This document shows, one piece after another, positions 1 through 34,851 of a DNA stretch of 34,851 bases. Numbering within the stretch: position 1 is the first letter of the stretch; each line of letters starts with the position of its first letter. The stretch comes from Bacteroidaceae bacterium. Its GTDB lineage: Bacteria; Bacteroidota; Bacteroidia; Bacteroidales; Bacteroidaceae. The stretch lies in contig JAFXVU010000031.1 in assembly GCA_017534705.1 (NCBI GenBank), positions 1 through 34,851 of the forward strand. Reading direction: 5' to 3'. Under the pieces are notes generated by a model. It did no database searches. It was not told the origin of the DNA and saw only the letters and a program-made list of their open reading frames with translations. A program made the translations under genes and the position numbers.

Positions 1-1252
1 CGATGTTGCGGATGTAAAGGCCATAGTCCAACCCACGGGAAGAACCCGTGAACTGCAACACCCTGCACCCTTGCGAATAACCACTGCTGTAGCCGGTCCG
101 CTTCTCCTGACTGTCGAAAGTAGTCCAGCCCGCAGGCAAGGCATTGGCCTCGGTAAACACCGAAGAGAATGTCAAGGACTGAGGAGCCTGTAACGACACC
201 TCCACCGATGCGGTGGCTGTCTCGTCATCGTTGTCGGTTGCCACAGCCTTCAAGTTGTGCTTTCCAGAAGCCAACCCAGTGAAGACAAAACGGTAGGGCG
301 CTTTCTCCACTGTTCCCACGAGTGTGGCACCATCATAGAAATCCACCTTCACCACTTTTCCGTTCGAGTCATCGGCTGTAGCGGTCATGGTGATGTCGGG
401 AAACACCGCCTCGTTTCTGGGTGCGAAGCAAGTGTAGTTGAGCCCAGACTTGGGTGATGTGATGCTGATGTTGGGCGATGTCTTGTTGAGCGAATAACGC
501 TTACAGAACCGCCATATCTCGTCACCCGTAATCAGTCCGTCGTTCGAAACCCAGTGTCCCTTGCCTTCGAGTTCCAGCAACCTCACTTCAACGCCATCGT
601 CACCACCACCCCATACAGACATCTTGGCATGATTGTAGCCCCGGTAACGGTTGGTCACCTTCGGCGTGGAGTTGCAGTGATTGTAGGCAATCCACTTCTC
701 CAGGACTGGACGCACTCCATCAGGCGAACAAACGTCGTCGGCCAGTCCTTGTGTGTGCAAGATGGGCACGGGACGCGAACTGGCGGCAGTAGTGCCCCAC
801 AGCGGGTAACCACTGATGGGTGCGAAGGCCGCTATCTTGTCGGCTATCTTGTTCATGGCATGGTAAGTGAACATACCGCCCATGGAGAAACCTGAGAGAT
901 AAACACAGTTACGGTCAATCTTGTAGAGGGTCGCCATCCTGTCAATCAGAGCGAGCACGAAGTTGATGTCGCGGTCGCCATTAATGTCCCATTGGCGGTC
1001 TATACCGTCGGGAAACACGATGAGGAATTTGGCTGAGTCGGCCACAGCCTCCATCTTCATCTGGGTGTTCTTCATGTAGTTGGCGTCCTGGTTGGCGCCA
1101 TGACAAGAGATGAGCATGGGACGGTTTTGTCCCAGGTTGTTGGGTTTATAGACAATGTAGGAACGCTGTGTGCCGTTCACAGTAATATTATCTGCCTTAG
1201 CGTTCAACAGCGTTGCTGTGAGCGCTAATATGAAAAAGAAAATTCTCTTCAT
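1..1252 (-). CDS. Secreted PHB-depolymerase/CE1-like esterase, partial at the C-terminus
   Basis: The gene reads leftwards from an ATG at 1252 and leaves the window still open after about 417 codons. Residues 1-20 form a Sec signal peptide (charged start, hydrophobic core, NAKA end). Residues 30-250 are an alpha/beta hydrolase of the polyhydroxybutyrate-depolymerase/feruloyl-esterase type: a CHGANQ oxyanion segment near 50, nucleophile motif GFSMGG with Ser123, an acid in GLADDVC (about 172-173) and His233 in GKGHW. Residues 255-355 look like a bacterial Ig-like module (VKVDFYDGATLVGT pattern). A further module of unknown type begins near 360. This family commonly hydrolyses ester decorations on plant polysaccharides; the substrate is inferred. 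It lies downstream of the MerR-like gene on the same strand with a gap of 36 bases. The true C-terminus is not visible. Confidence 0.82.
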   Translation of the reverse strand, partial: MKRIFFFILALTATLLNAKADNITVNGTQRSYIVYKPNNLGQNRPMLISCHGANQDANYMKNTQMKMEAVADSAKFLIVFPDGIDRQWDINGDRDINFVLALIDRMATLYKIDRNCVYLSGFSMGGMFTYHAMNKIADKIAAFAPISGYPLWGTTAASSRPVPILHTQGLADDVCSPDGVRPVLEKWIAYNHCNSTPKVTNRYRGYNHAKMSVWGGGDDGVEVRLLELEGKGHWVSNDGLITGDEIWRFCKRYSLNKTSPNISITSPKSGLNYTCFAPRNEAVFPDITMTATADDSNGKVVKVDFYDGATLVGTVEKAPYRFVFTGLASGKHNLKAVATDNDDETATASVEVSLQAPQSLTFSSVFTEANALPAGWTTFDSQEKRTGYSSGYSQGCRVLQFTGSSRGLDYGLYIRNI

Positions 1253-1288
1253 GATGGTGTTTTGCTTGAATGATTTGTTCGTCAAGTT

Positions 1289-1654
1289 CTACGAAGATAG
1301 CTCCTGCAGTTCCCGACCAATTCGCTGCAACTCGTCGCGGACCACTTTCAGACGGTCAATAGCCTCGATGCGGTGGTTCACTTCCGCCAAGTTGGTCTCG
1401 CCGTTTTTCAGCCTGTCAATGGCGTTACGAGCTCCTTCGATGATCATGCCCTTCTCCTTCACGTAGTGGTAAACCAATCGAACTTCCTCGATGTCATCTT
1501 TGCTGTACTGACGGATTCCCCTACCCGCCTTCTGAGGATTGATGCTGGGAAACATGCTCTCCCAATAGCGAAGCAGAGAGCTGGCGACATTAAACATCTC
1601 AGCCACCTCGGCGACGGAATAATAGGTCTTCAGTTCTTTGTTTTCGTTCAACAT
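1289..1654 (-). CDS. MerR-family DNA-binding regulator
   Basis: This is a 121-residue protein starting at the ATG at 1654, just before LNENKELKTYYSVAEVAEMF. The open frame continues 27 codons further upstream, but that part is made of intergenic repeat sequence, so the shorter start is preferred. Residues about 10-75 form the MerR winged-helix: YYSVAEVAEMFNV, LLRYWE, GRGIRQYSKDDIEEVRLVYHYVKEKGM. The C-terminal 40 residues are a short coiled coil (dimer helix) with no Cys or His cluster for metal and no large ligand domain. The length and the PQKAGRGIRQY segment match the short MerR proteins common in Bacteroidales. Its target is unknown. It sits between pepD and the esterase, all on the minus strand, but 259 bases of repeat-rich DNA separate it from pepD, so it may have its own promoter. 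Confidence 0.8.
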   Translation of the reverse strand: MLNENKELKTYYSVAEVAEMFNVASSLLRYWESMFPSINPQKAGRGIRQYSKDDIEEVRLVYHYVKEKGMIIEGARNAIDRLKNGETNLAEVNHRIEAIDRLKVVRDELQRIGRELQELSS

Positions 1655-1729
1655 AAGCAATGTTTTTTTATTGAACATTGACCATTGAACATTAATTCTA
1701 ATGCCAAGCATGGTCAATTCAAAAATAAT

Positions 1730-1912
1730 GGTCAAAAATGCGATTTAGCGAGTGCAAAGCCGAACTTGTTCGAGCTATGACGAGCGTGACATTTTATCTA
1801 ATGGTCAACGGTCAATGGTCAATGGTCAATGGCCAAAAATGCGATTAAGCGAGCGCAGAGCCGAACTTGTTCGAGCTATGACGAGCGTGAGCATTTTATC
1901 TAATGGTCAACG
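1730..1912. repeat. Two direct repeats of about 81 bp at a 101-bp period, joined by a heptamer tract
   Basis: Copy A is 1730-1810 and copy B is 1831-1912. They are nearly identical, differing by a few substitutions and one inserted G. Each contains the inverted repeat CGAACTTGTTCG. Between them, 1803-1830 is four tandem heptamers of the form GGTCAAY. Variants of the same heptamer theme (TTGACCAT, TTGAACAT) continue at 1672-1695. The block fills the gap between pepD and the MerR-like gene and encodes nothing convincing. Confidence 0.85.
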
Positions 1913-1913
1913 C

Positions 1914-3377
1914 TCAACACTTCTCAGGAATATTCTTGAGCAGTTCTTTCACATAGTCGTAGAAGCGACCCACTGTGGGAATGAGACAACGCTCGTCGGG
2001 CGTATGTGGTGAACGCAAAGTCGGTCCGAAGGAAGCCATGTCCATGTCGGGATAGTTCACACCGATAATGCCACACTCCAATCCGGCATGACACACCTGC
2101 ACAAGTGGTTTCTGACCATACATCTTCTCAAAGGTCTCAGCCATCATCTTCACCAAGGGCGACTTGGTGTTGGGTTGCCAACCACTATATCCACCTTCGA
2201 AAGACACTTTCATGCCTGCCATAGAGAAGCAAGCCTTGAGTGAGTTGCAGAGATAGAGTTTCATGCTGTCTGACGAACTACGGGCAAGCAGGGCTATGTC
2301 TGCCTTACCACCACCAATGGTGATGATGGAGAGGTTGGATGATGTCTCGACGATGTCGGGAATGGTGGGGATGAAGCGCAGTACACCATCGTGGGCGGCC
2401 AACACCGCATTGATGAGGTTCTCCTGAATCTCAGTCGGTATGACCTTCTCTGGCATGTCGCACGGCTCGAAGGTAAGGGATATGTTCCCTTGCTCCACAT
2501 CGTTGTATTCAAAGTTGAACAAAGCATGGCATTTCTCCACCAAAGCCTTCATTTCCTCCACTTTCTCTACGGGTACCAGCACTACAACCTCGCCTTCACG
2601 AGGGATGGCATTGCGCATGTTGCCACCTGTCCATGAGCAGACGGAAGCCAGACCTGTATTAACAGCTGCGAAGAGAAGGCGCGCCATAAGCTTATTGGCA
2701 TTGGCTCTGCCTTCATTGATTTCCAAACCTGAGTGACCGCCACGCAAACCTTTCATGTTGATTCTGAAAGCCGCCAGTCCTTCGGGATTCACGTCTGCCT
2801 CCTGATACTCCATTGTGCAGACTACGTCCATTCCACCTGCACAACCAATGGTGATTTCTCCCTCGGTTTCGGAGTCGAGATTAAGCAAATACTTGCCCTT
2901 CAGCACACCTGCCTTGAGACCAGAAGCGCCATACATACCCGTTTCCTCATCCATGGTAATCAACACCTCAACAGGTCCGTGCTCAGCGGTTTCATCCTCA
3001 ATAATCGACATGGCTGCAGCAACCCCCATACCGTCATCGGCGCCAAGGGTTGTGCCTTTTGCCTTTACCCACTCTCCATCGATGTAAGTCTGGATGGGGT
3101 CGTTGACAAAGTCGTGATTGCTTTCTTTCACCTTCTGTGGCACCATGTCCATGTGTGCCTGCAGTACGGCTGTCTCACGGTTCTCATAACCAGGAGTAGC
3201 ACCTTTGCGCATCACCACGTTGCCGGCATCGTCAATGAAAGCCTCAGCACCATGCTCTTTTCCAAACTCCACCAACATTTTAGCCACTTTCTCTGTATGA
3301 CCAGAGGGACGTGGGGTTTGAGTGAGTTTGTAGAAGTTCTGCCACATTAATTTGGGTTCCAATTCAAAGATTTCCAT
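1914..3377 (-). CDS. pepD: Cytosolic non-specific dipeptidase (aminoacyl-histidine dipeptidase), M20 family
   Basis: PepD is a cytoplasmic zinc dipeptidase that cleaves a broad range of dipeptides, including Xaa-His. The 487-residue product has the M20 metal-site motifs in order: LQAHMDMV (His75, Asp77), LGADDG (about Asp114), MDEETG (Glu144-Glu145), NLDSE near 179 and CHAGLECG near the C-terminus. Both the catalytic and the lid (dimerisation) regions are present, and the length is normal for the family. The start at 3377 (MEIFELEPKLMWQNF) is preferred over an in-frame ATG 11 codons upstream, because family members begin at this sequence. The gene lies 35 bases downstream of the flippase-like gene and is probably co-transcribed with it. 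There is no signal peptide. Confidence 0.95.
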   Translation of the reverse strand: MEIFELEPKLMWQNFYKLTQTPRPSGHTEKVAKMLVEFGKEHGAEAFIDDAGNVVMRKGATPGYENRETAVLQAHMDMVPQKVKESNHDFVNDPIQTYIDGEWVKAKGTTLGADDGMGVAAAMSIIEDETAEHGPVEVLITMDEETGMYGASGLKAGVLKGKYLLNLDSETEGEITIGCAGGMDVVCTMEYQEADVNPEGLAAFRINMKGLRGGHSGLEINEGRANANKLMARLLFAAVNTGLASVCSWTGGNMRNAIPREGEVVVLVPVEKVEEMKALVEKCHALFNFEYNDVEQGNISLTFEPCDMPEKVIPTEIQENLINAVLAAHDGVLRFIPTIPDIVETSSNLSIITIGGGKADIALLARSSSDSMKLYLCNSLKACFSMAGMKVSFEGGYSGWQPNTKSPLVKMMAETFEKMYGQKPLVQVCHAGLECGIIGVNYPDMDMASFGPTLRSPHTPDERCLIPTVGRFYDYVKELLKNIPEKC

Positions 3378-3412
3378 ATTTGTATAGTTTTTAGTTGATT
3401 GATTTTTCAAAC

Positions 3413-4438
3413 TTATTCTGACTGTTCTTGCTCAGAGTTTTGGGCGGATGTCGCTATCTTCTTTTTGAAAGACAGAGCCATCAAAGCCCACACACCGAGC
3501 AAAGGCACGAGCGCGGTCTGGATGGAATGAACCACTAACACGAACATCACCGCATCGTCCATTCCTACACCATATAGGTAGAGAATGGTCTTAACGGAAA
3601 AGTGCCATGGACCCGCACCATTGGGAGTGGGAACAATCACCGAAATGCCGCCTACTGTGAATGCCACCAGCGCACACATCAACCCCAGTCCGTCCATGAA
3701 GCCGAAGCAGAAGAACGTGAGGTAGAAATGGATGAAATAACTCACCCAAATCATCAACGTGTAGAAGACGAAGAGCCATTTGTTTCTCACCCCACGAAGG
3801 GACAGCACTCCCTCCTTCATGTCGCTGACCACCTTGCGGAACTTGGCGAGCAAGGTCATCTTCTTCACCATGTAACAGGCGAAAATGACGGCCACCACAG
3901 CGCAAAGCAAAGCAACCACCCAACCCATAGGCGTGAAACGGTTGAAGATGCCCTCTATACTGGTTCCTGTCTCGTCAAAAAAGGTGTTGAACACCTTGAG
4001 TTGCAACAGAATGGTAAGCGCCACCATCAAAAGCATAAGCAACGTGTCGATGATGCGCTCTGTCACCACTGTTCCTACCGCCTTGGTGAAGTTGGTGCCT
4101 TCGTAGCGCTTGAGCACGGCACACCTCGCTACCTCACCGATGCGCGGGATGATAAGGCTGGAGGCATAGGAGATGAAGATGGAGTAGACGCATGTACTAC
4201 GTCGCGGATACTCACCCAGAGGCTCCAACGTCTGTCTCCAACGCAATCCACGAAACACCTGCGCTGTCACTCCGAAGACCAATGAGAAAGCCATCCACCA
4301 CCAGTTGGTGCTTTCCATGAACTTGCGGTTAAAACGGCTGAAATCGAAATCGCGGTACATCCAATAAAGTATCAGTCCTCCCAAAACAAATGGAAAGATG
4401 ATGTTGAATGCTTGTCTGACTCTTTTCTTCAAATCCAC
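3413..4438 (-). CDS. Flippase-like membrane protein (lysylphosphatidylglycerol synthase TM family)
   Basis: This is a 341-residue polytopic membrane protein with about eight hydrophobic spans and charged ends. It has the signature motifs of the LPG_synthase_TM/AglD-like family: RGLRWRQTLEPLG near 65, IPRIGEVARCAVLKRYE near 95-115, and PTPNGAGPWHFS near 270. In MprF the same membrane module moves lysyl-phosphatidylglycerol across the membrane. Here no aminoacyl-transferase domain is attached, so a lipid-flipping or lipid-linked sugar role is only an inference. It is the first gene of the minus-strand run, followed 35 bases later by pepD, and is divergent from rsmA across the 78-bp tandem repeats. 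Confidence 0.85.
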   Translation of the reverse strand: MDLKKRVRQAFNIIFPFVLGGLILYWMYRDFDFSRFNRKFMESTNWWWMAFSLVFGVTAQVFRGLRWRQTLEPLGEYPRRSTCVYSIFISYASSLIIPRIGEVARCAVLKRYEGTNFTKAVGTVVTERIIDTLLMLLMVALTILLQLKVFNTFFDETGTSIEGIFNRFTPMGWVVALLCAVVAVIFACYMVKKMTLLAKFRKVVSDMKEGVLSLRGVRNKWLFVFYTLMIWVSYFIHFYLTFFCFGFMDGLGLMCALVAFTVGGISVIVPTPNGAGPWHFSVKTILYLYGVGMDDAVMFVLVVHSIQTALVPLLGVWALMALSFKKKIATSAQNSEQEQSE

Positions 4439-4494
4439 AACTCTTCTGTGAAAAGTTTATTCGTTCTGCACTTCGCCGAAATTACTACATCTCA

Positions 4495-4650
4495 GCTCGA
4501 TTTTTCTTCTTTTAGCTTCGCCGAAATTACTACATCTCGGCATAAGAAATAAACGAGTTTATTTCGTTCTGCGCTCGATTTTTCTTCTTTTGGCTTCACC
4601 GAAATTACTACATCTCGGCATAAGAAATAAACGAGTTTATTTCGTTCTGC
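4495..4650. repeat. Two perfectly phased 78-bp tandem repeats with inner palindromes
   Basis: Copies at 4495-4572 and 4573-4650 are almost identical. Partial copies flank them: part of the unit at about 4451-4494, and the first dozen bases again from 4651. Each unit carries two inverted repeats: GCCGA...TCGGC (one arm partly changed in the second copy) and the perfect dyad GAAATAAAC-GA-GTTTATTTC. On the minus strand each unit also shows TAATTTCG, one base from the -7 consensus. The trailing partial copy merges into the rsmA promoter. The block lies between divergent genes. Confidence 0.88.
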
Positions 4651-4671
4651 GCTCGATTTTTCGTAATTTTG
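4642..4671 (+). promoter_or_regulatory. Putative rsmA promoter at the end of the 78-bp repeats
   Basis: TAATTTTG at 4664-4671 fits the Bacteroidota -7 consensus TAnnTTTG. A weak -33-like TTCG lies 19 bases upstream and is supplied by the tail of the second repeat copy. The rsmA ATG follows 82 bases later. Confidence 0.55.
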
Positions 4672-4752
4672 CATGGTGAATCCACCTATAAGTTGCAAAG
4701 TTACTACATTTTTAATATCGAAACGTATAAAACCGTCAATTTTAGCCAAAGC

Positions 4753-5538
4753 ATGATAAAAAAAGTTCATCCCAAGAAGTTTCTGGGCCAGCATTTCCTC
4801 ACCGACATGAGCGTCGCAAACCGCATTGCCGACACTGTGGATGCCTGCCCCGACATACCGATACTTGAAGTGGGACCTGGTACAGGGGTGCTCACCCAAT
4901 TCCTCATCCCGAAGAACAGGGAATTGAAAGTGGTGGAAATCGACTTCGAGTCCGTACCCTACCTTCATGAACACTTTCCCGAACTAGGCGAGAACATCAT
5001 ACAAGATGACTTCCTGAGAATGGACCTTGATTCATTGTTCTCAGGCCGTGAGTTCGTGTTGACAGGCAATTACCCCTACAACATCTCGAGCCAAATCTTC
5101 TTCAAGATGCTCGAGAACCGACATCTCATCCCCTGCTGCACAGGCATGATTCAAAAAGAGGTGGCCGAGCGAATGGCTGCCGCACCAGGCAGCCGCACAT
5201 ACGGCGTACTGAGCGTATTGCTCCAGGCATGGTATCATGTGGAGTATCTCTTCACGGTTGACGAACATGTCTTCAATCCACCTCCAAAGGTGAAAAGCGC
5301 AGTGGTCAGACTGACCCGTAGCGATCGGAAAGAACTGGGATGCAACGAACGTCTGTTTCGCCGTATCGTCAAGACGGTGTTCACCATGCGGCGAAAGATG
5401 CTCCGCAATGGCATGAAACAGATTGTGGGCAAGGACTGCGAACTGCTCAACGACCCGCTGTTCAACCGACGGCCAGAGGAACTGTCAGTTGAGGACTATA
5501 TTTCACTGACAAACAGGACGGAACCACTGCTGAAATAA
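4753..5538 (+). CDS. rsmA: 16S rRNA (adenine1518-N6/adenine1519-N6)-dimethyltransferase RsmA (KsgA)
   Basis: The enzyme dimethylates two adjacent adenines in the 3'-terminal helix of 16S rRNA, using S-adenosylmethionine, during 30S maturation. The 261-residue product shows the family motifs in order: KKFLGQHFL at 7-15, SAM-binding EVGPGTGVLT near 38-47, an acidic residue in VVEIDFE, GNYPYNISSQI near 107 (the NLPY-type motif IV, here NYPY) and FNPPPKVKSAVVRL near 170. The C-terminal RNA-binding helical domain is complete. The start at 4753 (MIKKVHPKKF) is chosen over the longer frame because the family begins here and the upstream 28 codons cover promoter sequence. It is monocistronic or the first gene of a short unit; the next gene has its own promoter. 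Confidence 0.96.
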   Translation: MIKKVHPKKFLGQHFLTDMSVANRIADTVDACPDIPILEVGPGTGVLTQFLIPKNRELKVVEIDFESVPYLHEHFPELGENIIQDDFLRMDLDSLFSGREFVLTGNYPYNISSQIFFKMLENRHLIPCCTGMIQKEVAERMAAAPGSRTYGVLSVLLQAWYHVEYLFTVDEHVFNPPPKVKSAVVRLTRSDRKELGCNERLFRRIVKTVFTMRRKMLRNGMKQIVGKDCELLNDPLFNRRPEELSVEDYISLTNRTEPLLK

Positions 5539-5577
5539 CTTTTTTTTAGGAAAATTCACAAAAAACTGATTTTTTTC

Positions 5578-5607
5578 TTGCTAAGAAACGAAAAATTAGT
5601 AAATTTG
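5578..5607 (+). promoter_or_regulatory. Promoter of the DUF349 gene
   Basis: TTG at 5578-5580, a 19-base spacer and TAAATTTG at 5600-5607 give a good match to the Bacteroidota sigma-ABfr promoter. The ATG follows about 70 bases later. Confidence 0.7.
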
Positions 5608-5678
5608 TCGGTCAATAGACCTTTAGCATTTTGGATGATGTAAAAAAGGCTATCGCATAACTTAAAACCTATTCAAGT

Positions 5679-7760
5679 ATGGCTGAGATTAAAGATGCCG
5701 AGTTGAACGCTCAGACAGCGCCATCGGCAGAAACCCCAACCGAGGCACCGGTTGCCTTGGAAACTACTTCCAGCGAGACCTCAACAGAAGAGGTTTCGGC
5801 TCCAGATGTAGAAGAGGCCGCTGCTACAGCAGCCCCTGAAGAAGTGACATTGCCCGAAGAGGCACCCGTAGAAGAACCTGCGGCAGAAGTAACTGAAGAG
5901 GTCCAAGCAGAAGAGACTCCTTCAGAAGTGACAGAGGAAGCACCAGCTGAGGAACCTGTGACTGAAGAACCAGCGGCAGAGGAAGCACCAGCTGAGGAAC
6001 CTGTAGCTGAGGAAGCTACAGAGGAACCTGCGGCTGAACCAGCTTTTCCACACTTCAATTCAATGGCAGAGGTGGTGGAACGCGCCAAGGCAATGGCTGA
6101 GGGCGACGAGGAAATCACCGCCAAAGAAGAGAACTTCCTCAAGACACAGTTCTACCGCTTGCAGAAAAACGCCAATGAGGCCGACTTCCTGAAATACACT
6201 GAGGACGGTGGTGACCCGGAAAGTTACCAGCCACAGGTGTTCCCTGAGGAGGCTGACTTCAAGGCTGCTATGGCATTGGTACACAATAAGCGCCAGCAAC
6301 AACAGGCTGAGTTAGAAAGCCAAAAAGAAGAAAACTACACCAAGAAAATGGCGATTATCGCCAGAATCAAAGAAATAGTCGCCAATTCAGACGACATCAA
6401 CCGTTCATACAACGAATTCAAGCAATTGCAGCAGCAGTGGCAGGATATCAAGGCTGTACCTCAAGACAAGGCCACAGACCTCTGGAAATCCTATCAGCTG
6501 TGCGTGGAGTCCTTCTACGATACCCTCAAGCTCAACAACGAGTTCCGCGCCTATGATTTCAAGAAGAACCTTGAACTGAAGACCGCACTCTGCGAGAGAG
6601 CTGAGAAACTGGCTGAAATGGCAGATGTAATCGCCGCTTCACGAGCACTTCAGGACCTCCACCAGCAATTCCGTGAGATTGGTCCTGTGGACAAGGAGAA
6701 ACGCGAAGAGGTGTGGAACAGATTCAAAGCCGCTTCCACAGTCATCAACCGCCGTCACCAGGAATATTTCGACCAGCGCAAGAAGCAGGAAGAGCAGAAC
6801 CTAGCAGAGAAGACCGCCATCTGTGAGGAGTTGGAGCGCATCGACACCGATTCTCTCAAGACCTTCGCTGAATGGAATGCCGTAACCGACACCATCACTG
6901 CCCTCCAGACCAAATGGAAGACCATCGGTTTCGCACCACAGAAAATGAACGAGAAAATCTACGAACGCTACCGTGCGGCATGCGACAAGTTCTTCTCGCT
7001 CAAGACTGAATATTTCAAGAAGGTGAAGGAAACACTCAATACGAACCTCGACCTCAAAAAAGCACTCTGCGAGAAAGCTGAGGCGCTGAAGGACAGCACA
7101 GAGTGGAAAGCTACCACCGAGGCTATCAAAGAACTGCAGAAGCAGTGGCGTGAGATTGGCACAGTCCCCAAGAAATACAGCGACGCCATCTGGAAACGCT
7201 TCAATGCTGCATGCGACGCTTTCTTCGATGCACGAAAGTCTGCCAATTCCGGACAGCAGAGCGAAATGAAAGCCAATCTAGAGAAGAAACGCGCCATCAT
7301 TGAGAAACTCAAGGCCATCGTGCCAGAAGAGACTCAAGAAGACGTACGCGACCTCGTCCACGCTCTCCAGGATGAATGGAGCGAAATTGGACACGTGCCT
7401 TTCCGTGACAAGGACAAAATCTACGCAGCCTACCGCGAACAGCTCGACCGACTCTACAAGTACGCCAACACAGAGGCTTCACGTCGTCGTATCTCTCGCT
7501 TCAGAAACGAAATCAAGGGTGACGGAAACAAACTCCGCGACCGTCTCGTGCGTGAATACGAAATCCTCAAGAATGAGATCAAGACCTATGAGAACAACCT
7601 CGGTTTCCTCAACCTCTCATCTAAGTCTGGCAACTCTCTCATTGAAGAACTCAACCGCAAGGTGGAGAAACTAAAGAACGACCTTCAGGAGATTGTCCAA
7701 AAGATTAAGGTCATCGATGACAACGCCAAGTCAGAGGAAAGCAAGGAAGAACAAGAATAA
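5679..7760 (+). CDS. DUF349 repeat protein with an acidic Glu/Ala/Pro-rich N-terminus
   Basis: This 693-residue cytoplasmic protein has no signal peptide. Residues 1-125 are low-complexity and very acidic, built of imperfect repeats such as EEAPAEEPV and TEEPAAEEAPAEEP. The rest is helical with five DUF349 units, recognised by an L-Q-x-x-W/F-x-x-I-G-x-V/A-P core followed by W/Y-x-R/S-F/Y: near residues 248, 326, 408, 485 and 562. Residues 600-690 form a coiled coil ending in a charged tail. DUF349 proteins are conserved across Bacteroidota; their molecular role is not established, and I do not assign one. The gene has its own promoter at 5578-5607 and its own terminator at 7779-7814, so it is probably a single-gene unit. 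Confidence 0.9.
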   Translation: MAEIKDAELNAQTAPSAETPTEAPVALETTSSETSTEEVSAPDVEEAAATAAPEEVTLPEEAPVEEPAAEVTEEVQAEETPSEVTEEAPAEEPVTEEPAAEEAPAEEPVAEEATEEPAAEPAFPHFNSMAEVVERAKAMAEGDEEITAKEENFLKTQFYRLQKNANEADFLKYTEDGGDPESYQPQVFPEEADFKAAMALVHNKRQQQQAELESQKEENYTKKMAIIARIKEIVANSDDINRSYNEFKQLQQQWQDIKAVPQDKATDLWKSYQLCVESFYDTLKLNNEFRAYDFKKNLELKTALCERAEKLAEMADVIAASRALQDLHQQFREIGPVDKEKREEVWNRFKAASTVINRRHQEYFDQRKKQEEQNLAEKTAICEELERIDTDSLKTFAEWNAVTDTITALQTKWKTIGFAPQKMNEKIYERYRAACDKFFSLKTEYFKKVKETLNTNLDLKKALCEKAEALKDSTEWKATTEAIKELQKQWREIGTVPKKYSDAIWKRFNAACDAFFDARKSANSGQQSEMKANLEKKRAIIEKLKAIVPEETQEDVRDLVHALQDEWSEIGHVPFRDKDKIYAAYREQLDRLYKYANTEASRRRISRFRNEIKGDGNKLRDRLVREYEILKNEIKTYENNLGFLNLSSKSGNSLIEELNRKVEKLKNDLQEIVQKIKVIDDNAKSEESKEEQE

Positions 7761-7778
7761 TCCTTTTCCTATGAAGAT

Positions 7779-7814
7779 AAAAGCGGGGATGCGCCAGGCG
7801 CATCCCCGCTTTTT
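7779..7814. terminator. Strong bidirectional intrinsic terminator
   Basis: AAAAGCGGGGATGCG and CGCATCCCCGCTTTTT form a near-perfect 15-bp stem around a 5-base centre, with an A-tract on one side and a T-tract on the other. It lies between the convergent DUF349 gene and the lipoprotein gene and can serve both. Confidence 0.92.
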
Positions 7815-7861
7815 AGTCGGACTATTCTGAATTTGAATACTCAGAATAATCCGATTAGCTC

Positions 7862-8647
7862 CTACAACTCATCAACTGAGAACTCAATAGTGCAGATATT
7901 ACCCGTCTGAATGCCTTCATATTTATAGGCGATACCTTTGTTGGCCTTCTTGCAGAGATTGATGAACTCCTTCAAATCTGGGCTAGGATTCTTCAGCACA
8001 GAGTTCCTGAGGTTCTCTTTTATCTGGTCTCTCATATCAGAGATTTTATGGATAGGCACTTGATTCTCGTCGACCATATACTGGTAGGTGGCGAAGTCGC
8101 CGATGATAGTCAGACTGGTCATGGTGGTGGCATCGTCCACATTCATAGGCGTTTGTTCATTGGTCACCTGGATGGCGTTCTCCAACAGATTCAAAGGATT
8201 GGCGTATGCCTCACCCGATTCCATTGCCGTTTTGATTTCTTTGCTGGAGAGGGTGATTTCCACCGTCTCACCCGACTCCTTGCCTGTCCAGCGAAGAGTG
8301 AGGTTGGCATCAGCTGCCAACAGTTCCTCAACCATCAGTTTTAAGTCGCCCTCGGCTGTAGCGATGAGTGAAAAGAGTTGCTCCTTGAGCAGGTCTGTCT
8401 TCTTCTTCATCACGTTGATGTTGAAATACTTCTCGCTAACCAGGTAGTCGATAATAACGGTGTTGGTGGTCTCGTCAAGGGATACAGCGGTCATTTCGCC
8501 CGACACTCCTATCGACACCGGACATTCCTTATTGGCCTGCTTGACCGATTTTTTCAACTTGCTGTCTTGCTGGCAAGAAGACATCAAAAATGTCATCATG
8601 ACAATAGCCACCATAAACAGCACATTTGCAGTCTTTCTCATTTTCAT
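7862..8647 (-). CDS. Putative lipoprotein of unknown function
   Basis: This is a 261-residue protein with a lipoprotein signal: MKMRKTANVLFM, a hydrophobic core, and lipobox LMSSC, so Cys25 would be the lipidated residue. Start codons at 8647 and two codons later are both possible. The mature part is mixed alpha/beta with no motif I recognise, and contains a repeated theme of short acidic strands (TAVSLDETTNTVIIDYLV, CTIEFSVDEL). It may be anchored in the inner or outer membrane facing the periplasm. It converges on the DUF349 gene across a shared terminator. The upstream gap shows TAnnTTTG-like sequences on its strand at 8746-8753 and 8863-8870, consistent with transcription on its own. Confidence 0.72.
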   Translation of the reverse strand: MKMRKTANVLFMVAIVMMTFLMSSCQQDSKLKKSVKQANKECPVSIGVSGEMTAVSLDETTNTVIIDYLVSEKYFNINVMKKKTDLLKEQLFSLIATAEGDLKLMVEELLAADANLTLRWTGKESGETVEITLSSKEIKTAMESGEAYANPLNLLENAIQVTNEQTPMNVDDATTMTSLTIIGDFATYQYMVDENQVPIHKISDMRDQIKENLRNSVLKNPSPDLKEFINLCKKANKGIAYKYEGIQTGNICTIEFSVDEL

Positions 8648-8951
8648 TTCAGCCCTTCATTTGTGTCGGGCGCAACTTTAATTGATGTTTTTATTGAATT
8701 GTACGCTATAATCTCTTCTATAGTCATTATTTCCGTTTCAAATTACAAAAGTAGCAAAAAACATGATAATAAAGCAGTAATATCTCCTTATTTCTCACAC
8801 CTATCCCATGATTTGGTGTATCTTTGATGTATATTTGCATGGGAAATCACAAAATGCGGGAACAAATATAGTGTCAGGCAATACAATAATAAAAATGTGT
8901 TGTTCATATTAAATGAACGCTAAACACTAAAAAAACAGAAAGGACAAACAT
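8648..8951. other. AT-rich divergent intergenic region with candidate promoters and a small dyad
   Basis: No gene is visible in this 304-base gap. For the minus-strand lipoprotein, -7-like elements read TACTTTTG (8746-8753, complement) and TATATTTG (8863-8870, complement). For the plus-strand exonuclease, TATATTTG is at 8830-8837, without a convincing -33. A dyad GTTCAT-ATTAA-ATGAAC lies at 8902-8918, 34 bases before the exonuclease start, and could be an operator or a 5'-UTR hairpin. Confidence 0.45.
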
Positions 8952-9443
8952 ATGCAAGATTTTGCAGCGATAGATTTCGAAACGGCCAATAATGAGCGTA
9001 GTAGCGTCTGTTCTGTGGGCATTGTCATTGTACGCGACGGTGAGATAGTGGATTCGTTCTACTCACTCATCCAGCCCGAGCCGAACTATTATAACTACTG
9101 GTGCAGTCAGGTTCATGGCCTTTGCTGCGATGACACTGACGACGCCCCCGTCTTTCCCAAAGTGTGGGTCAAGATAGAGCCTCTGATTGAAGGGCTGCCG
9201 CTTGTTGCCCACAATAAACCGTTCGACGAGGGCTGTCTGAAAGCCGTATTCCGCGTCTATCAGATGGACTACCCCGATTATGAGTTCTACGACACACTGG
9301 CTGCGTCGCGACGCACATTGCGCTTCCTACCCAATCACCAACTCCAAACTGTGGCCGCAGCTTGTGGCTACAGCCTGGAAAAACATCACCACGCACTTGC
9401 CGACGCCGAAGCATGCGCCTGGATTGCCAGAGAAATACTTTAG
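8952..9443 (+). CDS. DEDDh 3'-5' exonuclease (DnaQ/epsilon-like)
   Basis: This 163-residue stand-alone exonuclease domain resembles the proofreading subunit of DNA polymerase III. The metal-binding motifs are all present: ExoI AIDFETAN (Asp and Glu near residues 8-10), ExoII VAHNKPFDEG near 86-95, and ExoIII HHALADAEA (His then Asp) near 147-155. A VHGL segment near 55, typical of the family, is also present. There is no BRCT or helicase extension. It probably trims single-stranded DNA or short oligonucleotides in the cytoplasm, but proofreading versus nanoRNase or repair roles cannot be told apart by sequence alone. It is flanked by a dyad upstream and a strong hairpin terminator downstream, so it is probably transcribed alone. 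Confidence 0.9.
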   Translation: MQDFAAIDFETANNERSSVCSVGIVIVRDGEIVDSFYSLIQPEPNYYNYWCSQVHGLCCDDTDDAPVFPKVWVKIEPLIEGLPLVAHNKPFDEGCLKAVFRVYQMDYPDYEFYDTLAASRRTLRFLPNHQLQTVAAACGYSLEKHHHALADAEACAWIAREIL

Positions 9444-9486
9444 AAATCAGGAAAACGTAGTCTCTCCAGCCCTGCAATACCCCTAA

Positions 9487-9530
9487 AAAATCAAAATGAG
9501 CCATTTTTCGAGATGGCTCATTTTGATTTT
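9487..9530. terminator. Bidirectional terminator between exonuclease and carboxylesterase genes
   Basis: An 18-bp perfect stem (AAAATCAAAATGAGCCAT and its complement) encloses an 8-base loop. A/T tracts at both ends let it act on both strands. It closes the exonuclease gene and the five-gene polysaccharide operon arriving from the right. Confidence 0.88.
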
Positions 9531-9553
9531 ATGCATTGACCTTTTACACCCTC

Positions 9554-11128
9554 TTACCAAATGCTCCTGCTCAGTTCCATCAGCTCCTTGTCGTGGTGCT
9601 GACGTGGCTCGCAACGATTATCGAGAATCATCGTCACACCAGTCTCTGCATTGTAGGGTTCCCACTTGGGAAGTCCTTTCACGTTAGGATTACCCGTTTT
9701 GATAAAAGAGAGCCAGATGCTGCTAATGAGTTTCTCGAACTTATATGCCTTTTCCGAAGCACCCGTCATCTCACGCTGAAGGCTGACGTTGTGTAGCATA
9801 AAAGGCAGTTCCATGCCATGGGAAGCACCAAGCGCATTGCTCTCTGGTTTCCATGTGAACAGATAAAGATATGCTGGTGCTCCTCCTTGAGCGGCCTTGG
9901 CTGCTGCTTGACTTACGGCTCCAGCACGGAAGCCTGTATCGACGTAAGTCATTTCCTTGGGCTGTGCATTGGGATAGGCTTTTCGGAAAGCAGCGATATA
10001 TTGGTCGGCCTTTTCCCCCTGACGCTGGCGCACGGCGGCTTCGGCTTCCTCCCATGTCATATCACGACTGATGTCGAACGTAAACTCATTGAAGTCAGTA
10101 CCAATAAGCATCGGTACATCCTTAGACACAGGTGAGGCTGGGTCGAAAGGATGCTGAGGCAAGATGGTTCCATCGACCACGGGCGAGAAACCGCCACGTA
10201 TGCCCTTCTGACTCAGACGGGTAACAGCGTGGTTAAGTTCGTCGTAGGTAAACCGTGAAAAATCGGCCTGTGCTGTTGCGGGCTGTCCCAATTCCTGAGC
10301 AAATGCGCGTCCAAAAGCCTGCCTCTGCTCTGGCAAGGCTTGGCGTAACGTCGACCCACTCTGAACAATAGCCCGTTTGAAGAGACCCTTAGCCGAAGGC
10401 ATGGCCAACAGTGTAGAGACCTTGCCACCACCACCAGACTGACCGCCAATGGTCACTTCGTCGGGATTGCCACCAAAGAGGGCAATATTGTCGCGTATCC
10501 ATTCCAAGGCTTTGACAATGTCCTGCATACCCAGATTCACGCTCTGTGAGTACTTGCCGCCAAGACCTGTCAGGTCGATGTAGCCTAACACGTTCAGACG
10601 ATGGTTGAGGCTTACTGTGACGATGTCGCCAGCTTCTGCCAATGCACGGCCTTCATAACAAGGTAAATCATGGGCTGACCCTCCTGTATAACCTCCTCCA
10701 TGAATCCACACGAAGACAGGTCGTTTCTTGCCGTCGCTGATACTCGGTGTCCATACATTCAACACAAGACAAGCATCTTCGTCCATCGGCTCGGTGACGA
10801 ACTGGTTACCGAATCCATAGTCGGTCTGGCTGTTGCTGTCATTCCAGCGAAGTGACTCGCCCTGAGGTGCCTGTGGTCCATACACCTTACACTGCCGCAG
10901 CTCAGTGAACTTGTCGGGTGCCTGCGGAGGCATAAAACGCTCGGCCTTGGCATAGCGGATGCCTTTGAATGTGAAAATACTACCATCTTGATAACCTTCA
11001 ATAGGGCCATAGATGGTATTAACACGGGTGTGCTGACCAGCCGTGATAGGTTGCGCCTGAGTGCAGATGATAGCCATCTGAATGAAAAAGGCGGCCAACA
11101 ATAATACTATTCTTCTCATATCTGTCAT
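9554..11128 (-). CDS. Secreted type-B carboxylesterase
   Basis: This 524-residue alpha/beta hydrolase belongs to the carboxylesterase type B (cholinesterase-like) family. It has a Sec signal peptide within residues 1-26 (RRIVLLLAAFF core, TQAQ end); an alternative start three codons in is equally plausible. Family hallmarks are GIRYAKAERFMPPQ near 56-70, EDACLVLNVWTP at 117-128, the oxyanion HGGG at 143-146, and nucleophile GGQSGGGG (Ser231). Glu348 in GTDFNEFT and His437 in ASHGMELPF complete the triad. It is the last gene of the arabinan/galactan operon, 84 bases after the GH2 gene, and is followed by a terminator. A role in removing acetyl or aromatic esters from pectin side chains is inferred from position only; the family is broad in substrate. 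Confidence 0.9.
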   Translation of the reverse strand: MTDMRRIVLLLAAFFIQMAIICTQAQPITAGQHTRVNTIYGPIEGYQDGSIFTFKGIRYAKAERFMPPQAPDKFTELRQCKVYGPQAPQGESLRWNDSNSQTDYGFGNQFVTEPMDEDACLVLNVWTPSISDGKKRPVFVWIHGGGYTGGSAHDLPCYEGRALAEAGDIVTVSLNHRLNVLGYIDLTGLGGKYSQSVNLGMQDIVKALEWIRDNIALFGGNPDEVTIGGQSGGGGKVSTLLAMPSAKGLFKRAIVQSGSTLRQALPEQRQAFGRAFAQELGQPATAQADFSRFTYDELNHAVTRLSQKGIRGGFSPVVDGTILPQHPFDPASPVSKDVPMLIGTDFNEFTFDISRDMTWEEAEAAVRQRQGEKADQYIAAFRKAYPNAQPKEMTYVDTGFRAGAVSQAAAKAAQGGAPAYLYLFTWKPESNALGASHGMELPFMLHNVSLQREMTGASEKAYKFEKLISSIWLSFIKTGNPNVKGLPKWEPYNAETGVTMILDNRCEPRQHHDKELMELSRSIW

Positions 11129-11212
11129 TAATTTAATTATTCTTGTTTATATCTATCAAAACTTTCTTTTGAGGAAACTAACGATATGCTCATTGGCTTT
11201 GACATGATTGGT

Positions 11213-13723
11213 TTATCTGTGTAAAGACACACCTGACGAGGCAGTGAACGTCACTTCTGCGGGTTGCAAACCATCGGCCTCTGCGACGACAGTGACAGAG
11301 CCTGGACGGTCGGCGGCTATGATTGCGAGACATTTGCCCGACCAAGCTTTTCGCTCAGATGACTGCACAGAACCAAGGTCTGTCATATTGCCATTCTCAA
11401 CGCCTAAAAGACGACCGCCCTTCACCGTGAAACGAACAAGATTGTCGCTCAACGGACAGATGTTGCCTTCGGCATCAAGCACTTCGATGGTGACATGCGC
11501 CACATCGGATGGAATTGCGAGGAATGACGGACGGTCAACAGTGGCACGTAAACGGGAGGGAGCACCTGCGGTGCGAATCACCTCTTCCAAGACCACACTG
11601 TCGCGAACCCCCACAACCTTAATCTCTCCAGGCTGGTATTCCACGTCCCACGTCAGATGGAGGTCGGCGGTTGTGGCGAAATGCTTGCCGGGGTCGTAGG
11701 AAGCCCAACTAGGATTGACACCACGACGTGGAAACTCCGTTGCCTTCTTTCCGTATGATTTTCCATTGACAAACAGTTCCACTTCCTCACAATTCGTGTA
11801 GCAAGCTACCTGCATGATTTGTCCCTCATGACCCTCCCAGTTCCAGTGAGGGAAAAGATGTAAGACAGGCTCATCGCTCCAAATGCTTTTGAAAAACCAA
11901 TATCCGTCCTTACAAAACCCGCAATTGTCAAGATAGCCGGACTGACTGCCACGCGAAGGCCACCACGACTCACCATAGTAATCGATTCCCGTCCACATGA
12001 AGTCACCAATGACATAGTCGTATGCAGTGGTGAACCGCCACCGATGTTCCACATCAATCAACTCACTGCTGATAAGTCCTCGGTTACGACGACCAAAAGG
12101 CCGTTGTTGCATTTGTTGTGGACTGAAACCATCTGCCCCTGCTCCCAACTGAGGAGGTGGCATTGTCCCTGTCCATTGATACTGCCGTCGTGGGCCACCC
12201 AATCCCGTTGATTCTGTAGCGACAACACGTCTGTTTGGAAAATCAGACTTATCAATAGCATAAAGCACTTCACGGCGTGTACGCCATCGGTCAGGGTAAT
12301 TATATCCGATGATATCGTTCTCGAAAGCAGCCAGGAACTCAGGCGAAGTAGGGCTGTTGGACGCTATTTCGTCGTTTCCGCTGGTAACTAATCTTGTATC
12401 GTCCAGACGATGGCAGATGGCAATCATCTCTGCCGCTTCTCCAGGTCCTTCCGCCGACCGTTGGTCACGTATTTCGTTGCCAATACTCCACATCACCACC
12501 GAGGGATGGTTTCTGTCGCGTGCCACCATGGCAGTCAGGTCACGTTCATGCCATTCACGGTAGTAAAGATGGTAATCTTGTTTGTTCTTGCCATTAATCC
12601 ATTGGTCGAAAGCCTCATCCATGACAAGAATGCCCATGCGGTCGCACAAGTCAAGAAACTCGGGTGCCGGTGGGTTGTGAGCGGTTCGGATGGCATTGCA
12701 ACCACCACTCTTGAGTATTTCCAGCCGACGTTCCCACACGCGTTCGGGAACGGCTGCACCGACTGCACCACCATCGTGGTGCAGATTGACACCTTTCATT
12801 TTCACTTGCTTGCCGTTCAACAAGAAACCCTTGTCAAGCGGATAATCAATAGTACGGATGCCTAAAGTATTGTCCACCACATCCACCACTCTCTTGCCTT
12901 CAAGGAGTGTGGAACGGAGTGTGTAGAGATAGGGCGTTTCCAAAGACCATGCCTGGGGATGACCAACGGTAACCGTCTGCTCATCGTTCATCATGGGTGA
13001 ATCTGTCATGACAACAGGTTTCTCGCTCTTTGCCACCGTGTTCCCCTTTGCGTCAATAATTTCATGACGCAAAACCAGCGTCCTATGACGTTTCTCACCA
13101 TTCTCCACTTCGGATTTCACTCTCACAACTGCCTCGTCATCATTCAGACTTATGGTACTATTGAACACACCCCATTTGGCAAAGTGGGTGGTTTCGGTCT
13201 CTACAAGTCGCACGTGGCGATAAATACCTGATCCTGTGTACCAGCGGGAATTGGTCTGCTGTGAGTTGTCAACCCTCACAGCAAGCACATTGCCCTTCTT
13301 CTTGAGATAGGGTGTAAGGTCGTAGGAAAAACTGGAATAGCCGTATGGCCATGTCCCCAATTCATGTCCATTAATCCAGACCGTACTGTTCATATAGACA
13401 CCGTCGAACTCGATGGTGTATAGTTTCCGGCTGTCGTAGTTTTTCACATCGAAAGTTTTCCTATACCACCCCAAGCCTGTGGGAAAGAACCCTATGCTCC
13501 CTCCTCCAGGATTGTCGCGTAGGTTTTCTCCCTCAATACTCCAGTCGTGTGGCACATTGAGCCTGCGCCAACTGCCATCATCGTATTCGAGTGACTGCGC
13601 TTTATCAACATCACCAAGATGAAAACGCCATCCCATATCCATATTGGTCATCTTGCGCGGCTGTGCGGAGACGTACGAAACAATCAACACAGCCATCAAG
13701 CAAAGAACGGTCAGTCTTTTCAT
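11213..13723 (-). CDS. Secreted GH2 beta-galactosidase-type glycoside hydrolase
   Basis: The 836-residue protein starts with a Sec signal (residues 1-20, ending VSAQ). Domain order is a GH2 sugar-binding jelly roll (about 30-180), an Ig-like domain (185-290), a TIM-barrel catalytic domain (295-590), a DUF4982-like region and a C-terminal Ig-like domain (about 690-836). The proposed acid/base is Glu417 in MWSIGNEIRD and the nucleophile Glu504 in VATESTG. The segments NVPHDWSIEG and GSGIYRHV are typical of Bacteroidota GH2 galactosidases. Known GH2 activities include beta-galactosidase, beta-glucuronidase and beta-mannosidase. Beta-galactosidase is favoured here because the GH53 gene lies immediately upstream in the same operon (gap 53 bases) and would supply beta-1,4-galacto-oligosaccharides. 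Confidence 0.9.
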   Translation of the reverse strand: MKRLTVLCLMAVLIVSYVSAQPRKMTNMDMGWRFHLGDVDKAQSLEYDDGSWRRLNVPHDWSIEGENLRDNPGGGSIGFFPTGLGWYRKTFDVKNYDSRKLYTIEFDGVYMNSTVWINGHELGTWPYGYSSFSYDLTPYLKKKGNVLAVRVDNSQQTNSRWYTGSGIYRHVRLVETETTHFAKWGVFNSTISLNDDEAVVRVKSEVENGEKRHRTLVLRHEIIDAKGNTVAKSEKPVVMTDSPMMNDEQTVTVGHPQAWSLETPYLYTLRSTLLEGKRVVDVVDNTLGIRTIDYPLDKGFLLNGKQVKMKGVNLHHDGGAVGAAVPERVWERRLEILKSGGCNAIRTAHNPPAPEFLDLCDRMGILVMDEAFDQWINGKNKQDYHLYYREWHERDLTAMVARDRNHPSVVMWSIGNEIRDQRSAEGPGEAAEMIAICHRLDDTRLVTSGNDEIASNSPTSPEFLAAFENDIIGYNYPDRWRTRREVLYAIDKSDFPNRRVVATESTGLGGPRRQYQWTGTMPPPQLGAGADGFSPQQMQQRPFGRRNRGLISSELIDVEHRWRFTTAYDYVIGDFMWTGIDYYGESWWPSRGSQSGYLDNCGFCKDGYWFFKSIWSDEPVLHLFPHWNWEGHEGQIMQVACYTNCEEVELFVNGKSYGKKATEFPRRGVNPSWASYDPGKHFATTADLHLTWDVEYQPGEIKVVGVRDSVVLEEVIRTAGAPSRLRATVDRPSFLAIPSDVAHVTIEVLDAEGNICPLSDNLVRFTVKGGRLLGVENGNMTDLGSVQSSERKAWSGKCLAIIAADRPGSVTVVAEADGLQPAEVTFTASSGVSLHR

Positions 13724-13776
13724 TGCTTTCCTTTTTTATTTCTTTAGATAATCTCACACTTCGGAGCATCAAAACA

Positions 13777-14880
13777 TTACTTTTCTATGAATCCCTCCAT
13801 GATGGCTGTCGGAGCGGCATTACGGTCGAATGCACCGAGTTTATAGCCGCCTGGCAAACATTGAGGCTCCCAATAGAACACACCACGGCAATGGCCGTTA
13901 GTCTGGGTGCGTGATTCGTTGATAACACGGGTGAGTTGCCTCCTACCCTCTTCCATCACCTCGGGATGCTGCTCGTTGACCTCAAAACCTGTCTCTACAA
14001 TCATGACGTCGCAACCATATTTCTCGCTGACATGGCGAATATTGGCCATACAGTCCGTGATGATGTCGTCGGCATTCAATTCTGGATGTCCTTCCATCGC
14101 CCAGTAGGGATAAAGCGACATGCCTATCATGTCGAACTTGCCACCATATTTCAACAGCGTGTCTAAATGATTGTCGTACAGTTTCTGCTGATGACCTCGG
14201 TCAAGATGTACAATGACGATGGCATCGGGAAAGACCTCTTTCACCGCATCGTAGCCCGTACGGATGAAGCCTGCGTACTGTTGAGGTTGGGTTTTGAAAT
14301 GCCCCATACTGTGCGTGATGATGGTGTGGCCGAGAGAGTCTTTCACTTCCCATCCTCTTTCATTGGTTTTCACGCTCCAAAGCATGCCGTTGGTGGTTTC
14401 GTTGCCCACCTGCACCCATCGTGGCTTGATGCCGTTCTCTTTCAGCAAAGAAAGTACTTCTATGGTGTGGTTGCGCAAGTCCTGCTTCATCTCTTCAAAA
14501 GAGTGTCCAAGCCAAGCCTTCGGAATAGGTTGTTTGCCCGGGTCGGCCCAAGAGTCGCTATAGTGGAAATCAACCATCAAGTCCATTCCCAAAGCCTTGA
14601 CCCTTCTGGCCATGGCCAATAGTTCGTTCTTATCATTAGAGCCTCCGCGCGGATTCACCCAGACACGCAGACGTATAGCACTCATCTGGTAATCGGTTTT
14701 CAGCAGTTCCAGACACTCGCGCTCATTGCCGTTACGGTCGTGAAACTTCACGCCTCGTTGTTCCTGGCCTGTAAGAAATCCCACGTCGGCTCCCTTTACG
14801 AAGTCCTTGTCATTGACTTGAGCATTCAATAATATGGCCTGCAAGAACAGACATACCACGAAAAAACGCTTTATATTCAT
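13777..14880 (-). CDS. Secreted GH53 arabinogalactan endo-beta-1,4-galactanase, single domain
   Basis: This endo-enzyme cuts beta-1,4-galactan, the backbone of type I arabinogalactan in pectin. The 367-residue protein has a short signal peptide (residues 1-20, LLNA end) and one GH53 TIM barrel. Family motifs include ADVGFL at 31-36, IRLRVWVNP near 69-77, MVDFHYSDSWADPGKQ at 102-117, VQVGNET with acid/base Glu161 and MIVETGFE with nucleophile Glu296. The length is right for a bare catalytic domain, and no lipobox is seen. It starts 11 bases after the GH51 stop, so the two are almost certainly co-transcribed. It pairs functionally with the downstream GH2 gene. A second GH53 with extra modules is at 20582-22453. 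Confidence 0.94.
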   Translation of the reverse strand: MNIKRFFVVCLFLQAILLNAQVNDKDFVKGADVGFLTGQEQRGVKFHDRNGNERECLELLKTDYQMSAIRLRVWVNPRGGSNDKNELLAMARRVKALGMDLMVDFHYSDSWADPGKQPIPKAWLGHSFEEMKQDLRNHTIEVLSLLKENGIKPRWVQVGNETTNGMLWSVKTNERGWEVKDSLGHTIITHSMGHFKTQPQQYAGFIRTGYDAVKEVFPDAIVIVHLDRGHQQKLYDNHLDTLLKYGGKFDMIGMSLYPYWAMEGHPELNADDIITDCMANIRHVSEKYGCDVMIVETGFEVNEQHPEVMEEGRRQLTRVINESRTQTNGHCRGVFYWEPQCLPGGYKLGAFDRNAAPTAIMEGFIEK

Positions 14881-14891
14881 AAGCTAATTCT

Positions 14892-17423
14892 TTATTTGCT
14901 GACCTTCACTCGCATAATGGTGAAAGACATCGGTGGAAACTCATAATCAAACTGTTTACCGAACTTCCCGAAAAGATGGGTTTGTGGAGCAAGTTTTGTG
15001 GGTTGCTCAAAGGTGTTCTCGTCGTTGGCATCACCATGGAGGGTAATGACCTTGCCCGTAGGAAGAACTGTATTGGTACCATCAATAATGAAAGAACGAC
15101 GGTAGGATTGGTCGGTGCCATTGACAACCTTGATAACGAGTTCGCCTGCCTGCTCGTCATAACCCGTCTGGCAGAAGTGCCGTGTGCGTCCTGTTGGACG
15201 GGCGACGGTCTGCTCCTGCCCATCAACGTAGAGGGTTACTTCCATAGGGGTAACGACAATCTTCACGTCATACCACTTGTCGGTATCGACAGTTTGATTA
15301 GCACGACGACCCAGCACGTCATTGGTACGACCGCGCTGAATGGGCTGAATGGCGGTTGTACGGTTGTTCCAGCCTGCGATATTGGCCGCAAAACCGTTAC
15401 TGCCACGCTCATCCATGCCGTAATAGATGAAAAAGCCTTCCATTCCACCCAACTTACGGGCTTTCAGCTGAAGTGTATAACTGTCGCTGCTGAAACCTGG
15501 CAACAGCGTCATGGTGAGTTGTTCATTGGATGTCTGGCGAATGACATCACCCTCCACCTTCCATTCTCCTCTGCGGCTCTGGAACTGCGAGGGACTGATA
15601 TTCTTCACCTGCCCGTCGGTTGTGGTCACACTGATATCCTTATACTCACACTGTGTGGCATAGCTGCCTAGTCCGATGCCTCCCGCACGGAAAGGCTGAG
15701 CCTCACCTTCTGTAGTCGGCTCACTCACATATATATTATAGGTGGGACGATGCTCAGCACACATCTGCTGTACATAGTAGGAAGCACGGCCATAGACTTC
15801 AGAACTGTTGATATGTATAAGGTTGCAGGGCCAGTCGCGGCGGTTCTCGTTCTCAAAAAGCGGGGCGTACGACGACATCTTCACCACATCGCTGTTGCGC
15901 TCCATACCCATGATGAAGGCAGCCTCACTGAGCGCGGCCAGCAAGTTGCCAGCACCTACACCACCATTGCAGGCATACTCGCCTACATAGATATCGTGGG
16001 TGCGGGGCGCATCATCAAATAGATGGTTGTTGGCAAAGAAGAAATCGGGATTGCGATACCAGTGGGGATCCACCATGTACTCGCCTGGAATCTGCCCCAA
16101 CAATGGGTCGGTGTGACCGAGAGTGTTGATGAATATGATTTGCGGATATTCCGCTTTCAAACGCTTAAAGATATAGTTGAAGTGCGTGACGTATTCAGGA
16201 CCTACATTCTCGTTGCCTATCTCTACATATTTTAATGGGAATGGTTTGGGATGTCCGGCTTCGGCACGCATCTTTGCCCATTTGTTCGTTGCAGGGTCTG
16301 CCAGAGCATAGTCTATGGCATCACGGAAGTCCTGAACCACGGCATTCATATCGGCATCGCTGCTCACGAAATCACCATTGCGAACCGAACAAGACATACC
16401 TGCATTGTTCACAAACATAGCATCCATACCTAAGTCTTCGCAGAACTGAAGGAACTCATGGTAGCCCATGCCCCATGTGGCACGATAACCCCAAACATCC
16501 CATTCGCCTCGGCGGGTCATCGGGTCTCCCAGTGTCTCTTTCCATTTCACTCGGTTCTCATAAGTCGCTCCCTCAACGATGCAACCGCCTGGCCAGCGCA
16601 TGAACTTAGGATGCAAATCAACAAGCATCTGTGCAACATCAGCACGCTGTCCGTTCTTTCGACCTTTGAATGTAGCCTGCGGGAAGAGGGACACGTAGTC
16701 CACCAACACCGTCCCCTTCTGGTCAAACTCCAGGGCAAGCTCACCTTTGACGGCAGTAGCATCGGCTGTCAGTGTTGCTGTCAGCTCCGTCCACTCCTTC
16801 AATGACTTGCTGGTAAAGACGGCCGTTCCAAGCGACGCACCCGTCTCGCCATTCACCAAACGGGCTGTGATGCCACCACGATAATCACTGCTCTTCACAT
16901 AAAAACGCAGGTCGTACTTTTCGCCTTGCTTCAGACCCATGCCCCAATAGCCAATGTTGCTGAGCACAGCCTTGCCGCCCTTCTGCACTTTCGTGATGCT
17001 GAGCTGCATGGCGTGTGGCGTGTTTTCATGCAGTGGTGCAGGGGATTCAATGACATCTCCCTTCACTGTAGCGTTCACACCATCGACCCGCCATCCCGTC
17101 ATCTTTTTCTCATCCATGTTCCAAGGGATGTTCCATTTGCGGTTGTTGCGGTGCTCATAGTTCATGGCATCGACTGCCCAAGCCCGTCCTTCGCGATAGG
17201 TCATACTGGAAGGCAGCACATGTTCCTCGAAACCACGGTTCTGTACCAGTTCGGCATAAAGACCTCCGTCGCCGGCGTGGCTGATTTCCTCGAAAAAGAT
17301 ACCATAGAGGTTTGGCGAGACCACGGCTCCTTTCTGGCCGAGGTCAATTCGGATGGGTTGTGTCTGGGCTGTCGCTAACGAGGCAGTCATCAGCAGCAGT
17401 GCTGAGAATAGAAATTTGTGCAT
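14892..17423 (-). CDS. Secreted GH51 alpha-L-arabinofuranosidase with inserted carbohydrate-binding-like domain
   Basis: The enzyme removes terminal alpha-L-arabinofuranosyl groups from arabinan or arabinogalactan. The 843-residue protein has a Sec signal (1-19, LATAQ). An N-terminal strand unit carries GIFFEEISHAGDGGLYAEL near 42-59. A CBM4/9-like jelly roll occupies about 95-250, and the GH51 barrel follows: MRWPGGCIVEG at 275-285, EIGNENVGPEY with acid/base Glu405 and YVGEYACNGG with nucleophile Glu482. The arabinofuranosidase C-terminal beta domain and an inserted beta-sandwich with FFIYYGMDERGSNGF make up the rest. It lies 46 bases after the GH43 stop and 11 bases before the GH53 start. 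The architecture is the usual one for Bacteroidota secreted GH51 enzymes. Confidence 0.94.
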   Translation of the reverse strand: MHKFLFSALLLMTASLATAQTQPIRIDLGQKGAVVSPNLYGIFFEEISHAGDGGLYAELVQNRGFEEHVLPSSMTYREGRAWAVDAMNYEHRNNRKWNIPWNMDEKKMTGWRVDGVNATVKGDVIESPAPLHENTPHAMQLSITKVQKGGKAVLSNIGYWGMGLKQGEKYDLRFYVKSSDYRGGITARLVNGETGASLGTAVFTSKSLKEWTELTATLTADATAVKGELALEFDQKGTVLVDYVSLFPQATFKGRKNGQRADVAQMLVDLHPKFMRWPGGCIVEGATYENRVKWKETLGDPMTRRGEWDVWGYRATWGMGYHEFLQFCEDLGMDAMFVNNAGMSCSVRNGDFVSSDADMNAVVQDFRDAIDYALADPATNKWAKMRAEAGHPKPFPLKYVEIGNENVGPEYVTHFNYIFKRLKAEYPQIIFINTLGHTDPLLGQIPGEYMVDPHWYRNPDFFFANNHLFDDAPRTHDIYVGEYACNGGVGAGNLLAALSEAAFIMGMERNSDVVKMSSYAPLFENENRRDWPCNLIHINSSEVYGRASYYVQQMCAEHRPTYNIYVSEPTTEGEAQPFRAGGIGLGSYATQCEYKDISVTTTDGQVKNISPSQFQSRRGEWKVEGDVIRQTSNEQLTMTLLPGFSSDSYTLQLKARKLGGMEGFFIYYGMDERGSNGFAANIAGWNNRTTAIQPIQRGRTNDVLGRRANQTVDTDKWYDVKIVVTPMEVTLYVDGQEQTVARPTGRTRHFCQTGYDEQAGELVIKVVNGTDQSYRRSFIIDGTNTVLPTGKVITLHGDANDENTFEQPTKLAPQTHLFGKFGKQFDYEFPPMSFTIMRVKVSK

Positions 17424-17469
17424 GTTGTTTAGTGGTTGTTAGTTAGTTTTAGCTTTGTTGATTATAGCT

Positions 17470-18525
17470 TTATTTGTTAGTTACAAGCTCTGGCCATCCA
17501 TCAGAAGTCCAGTTGATAGTCCGTTGGATAAGCATGGCGGCACCATTCTGAGTGGCACTGTAGCCATGGCAGACAAAGATGTCTTCCCCGTCAAAGTTGT
17601 AGGCAGCGCAGTGTCCAGCGGCTTCCCATTCAGTCTTGTCACCCTCTAGGATAAGCGTTCCTCCACCCAAAAGCATGTCTTTGCCTTCGCGGTCAAGGTA
17701 GGGGCCACTCACATTCTTACTGCGTCCAACAGCCACACGGTAGTTGCTCTGCGCCCCACGGCAGCAATAATCCCAAGATACAAAAAGGTAGTAGTAGCCA
17801 TTGTGGCGGAAGATGAAAGGCGCCTCAATAGCGTTGGGACCGGCGAAGCGAGACGTGGGGTTCTCTGCAGCATTCTTATCACCGGGGCGGTGGCGACGGG
17901 CTATGGTCACAGGCTTAGTGGCCAGATGCATCGTGGAGTCAAGGCGCGCCAACTGTATGCCATCCCAGAAGGAGCCCCATACGAGCCATGGGGTGTCAGT
18001 GTCATCGATGACGAAGTTCGGGTCAATGGCATTCCAATTGTCGCCCGACGTCTGGCCGTCAGCGTTCACTTTCCATGTGTGTGATGTGACGATGCACCCC
18101 TCATCTTTCCATATATTAGCGCCCAAAGAACGACTGCTGAGAAGACCGATAGCCGAACCATTCCTACCGAAGGTTGAGCAACTGTATGCCATCCACCAGC
18201 GGCCATGCCACTGGATGACATCGGGAGCCCAGACATGATTGCCGAAACCTGGCACAGAGTCGGTGGTCCAACCTGGAATGACCGTCATTACGGGTTGTGG
18301 TAACACTGTCCATGTCTTGCGGTCTTTCGATGTCATCTGCTGGATTCCCATGCCCGTAGCGTAGATATAATAGGTGTCGCCTTCCTTGGCCATTACGGGG
18401 TCGTGGACCATAGGTTTGTCTGTCTGGAAAGCCTCACGCTGGAAACGTGGACGACGCTGCCCCTGAGCAGAGGCGGTTGTGATGATGGCAATGAAGCTCA
18501 TCGTCAAAAGAATGGTTTTCTTCAT
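17470..18525 (-). CDS. Secreted GH43 arabinanase (endo-1,5-alpha-L-arabinosidase type)
   Basis: The 351-residue protein is a five-bladed propeller glycosidase with a signal peptide (1-20, TTASAQG). The three catalytic carboxylates are visible: base Asp42 in MVHDPVM, Asp168 in NAIDPNFV and acid Glu234 in NAIEAPFIF. WAPDVIQWHGRWWMAYS near 99-114 and DYCCRGAQSNYRVAVGRS near 252-269 resemble endo-arabinanases of family 43, so alpha-1,5-arabinan is the likely substrate; exo-acting arabinosidase is an alternative. It is the first gene of the operon that continues with GH51, GH53, GH2 and carboxylesterase. Its upstream region of 140 bases is shared with the divergent propeller/AraC regulator gene, which suggests control by that regulator. 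Confidence 0.92.
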   Translation of the reverse strand: MKKTILLTMSFIAIITTASAQGQRRPRFQREAFQTDKPMVHDPVMAKEGDTYYIYATGMGIQQMTSKDRKTWTVLPQPVMTVIPGWTTDSVPGFGNHVWAPDVIQWHGRWWMAYSCSTFGRNGSAIGLLSSRSLGANIWKDEGCIVTSHTWKVNADGQTSGDNWNAIDPNFVIDDTDTPWLVWGSFWDGIQLARLDSTMHLATKPVTIARRHRPGDKNAAENPTSRFAGPNAIEAPFIFRHNGYYYLFVSWDYCCRGAQSNYRVAVGRSKNVSGPYLDREGKDMLLGGGTLILEGDKTEWEAAGHCAAYNFDGEDIFVCHGYSATQNGAAMLIQRTINWTSDGWPELVTNK

Positions 18526-18572
18526 GATGGTAAGTATTGTAAATTATTAATTGGTTACAAAAAGTTGGGATA

Positions 18573-18580
18573 CAAAAGTA
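18573..18580 (-). promoter_or_regulatory. -7 promoter element of the GH43-led operon
   Basis: Read on the minus strand the bases are TACTTTTG, matching TAnnTTTG, 48 bases before the GH43 start. No clear -33 TTTG is present, which would be usual for an activator-dependent promoter. Confidence 0.55.
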
Positions 18581-18600
18581 TAAAAAATTTTCTAAAAGAG

Positions 18601-18626
18601 CATTGAACAGATGTCACATCTCAATG
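18601..18626. promoter_or_regulatory. Candidate operator dyad between divergent promoters
   Basis: AGATGT-C-ACATCT (18609-18621) is a perfect 6+6 palindrome. It is embedded in outer arms CATTG (18601-18605) and CAATG (18622-18626), which are also complementary. It lies between the two -7 elements of the GH43 operon and the regulator gene. Binding by the regulator at 18666 is an inference. Confidence 0.4.
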
Positions 18627-18634
18627 AAATTATG

Positions 18635-18642
18635 TAACTTTG
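18635..18642 (+). promoter_or_regulatory. -7 promoter element of the propeller/AraC regulator gene
   Basis: TAACTTTG matches TAnnTTTG exactly and lies 23 bases before the ATG at 18666. No convincing -33 element is seen. Confidence 0.55.
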
Positions 18643-18665
18643 TGTTCTATTATTAATAAGACATC

Positions 18666-20684
18666 ATGCAAAACATCATAATGGCCATTTTGACATGGCT
18701 ACTGATACCGCTGAGTTTGGCCGCACAAGGTCAGAAGTATTTAAAACTACCCAATCAGGAACTACTTTCGTCCAGTAATGTGCTGTTCGTGATGGAGGAC
18801 AGCGAAGGCTGTCTGTGGTATGCTACTGAAGGTGGCGGCGTGTGTCGAGACGACGGACGACAGATGGACATTTTCCGTAGCGATGCTGAACGTCCGGAAC
18901 TGCTGGGCAGCAACAATGTGGGTTGTCTGGCCGAGGCGAATCATCACATCATTATTGGAACCTTCCATGGTGCTTATGCGCTCGACAAGAACGATTTCAA
19001 TATCAGACGTCTGGAAGAGGTCGATGACAAACGGGTGGACGACATCTTGTTGCTGCACAATGGCGATGTGTTGCTGACGGCAAACATGAAAGTGTATCGT
19101 TTTGACAGTACACTGACTCTACGTGCTACCTACATTTCACCTCAGAAATATGTGGCGCGGCTCTTTGAGGATGGCAACGGACGCATTTGGGCCACTCAAT
19201 GGGAGGGCGGTCTGCTCTATTTGAAAGGCGACAGCCTGGTCGAAGCACCTTGGCCTCTCGACGCTGCACCGACAGTACTGGCTGACGATTCAGCTGGCTG
19301 TCTATGGGTAGGAACATTGGGAAACGGCATTGTCCGCTATCATCCAGATAAGGGCAGTGTCGATCTGCAACCACAGGCTGGACAAGGAATCTGCACCGAC
19401 CTCAAGCGCTCAGCTTCAGGCGACCGTCTATACGCATGCACGATTGACAGGCTGCAAGTTTACAAGACTGGAGAAGAACTAAAGGCCATCACGCTTGACT
19501 CCATCATGGACAATGTCCCTATGGCCATGGGCAGAATGTCGCTTGACCATCATGGACGTTTGTTAGTGGCTAACCGCCAAGGCGAATCTTTTGCTATCGG
19601 TAATACCCTTTTATGGAATACAGGGGGATTCCTCACCACCCAATATGCTGACTCCGTACGTATGGCCCGTCAATTGTCTTCTCGTCCCACGGCTATCACT
19701 TATTCCGAGGATGGAACGCTATGGTTCAGCACTGGTAAGGATATACGCCGAAAGGCGCAAGCGTCGGAAGTTGAAGACGTGGTGCTACCCGACACTAAAG
19801 ATGTAGCAGCCATGACTTTCTCCGCTGACGGAACACTATGGCTCGGCACCATATTCGGACAGCTTTACCGCTACAAGGACGGACAACTGACGACTGACAG
19901 TTATGCGGCCAACGAACATGGTGACGGCATCATTGCCATGAACACCGACAGCACCGGAAGACTGGTCATCGTCTATGACCGCTACGTACGGATTTACGAT
20001 ACCGAGCGTCACACTCTGCGCCAGCAGAGCCGAGAAGCCGACGGCGTATACTGCATAGAACTGCAAGAGACCATGCCTGACGGCCGCTGGAGCCAGCCCG
20101 AGCGTGACATCATCGTGGAACTGGTGCCTAAATGGCTCACGTCATGGTGGATGTGGTGCGTCTATTTGCTTGTAGTCATTGGCATCGTGGCTCTCGCTAT
20201 ATATAACTACATCTTAAGACGCCAACGTGACAAGTTCCTTGAAATGATGAAGGCACCAGCTCCATCCCACACTACAAGCGAAGAGACTTCTGAATCTCAG
20301 ACGACTCCTTCTGCTCTGGAGCCACAAGGATCCTTACTTCTTCAAAAAGCCATTGCCCAAGTAGAGAAAAACTTGAGCAATGACCAATACACTGTAGAAG
20401 AATTGAGCAACGACCTGTGCATGAGCCGAATGACCCTTTATCGCAAAATCCAATCACTCACAGGCCAGAAACCCACAGAGTTCATCCGTACCATCCGCCT
20501 TCGACGTGCTGCAGAATTGCTGCGCGAAGGGCAACTGACCGTCACCGAGGTCAGTTACGCCACGGGTTTCTCATCGGTCAGCTATTTCAGCCGTTGCTTC
20601 CGAACAATGTACAGTGTTCCTCCCACACAATTTGGCAAAGAGACCACTGCCGACGACCGAGCACCCAGCGAGATTCCCAACTGA
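18666..20684 (+). CDS. Membrane-spanning one-component regulator: periplasmic propeller, TM, AraC-type HTH
   Basis: The 672-residue protein starts with a signal sequence (1-19, LSLAAQG). About ten short propeller repeats follow (for example GCLWYATEGGG near 50, GCLWVGTLGNG near 215, GTLWLGTIFGQ near 390), as in the sensor part of hybrid two-component systems (HTCS). A remnant of the Y_Y_Y domain end (IIVELVPKWLTSWWMW) leads into one membrane span at about 493-515. After a short Ser/Thr-rich linker, an AraC/XylS double helix-turn-helix fills about 556-660 (YTVEELSNDLCMSRMTLYRKI; VTEVSYATGFSSVSYFSRCFR). Histidine kinase, ATPase and receiver domains are absent, and the length is about half that of a typical HTCS. 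It is divergent from the GH43-led operon and most likely senses arabinan or galactan oligosaccharides in the periplasm. Its 3' end overlaps the convergent GH53 gene. Confidence 0.88.
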   Translation: MQNIIMAILTWLLIPLSLAAQGQKYLKLPNQELLSSSNVLFVMEDSEGCLWYATEGGGVCRDDGRQMDIFRSDAERPELLGSNNVGCLAEANHHIIIGTFHGAYALDKNDFNIRRLEEVDDKRVDDILLLHNGDVLLTANMKVYRFDSTLTLRATYISPQKYVARLFEDGNGRIWATQWEGGLLYLKGDSLVEAPWPLDAAPTVLADDSAGCLWVGTLGNGIVRYHPDKGSVDLQPQAGQGICTDLKRSASGDRLYACTIDRLQVYKTGEELKAITLDSIMDNVPMAMGRMSLDHHGRLLVANRQGESFAIGNTLLWNTGGFLTTQYADSVRMARQLSSRPTAITYSEDGTLWFSTGKDIRRKAQASEVEDVVLPDTKDVAAMTFSADGTLWLGTIFGQLYRYKDGQLTTDSYAANEHGDGIIAMNTDSTGRLVIVYDRYVRIYDTERHTLRQQSREADGVYCIELQETMPDGRWSQPERDIIVELVPKWLTSWWMWCVYLLVVIGIVALAIYNYILRRQRDKFLEMMKAPAPSHTTSEETSESQTTPSALEPQGSLLLQKAIAQVEKNLSNDQYTVEELSNDLCMSRMTLYRKIQSLTGQKPTEFIRTIRLRRAAELLREGQLTVTEVSYATGFSSVSYFSRCFRTMYSVPPTQFGKETTADDRAPSEIPN

Positions 20685-22453
20685 GACTGCGGCACTCTGC
20701 GGACAAACACTCCCGAGAGACTATAAATATCCACCATTTCATCATCATCGCCGATGCGCTGACTGGTGATGCCTGTCAAATCGCTTGGCAATGGTGCGTC
20801 CTGTCCTTCCAAAGGGAAAACACGCAGTGATGTGATATCGGGCAAGCCTGTATTGCCCGTTGCGGTCAGTAGTAGTTCATGATTACCAGGTTGCGTTATT
20901 TCGATGTCAAGGGTGTGGTAGCCACCCGAGTTCTTTTGGAAAAAGCTTTTACAGATGCTGTCTCCGTCAACACGTATCTCTGTTCTGCGAAGCGCTGGAC
21001 TGCTGTATTTGAATGCCAGGCGATAATGTCCAGCCTCAGTCACCGAGATGCCCCAACGTGCTGTGCCTCCTTTTTGGTCTCCGTTCTCTACAATACCAGC
21101 ATCGAACAACGTCGAACTACCCACAAAAAAACTCACGGTGTCGGTGGTCTGGGTGTTATTTGATGTGTCGGTGGCTTTTGCCCATGCTGTATGAACGCCA
21201 ATGGTTGTATCGTTCACAGTAAATGGGATGGTGGCTATTGTCCCTACAGAACTGAGGTCTTCCACCGTATAGGTTCCGACTGTATTCTTGTCAAAATGGA
21301 ATTCCACCGAATGAATACGATTCTTGCGCTGATGCTGTATGCGAGCCTTCAGTTCAAGGTCACCAGCCTCAAAACTCTGGTCTGGAGTCGGTGAGGTCAT
21401 CTTCGCCTTCATCAGCCACGACACTTCCGTATGCTTCACACCCAGAAAAGCATCCATCATTACAGTAGGCTTGCGGGTAGACTCGTCCCATGCACCCATG
21501 TCGTAGCCGCCCATTGATTCGGGCTCCCAATAGAAGCATCCCAAGTCACCATTCTTAATCATCTTATCCATCACACCCACCAAATACTGGTTGCCTGCAA
21601 CGGCCTCTCGGGGGTAGTGACCCGTCTCCACAATCATGCAAGGGGTACGGTAGCGACTTTTCAAGTCATTGATGTTGGCCATCACCTTATTAATCATTGT
21701 CGGACCGTCAAGATGCGACCAGCGAGGATAAGCCGAAAGACCTATGATATCCCACTTAGCACCATTTTTCTTCAAACCATCGAAGATACTGCGATAGAGC
21801 GAGTTATCATGTCCATCGGGTAAGTGTACAATGACTTGCATGGTCGAATCCACAGCCTTCACAGCGTTATAGCCACTTTGCACAAACTTGGCGAACGCCA
21901 CCGAACCACCTTTGTTGGTCTGCCCTACGGGGTAGAGCATTCCGCGTTTCGTCTCGTTGCCCACCTGCACCCATTTCGGGACGACACCTGCCGCCTTGAT
22001 GGCTGATAGCACATCGTAGGTGTGGTCATATATGTTTTTAGCGAGCGCATCCACACTGTGGTCTGTCCATGCAGAGGGAATGGTTTGACTGCCTGGGTCA
22101 GCCCAAGTGTCGCTGTAATGGAAGTCTATCATCACACCCATACCTTTCTCCTTGGCCCGTTTGCACATGCTGACAACCTCTTGTTTGCTACTGGCTCCGC
22201 TGTTCACCGTCCATACGCGTAAGCGGATGTTGTTGATGCCTTGCTCCTTCAGAATCTGCAGGATATCCTTCTGCTTGCCATTCTTGTCGAGCCATTTCGT
22301 CCCCCAGCTCTCCATCTGTGGCACGAAACTCACATCGGCGCCAAAAGCGAAGTCCTCGTGTTCAGAGCGGTTAAAGATTGTGTCAGGTACAGTAATGGCA
22401 TGGACGCTCATTGCAGTCCATGCCATCGTCAGAATAATAAGTAATTGTTTCAT
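20582..22453 (-). CDS. Secreted multidomain GH53 endo-beta-1,4-galactanase
   Basis: This 623-residue protein has a Sec signal (1-19, MSVHA). The GH53 barrel (about 35-345) carries GADVSFVPQ, MIDFHYSDTWADPGSQ, VQVGNET with acid/base Glu167, and MIVETGHY with nucleophile Glu276. Residues about 345-440 look like an Ig-like domain. About 445-555 is a beta-sandwich with HYRLAFKYSS and HELLLTATGNTG, probably carbohydrate-binding. The end (VDIYSLSGVFVRR ... LYIVRKQRLK) resembles a C-terminal secretion/sorting tail seen in Bacteroidota, so the enzyme may be surface-bound or released. It is transcribed toward the regulator gene and its last 103 bases overlap that gene's 3' end. A -7 element lies upstream at 22487-22494. 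It is a separate unit from the operon GH53 at 13777-14880. Confidence 0.92.
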   Translation of the reverse strand: MKQLLIILTMAWTAMSVHAITVPDTIFNRSEHEDFAFGADVSFVPQMESWGTKWLDKNGKQKDILQILKEQGINNIRLRVWTVNSGASSKQEVVSMCKRAKEKGMGVMIDFHYSDTWADPGSQTIPSAWTDHSVDALAKNIYDHTYDVLSAIKAAGVVPKWVQVGNETKRGMLYPVGQTNKGGSVAFAKFVQSGYNAVKAVDSTMQVIVHLPDGHDNSLYRSIFDGLKKNGAKWDIIGLSAYPRWSHLDGPTMINKVMANINDLKSRYRTPCMIVETGHYPREAVAGNQYLVGVMDKMIKNGDLGCFYWEPESMGGYDMGAWDESTRKPTVMMDAFLGVKHTEVSWLMKAKMTSPTPDQSFEAGDLELKARIQHQRKNRIHSVEFHFDKNTVGTYTVEDLSSVGTIATIPFTVNDTTIGVHTAWAKATDTSNNTQTTDTVSFFVGSSTLFDAGIVENGDQKGGTARWGISVTEAGHYRLAFKYSSPALRRTEIRVDGDSICKSFFQKNSGGYHTLDIEITQPGNHELLLTATGNTGLPDITSLRVFPLEGQDAPLPSDLTGITSQRIGDDDEMVDIYSLSGVFVRRVPQSQLGISLGARSSAVVSLPNCVGGTLYIVRKQRLK

Positions 22454-22486
22454 CTTATCGTCTGTTATTTTGTTAAGTTAGCTGTG

Positions 22487-22494
22487 CAAAGGTA
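22487..22494 (-). promoter_or_regulatory. -7 promoter element of the multidomain GH53 gene
   Basis: On the minus strand the bases read TACCTTTG, a perfect TAnnTTTG match, 33 bases before the ATG at 22453. A -33 element is not obvious. Confidence 0.55.
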
Positions 22495-22585
22495 CACATT
22501 TCCCTTGCAGTCGCCTTTCACAGTTGTAACAAACGGATGAACGTATGTATCAATCTGCCTTTTATGGCATGTTTCGATTGTCTTT

Positions 22586-22852
22586 TCATTTTTTCCAGAG
22601 TATTCCGACGATAATCAACAGATAACCTGCCATACATAGCATCGGAGCGATAACAATCCTTGTCGTCGAAAAGATATCGGGATTAAAAACCTGCTGTGTG
22701 TTTGCTGAACCTGACATCAGTATATAACCGATGATAATAAAGAGACATGCGACAGCAATGATAAGACGGTGCGAATAACTGCCAGAGTTCCCACTAAGAG
22801 TAGTATTGTTGCATTTGACTGATGGGTCATTGGACTTGCTATAGCAGTTCAT
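22586..22852 (-). CDS. DUF3098-family small membrane protein
   Basis: This is an 88-residue protein with two hydrophobic segments: LIIAVACLFIIIGYILMSG, and a second span ending YLLIIVGILWKK. Between them is FNPDIFSTTRIVIAPML. The GYILMSG...FNPDIFS..RI..AP pattern matches DUF3098, a Bacteroidota family of unknown function often found near ftsX and uppP; neither is here. The start at 22852 gives a gap of seven bases after the DUF2723 stop. An upstream ATG at 22894 would overlap that gene by 35 bases and adds only a polar segment, so the shorter form is preferred. It is probably the last gene of the DUF2723 unit. The N-terminus is rich in Ser and Asn and less conserved in appearance. Confidence 0.72.
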   Translation of the reverse strand: MNCYSKSNDPSVKCNNTTLSGNSGSYSHRLIIAVACLFIIIGYILMSGSANTQQVFNPDIFSTTRIVIAPMLCMAGYLLIIVGILWKK

Positions 22853-22859
22853 ACGGCGG

Positions 22860-25800
22860 TCAGTTTTGTTGGATTTGTTGGATGTGGAATTCATACGGCT
22901 TGTAATATTGGTGGAAGATTTCGGTTCTGTCAAATTGCTGAGCCAAGGCGAGGGCCTGCTCCATGTTCTGCATCCATGTATAGAAGGAATGGAGGGAACC
23001 ATTCCGACGTGTTGGCTTGATGGTTTCTATCCATGAGAGCCATTCATCTGAACGGCGCAATAGGTCAAAGACAATCTCGTCGCCTTGTTGCTGTTGGTCT
23101 GTGAGGTAATAACAGCGGGCCATGGAAAGAGCCGTCTCGAGATAAGGCACGTTCTCCTGTGGCATTTCCTGCTTCCACTTGTGGCAGACCGCCAAAGCCC
23201 TTTCCAAGTCTCCCTTTTGGATGAGCGAGTCGATAAGCACACTCATGACCAACTGATGTGCATTGGCCATACGCATCACGTCTTCATCCACATAGATGCC
23301 CTTCTTGTTGAGGCCACCATAGCGGAAGCGATGCATGATGTTGTCGTAAAGACGGTCCACATTCACTCGTTGCCCTTCAGCCGTTGGAGAAATGCGATAA
23401 GCGAGTCCTTCCAGCACCAGATGGTCGCGGAGGAACGGCAGAATGCTCGACCCCATACTGATTGACATATAGATAGGACGGTCCCAATCCGCTTTCGACA
23501 ACATCTCCAACACCATCAAGTCGCTCTTGAACAGTCGCTTCACATCCTTCAGCGAGATGACCATCTCTCCCTTGTCCGAACTGATGGTGACAGTGTCAGT
23601 GGGTATGCACTGCATCTCTTCTCGGTCGTTGAGCACCCATTTGTCAATAATGTTCTTCAATTCGAACGGCTTGTCGCCCAACAGCTCCTTGGCCTCTTCA
23701 GGGTTCTGCGCTATGAACGTCTTCACCTCGCCTTTCAGTTCTGGACGCACAAGCACATCCTCTCTCCTACCCTCTTGGTAGTCGTCGTGTCGCCAACTGA
23801 TAGGCAAAGGAGGTGAGTCGTAGGCAGGACGTTTCATCTGGTCGATATACCAATCGGTATGCAGATACTCCAGATTGCAGTCACGGGTGTCGGTGCGCAC
23901 ACCCTCCACCTCATGATTGTACCAAAGCGGGAAGGTGTCGTTGTCGCCGTTGGTCAAGATGACAGGATATCCTTCCTTCTGCATGCTCTCAAGGTAATTG
24001 GCACCGAAGTCACGGCAAGTGTAACGTCCAGAACGGTCATGGTCGTCCCATGTTTGGCTCACCATCTGCAACGGCACCAACAGACAAATGACAGCCCCAG
24101 CTATGGATGCTTCAAGTTTACGTCCCTTGAATAATTTCCGCATCATGGCGATGACGGCCCCTGTTCCAACACCTATCCATATCGCAAAAGCATAGAAGGA
24201 ACCGGCGTAGGCATAGTCACGCTCTCGTGGTTGCTGGGGTGTCTGATTCAGGTAAACCACGATGGCCAGTCCGGTCATCACAAACAGCAACCCGACAATC
24301 AGTAATTGTCTTTTGCCATTATGTCCTCGCCGCCATTGCCAGACCATACCCAACAACCCAAGCAAGAGTGGCAAAGCATAGAAGACATTGTGTCCTTTAT
24401 TATTCGCCAGGTCACTCGGCAGCTTCGATGTATCACACCCCAATATCAAGTCATCGATGAATCTGAAACCTGTAATCCAGTTGCCATGCTCCACTTCACC
24501 GTTTCCTTGTATATTGTTCTGCCGACCTACGAAGTTCCACAGAAAGTAGCGCCAATACATGAAGTTCACCTGATAACTAATGAAGAAACGCAGGTTCTCT
24601 CTGGCTGTCGGCAGACGCCCCTCTTTCCCGACACCGTCCATCCATTGCTCGTAAGCCTTAGCGTGACGCATAGAATGCATCCTCGGGAAGTACATGTTGT
24701 CCTTATACACATATTGTATTTCGTGGCGAATCAACTCGTATTTGCGTTCTGTAGAGTCTGCCGAAGGCCTGTATATAGGTTTCCCCTGCTTATGCTTCAC
24801 CACTTGATAGTTGCCCTTTGTCTCATAGTCCAGCTCACTACTATAGGCTGGCCCATAAAGAAGCGGTGTGTATCCATACTGCTCACGGTTAAGGTAACTG
24901 GCCAGCGAGAAGATATTGTCGGGGGCGTTCTCGCACATCAGTGGCTGTGCGTTGGCACGGATGAGAATGACACCATAACTGCTGTAGCCTGCCAGTATCA
25001 TCAACAGACAGGCCAACGACAACTTGACTCCCTTGCGCCGTGTTTTATAGTATGCAACGACAAGTCCGACAACCAAGAGGATGAGGTAAACAAAAAGTCC
25101 TGTATGATACGGGCAACCAAGCATATTGGTGAACAGCAGTTCAAACCAACCTCCCAATTTCACAACACCAGGAATGAGGCCATAGAGGATGCCGCCCAAA
25201 AGCAGACCTCCAGCCATCAATGCCTTTATCATCCCCATTCTGGTGACTCGCTTGGCCTTTCGGAAATAGACCACAAACGACATGGCCGGCAAACAAAGCA
25301 GACAGAGCAAGTGGACACCGATAGACAAGCCTGTAATATAAGCAATCAGGATAATCCAACGGTCGCTCTTCGACGCGTCGGCCTCGTCTTCCCATTTCAG
25401 TATCAACCAGAACATCAGCGCAGTCAGAAAACTGGAGAAGGCATAGACTTCGGCCTCAACGGCAGAGAACCAGAACGTGTCACTGAAAGTGTATGCCAAG
25501 GCACCCACCACTCCACAAGCCTCAACACTGATGACTTGTGGGATAGTGATGATAGCGCCTGCAGGTGAGACTAATTTTCTGACAAGGTGGGTGATGGTGA
25601 GGAAGAGGAAAAGGATGCAGCCTGCGCTCAAGAGTGCGGACAGGATGTTGACCATCAATGCTACATGCGCTGTATCGCCTGCCAACTGGGAGAAGACGTT
25701 GGACAACAACATGAAGACCGGTGCCCCAGGGGGATGGCCAATTTCCAGTTTGTAGCCACAGGCTATGAACTCCGGACAGTCCCACAAACTGGCTGTAGGC

Positions 25801-25889
25801 TCTACAGTCAGACAATAAACCACAGCGGCAATGGCAAAGACAAGCCATGCCATGCAGGTGTTGAGTTTTGAAAAAGATGTTTGTTTCAT
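22860..25889 (-). CDS. DUF2723 polytopic membrane protein (TMEM260/O-mannosyltransferase-like)
   Basis: The 1009-residue protein has about nine or ten membrane spans in residues 12-320, further spans near 500-620, and a soluble C-terminal part with TPR-like helices. The DUF2723 signature EPTASLWDCPEFIACG...EIGHPPGAPVF is at about 30-60, with acidic residues placed as in GT-C enzymes. A second conserved block QTPQQPRERDYAYAGSFY is near 560-580. DUF2723 includes human TMEM260, reported as a protein O-mannosyltransferase; Bacteroidota have abundant periplasmic O-glycosylation, so a lipid-linked sugar transferase role is plausible but inferred. The gene has its own -7 element and follows a terminator that closes the winged-helix gene. 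DUF3098 follows seven bases downstream. Confidence 0.88.
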   Translation of the reverse strand: MKQTSFSKLNTCMAWLVFAIAAVVYCLTVEPTASLWDCPEFIACGYKLEIGHPPGAPVFMLLSNVFSQLAGDTAHVALMVNILSALLSAGCILFLFLTITHLVRKLVSPAGAIITIPQVISVEACGVVGALAYTFSDTFWFSAVEAEVYAFSSFLTALMFWLILKWEDEADASKSDRWIILIAYITGLSIGVHLLCLLCLPAMSFVVYFRKAKRVTRMGMIKALMAGGLLLGGILYGLIPGVVKLGGWFELLFTNMLGCPYHTGLFVYLILLVVGLVVAYYKTRRKGVKLSLACLLMILAGYSSYGVILIRANAQPLMCENAPDNIFSLASYLNREQYGYTPLLYGPAYSSELDYETKGNYQVVKHKQGKPIYRPSADSTERKYELIRHEIQYVYKDNMYFPRMHSMRHAKAYEQWMDGVGKEGRLPTARENLRFFISYQVNFMYWRYFLWNFVGRQNNIQGNGEVEHGNWITGFRFIDDLILGCDTSKLPSDLANNKGHNVFYALPLLLGLLGMVWQWRRGHNGKRQLLIVGLLFVMTGLAIVVYLNQTPQQPRERDYAYAGSFYAFAIWIGVGTGAVIAMMRKLFKGRKLEASIAGAVICLLVPLQMVSQTWDDHDRSGRYTCRDFGANYLESMQKEGYPVILTNGDNDTFPLWYNHEVEGVRTDTRDCNLEYLHTDWYIDQMKRPAYDSPPLPISWRHDDYQEGRREDVLVRPELKGEVKTFIAQNPEEAKELLGDKPFELKNIIDKWVLNDREEMQCIPTDTVTISSDKGEMVISLKDVKRLFKSDLMVLEMLSKADWDRPIYMSISMGSSILPFLRDHLVLEGLAYRISPTAEGQRVNVDRLYDNIMHRFRYGGLNKKGIYVDEDVMRMANAHQLVMSVLIDSLIQKGDLERALAVCHKWKQEMPQENVPYLETALSMARCYYLTDQQQQGDEIVFDLLRRSDEWLSWIETIKPTRRNGSLHSFYTWMQNMEQALALAQQFDRTEIFHQYYKPYEFHIQQIQQN

Positions 25890-25911
25890 TGTGCTTTGCT
25901 CGTTTTTGCGG

Positions 25912-25944
25912 CAAAGCTATCAACAATCGCATAAAAGGTGCGAA
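25912..25944 (-). promoter_or_regulatory. Promoter of the DUF2723 gene
   Basis: The minus strand reads TAGCTTTG (25912-25919) with a weak -33-like TTCG at 25941-25944, 21 bases upstream. The ATG at 25889 lies 22 bases downstream. Confidence 0.5.
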
Positions 25945-25993
25945 AAAACTGTCTGACATTTGTCTGACATTTTGCAGTCAGACCAGATGTCAG
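25943..25993 (-). terminator. Intrinsic terminator after the winged-helix regulator gene
   Basis: On the minus strand CTGACATCTGGTCTGAC and GTCAGACAAATGTCAG form an imperfect stem around a loop of about 8 bases, followed by ACAG and a run of six T. It begins only 8 bases after the regulator stop. The plus-strand reading shows the same bases as a tandem TGTCTGACATT pair. Confidence 0.72.
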
Positions 25994-26000
25994 TTTCCAA

Positions 26001-26711
26001 TTACTTGACTGTCAACCTGTAAGACTTTCCTCGGTCAGACTCGATTTTCAGGTTGGAATGTTGCTCTACAACGGGTTTCAGTCTTTTGATGAGCGTGTAG
26101 AGCGTCTCGCTGGCATCTGGTTTTCCAGGCCAAAGCGCAGCGCAAATCTCAGTTTTTGTCAGTGTGTATGCCGGTGCATGATAGAACATCTCCATCAATT
26201 GGTGCTGCATGGGAGTCAGCTGTACCGCATCACCGTTGAGGGTGAAGAAACGTTTCTCTGCTTCTGAGAACACAAGTCCGCCATAACGGTTTCCTTCTAT
26301 GGCAGATGCCACGGGAAGCGTCCGTACTTTCCGATACCAGGTGAACATGGCCCACAACAATGTCAAGGTCCACAACAAGGCGGCCGGCCGTTGGTCGGAC
26401 ATGCTGAAAATGGTGGCTTCGGAACACTTGGCGTATGCCTTGAACTTCTGGCTACGAGCATCTACAGCTAAAGTGGCCTTTCCTCGCAGTTCGGCTATTT
26501 GCAAATGACTGTTGAATATGCGGACTGTATCAAGAGTGATGACATCGCTCTGCTGTTCCTCCATGGTGATGGCCAATGCCCTGTCCATATCCTCATTCAC
26601 CATCCGCCTCGTCGTACGGTAACGGTCGAGACTGGTCAGCCCTGAAGCCAGGAACAACGCAAAAAGCACGATGACTGCATACTGCTGTTTCATATTGTTT
26701 GTACGTTTCAT
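26001..26711 (-). CDS. Membrane-anchored winged-helix regulator (OmpR-type DNA-binding domain)
   Basis: The 236-residue protein has a first membrane span at about 11-27, a periplasmic stretch of about 80 residues, a second span at about 108-124 (AALLWTLTLLWAMFTWY), and a cytoplasmic C-terminal domain. The last 85 residues (FTLNGDAVQLTPMQHQLMEMF ... TKTEICAALWPG ... LYTLIKRLKPVVE ... GKSYRL) match the Trans_Reg_C winged helix of OmpR-type regulators. No receiver domain is present, so it resembles CadC/ToxR-type one-component regulators but with the DNA-binding domain at the C-terminus and two spans. An alternative start six codons in (26693) is equally good. It is followed by a terminator and preceded by the Sel1 lipoprotein gene 62 bases upstream on the same strand. 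The signal sensed is unknown. Confidence 0.8.
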   Translation of the reverse strand: MKRTNNMKQQYAVIVLFALFLASGLTSLDRYRTTRRMVNEDMDRALAITMEEQQSDVITLDTVRIFNSHLQIAELRGKATLAVDARSQKFKAYAKCSEATIFSMSDQRPAALLWTLTLLWAMFTWYRKVRTLPVASAIEGNRYGGLVFSEAEKRFFTLNGDAVQLTPMQHQLMEMFYHAPAYTLTKTEICAALWPGKPDASETLYTLIKRLKPVVEQHSNLKIESDRGKSYRLTVK

Positions 26712-26773
26712 TAGTTCAAAAGAAGTAAATGAAAAAGCATAAATTCGCTATATCGTGAAAACAGAAATACTCC

Positions 26774-28168
26774 TTACTCCTCTTCAGCGAATTCCTCGGT
26801 TTCGATACCTACTGATTTCATGAGATACTCCTCTGCCTTTTGCAGGTCTTTGGGTCCTCCGATGCCATCACGATAGAAATCAGAAAGCATAGAGTAGGAA
26901 TCAACCACTCCAAATGAAGCCGCCATCTCCATGTAGATGCGGGCTTGCTCGTAGTTCTTCTTGATGTACTGGTTGCCGTAATAGTAATAATAGCCCAGGG
27001 AATAGTATGCTGACTGATTGCCTTGGTCGCCTGCCATCTGAAGGTATTTCATCGCCTTCTCCAAATTGACAGGACGGTTGTCTGAGCCGATATAATATAA
27101 GTAGAGTTCGTACGAAGCAGAACCCTCCCCTGCTTCAGCAGCCTCCTCCAGATAGCGCACGCCTTCCTTCTTGTCGGCAGTGCACCCTATGCCTGTCATC
27201 AGGATATGTCCCAGAACGGCCTTGCCTGATGCCGACCCATACTCGGCCGCCTTCAGCAAATACTGGTAGCCCTTCTCGTCGTTCTTGGCCACTCCATTTC
27301 CTGTGATGTAATTCACACCAAGACGCGAATAGGCTTCGGCATTATGGAGCAATGCCGCCCGCTCAAGCAGTTGGAATCCCTTCTGCACATTATGATGTTT
27401 GGCATACTCCTCATTATCGGAAAGATGGATGGCTGCGAGAGCGAGCATACAGTCTTGGTCGCATCCTTCGACACCTTTTCCATACCATTGGACAGCCGCT
27501 GGCAGATTCACCTTGGTGTCGGCCAGCCCGAACTGATAAATGTCGCCAAGGCAATAGGCGGAGTATTTGGAACCATTATTATAAGCCTGTGTGAAGAGGT
27601 CAATGGCCATGCCCTTGTTGACCGCCACCGCAGAAGAACCATGCAAGTAGAGAAGCGCCATCTGGTAGAGATAGACGTAATTCTCCTTGTCGTTGACGGT
27701 CTGCAGTATCTCATAGGCCTTGTCCTTGTCCTGCGCCACGATAGTGTCGAGTCCCCAGAAATATAAACCTGCGTAGCGTGAGCGGACATACGAGTTCTTC
27801 GACTGTTCGCCCAAGGTTTTAAGGCTATCAAATCCTGCGACATAGTCTTTTTCCTGTCCGTAGAGCCCCCCTATCATGGCCAAAGCCAAATCGCATTTTG
27901 CCTCCTCGCACCCTTTGTCGGCAGCCTCGTGAAACAATTGCATCGCCTGCTGTTCATCAACCTCTGTTCCCAGTCCAAGGGCATAAGCCCTCGCCAAACG
28001 GTATGTGGCAAAAACATTGCCTTTCTTTGCAGCTTTCTTGTAGATGTCGATAGCCTCAACATAGTTATTGTCGAGCCAAAACTGTTGGGCGGTCTGCATC
28101 TTGTCCTCACAGGAAATCATCACCAATGCCAGAGCCAGCGGCACCATTAGGGTTCTCAGGATTCTCAT
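26774..28168 (-). CDS. Sel1-repeat lipoprotein
   Basis: This 464-residue protein has a lipoprotein signal (MRILRTLMVPLALALV then lipobox MISC, Cys20). The rest is a solenoid of about ten Sel1-like (TPR-type) repeats of roughly 36 residues, recognised by A-x-x-x-L-G-x-x-Y-x-x-G and A-x-x-Y-x-x-A-A-x-x-G patterns. Examples are AYSRLGVNYITGNGVAKNDEKGYQYL near 280 and AYYSLGYYYYYGNQYIKKNYEQA near 385. Sel1 repeats are protein-interaction scaffolds, so this is probably a periplasmic or outer-membrane adaptor. The C-terminus is acidic (ETEEFAEEE). It lies upstream of the winged-helix regulator gene, possibly in the same transcript. Its own upstream region holds a phased CG repeat array. Confidence 0.88.
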   Translation of the reverse strand: MRILRTLMVPLALALVMISCEDKMQTAQQFWLDNNYVEAIDIYKKAAKKGNVFATYRLARAYALGLGTEVDEQQAMQLFHEAADKGCEEAKCDLALAMIGGLYGQEKDYVAGFDSLKTLGEQSKNSYVRSRYAGLYFWGLDTIVAQDKDKAYEILQTVNDKENYVYLYQMALLYLHGSSAVAVNKGMAIDLFTQAYNNGSKYSAYCLGDIYQFGLADTKVNLPAAVQWYGKGVEGCDQDCMLALAAIHLSDNEEYAKHHNVQKGFQLLERAALLHNAEAYSRLGVNYITGNGVAKNDEKGYQYLLKAAEYGSASGKAVLGHILMTGIGCTADKKEGVRYLEEAAEAGEGSASYELYLYYIGSDNRPVNLEKAMKYLQMAGDQGNQSAYYSLGYYYYYGNQYIKKNYEQARIYMEMAASFGVVDSYSMLSDFYRDGIGGPKDLQKAEEYLMKSVGIETEEFAEEE

Positions 28169-28217
28169 ACCGTTTGTGCTTTTAAGGTTTTATTGTTATA
28201 ACGAGATGTAGAGATGT

Positions 28218-28298
28218 CGAAATTATTCCGATTTGTCGTTTTAACGTTATCACCGTTATTACGTTATCTCGATATTATCGCTATTTCAGATTATTACG
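28218..28298. repeat. AT-rich array with CG dinucleotides phased at 8-9 bp
   Basis: CG dinucleotides start at 28229, 28237, 28245, 28254, 28262, 28270 and 28279, i.e. spacings 8, 8, 9, 8, 8, 9, with nearly pure A/T between them (CGTTATTA-like units). Less regular members are at 28218 and 28297. It lies 50-130 bases upstream of the Sel1 lipoprotein start and just after the MgtC-like stop. Confidence 0.6.
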
Positions 28299-28307
28299 AA
28301 AGCGATA

Positions 28308-28811
28308 TCATTCATCGGGAAACTTGTCTTCCTCCCTTGCTCTTTTATGCATCTTGTGAAGGAAGAAATTGAAAGCCTCGTAGCAAATCATCACCAAAGT
28401 TGTGCTGACTGCTGCCACCACATACATGCCGACACCACAGGCCATGCCGATGGCGGCTGTCACCCAGAGTCCTGCCGCAGTGGTAAGACCACGAACCACA
28501 TTCTTCTGCAAGATAATGGTTCCAGCACCAATGAAACCGATGCCTGTAACCACCTGGGCGGCTATACGGGCAGGGTCAAGCCTCAAAGCGTTGAGATGCT
28601 CGCGCATATTGTCCTCATGCGCCAAGGATTCGTTGGCAAAGAACTCATAATCGAAGCCGTGAACCGAGATAATCATAAACAAGGCTGAACCAAGGGCCAC
28701 CAGCACATGGGTGCGGAATCCAGCCGCCTTGGTGCGGTATTCACGGTCAATGCCAATGATGGCGCCAAGCACAGTGGCGATGAAGATTCTTAATACAAAT
28801 TCTCCAGTCAT
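28308..28811 (-). CDS. MgtC/SapB-family inner-membrane protein
   Basis: The 167-residue protein has four or five membrane spans. The family pattern is clear: RIFIATVLGAIIGIDREYRTKAAGFRTH near 8-35, LVALGSALFM, VVTGIGFIGAGTIIL near 90-105 and VRGLTTAAGLWVTAAIGMACG near 110-130. MgtC-type proteins affect magnesium-limited growth and membrane energetics in other bacteria; the molecular activity is uncertain. The length fits members lacking the C-terminal ACT-like domain. The start at 28811 (MTGEFVLRIF) is preferred to an ATG seven codons upstream. A -7-like TAATTTTG is on this strand at 28847-28854. The product ends in a charged tail (HKRAREEDKFPDE). Confidence 0.9.
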   Translation of the reverse strand: MTGEFVLRIFIATVLGAIIGIDREYRTKAAGFRTHVLVALGSALFMIISVHGFDYEFFANESLAHEDNMREHLNALRLDPARIAAQVVTGIGFIGAGTIILQKNVVRGLTTAAGLWVTAAIGMACGVGMYVVAAVSTTLVMICYEAFNFFLHKMHKRAREEDKFPDE

Positions 28812-28974
28812 AGTTATGTTTTTAGGTTTCAAATTGCAATATTAGTCAAAATTATCCAAATATCAAAAAAAGAGCCTCGAAAACTGCTTCAAGGCAACTT
28901 TCAAGGCTTTCAAGGCTGGAAAAGAGTGTTGAAAAATGCTTTTTTATCGAACAACCAAGAATTTTGTTATAAAT

Positions 28975-29034
28975 ATGATAATCATGTTTATGATAATTGA
29001 ATTTATGATAACAATATTCATGATTATAGTAGGT
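28975..29034 (+). repeat. Four degenerate 15-bp tandem units (TATGATAA core)
   Basis: TATGATAA starts at 28975, 28990 and 29005, exactly 15 bp apart, and a weaker fourth unit (CATGATTA) starts at 29020. The array ends about 54 bases upstream of the -7 element at 29088, a position suited to an activator or nucleoid-protein site. Function is inferred. Confidence 0.65.
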
Positions 29035-29087
29035 CTACTTTTTGACAAAAAACACATGAAGTATCTCCATTTTTGAAATAGATGTTA

Positions 29088-29095
29088 TATCTTTG
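29088..29095 (+). promoter_or_regulatory. -7 promoter element of the acyl-activating/acyltransferase fusion gene
   Basis: TATCTTTG matches TAnnTTTG; the next base is C, as often found. A -33 element at the right spacing is not evident. The ATG is 116 bases further. Confidence 0.5.
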
Positions 29096-29211
29096 CAATC
29101 ATAATATAAAAGAGAACAGACTCCATCCATTGCCACTCATCCCTGCGAAATAATCAAGGATGAACTGAGGGAACGCTGGAAAATGTAACTTGACTATAAA
29201 ACCAATCCATA

Positions 29212-31716
29212 ATGCTCAAGGATTTCAATAAGGATGCGATTATCACTCTCGACCACAGTGTTTCGTACCGAGAGATGTTGCAACGCATCACACTTTTCGC
29301 CAGACATTTACCGGTTTCTTCCTCTGAGGAAGCCTCAGCGCCTGTGGAACAGCGGAGGAAAGTGATTATATTCTCCGAGAACCGAGAAGGATATGTCTAT
29401 GCCTTTTTCTCCGTGTGGCTCAACCGAGGCATAGCCATCCCTGTGGATGCCATGGCCAGCGTTCAGGAGTTGGCCTACCTGATCTCTGACTGCCAGCCCG
29501 TGGCAATATGGACCAGCAAGTCGAGGGAGCAGGCGGTTCGAGATGCACTGGCTGAGGCTAACATAGAAGCCAAAGTCTTGCTGATTGATGACTACGAGCG
29601 CGAAGAAGTTCCAACCGAGACGCCTGTCGCCAAGATTGACTATGAGATGGACCATACCGCCATCATCATCTATACTTCCGGCACCACGGGAAATCCCAAA
29701 GGCGTGATGCTCTCCTTCTGCAACCTCCTGACCAACCTGCGTGCTGTGTCGGAAGAAGTGCCTATCATTCGCCCGTCACGCCGTGTGCTGACATTGTTGC
29801 CTTTGCACCATGTACTGCCCCTTCAAGGCACAATGCTTGTGCCTCTCATCATCGGTGCAGGCATAGCCATCTCTCCTTCCATGGCCGCCGACGACCTGAT
29901 GCAGACCCTTCAGGTCGGCAAGGTTGGTGCTATTGTAGGTGTTCCCCGTCTGTGGCAGACTCTTTATAATGGCATCAAGAAGAAAATTGACGCATCGGTC
30001 GTTACTCGTTCTCTTTACAATCTGTGCAAAACCGTGAACAGCTTGAGTCTCTCTCGCACCGTCTTCAAAAAAGTGCACCAAATGCTGGGTGGTCATCTCG
30101 AGGCCTGCGTGAGCGGTGGGGCCGCCCTCGACCCTGCACTGTGGAAAGGGATGCACGTGTTGGGAATAGAACTCATCGAGGGCTACGGCATGACGGAATG
30201 CGCGCCCATCATCGCTTTCAGCCGCCCCGACGACCTGCGACCAGGTTGTGTGGGCCAGTCCCTTCCTTCCTGTCAAGTGGAAATCAAGGACGGCGAGATT
30301 TGTGCCAAAGGTGCCAATGTGATGCAAGGCTATTACAAACGCCCAGATGCCACCGCCGAAATCATCGACGCTGACGGATGGCTGCATTCAGGTGACTTAG
30401 GCCATATGGACGAACAAGGACATGTGTTCATCACTGGACGTAAGAAAGAGATGATTGTGCTGTCGAACGGCAAGAACATCAATCCCGAGGAACTGGAACA
30501 GCATCTGCAGGAAGACACTCTCCGCGTGAAAGAGGCTGCCGTGGTGGAAGCCGACAATGTGCTGAAAGCCATCATCTGCCCACAGGCTAAATGGGCGAAG
30601 GACAAGAGTATGGCACAAATCGAGGAGGAGCTGAAACGTGAAGTGGTGGATAAAGTGAACAGTGAGGTGGCATCCTACAAGACCATCCAAGGCATCTTCG
30701 TCTATAACGGTGAGTTGCCCCGCACCCGACTCGACAAACTGCAGCGTTTCAAACTGGCGGCTGTGGTGGAGAGCTGCAAGTCGGACAATGACAACACCCG
30801 CACTTTCGTGGCCGAACAACCCACCACCGAGGAGTTCGTCCTCATCCATCAGTACATCCAGAAAGAGAAGAAAGTAGACTCCCTGGCTGAGGACAACCTT
30901 GTCACCGACCTCGGTTTCGACTCGCTCGACATGGTGGAGTTCGAGTGCTTCCTTGACCAGACTTTCGGCATTGAGATGACACAGAAAGAGATTCTCTCCT
31001 GCCCCAACATCGGCAAACTCGCAGAGTACATCCGCCAGAACAAGACACGGGTGATGCTCGAGGACATCAACTGGCGACAACTCATCCTCTCCGACAAAAG
31101 GCAAATCCATATTCCCCAGATGTCGGCATCTGGATGGTGGATAATACAATGCACCAAGGCGCTGACTAAATCGTATTTCAGCATGAAGCAGAAGGGTATG
31201 GAACATATTCCACAGACGGGCAACTTCATCATGGTGGCCAACCACCAGAGTTACCTCGATGTCTTGTTCCTGACTCAAGGGATGCCCAAGGAGCAATTCC
31301 TCAACACACGATTCTTCGCCAAGGAAGAACATGTCAGTTCGGGCTTTAACAAGCGGTTCGCAGCCAGCCATGGTGTCATCGTACTGAAGAAAGCGAAAAT
31401 GAAAGACAGCATTCTCAACCTCGGACAAGCTCTCCGCGCGGGCCACAACCTCGTCATCTTCCCCGAAGGCACACGTACACTGGATGGCCATCTGAACGAG
31501 TTCCGCCCCACCTTCGCCATCCTCAGTATGACTCTCGGAATCCCTGTGGTTCCTGTATGCATCAAGGGAGCATTCGAAGCCATGCCCAAGCACCAGAAGA
31601 TGCCTAAGCGCTGTCCTGTCAGTGTGGAATACCTGCCTGTACTCTACCCCACCGACTTTCAATCAGAAACGGAGATGGCGAACGCCGTACGACAAATCAT
31701 TCAACTTCACTTGTAA
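29212..31716 (+). CDS. Trifunctional lipid enzyme: acyl-AMP ligase, acyl carrier domain, PlsC acyltransferase
   Basis: The 834-residue protein contains three domains. Residues 1-530 are an AMP-binding acyl-activating enzyme: P-loop IYTSGTTGNPKGVML near 153-167, EGYGMTEC near 322-329 and the hinge ITGRKKEMIVLSNGKNINPEE near 407-427. Residues about 540-620 are an acyl carrier domain with DLGFDSLDMVEFE, whose Ser (about 570) would carry phosphopantetheine. Residues about 640-834 are a PlsC-type acyltransferase with NHQSYLD (HX4D, near 677) and FPEGTRT (near 749). The logical reaction is to activate a fatty acid, load it on the internal carrier and transfer it to a lysolipid or similar acceptor; this is inferred. 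E. coli Aas joins acyltransferase and ligase in the opposite order without a carrier domain. A phased 15-bp array lies upstream and a long hairpin follows the stop. Confidence 0.9.
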   Translation: MLKDFNKDAIITLDHSVSYREMLQRITLFARHLPVSSSEEASAPVEQRRKVIIFSENREGYVYAFFSVWLNRGIAIPVDAMASVQELAYLISDCQPVAIWTSKSREQAVRDALAEANIEAKVLLIDDYEREEVPTETPVAKIDYEMDHTAIIIYTSGTTGNPKGVMLSFCNLLTNLRAVSEEVPIIRPSRRVLTLLPLHHVLPLQGTMLVPLIIGAGIAISPSMAADDLMQTLQVGKVGAIVGVPRLWQTLYNGIKKKIDASVVTRSLYNLCKTVNSLSLSRTVFKKVHQMLGGHLEACVSGGAALDPALWKGMHVLGIELIEGYGMTECAPIIAFSRPDDLRPGCVGQSLPSCQVEIKDGEICAKGANVMQGYYKRPDATAEIIDADGWLHSGDLGHMDEQGHVFITGRKKEMIVLSNGKNINPEELEQHLQEDTLRVKEAAVVEADNVLKAIICPQAKWAKDKSMAQIEEELKREVVDKVNSEVASYKTIQGIFVYNGELPRTRLDKLQRFKLAAVVESCKSDNDNTRTFVAEQPTTEEFVLIHQYIQKEKKVDSLAEDNLVTDLGFDSLDMVEFECFLDQTFGIEMTQKEILSCPNIGKLAEYIRQNKTRVMLEDINWRQLILSDKRQIHIPQMSASGWWIIQCTKALTKSYFSMKQKGMEHIPQTGNFIMVANHQSYLDVLFLTQGMPKEQFLNTRFFAKEEHVSSGFNKRFAASHGVIVLKKAKMKDSILNLGQALRAGHNLVIFPEGTRTLDGHLNEFRPTFAILSMTLGIPVVPVCIKGAFEAMPKHQKMPKRCPVSVEYLPVLYPTDFQSETEMANAVRQIIQLHL

Positions 31717-31764
31717 TTCAAGCGGGATATTTCGAAACTTTTGAAACGAAATATCCCGCTTGAA
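31717..31764. terminator. Perfect 18-bp hairpin after the lipid enzyme gene
   Basis: TTCAAGCGGGATATTTCG (31717-31734) pairs with 31747-31764 around a 12-base loop, immediately after the stop codon. No long T-run follows, so it may be a terminator or a 3'-end stabiliser between convergent genes. Confidence 0.75.
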
Positions 31765-31812
31765 CCAACTATTATATTCTGAACGCTTTAGTATCGTCCA
31801 GCACGAAAGTGC

Positions 31813-31881
31813 TTAACTCCCTTTTTAACTCCCTTATTTAATTTAACTTCCCTTTTAACTCCCTTTTTAAATATAACTCCC
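31813..31881. repeat. Five TTAACTCCC motifs in a 30-bp repeating pattern
   Basis: Copies start at 31813, 31825, 31843, 31855 and 31873, i.e. spacings 12, 18, 12, 18, so the underlying unit is 30 bp with two motifs each. A tiny GCAC-GAAA-GTGC hairpin lies just before it at 31801-31812. The tract ends 8 bases before the minus-strand stop at 31890. Confidence 0.75.
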
Positions 31882-31889
31882 AATTATAT

Positions 31890-33896
31890 TTATTTTTTTC
31901 TCTTTGATTTCTGAATGATGAGTTGAGACTTAAGTTCTTTTTGCCCATCGACTGTGGCTGTGAGATTGACTACGGTGCTGTTATCGGTCTCTGGGTGCAG
32001 GTGATGACAGCGAACCACCTCAATGCCATCCCAACCTTCATCCAGCACTGTGGTCAGCCTGTATTTGCCATTGTCTATTGTGATAGCCTTTTTACCTTTG
32101 ACCTTGGTTTCGGTTGCTAATATTGGCATATCGAGTTCAGGCAGCGCGTAGAATCCCATGCGGACCTTTCGGGGGCCTTTAGTTCTTATCGTGTCAGCAC
32201 GGACCACGCCGTTGGCTGTGACCTTCTCTGCCAAGCCGATGGTAACGGTTTTATCGTCCTGCATCTCTGCAGTGCGACAGAACCATCCTGCATCATTGAG
32301 ACCTGCACCATGATAGCTGTTAATCTGAAGCCACTTGGCGTCAGAACTTCCTTTTCCTGCTTCGTTGGCTGGCGCTGAGAGAACCACGTAGCTCATAGCC
32401 ACCTCACCATTCTTGCCATCTGCCTGCCAGGGAAGTGACGAGTTATATGAAAGCCTGTTGTAGTTCTCAAGTCCGTAATAGAACCCGTTATTGCGGGTGA
32501 ACACATTACGGAATTCCGCCATCCCCAGTTCAGCAAAGTCTGAGACAAGAATTTTGGTCTCTTTGGAATAAACGTGATGCGGAACCGCTTTTTTCATCTT
32601 TGTCCACGCTCCTTCTGTCTCTTGTGCCGTCCAGAAGGGGTTATCGGCTGGCATATACAGTGCAAGGAACAGCTTGGCCATCCAGAACACACTGCCACGG
32701 CAGGAGTAATGCTGAAGGCAATCCTCAAAATGGCCGTAGAAACCAAGGTTGGGAAGACCGTCATCAGCGATGAAGTCGGGGTTCTGGAGGAACTGGAGAA
32801 TGGCGCCTGAGCAAATGCGGCGCATCCATCCATAGTCGATGTCGGGACTGCGGAGCAAACCTGTAAGAGCAAGGGGAATAGCTGCTCCCATACGATAAGT
32901 GATGCTTCGTCCCCACATCTGCATCTTGCCGTCACGACCGAACATATATGGGTATTGCTTCGGAATATCGCTCAGATGCTTCATGAACAACTCGGCCTCT
33001 GCCGGATAGTATTTACGGCCGAAACTCTCTGCCCATAGTGGACCATACATCTGGAACGCCCACATGCTGTAATAGTCAAACAAAGGGGAATCATGATACC
33101 ATCCATCTCCAACGTATGCATTGAGATTGGCATGCAGCAAATCCTCCAAATACTTCATGTTGACTTCATATCCCTCTCTGTGCAGGAAACTGAGCAAACA
33201 TTGATTGAAGAATCGCCAGTTCATATCAATCGTCCCTCCCTCGGCGTATGTCTTGAATACGGCAGCAAGACGGTCGCGGGTTTCCTGGGGCAGAGGATAC
33301 CAGAACACATCGGGAGCCATCAGCAGCGACACCGCAAGGCCTCCAAGCTCCACAAGTTTCTGACCGCCATTACCTCCTCCTCTTTTCTCTGGCAGGTAAA
33401 TAGGACTGCCTGGTTGAAGGAAAGAGGCCAACTGATAGCGATAATAATCCCCGACCTTCACGCCATGGAGAGTCAAGTCTGGGTTCTCCTTGAGTAGTGG
33501 TCCAGCCAGGAACATCGTACGACAGAGCGCCTCCATTCGAGAGGTTGGGACACCACCTTCGTCGCGTGGATAACTTTTACCAGCCTGTTTCGGCAAGTCG
33601 AAGGGGTCCTTGACATCATTGACATATTGAAATGCTGTGTTGAGCAGATATTCTGCCGCCTGTTTCCAATGCTCACGAGTCATGCCTGTAAAAGGACTGA
33701 GTTTGGTGTCAGGATTGACCACCTCGAAGGTTTTACCTTTCATTAACTGATTGAGAATGGGGTCCTCTAGGTCATACCCAACCATCTCCGACGCAATCGG
33801 TTTCGGCTGACAAACTGTATTCCGTATTGAATATGCGTGAACAAACGATGCACATATCATCGATATCGTCATTAATAGGTAGCGGTAATAATACAT
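31890..33896 (-). CDS. Secreted DUF2264 protein, GH154-type (probable exo-beta-glucuronidase)
   Basis: This 668-residue protein has an N-terminal signal (YYYRYLLMTISMICASFVHA); a start eight codons in is also possible. Residues about 60-420 form an (alpha/alpha) barrel-like domain with DUF2264 features: TREHWKQAAEYLL near 72, EGGVPTSRMEALCRTMFLAGPLL near 112-135, FNQCLLSFLHREGYE near 230, DGWYHDSPLFDYYSMWAFQMYGP near 265-288, and GRSITYRMGAAIPLAL near 335. The C-terminal half is a beta-rich domain. The DUF2264 family includes GH154, with a Bacteroides enzyme described as a beta-glucuronidase acting on arabinogalactan; I rely on memory for that link. It fits the pectin/arabinogalactan theme but stands 8 kb from that locus. 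A good promoter lies upstream at 33947-33977. Confidence 0.78.
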   Translation of the reverse strand: MYYYRYLLMTISMICASFVHAYSIRNTVCQPKPIASEMVGYDLEDPILNQLMKGKTFEVVNPDTKLSPFTGMTREHWKQAAEYLLNTAFQYVNDVKDPFDLPKQAGKSYPRDEGGVPTSRMEALCRTMFLAGPLLKENPDLTLHGVKVGDYYRYQLASFLQPGSPIYLPEKRGGGNGGQKLVELGGLAVSLLMAPDVFWYPLPQETRDRLAAVFKTYAEGGTIDMNWRFFNQCLLSFLHREGYEVNMKYLEDLLHANLNAYVGDGWYHDSPLFDYYSMWAFQMYGPLWAESFGRKYYPAEAELFMKHLSDIPKQYPYMFGRDGKMQMWGRSITYRMGAAIPLALTGLLRSPDIDYGWMRRICSGAILQFLQNPDFIADDGLPNLGFYGHFEDCLQHYSCRGSVFWMAKLFLALYMPADNPFWTAQETEGAWTKMKKAVPHHVYSKETKILVSDFAELGMAEFRNVFTRNNGFYYGLENYNRLSYNSSLPWQADGKNGEVAMSYVVLSAPANEAGKGSSDAKWLQINSYHGAGLNDAGWFCRTAEMQDDKTVTIGLAEKVTANGVVRADTIRTKGPRKVRMGFYALPELDMPILATETKVKGKKAITIDNGKYRLTTVLDEGWDGIEVVRCHHLHPETDNSTVVNLTATVDGQKELKSQLIIQKSKRKK

Positions 33897-33946
33897 GATG
33901 CTTATAAAAGATTAGTTGTTAAAAATCAGGCTTATGTTGTTGATTG

Positions 33947-33977
33947 CAAAAATACTCTTTTATATCGTAACCACCAA
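33947..33977 (-). promoter_or_regulatory. Promoter of the DUF2264/GH154-type gene
   Basis: On the minus strand TTG (33975-33977), a 20-base spacer and TATTTTTG (33947-33954) fit the Bacteroidota promoter. The start codon at 33896 is 50 bases downstream. Confidence 0.68.
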
Positions 33978-34077
33978 TAATTATTCCGACTATTTCACTT
34001 TTGACGTTTTCGTTTTGGTCCATTGCTTGTTGTTCCCAGTTGTTTCCAAATAAATCATTCGCATGGCAAGAATGCCG

Positions 34078-34251
34078 TCAGGCGTTCGCTCCTTTCCTCC
34101 CAGACTCATTGGGCTGAATCAGCCTTTTAATGTCCGTCGCCTGAGACGGTGTTGTTGTCCATGGCCAGTCCTCTAAGTCCTTGTAGTACGAAAAGAATCT
34201 CTCATCCGTGGCGAATGCCAGGACGAGAGATTCTCTACAACTAAAGCCGTC
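34078..34251 (-). other. Hairpin-rich segment with a codon-like open frame but no start codon
   Basis: Directly after the stop of the 34252-34644 gene, the same frame stays open for 57 codons to TGA at 34078-34080 and reads like ordinary protein (RESLVLAFATDERFFSYY, then DLEDWPWTTTPSQATDIKRL). No ATG, GTG or TTG start with a sensible context is seen. The DNA is also highly structured: AGAATCTCTC (34194-34203) pairs perfectly with 34225-34234, flanked by TTGTAG/CTACAA arms, with TGGC/GCCA inside the loop, and GGCTGAATCAGCC is at 34112-34124. It may be a dispersed intergenic repeat, a structured 3' region acting as terminator, or a gene remnant. The remaining gap, 33978-34077, shows nothing else clear. 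Confidence 0.5.
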
Positions 34252-34644
34252 TTATCGCGAAAGTTTTTTTGCCGTCTTTTTGAACAGCGTCCTGACCACT
34301 CCTATAAGTAGAAGCGACTTTTGAATGCTATTCTTCATCGATTCGAAATCCGAGTAGAAGAATTCACAAGCAGCACTTACCCCATTGAGATTCGAGTTCA
34401 TAAAAACCTTCAGGAGTTTGACCTCACGGGTAATCTTGTTGCAGGTGATGAACGCAGGGGTCAGGTTGTCCTCATTCACTTCCATGAAATTGGGAAACGA
34501 CAACGAGACAAATTGGTCATTTCCGTCCTGAGTAACGTAGATGTATTTCATCTGGTAAAGGAAATACAAATCTCCGTCTTCATCGTACTGCGCGTTGACA
34601 CCTACCGCTTGAAGCGCGTCTTTGAGCATTTGATTCTGTTCCAT
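34252..34644 (-). CDS. Small YbjN/chaperone-like protein of unknown function
   Basis: This is a 130-residue soluble protein without a signal peptide. The order of elements is an N-terminal helix (QMLKDALQAVGV), a beta-rich core (YDEDGDLYFLYQMKYIYVTQDGND, then FVSLSFPNF), a linker with ITCNKITREVKLLKVFM, and a long C-terminal helix starting FESMKNSIQKSL. This resembles the YbjN/type III secretion chaperone-like fold, in which a single domain has a helix, sheet, helix layout. The match is by pattern only and the function is unknown. The C-terminus is very basic (LFKKTAKKLSR). It starts 23 bases after the stop of the acidic protein on the same strand, so the two are probably co-transcribed, and the charge contrast hints that they might interact. 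Confidence 0.68.
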   Translation of the reverse strand: MEQNQMLKDALQAVGVNAQYDEDGDLYFLYQMKYIYVTQDGNDQFVSLSFPNFMEVNEDNLTPAFITCNKITREVKLLKVFMNSNLNGVSAACEFFYSDFESMKNSIQKSLLLIGVVRTLFKKTAKKLSR

Positions 34645-34667
34645 AAGCGTTTCTTTTATCGTTTGTA

Positions 34668-34851
34668 TTATGGTTTCTTCTTGGTTTTCGACTCAGCCAA
34701 GAGTTGCTTGATTTTTTCCATCAATTCATCATACAAGGCTACTGTGTCTTTATCCACTTCATCGCTATCACCATCATCGTCTTCTTCATCATCAGCGTCT
34801 TCGTCGTCATCATCATCATCCCGCGCTACCAGACCATGCGCGGACGCTACG
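34668..34851 (-). CDS. Acidic-tailed protein, C-terminal part only
   Basis: An open frame enters from the right edge and ends at TAA (34668-34670); 61 codons are visible. The visible sequence begins VASAHGLVAR. It then has a run of about 20 mostly Asp/Glu residues (DDDDDEDADDEEDDDGDSDE), followed by a short helix (VALYDELMEKIKQLLAES) and a basic KTKKKP end. The family cannot be identified from this piece. The clean stop, the sense-strand codon pattern and the 23-base spacing to the next gene support coding. The GAT/GAC/GAA triplet tract could be mistaken for a simple repeat. Confidence 0.62.
   Translation of the reverse strand, partial: VASAHGLVARDDDDDDEDADDEEDDDGDSDEVDKDTVALYDELMEKIKQLLAESKTKKKP

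Follow-up and report, generated by a model that had tools for sequence, protein, structure and literature searches.

How a sugar signal could reach a promoter through a glycan sensor that carries neither a kinase nor a receiver is the question raised by one regulator gene in the window, the whole stretch of 34,851 nucleotides from a Bacteroidaceae bacterium analyzed here. In gut Bacteroidota, hybrid two-component systems (HTCSs) are major sensors of glycans. The full HTCS frames in the genome of the window encode 1119-1435 amino acids versus 672 for this regulator, in line with the half length noted in a preliminary description of the DNA. The gene and its parts are:

18666..20684, + strand: regulator gene with ATG start, 672 amino acids (ORF translation, Pfam, AlphaFold2)
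18735..19610, + strand: complete seven-bladed propeller, residues 24-315, presumably exported to the periplasm (AlphaFold2, fold match)
19683..20030, + strand: three extra blades, residues 340-455, remnant of an HTCS-type second propeller (AlphaFold2, fold match)
20031..20129, + strand: remnant of the C-terminal part of Y_Y_Y, residues 456-488 (profile match)
20130..20252, + strand: transmembrane and juxtamembrane helix, residues 489-529 (hydrophobicity span, AlphaFold2)
20253..20336, + strand: disordered linker, residues 530-557 (AlphaFold2, low confidence)
20337..20639, + strand: AraC-type double helix-turn-helix (HTH), residues 558-658 (Pfam, AlphaFold2)

The protein begins with a signal peptide, which is followed by ten propeller blades, a Y_Y_Y remnant of 33 residues and a single membrane span; a disordered linker then leads to the AraC double HTH. 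Pfam detects HTH_18 at residues 580-658 (E 3.6e-22), HTH_AraC and Reg_prop (E 1e-15), and returns no match to HisKA, HATPase, Response_reg or a complete Y_Y_Y even at E 0.5. The AlphaFold2 model, based on a 26-row alignment, has a mean pLDDT of 83.9 and shows a signal helix at residues 2-18, ten four-stranded blades between residues 24 and 455, a long helix at 489-529, a low-confidence linker at 530-554 and a helical HTH domain at 555-655. The only hydrophobic span besides the signal peptide is located at 499-517. In fold comparison, residues 22-315 superpose on canonical seven-bladed propellers (Z ~25, rmsd ~3, ~275 residues), so that the ten blades can be read as a closed seven-bladed ring with three left-over blades, and the best PDB matches of the whole sensor are the HTCS sensors 3ott, 4a2l, 4a2m, 3va6 and 3v9f. 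The preliminary description had read a signal peptide, about ten propeller repeats, one span and an AraC double HTH from the sequence, with no histidine kinase, ATPase or receiver in 672 residues, and both Pfam and the structure prediction that it called for agree with that reading. The Y_Y_Y stub it described is likewise real: residues 459-525 align to positions 60-125 of a 139-position HTCS profile that runs from Y_Y_Y to the juxtamembrane region (E 8e-13 in a search of ten sequences), and the first half of Y_Y_Y is missing.

This architecture is shared by a group of related proteins. Among 399 genomes sampled from the family of the regulator, 27 contain a match at E < 1e-50, and after setting aside a full HTCS (genome G024) and a 192-residue fragment (G053), 25 genomes with an orthologue remain. 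Reg_prop and HTH_18 are present in all 26 aligned orthologues, whereas Pfam finds a kinase, ATPase, receiver or Y_Y_Y domain in none of them. Their identity to the window protein is 47-68%, and in the HTH tree they group as a single clade (support 100/99). At nearly every locus whose flanks could be read, the regulator lies next to GH53, GH43, GH51 or esterase genes. The preliminary description had proposed a search for a conserved kinase-less clade with a similar locus, and had stated that kinase and receiver domains in all of the close homologues would speak against it; the clade exists, and its aligned members lack both. One orthologue is encoded in a single-contig genome (G232), and assembly error therefore does not explain the absence of the kinase. 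Besides the fragment in G053, a frameshifted orthologue is found in G114. At locus L047 (1183-5904), the orthologue lies in frame behind a UvrD-type helicase ORF, giving a frame of 1573 amino acids with an internal signal peptide, which is either a gene fusion or an assembly error.

The closest full HTCS is a 1284-residue protein at locus L126 of G024 that carries HisKA, HATPase, receiver and Y_Y_Y domains. The regulator is 43% identical to it in the N-terminal propeller and 63% identical in the HTH domain, and the junction of the orthologue clade with L126 in the HTH tree is weak (90/54). What is left of Y_Y_Y has the look of a scar from one deletion, while kinase and receiver would have been removed by another, the direction of change presumably being loss and not gain. 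Filing the regulator itself as an HTCS was rejected, since the three defining domains are absent.

The sensors and linkers vary in length among the orthologues. The sensors fall into length classes of ~350, 394, 435 and 496 residues, which, by their length, would correspond to roughly 8, 9, 10 and 11 blades, the ten of the window protein being taken from its model, and these classes require seven changes on the tree of shared columns. The shortest orthologue, L118 with 564 amino acids, is modelled at a pLDDT of 72 and a pTM of 0.43, and residues 36-360 of this low-confidence model match the designed propeller Cake9 and WDR41, a hint of a single ring that is too uncertain to be relied on. The linker, which is acidic and rich in Pro and Gln, ranges from 19 to 52 residues, and such variability argues against rigid signal transfer and for tethered, paired DNA-binding domains.

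The regulator is flanked by a divergent operon and a convergent gene:

17470..18525, - strand: GH43 (arabinanase-like), first gene of the divergent operon (Pfam)
14892..17423, - strand: alpha-L-arabinofuranosidase with ASD1_dom and Alpha-L-AF_C, labelled GH51 (Pfam)
13777..14880, - strand: GH53 endo-galactanase (a) (Pfam)
11213..13723, - strand: GH2 beta-galactosidase-like protein (Pfam)
9554..11128, - strand: carboxylesterase-family protein, last gene of the operon (Pfam)
20582..22453, - strand: GH53 endo-galactanase (b), convergent with the regulator (Pfam)

This gene content points to the galactan and arabinan side chains of pectin as the substrate. No SusC/SusD pair is seen among the genes scanned (window positions 9554-22453), and oligosaccharide uptake may thus be encoded elsewhere. 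The 3' ends of the regulator and GH53 (b) genes overlap by 103 nt (20582-20684), coding on both strands. An overlap of exactly 103 nt occurs in nine loci (the window, L044, L074, L105, L110, L113, L114, L117 and L123), and all 13 convergent regulator/GH53 pairs overlap, by 58-145 nt. The GK-TTADD tail is absent from most orthologues that have no convergent GH53 gene and thus seems to be a side effect of the overlap.

Two candidate operators are found at this locus, each associated with a -7 box:

18602..18640, - strand: candidate operator A, GTTACA-n4-TTCA-n7-GTGACA, direct repeat with a 21-bp period facing the GH43 operon, core 18612-18638 (pattern, matrix)
18573..18580, - strand: -7 box TACTTTTG of the GH43 operon, 37 nt past the second half-site
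18635..18642, + strand: -7 box TAACTTTG of the regulator gene, overlapped by operator A
22515..22553, - strand: candidate operator B, GATACA-n4-TTCA-n7-GTTACA, before the second GH53 gene, core 22525-22551 (pattern, matrix)
22487..22494, - strand: -7 box TACCTTTG of the second GH53 gene, 36 nt past the second half-site

In other species, the form GTTACA-n4-TTCA-n7-GTTACA, again a direct repeat with a 21-bp period, is found upstream of the second GH53 gene. A regulon search of the 3.33-Mb genome by sequence pattern yields exactly two occurrences of the degenerate operator, both at the regulator locus, where 0.03 would be expected by chance in the window with one mismatch allowed. As the pattern was defined after inspection of these same promoters, the independent test is a matrix trained on other species only, which scores operator B at 47.7 bits and operator A, the weaker of the two sites, at 24.9 bits, with the next best site at 5.0. 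Furthermore, for 32 of the 37 sites from all loci, the distance between the second half-site and the start of the Bacteroidota -7 box TAnnTTTG, which is not included in the matrix, is 36 or 37 nt. The pattern is present in 15 of the 25 genomes with the regulator and in 17 of the 374 without it (Fisher p 2e-12, a guide only as the genomes are not independent), and most of the matches in these 17 genomes look like background. Matches resembling real sites are seen at G123:C59:15526 and G337:C3:178423, and no regulator was detected in either genome. The control of a pectin side-chain operon that the preliminary description attributed to the protein is thus supported by a position-locked predicted operator common to both transcription units.

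Operator A covers the -7 box of the regulator itself at 18635, which suggests autorepression, and an overlap of operator and own promoter of the form TATGTAACTTTG recurs in several orthologues. For HTCSs of Bacteroides, the predicted motifs are direct repeats of 21 bp on average (PMC3878776), so that, with a 21-bp period here, the DNA side would have kept the HTCS geometry. In G024, two TTGTTACA half-sites with 22-bp spacing (L126 10655-10693) are located just downstream of the HTCS gene and before a GH30 gene, and are perhaps a site of that HTCS.

Taken together, these results indicate that the regulator is probably an HTCS-derived one-component transmembrane activator of pectin side-chain genes that acts without kinase or receiver. 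In the proposed mechanism, an HTCS ancestor would have lost the front half of Y_Y_Y and the entire kinase-receiver block. The periplasmic propeller would detect a galactan or arabinan side-chain oligosaccharide, as the locus suggests, and the signal would pass through the single membrane helix to the AraC DNA-binding domain on its flexible linker. Two AraC domains may then occupy the predicted 21-bp-period direct repeat just upstream of the promoter, and RNA polymerase would be recruited to the GH43-GH51-GH53-GH2-esterase operon and to the second GH53 gene, while at the divergent site the protein would cover its own promoter and limit its own expression. Since there is no kinase or receiver, the ligand must control the pairing or the placement of the HTH domains. 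DNA binding would depend on how the two domains are paired or positioned, and the most likely step is that the ligand makes the periplasmic sensors dimerise or reorient; dimerisation is plausible in view of the direct-repeat operator and the flexible linker. Signal transfer without phosphorylation, as originally proposed, would follow from this anatomy.

An alternative is that a partner, be it a kinase encoded separately, a co-sensor or an inhibitor protein, replaces the gating that was lost with the kinase-receiver block. In HTCSs the receiver domain restrains the AraC domain and keeps it off the DNA, so something has to take its place (PMC11253607), and CadC depends on the co-sensor LysP (PMC5430869). 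However, among the neighbours identified, no conserved partner gene lies beside the regulator across the loci, and no receiver domain remains as the target of a kinase, which makes such a partner unlikely. Release of the AraC domain as a soluble factor by regulated proteolysis would suit the variable, acidic and Pro/Gln-rich linker with its low confidence in the model, but the orthologue linkers contain no conserved cleavage motif and a tethered dimer would be enough for a direct repeat, as CadC, which has a disordered linker and requires dimers, works while anchored in the membrane (PMC5430869); we consider this route quite improbable. It is even harder to maintain that the operators serve a different AraC-type regulator or HTCS, with the 672-residue protein acting elsewhere or being idle. 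The genome offers many other membrane-bound HTH_18 regulators, and the TTGTTACA half-sites at L126 are spaced 22 bp apart, yet the pattern is limited to the regulator locus within the genome, tracks the regulator across genomes and overlaps the promoter of the regulator. Finally, a truncated, decaying HTCS or an assembly error is hardly credible, as the partial second propeller and Y_Y_Y, the frameshifted copy and the fragment are outweighed by about two dozen intact orthologues at 47-68% identity that share the same deletion, one of them in a single-contig genome, and by conserved operators; with few amino-acid changes relative to the near-identical G002 (11 synonymous differences and 4 changed codons in 315 codons compared), a recent deletion product or pseudogene is likewise rejected.

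The one-component activator favoured here is not the only kinase-less regulator of its genome, which is 82% complete and encodes at least 17 membrane HTH_18 regulators: ten are full HTCSs, and the other seven, among them propeller types and one protein with a Peripla_BP_4 sensor, lack HATPase and receiver. An AU test on the HTH tree rejects descent of all the kinase-less regulators from one origin (p-AU 0.00027), with at least five state changes; the tree has ~100 columns and weak deep forks, and the exact number of losses is therefore unsure. Recurrent loss of the kinase is the simplest reading of these sequences, domain exchange being possible. On balance, we lean towards the view that HTCSs of this family repeatedly shed the whole phosphorelay to give working one-component membrane activators, which kept the operator geometry and lost blades singly (11, 10, 9, 8).

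Several other proteins deserve mention in this regard. L063, L066 and L067 combine a sugar-binding Peripla_BP_4 sensor with one transmembrane segment and HTH_18 in the absence of a kinase, L063 and L066 being assigned by Pfam and L067 by its position in the HTH tree. The 720-residue protein at L070 2645-4807 (G003) has Peripla_BP_4, HisKA, receiver and HTH_18 but no HATPase, and is perhaps a half-way stage of kinase loss. At L130 226-3168 (G000), a 980-residue propeller/Y_Y_Y/HTH_18 protein lacks HATPase and receiver, and a custom profile finds a HisKA-like stretch past its transmembrane segment that Pfam does not. Within the window, the frame at 26001-26711 (- strand) has an N-terminal hydrophobic segment, a second candidate span around residues 110-126 identified by eye and a C-terminal Trans_reg_C winged helix, and is possibly a second one-component membrane regulator.

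RhgR/YesS of Bacillus subtilis is a membrane AraC-type activator of pectin (rhamnogalacturonan) genes with a sensor of a different kind. With HTCSs such as BT4663, BT3049 and BT0366, the regulator shares the kind of propeller sensor, the juxtamembrane region, the AraC HTH and a predicted direct-repeat operator of 21-bp period (PMC3878776), but it lacks HisKA, HATPase and receiver, most of Y_Y_Y is gone and the second propeller is reduced to three blades. SusR, the starch regulator of B. thetaiotaomicron, is a membrane protein with a periplasmic sensor and a cytoplasmic DNA-binding domain that activates polysaccharide genes, and, like the regulator, has no kinase (PMC3878776). However, the DNA-binding domain of SusR does not significantly resemble any known family, and the SusR repeats are 67 or 77 bp apart (PMC3878776), compared to an AraC HTH and 21 bp here. 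The likening to ToxR in the preliminary description holds as an analogy, since ToxR and CadC are single-pass membrane activators that need no phosphorylation, and CadC serves as the working analogy for the model of linker and dimer. It does not extend to domain order or DNA-binding fold: ToxR and CadC have an N-terminal cytoplasmic OmpR-type winged helix and a C-terminal periplasmic sensor, whereas the regulator has the reverse order, an AraC HTH and an unrelated sensor.

A census of transmembrane transcription regulators (TTRs) defines them by a transmembrane segment and a DNA-binding domain in one chain, gives Rsp of Neisseria gonorrhoeae as a kinase receptor joined to a response-regulator DNA-binding domain, and counts ~72% of the membrane transcription regulators of the genus Bacteroides as hybrids with two-component domains (PMC10269533). 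The regulator has the transmembrane segment and the DNA-binding domain and no two-component domain, as in a non-hybrid TTR. The main text of the census does not mention AraC, propellers or Reg_prop and apparently describes no operator or HTCS-derived lineage (PMC10269533), and a literature search, mostly outside subscription journals, found no description of HTCS-like proteins without a kinase. Kinase-less membrane regulators of polysaccharide genes (SusR) and membrane transcription regulators in general are thus known already, while a defined HTCS-derived AraC clade with a candidate operator, a regulon and a sensor that shrinks blade by blade appears to be new.

A natural relative of HTCSs that matches them in sensor type, DNA-binding domain and operator spacing, and yet has neither kinase nor receiver, offers a test of what phosphorylation adds, and the predicted operator and regulon of two transcription units make this question directly testable. 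The protein is also a compact candidate sensor from oligosaccharide to promoter for engineering. If the phosphorelay has indeed been lost repeatedly in the family, the receiver-based inhibition thought to be general for HTCS DNA-binding domains would be dispensable.

Follow-up and report, generated by a model that had tools for sequence, protein, structure and literature searches.

A tandem array of short dyads upstream of a Bacteroidaceae lipid ligase gene: a probable relic operator of a lost ATPase_2 gene

The ParA proteins of type Ia plasmids (F, P1, P7) combine a Walker ATPase with a winged helix and regulate their own operon via inverted repeats in its promoter (PMC8465637). BrxR, a WYL-domain regulator of phage-defence islands, recognises inverted repeats close to the promoter of its own gene; a search of the upstream 200 bp yielded inverted repeats for 193 of 347 homologues (PMC9122601). 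The two systems are precedents for two halves of the situation proposed below: ParA for self-regulation by an ATPase at the promoter, and BrxR for control through inverted repeats by a regulator from a defence island. SSO1545, whose similarity to the proteins considered here is described further on, is listed among the structural homologues of Cdc6/Orc1 in PMC4599002.

The locus studied here is a short tandem array upstream of a lipid ligase gene in the window, that is, the whole stretch of DNA analysed (34,851 nucleotides from a Bacteroidaceae genome). In a genus relative, a similar array lies upstream of a gene of the ATPase_2 family. We estimate at roughly 0.6 the probability that the array of the window is a relic autoregulatory operator of an ATPase_2 gene that has been lost, the dyads being putative binding sites of its product. 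The likeness to ParA consists in an ATPase that has a candidate helix-turn-helix-type domain and whose promoter is surrounded by several symmetrical sites. However, ParA belongs to the ParA/MinD family rather than to ATPase_2, its DNA-binding domain is N-terminal, whereas that of ATPase_2 would be C-terminal, and its inverted repeats have internal spacings of 26-29 bp, unlike the tandem 14-bp dyads found here. With BrxR the locus would share the general design of a defence-island regulator acting on inverted repeats near its own promoter. BrxR, however, is a WYL-domain transcription factor and not an ATPase, and each of its boxes consists of two repeats 5 bp apart, as opposed to tandem dyads of 14-15 bp. 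Moreover, binding has been demonstrated for ParA, and gel shifts exist for BrxR; for ATPase_2, binding is predicted from sequence. Among the openly licensed matches listed, titles and the beginnings of abstracts revealed no paper on this ATPase family or on such operators, and the available part of PMC4158269 contained nothing bearing on either.

The array occupies positions 28966-29024 of the forward strand, as delimited by the sequence itself and by its match to contig C92 of the relative G003. It consists of four dyad-like units of 14 bp with a 15-bp pitch (28966-28979, 28981-28994, 28996-29009, 29011-29024), which we read as ATCAT-N4-ATGAT followed by a one-base spacer. The right half ATGAT is present in all four units. 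The left halves are, in order, GTTAT, ATCAT, ATTGA and ACAAT; both half-sites are exact only in unit 28981-28994 (five of seven pairs), and the other three left halves are decayed. The preliminary description had reported three exact 8-mer cores and a weaker fourth at 15-bp steps, and these were recovered on the forward strand: TATGATAA is exact at 28974-28981, 28989-28996 and 29004-29011, and a degenerate core with two mismatches, CATGATTA, is found at 29019-29026. In terms of the dyad, TATGATAA would correspond to the right half plus the spacer. The units had also been called phased. The step is indeed regular, but a pitch of 15 bp corresponds to about 1.4 helical turns, and thus the units are not aligned along the same side of the helix.

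After dinucleotide shuffling of the window, the three-core pattern with up to three mismatches was recovered in none of 100 trials. No other 8-mer of the 34.9-kb window is present in three copies whose spacing is constant and between 8 and 40 bp. Shuffling gave no constant-step triple of 8-mers either, in 5000 trials with the local 379 bp and in 5000 with the AT-rich 171-bp core. An RNA hairpin was considered and set aside, the strand folding only moderately better than its shuffles (z -1.85; 8 of 200).

The array is situated in a variable interval between an mgtC/sapB-family gene and the ligase gene. The former (28308-28832, reverse strand; PF02308, E 7.5e-42) forms the left border and, judging by translation and alignment, adjoins the interval in G002 and G003 as well. 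The flank that follows it, 28833-28963, is colinear with G002 (window 28800-28963 against locus L044), and at the point where the window becomes array, G002 continues with debris of an ATPase 3'-end. Beyond the array, positions 29040-29100 of the forward strand form a promoter-like segment similar to the promoter of an AAA_14/DUF4143 gene of G003 (C66:694-755; 48 of 63 aligned columns, a score reached by none of 500 mononucleotide shuffles). Within it lies TATCTTTG (29088-29095, forward strand), a candidate -7 element of the TAnnTTTG type. The array is 62-114 bp upstream of this element, close to the 50-110 bases given previously. Then follows debris of a candidate higA-like antitoxin gene (29120-29179, forward strand), which reads IATHPCEIIKDELRER... 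with a stop soon after. The name is our reading of an alignment whose score is 34, compared with 26 for the best of 500 shuffles; in G003 the corresponding gene, immediately before that of the ligase, encodes an HTH_3 protein. The ligase gene itself (29212-31716, forward strand), termed the lipid enzyme in the preliminary description, encodes an 834-residue fusion of AMP-binding ligase, PP-binding and acyltransferase domains (PF00501, PF00550, PF01553). According to the open reading frames and domain matches, no ATPase gene adjoins the array in the window, and for this reason the array is called a relic. The earlier remark that no obvious regulator is adjacent is thus true of the window, from which the ATPase, as the likely regulator, is absent.

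The ligases of the genus relatives are 94% (G002), 84% (G001) and 76% (G003) identical to that of the window. The array had been tied to the lipid enzyme, with conservation in relatives proposed as a check. It is not kept at the ligase in any of the three relatives, being absent from the upstream 1.8 kb in each of them, and in G003 the two are about 13 kb apart; the array as an element of the ligase was therefore rejected.

A DNA search with the array in four genus genomes gave matches, beyond the window's own genome, only in G003, where contig C92 ends and contig C66 begins. C92 contains, in this order, mgtC, an ATPase_2 gene on the reverse strand, and (TTTATGATTATTATG)n of at least four units running to the contig end. 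Both gene order and array orientation are the same as in the window, the ATPase_2 gene being extra in C92. Window positions 28946-29027 align with C92:13761-13842, upstream of the ATPase, with 64 of 83 aligned columns identical. The array has a high AT content and low complexity, and its match to C92 could therefore reflect a common motif and not descent. The homology of positions 28946-28963 to the upstream side in C92 is ambiguous, because these positions match also the side downstream of the ATPase in G002.

C66 starts with 19 residues of ATPase C-terminal debris and an array of 7.3 copies (Tandem Repeats Finder). They are followed by the apparent end of another gene, a 33-bp tandem repeat and an AAA_14/DUF4143 gene (PDC-S01, PADLOC). 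Further on the contig encodes two D12 DNA methylases, an AlwI-type restriction enzyme, and ZorA/ZorB-like, Sel1-repeat and SprT-like proteins. A higBA-like pair, whose higA-like member matches HTH_3, then precedes the ligase. The stretch separating array and ligase in G003 is rich in defence genes. The 33-bp repeat (CCCCAATTTTGCAACAAAAAACAGCCAAAGTAC; L074, 523-739; 6.6 copies with 91% matches) reaches the promoter of the AAA_14/DUF4143 gene, and is a tandem array at the promoter of another ATPase family. The two D12 methylases, the AlwI-type enzyme, the ZorA/ZorB-like and the Sel1-repeat proteins are encoded consecutively (L074, 2871-12091); among the ten C66 proteins scanned there was no additional Zorya component.

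The two contigs share two short stretches. The first 55 bp of C66 recur in C92 at position 12545, on the 3' side of the ATPase gene, and C92 ends with 55 bp that recur in C66 at 176-230, inside the array. We read this as a probable branch of the assembly, with the array in both alleles; such matches would result from two alleles, of which one carries the ATPase gene and the other lacks it but retains the array. The locus of G002 retains a fragment of an ATPase C-terminus (C405:6516-6635; residues 335-374, 80% identity) and, in our reading, higA debris. Collapse of the island by deletions would be the simplest history. An ATPase_2 gene, read leftward, would formerly have separated mgtC from the array. 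In the lineage of the window this gene and the remainder of the defence-rich island would have been deleted, leaving the array, presumably deprived of its cognate protein, the AAA_14-like promoter and the higA-like debris before the lipid ligase.

There is no second multi-unit copy of the array in the genome of the window. A search for two cores with at most two mismatches gave four matches in the array and eight scattered ones, compared to three in the control, and no two of the scattered matches are 15 bp apart. One of the eight, the only one whose neighbourhood was inspected, is in contig C232 upstream of an ATPase_2 gene. The genome contains three ATPase_2 homologues, 46-51% identical to the ATPase of C92 and with different upstream sequences. 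As only a draft of this genome is available (274 contigs, 81.7% complete), a cognate ATPase may be encoded elsewhere in it.

One possibility is that the array is a live operator of the ligase or of mgtC, with the regulator, perhaps another ATPase_2 protein, encoded elsewhere. This would agree with the nearby promoter, the three homologues and the distribution of mismatches relative to a consensus of our choosing (5 of 44 in the first 11 positions of the unit, 9 of 16 in the last four, p 0.0008). However, the position bias is present also in the arrays of relatives and hence can be inherited, the three homologues have diverged from the C92 ATPase and follow other upstream sequences, the genome has no further multi-unit copy, and the three relatives lack the array before the ligase. 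On balance we consider a live operator unlikely. The array might also consist of sites of some other known regulator. It contains ATGATAATCAT at 28975-28985, which is similar to the core of the Fur box of E. coli, and the higA-like debris after the promoter could suggest a HigA operator of a decayed toxin-antitoxin pair. However, if a global regulator were involved, arrays like this one ought to occur at further genes, and none emerged from the genome search, while the higBA-like pair of G003 is some 13 kb from the array. Thus both variants seem very improbable.

The strict array pattern was found in 2 of 399 genomes of the family (G003 and G198). Among 393 genomes of the order, a panel that does not include G003 and G198, the relaxed pattern (at most two mismatches) was confined to the window's own genome. 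On these counts a widespread mobile minisatellite was rejected. The array of G198, which belongs to another genus, is of the 15-bp type with about four units (C79:58421-58461, L068) and lies beside a gene that we read as low-molecular-weight phosphatase-like. No ATPase is encoded within 1.5 kb on either side, and this genome (69% complete) contains no close ATPase of the C92 type, the best being 44% identical. Arrays can thus sit apart from the gene, as relics, trans-acting sites or plain repeats. In the 20 units of the four arrays (window, G003:C66, G003:C92, G198), positions 1-8 and 10 vary little, and positions 9, 12 and 15 are the most variable. The preliminary description had preferred protein binding to slippage; this uneven variation, together with the similar array upstream of a gene for a helix-turn-helix-like ATPase, lends the preference indirect support.

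The upstream regions of 40 ATPase_2 genes were compared, covering 15 of 18 genus matches and 25 of 26 newly fetched loci from the family search. Many of them contain two or three similar tandem elements of 14-15 bp near the promoter, whose sequence differs between paralogues; they include ATCATAAATATGAT, ATCCTAATTAGGAT, ATCATTTTTTGATA, ATACAAATTTGTAT, ACACAATTTTGTGT and ATACATTTTGTATA. The tandem signal was defined as a direct-repeat score at lags 13-16 within the last 120 bp, symmetry not being a part of the score. It was present in 20 of the 40 regions at p<=0.05 and in 15 at p<=0.01, counts which, like those of dyads below, ignore relatedness (L095 and L097, for example, are near copies). 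The other 20 regions are below the threshold, among them L086, which has a clear array farther upstream than the 120 bp scored. Ligase-type controls gave 2 of 28 at p<=0.05 and 0 of 28 at 0.01, five of the 28 (L006, L007, L013, L016, L018) being matches that start inside a gene, so that their upstream region is coding DNA. Without these five the counts are 2 of 23 and 0 of 23 (Fisher p 0.0007 and 0.0003). The controls from neighbouring genes gave 3 of 34 at p<=0.05 and 1 of 34 at 0.01; they are the AT-rich ones of 74 upstream regions of mechanically called neighbouring ORFs, some of which are perhaps not genes.

Perfect 5/5 dyads of 13-16 bp are present in 11 of the 20 flagged stretches. The mean expectation is 3.3, and 11 was reached in none of 1000 column shuffles, which preserve the tandem copies. 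Nine of the 20 have no perfect dyad, and L080 and L083 show no dyad at all. In single stretches the symmetry never beats that of their own shuffles (p 0.10-1.0), and the excess appears jointly. The closest other ATPase found, from a different genus (G097:C27, 73% identity), is preceded by the same dyad ATCATAAATATGAT as the ATPase of C92, and the half-sites ATCAT/ATGAT are common to the array of the window, G003:C92 and G097:C27. Over all pairs of the 40 genes, dyad similarity follows the identity of the C-terminal domain with the ATPase domain fixed (partial Mantel r 0.24, 2 of 2000 permutations) and not that of the ATPase domain with the C-terminal domain fixed (r -0.06); Mantel tests are known to be weak for related sequences, shared descent remains in both values, and the automatic choice of dyads failed for some promoters.

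These comparisons bear on the possibility that the array is a functionless neutral minisatellite, derived from an old tandem duplication of a 15-bp unit. Unit sequence does vary, as does unit number (four in the window, 7.3 in C66, at least four in C92, about four in G198), the runs of identical units in G003 resemble slippage copies, and the array of G198 has no ATPase beside it. However, slippage alone is insufficient to explain why tandem repeats of 13-16 bp, differing in sequence, are commoner at ATPase_2 promoters than at controls, and why dyads are in excess. A neutral minisatellite is therefore rather improbable in our judgement.

A profile of 20 ATPases matches the PDB structures 2fna (profile positions 11-365 of 370) and 2qen (103-365), and both matches extend through the C-terminal part. 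The former we take to be the archaeal AAA+ ATPase SSO1545, and the latter is a Walker-type ATPase; the similarity covers most of the ATPase_2 protein, including its C-terminal part. To our knowledge, no operator has been described for either of them. Weak Pfam matches were obtained, somewhere along the protein, to MarR_2, Sigma70_r4_2 and Penicillinase_R in two of the 20 members each, and to LexA in one of 20. Given our reading of the alignment, these weak matches and the two structures, the C-terminus of ATPase_2 looks like a helix-turn-helix domain, with a winged-helix appearance in the alignment. In the defence library the ATPase_2 of C92 has a marginal match only (PDC-S01, E 0.00097).

If the array is a relic operator, the following mechanism may be suggested for the lost gene. 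Firstly, copies of the ATPase (AAA+/STAND-like, with a helix-turn-helix-like domain at the C-terminus) would bind head-to-tail dyads of 14 bp with a 15-bp pitch upstream of their own promoter, and this binding would set the expression of the ATPase itself. Secondly, the protein would dimerise or oligomerise, its C-terminal domains filling the row of dyads. Finally, the ATP state or a ligand may alter the occupancy of the dyads.

A broader generalization, to which we give slightly less than even odds, is that ATPase_2 proteins with a C-terminal helix-turn-helix domain form a large Bacteroidales family in which each paralogue has a private tandem-dyad operator. The operator and the domain would diversify together, the genes would turn over in defence islands, and orphan arrays such as that of the window would be the fossils left behind. 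Taken alone, the array of the window would be a scar, and its value is that of a pointer to the pattern in the ATPase family, many copies of which seem to carry private, paralogue-specific operators. If so, these functionally unassigned ATPases may be DNA-reading, self-regulating switches, and orphan arrays may mark the sites of lost ATPase genes and defence islands. The case also illustrates how a regulatory-looking motif may end up before an unrelated metabolic gene.

Tandem repeats of other types occur elsewhere in the window. A 30-bp repeat of the TTAACTCCC type (31813-31881, 2.3 copies) follows the ligase gene at a distance of about 100 bp. Positions 4495-4662 contain a 78-bp repeat with 2.2 copies and 97% matches, and a 101-bp repeat at 1727-1917 (1.9 copies) overlaps smaller AATGGTC repeats.
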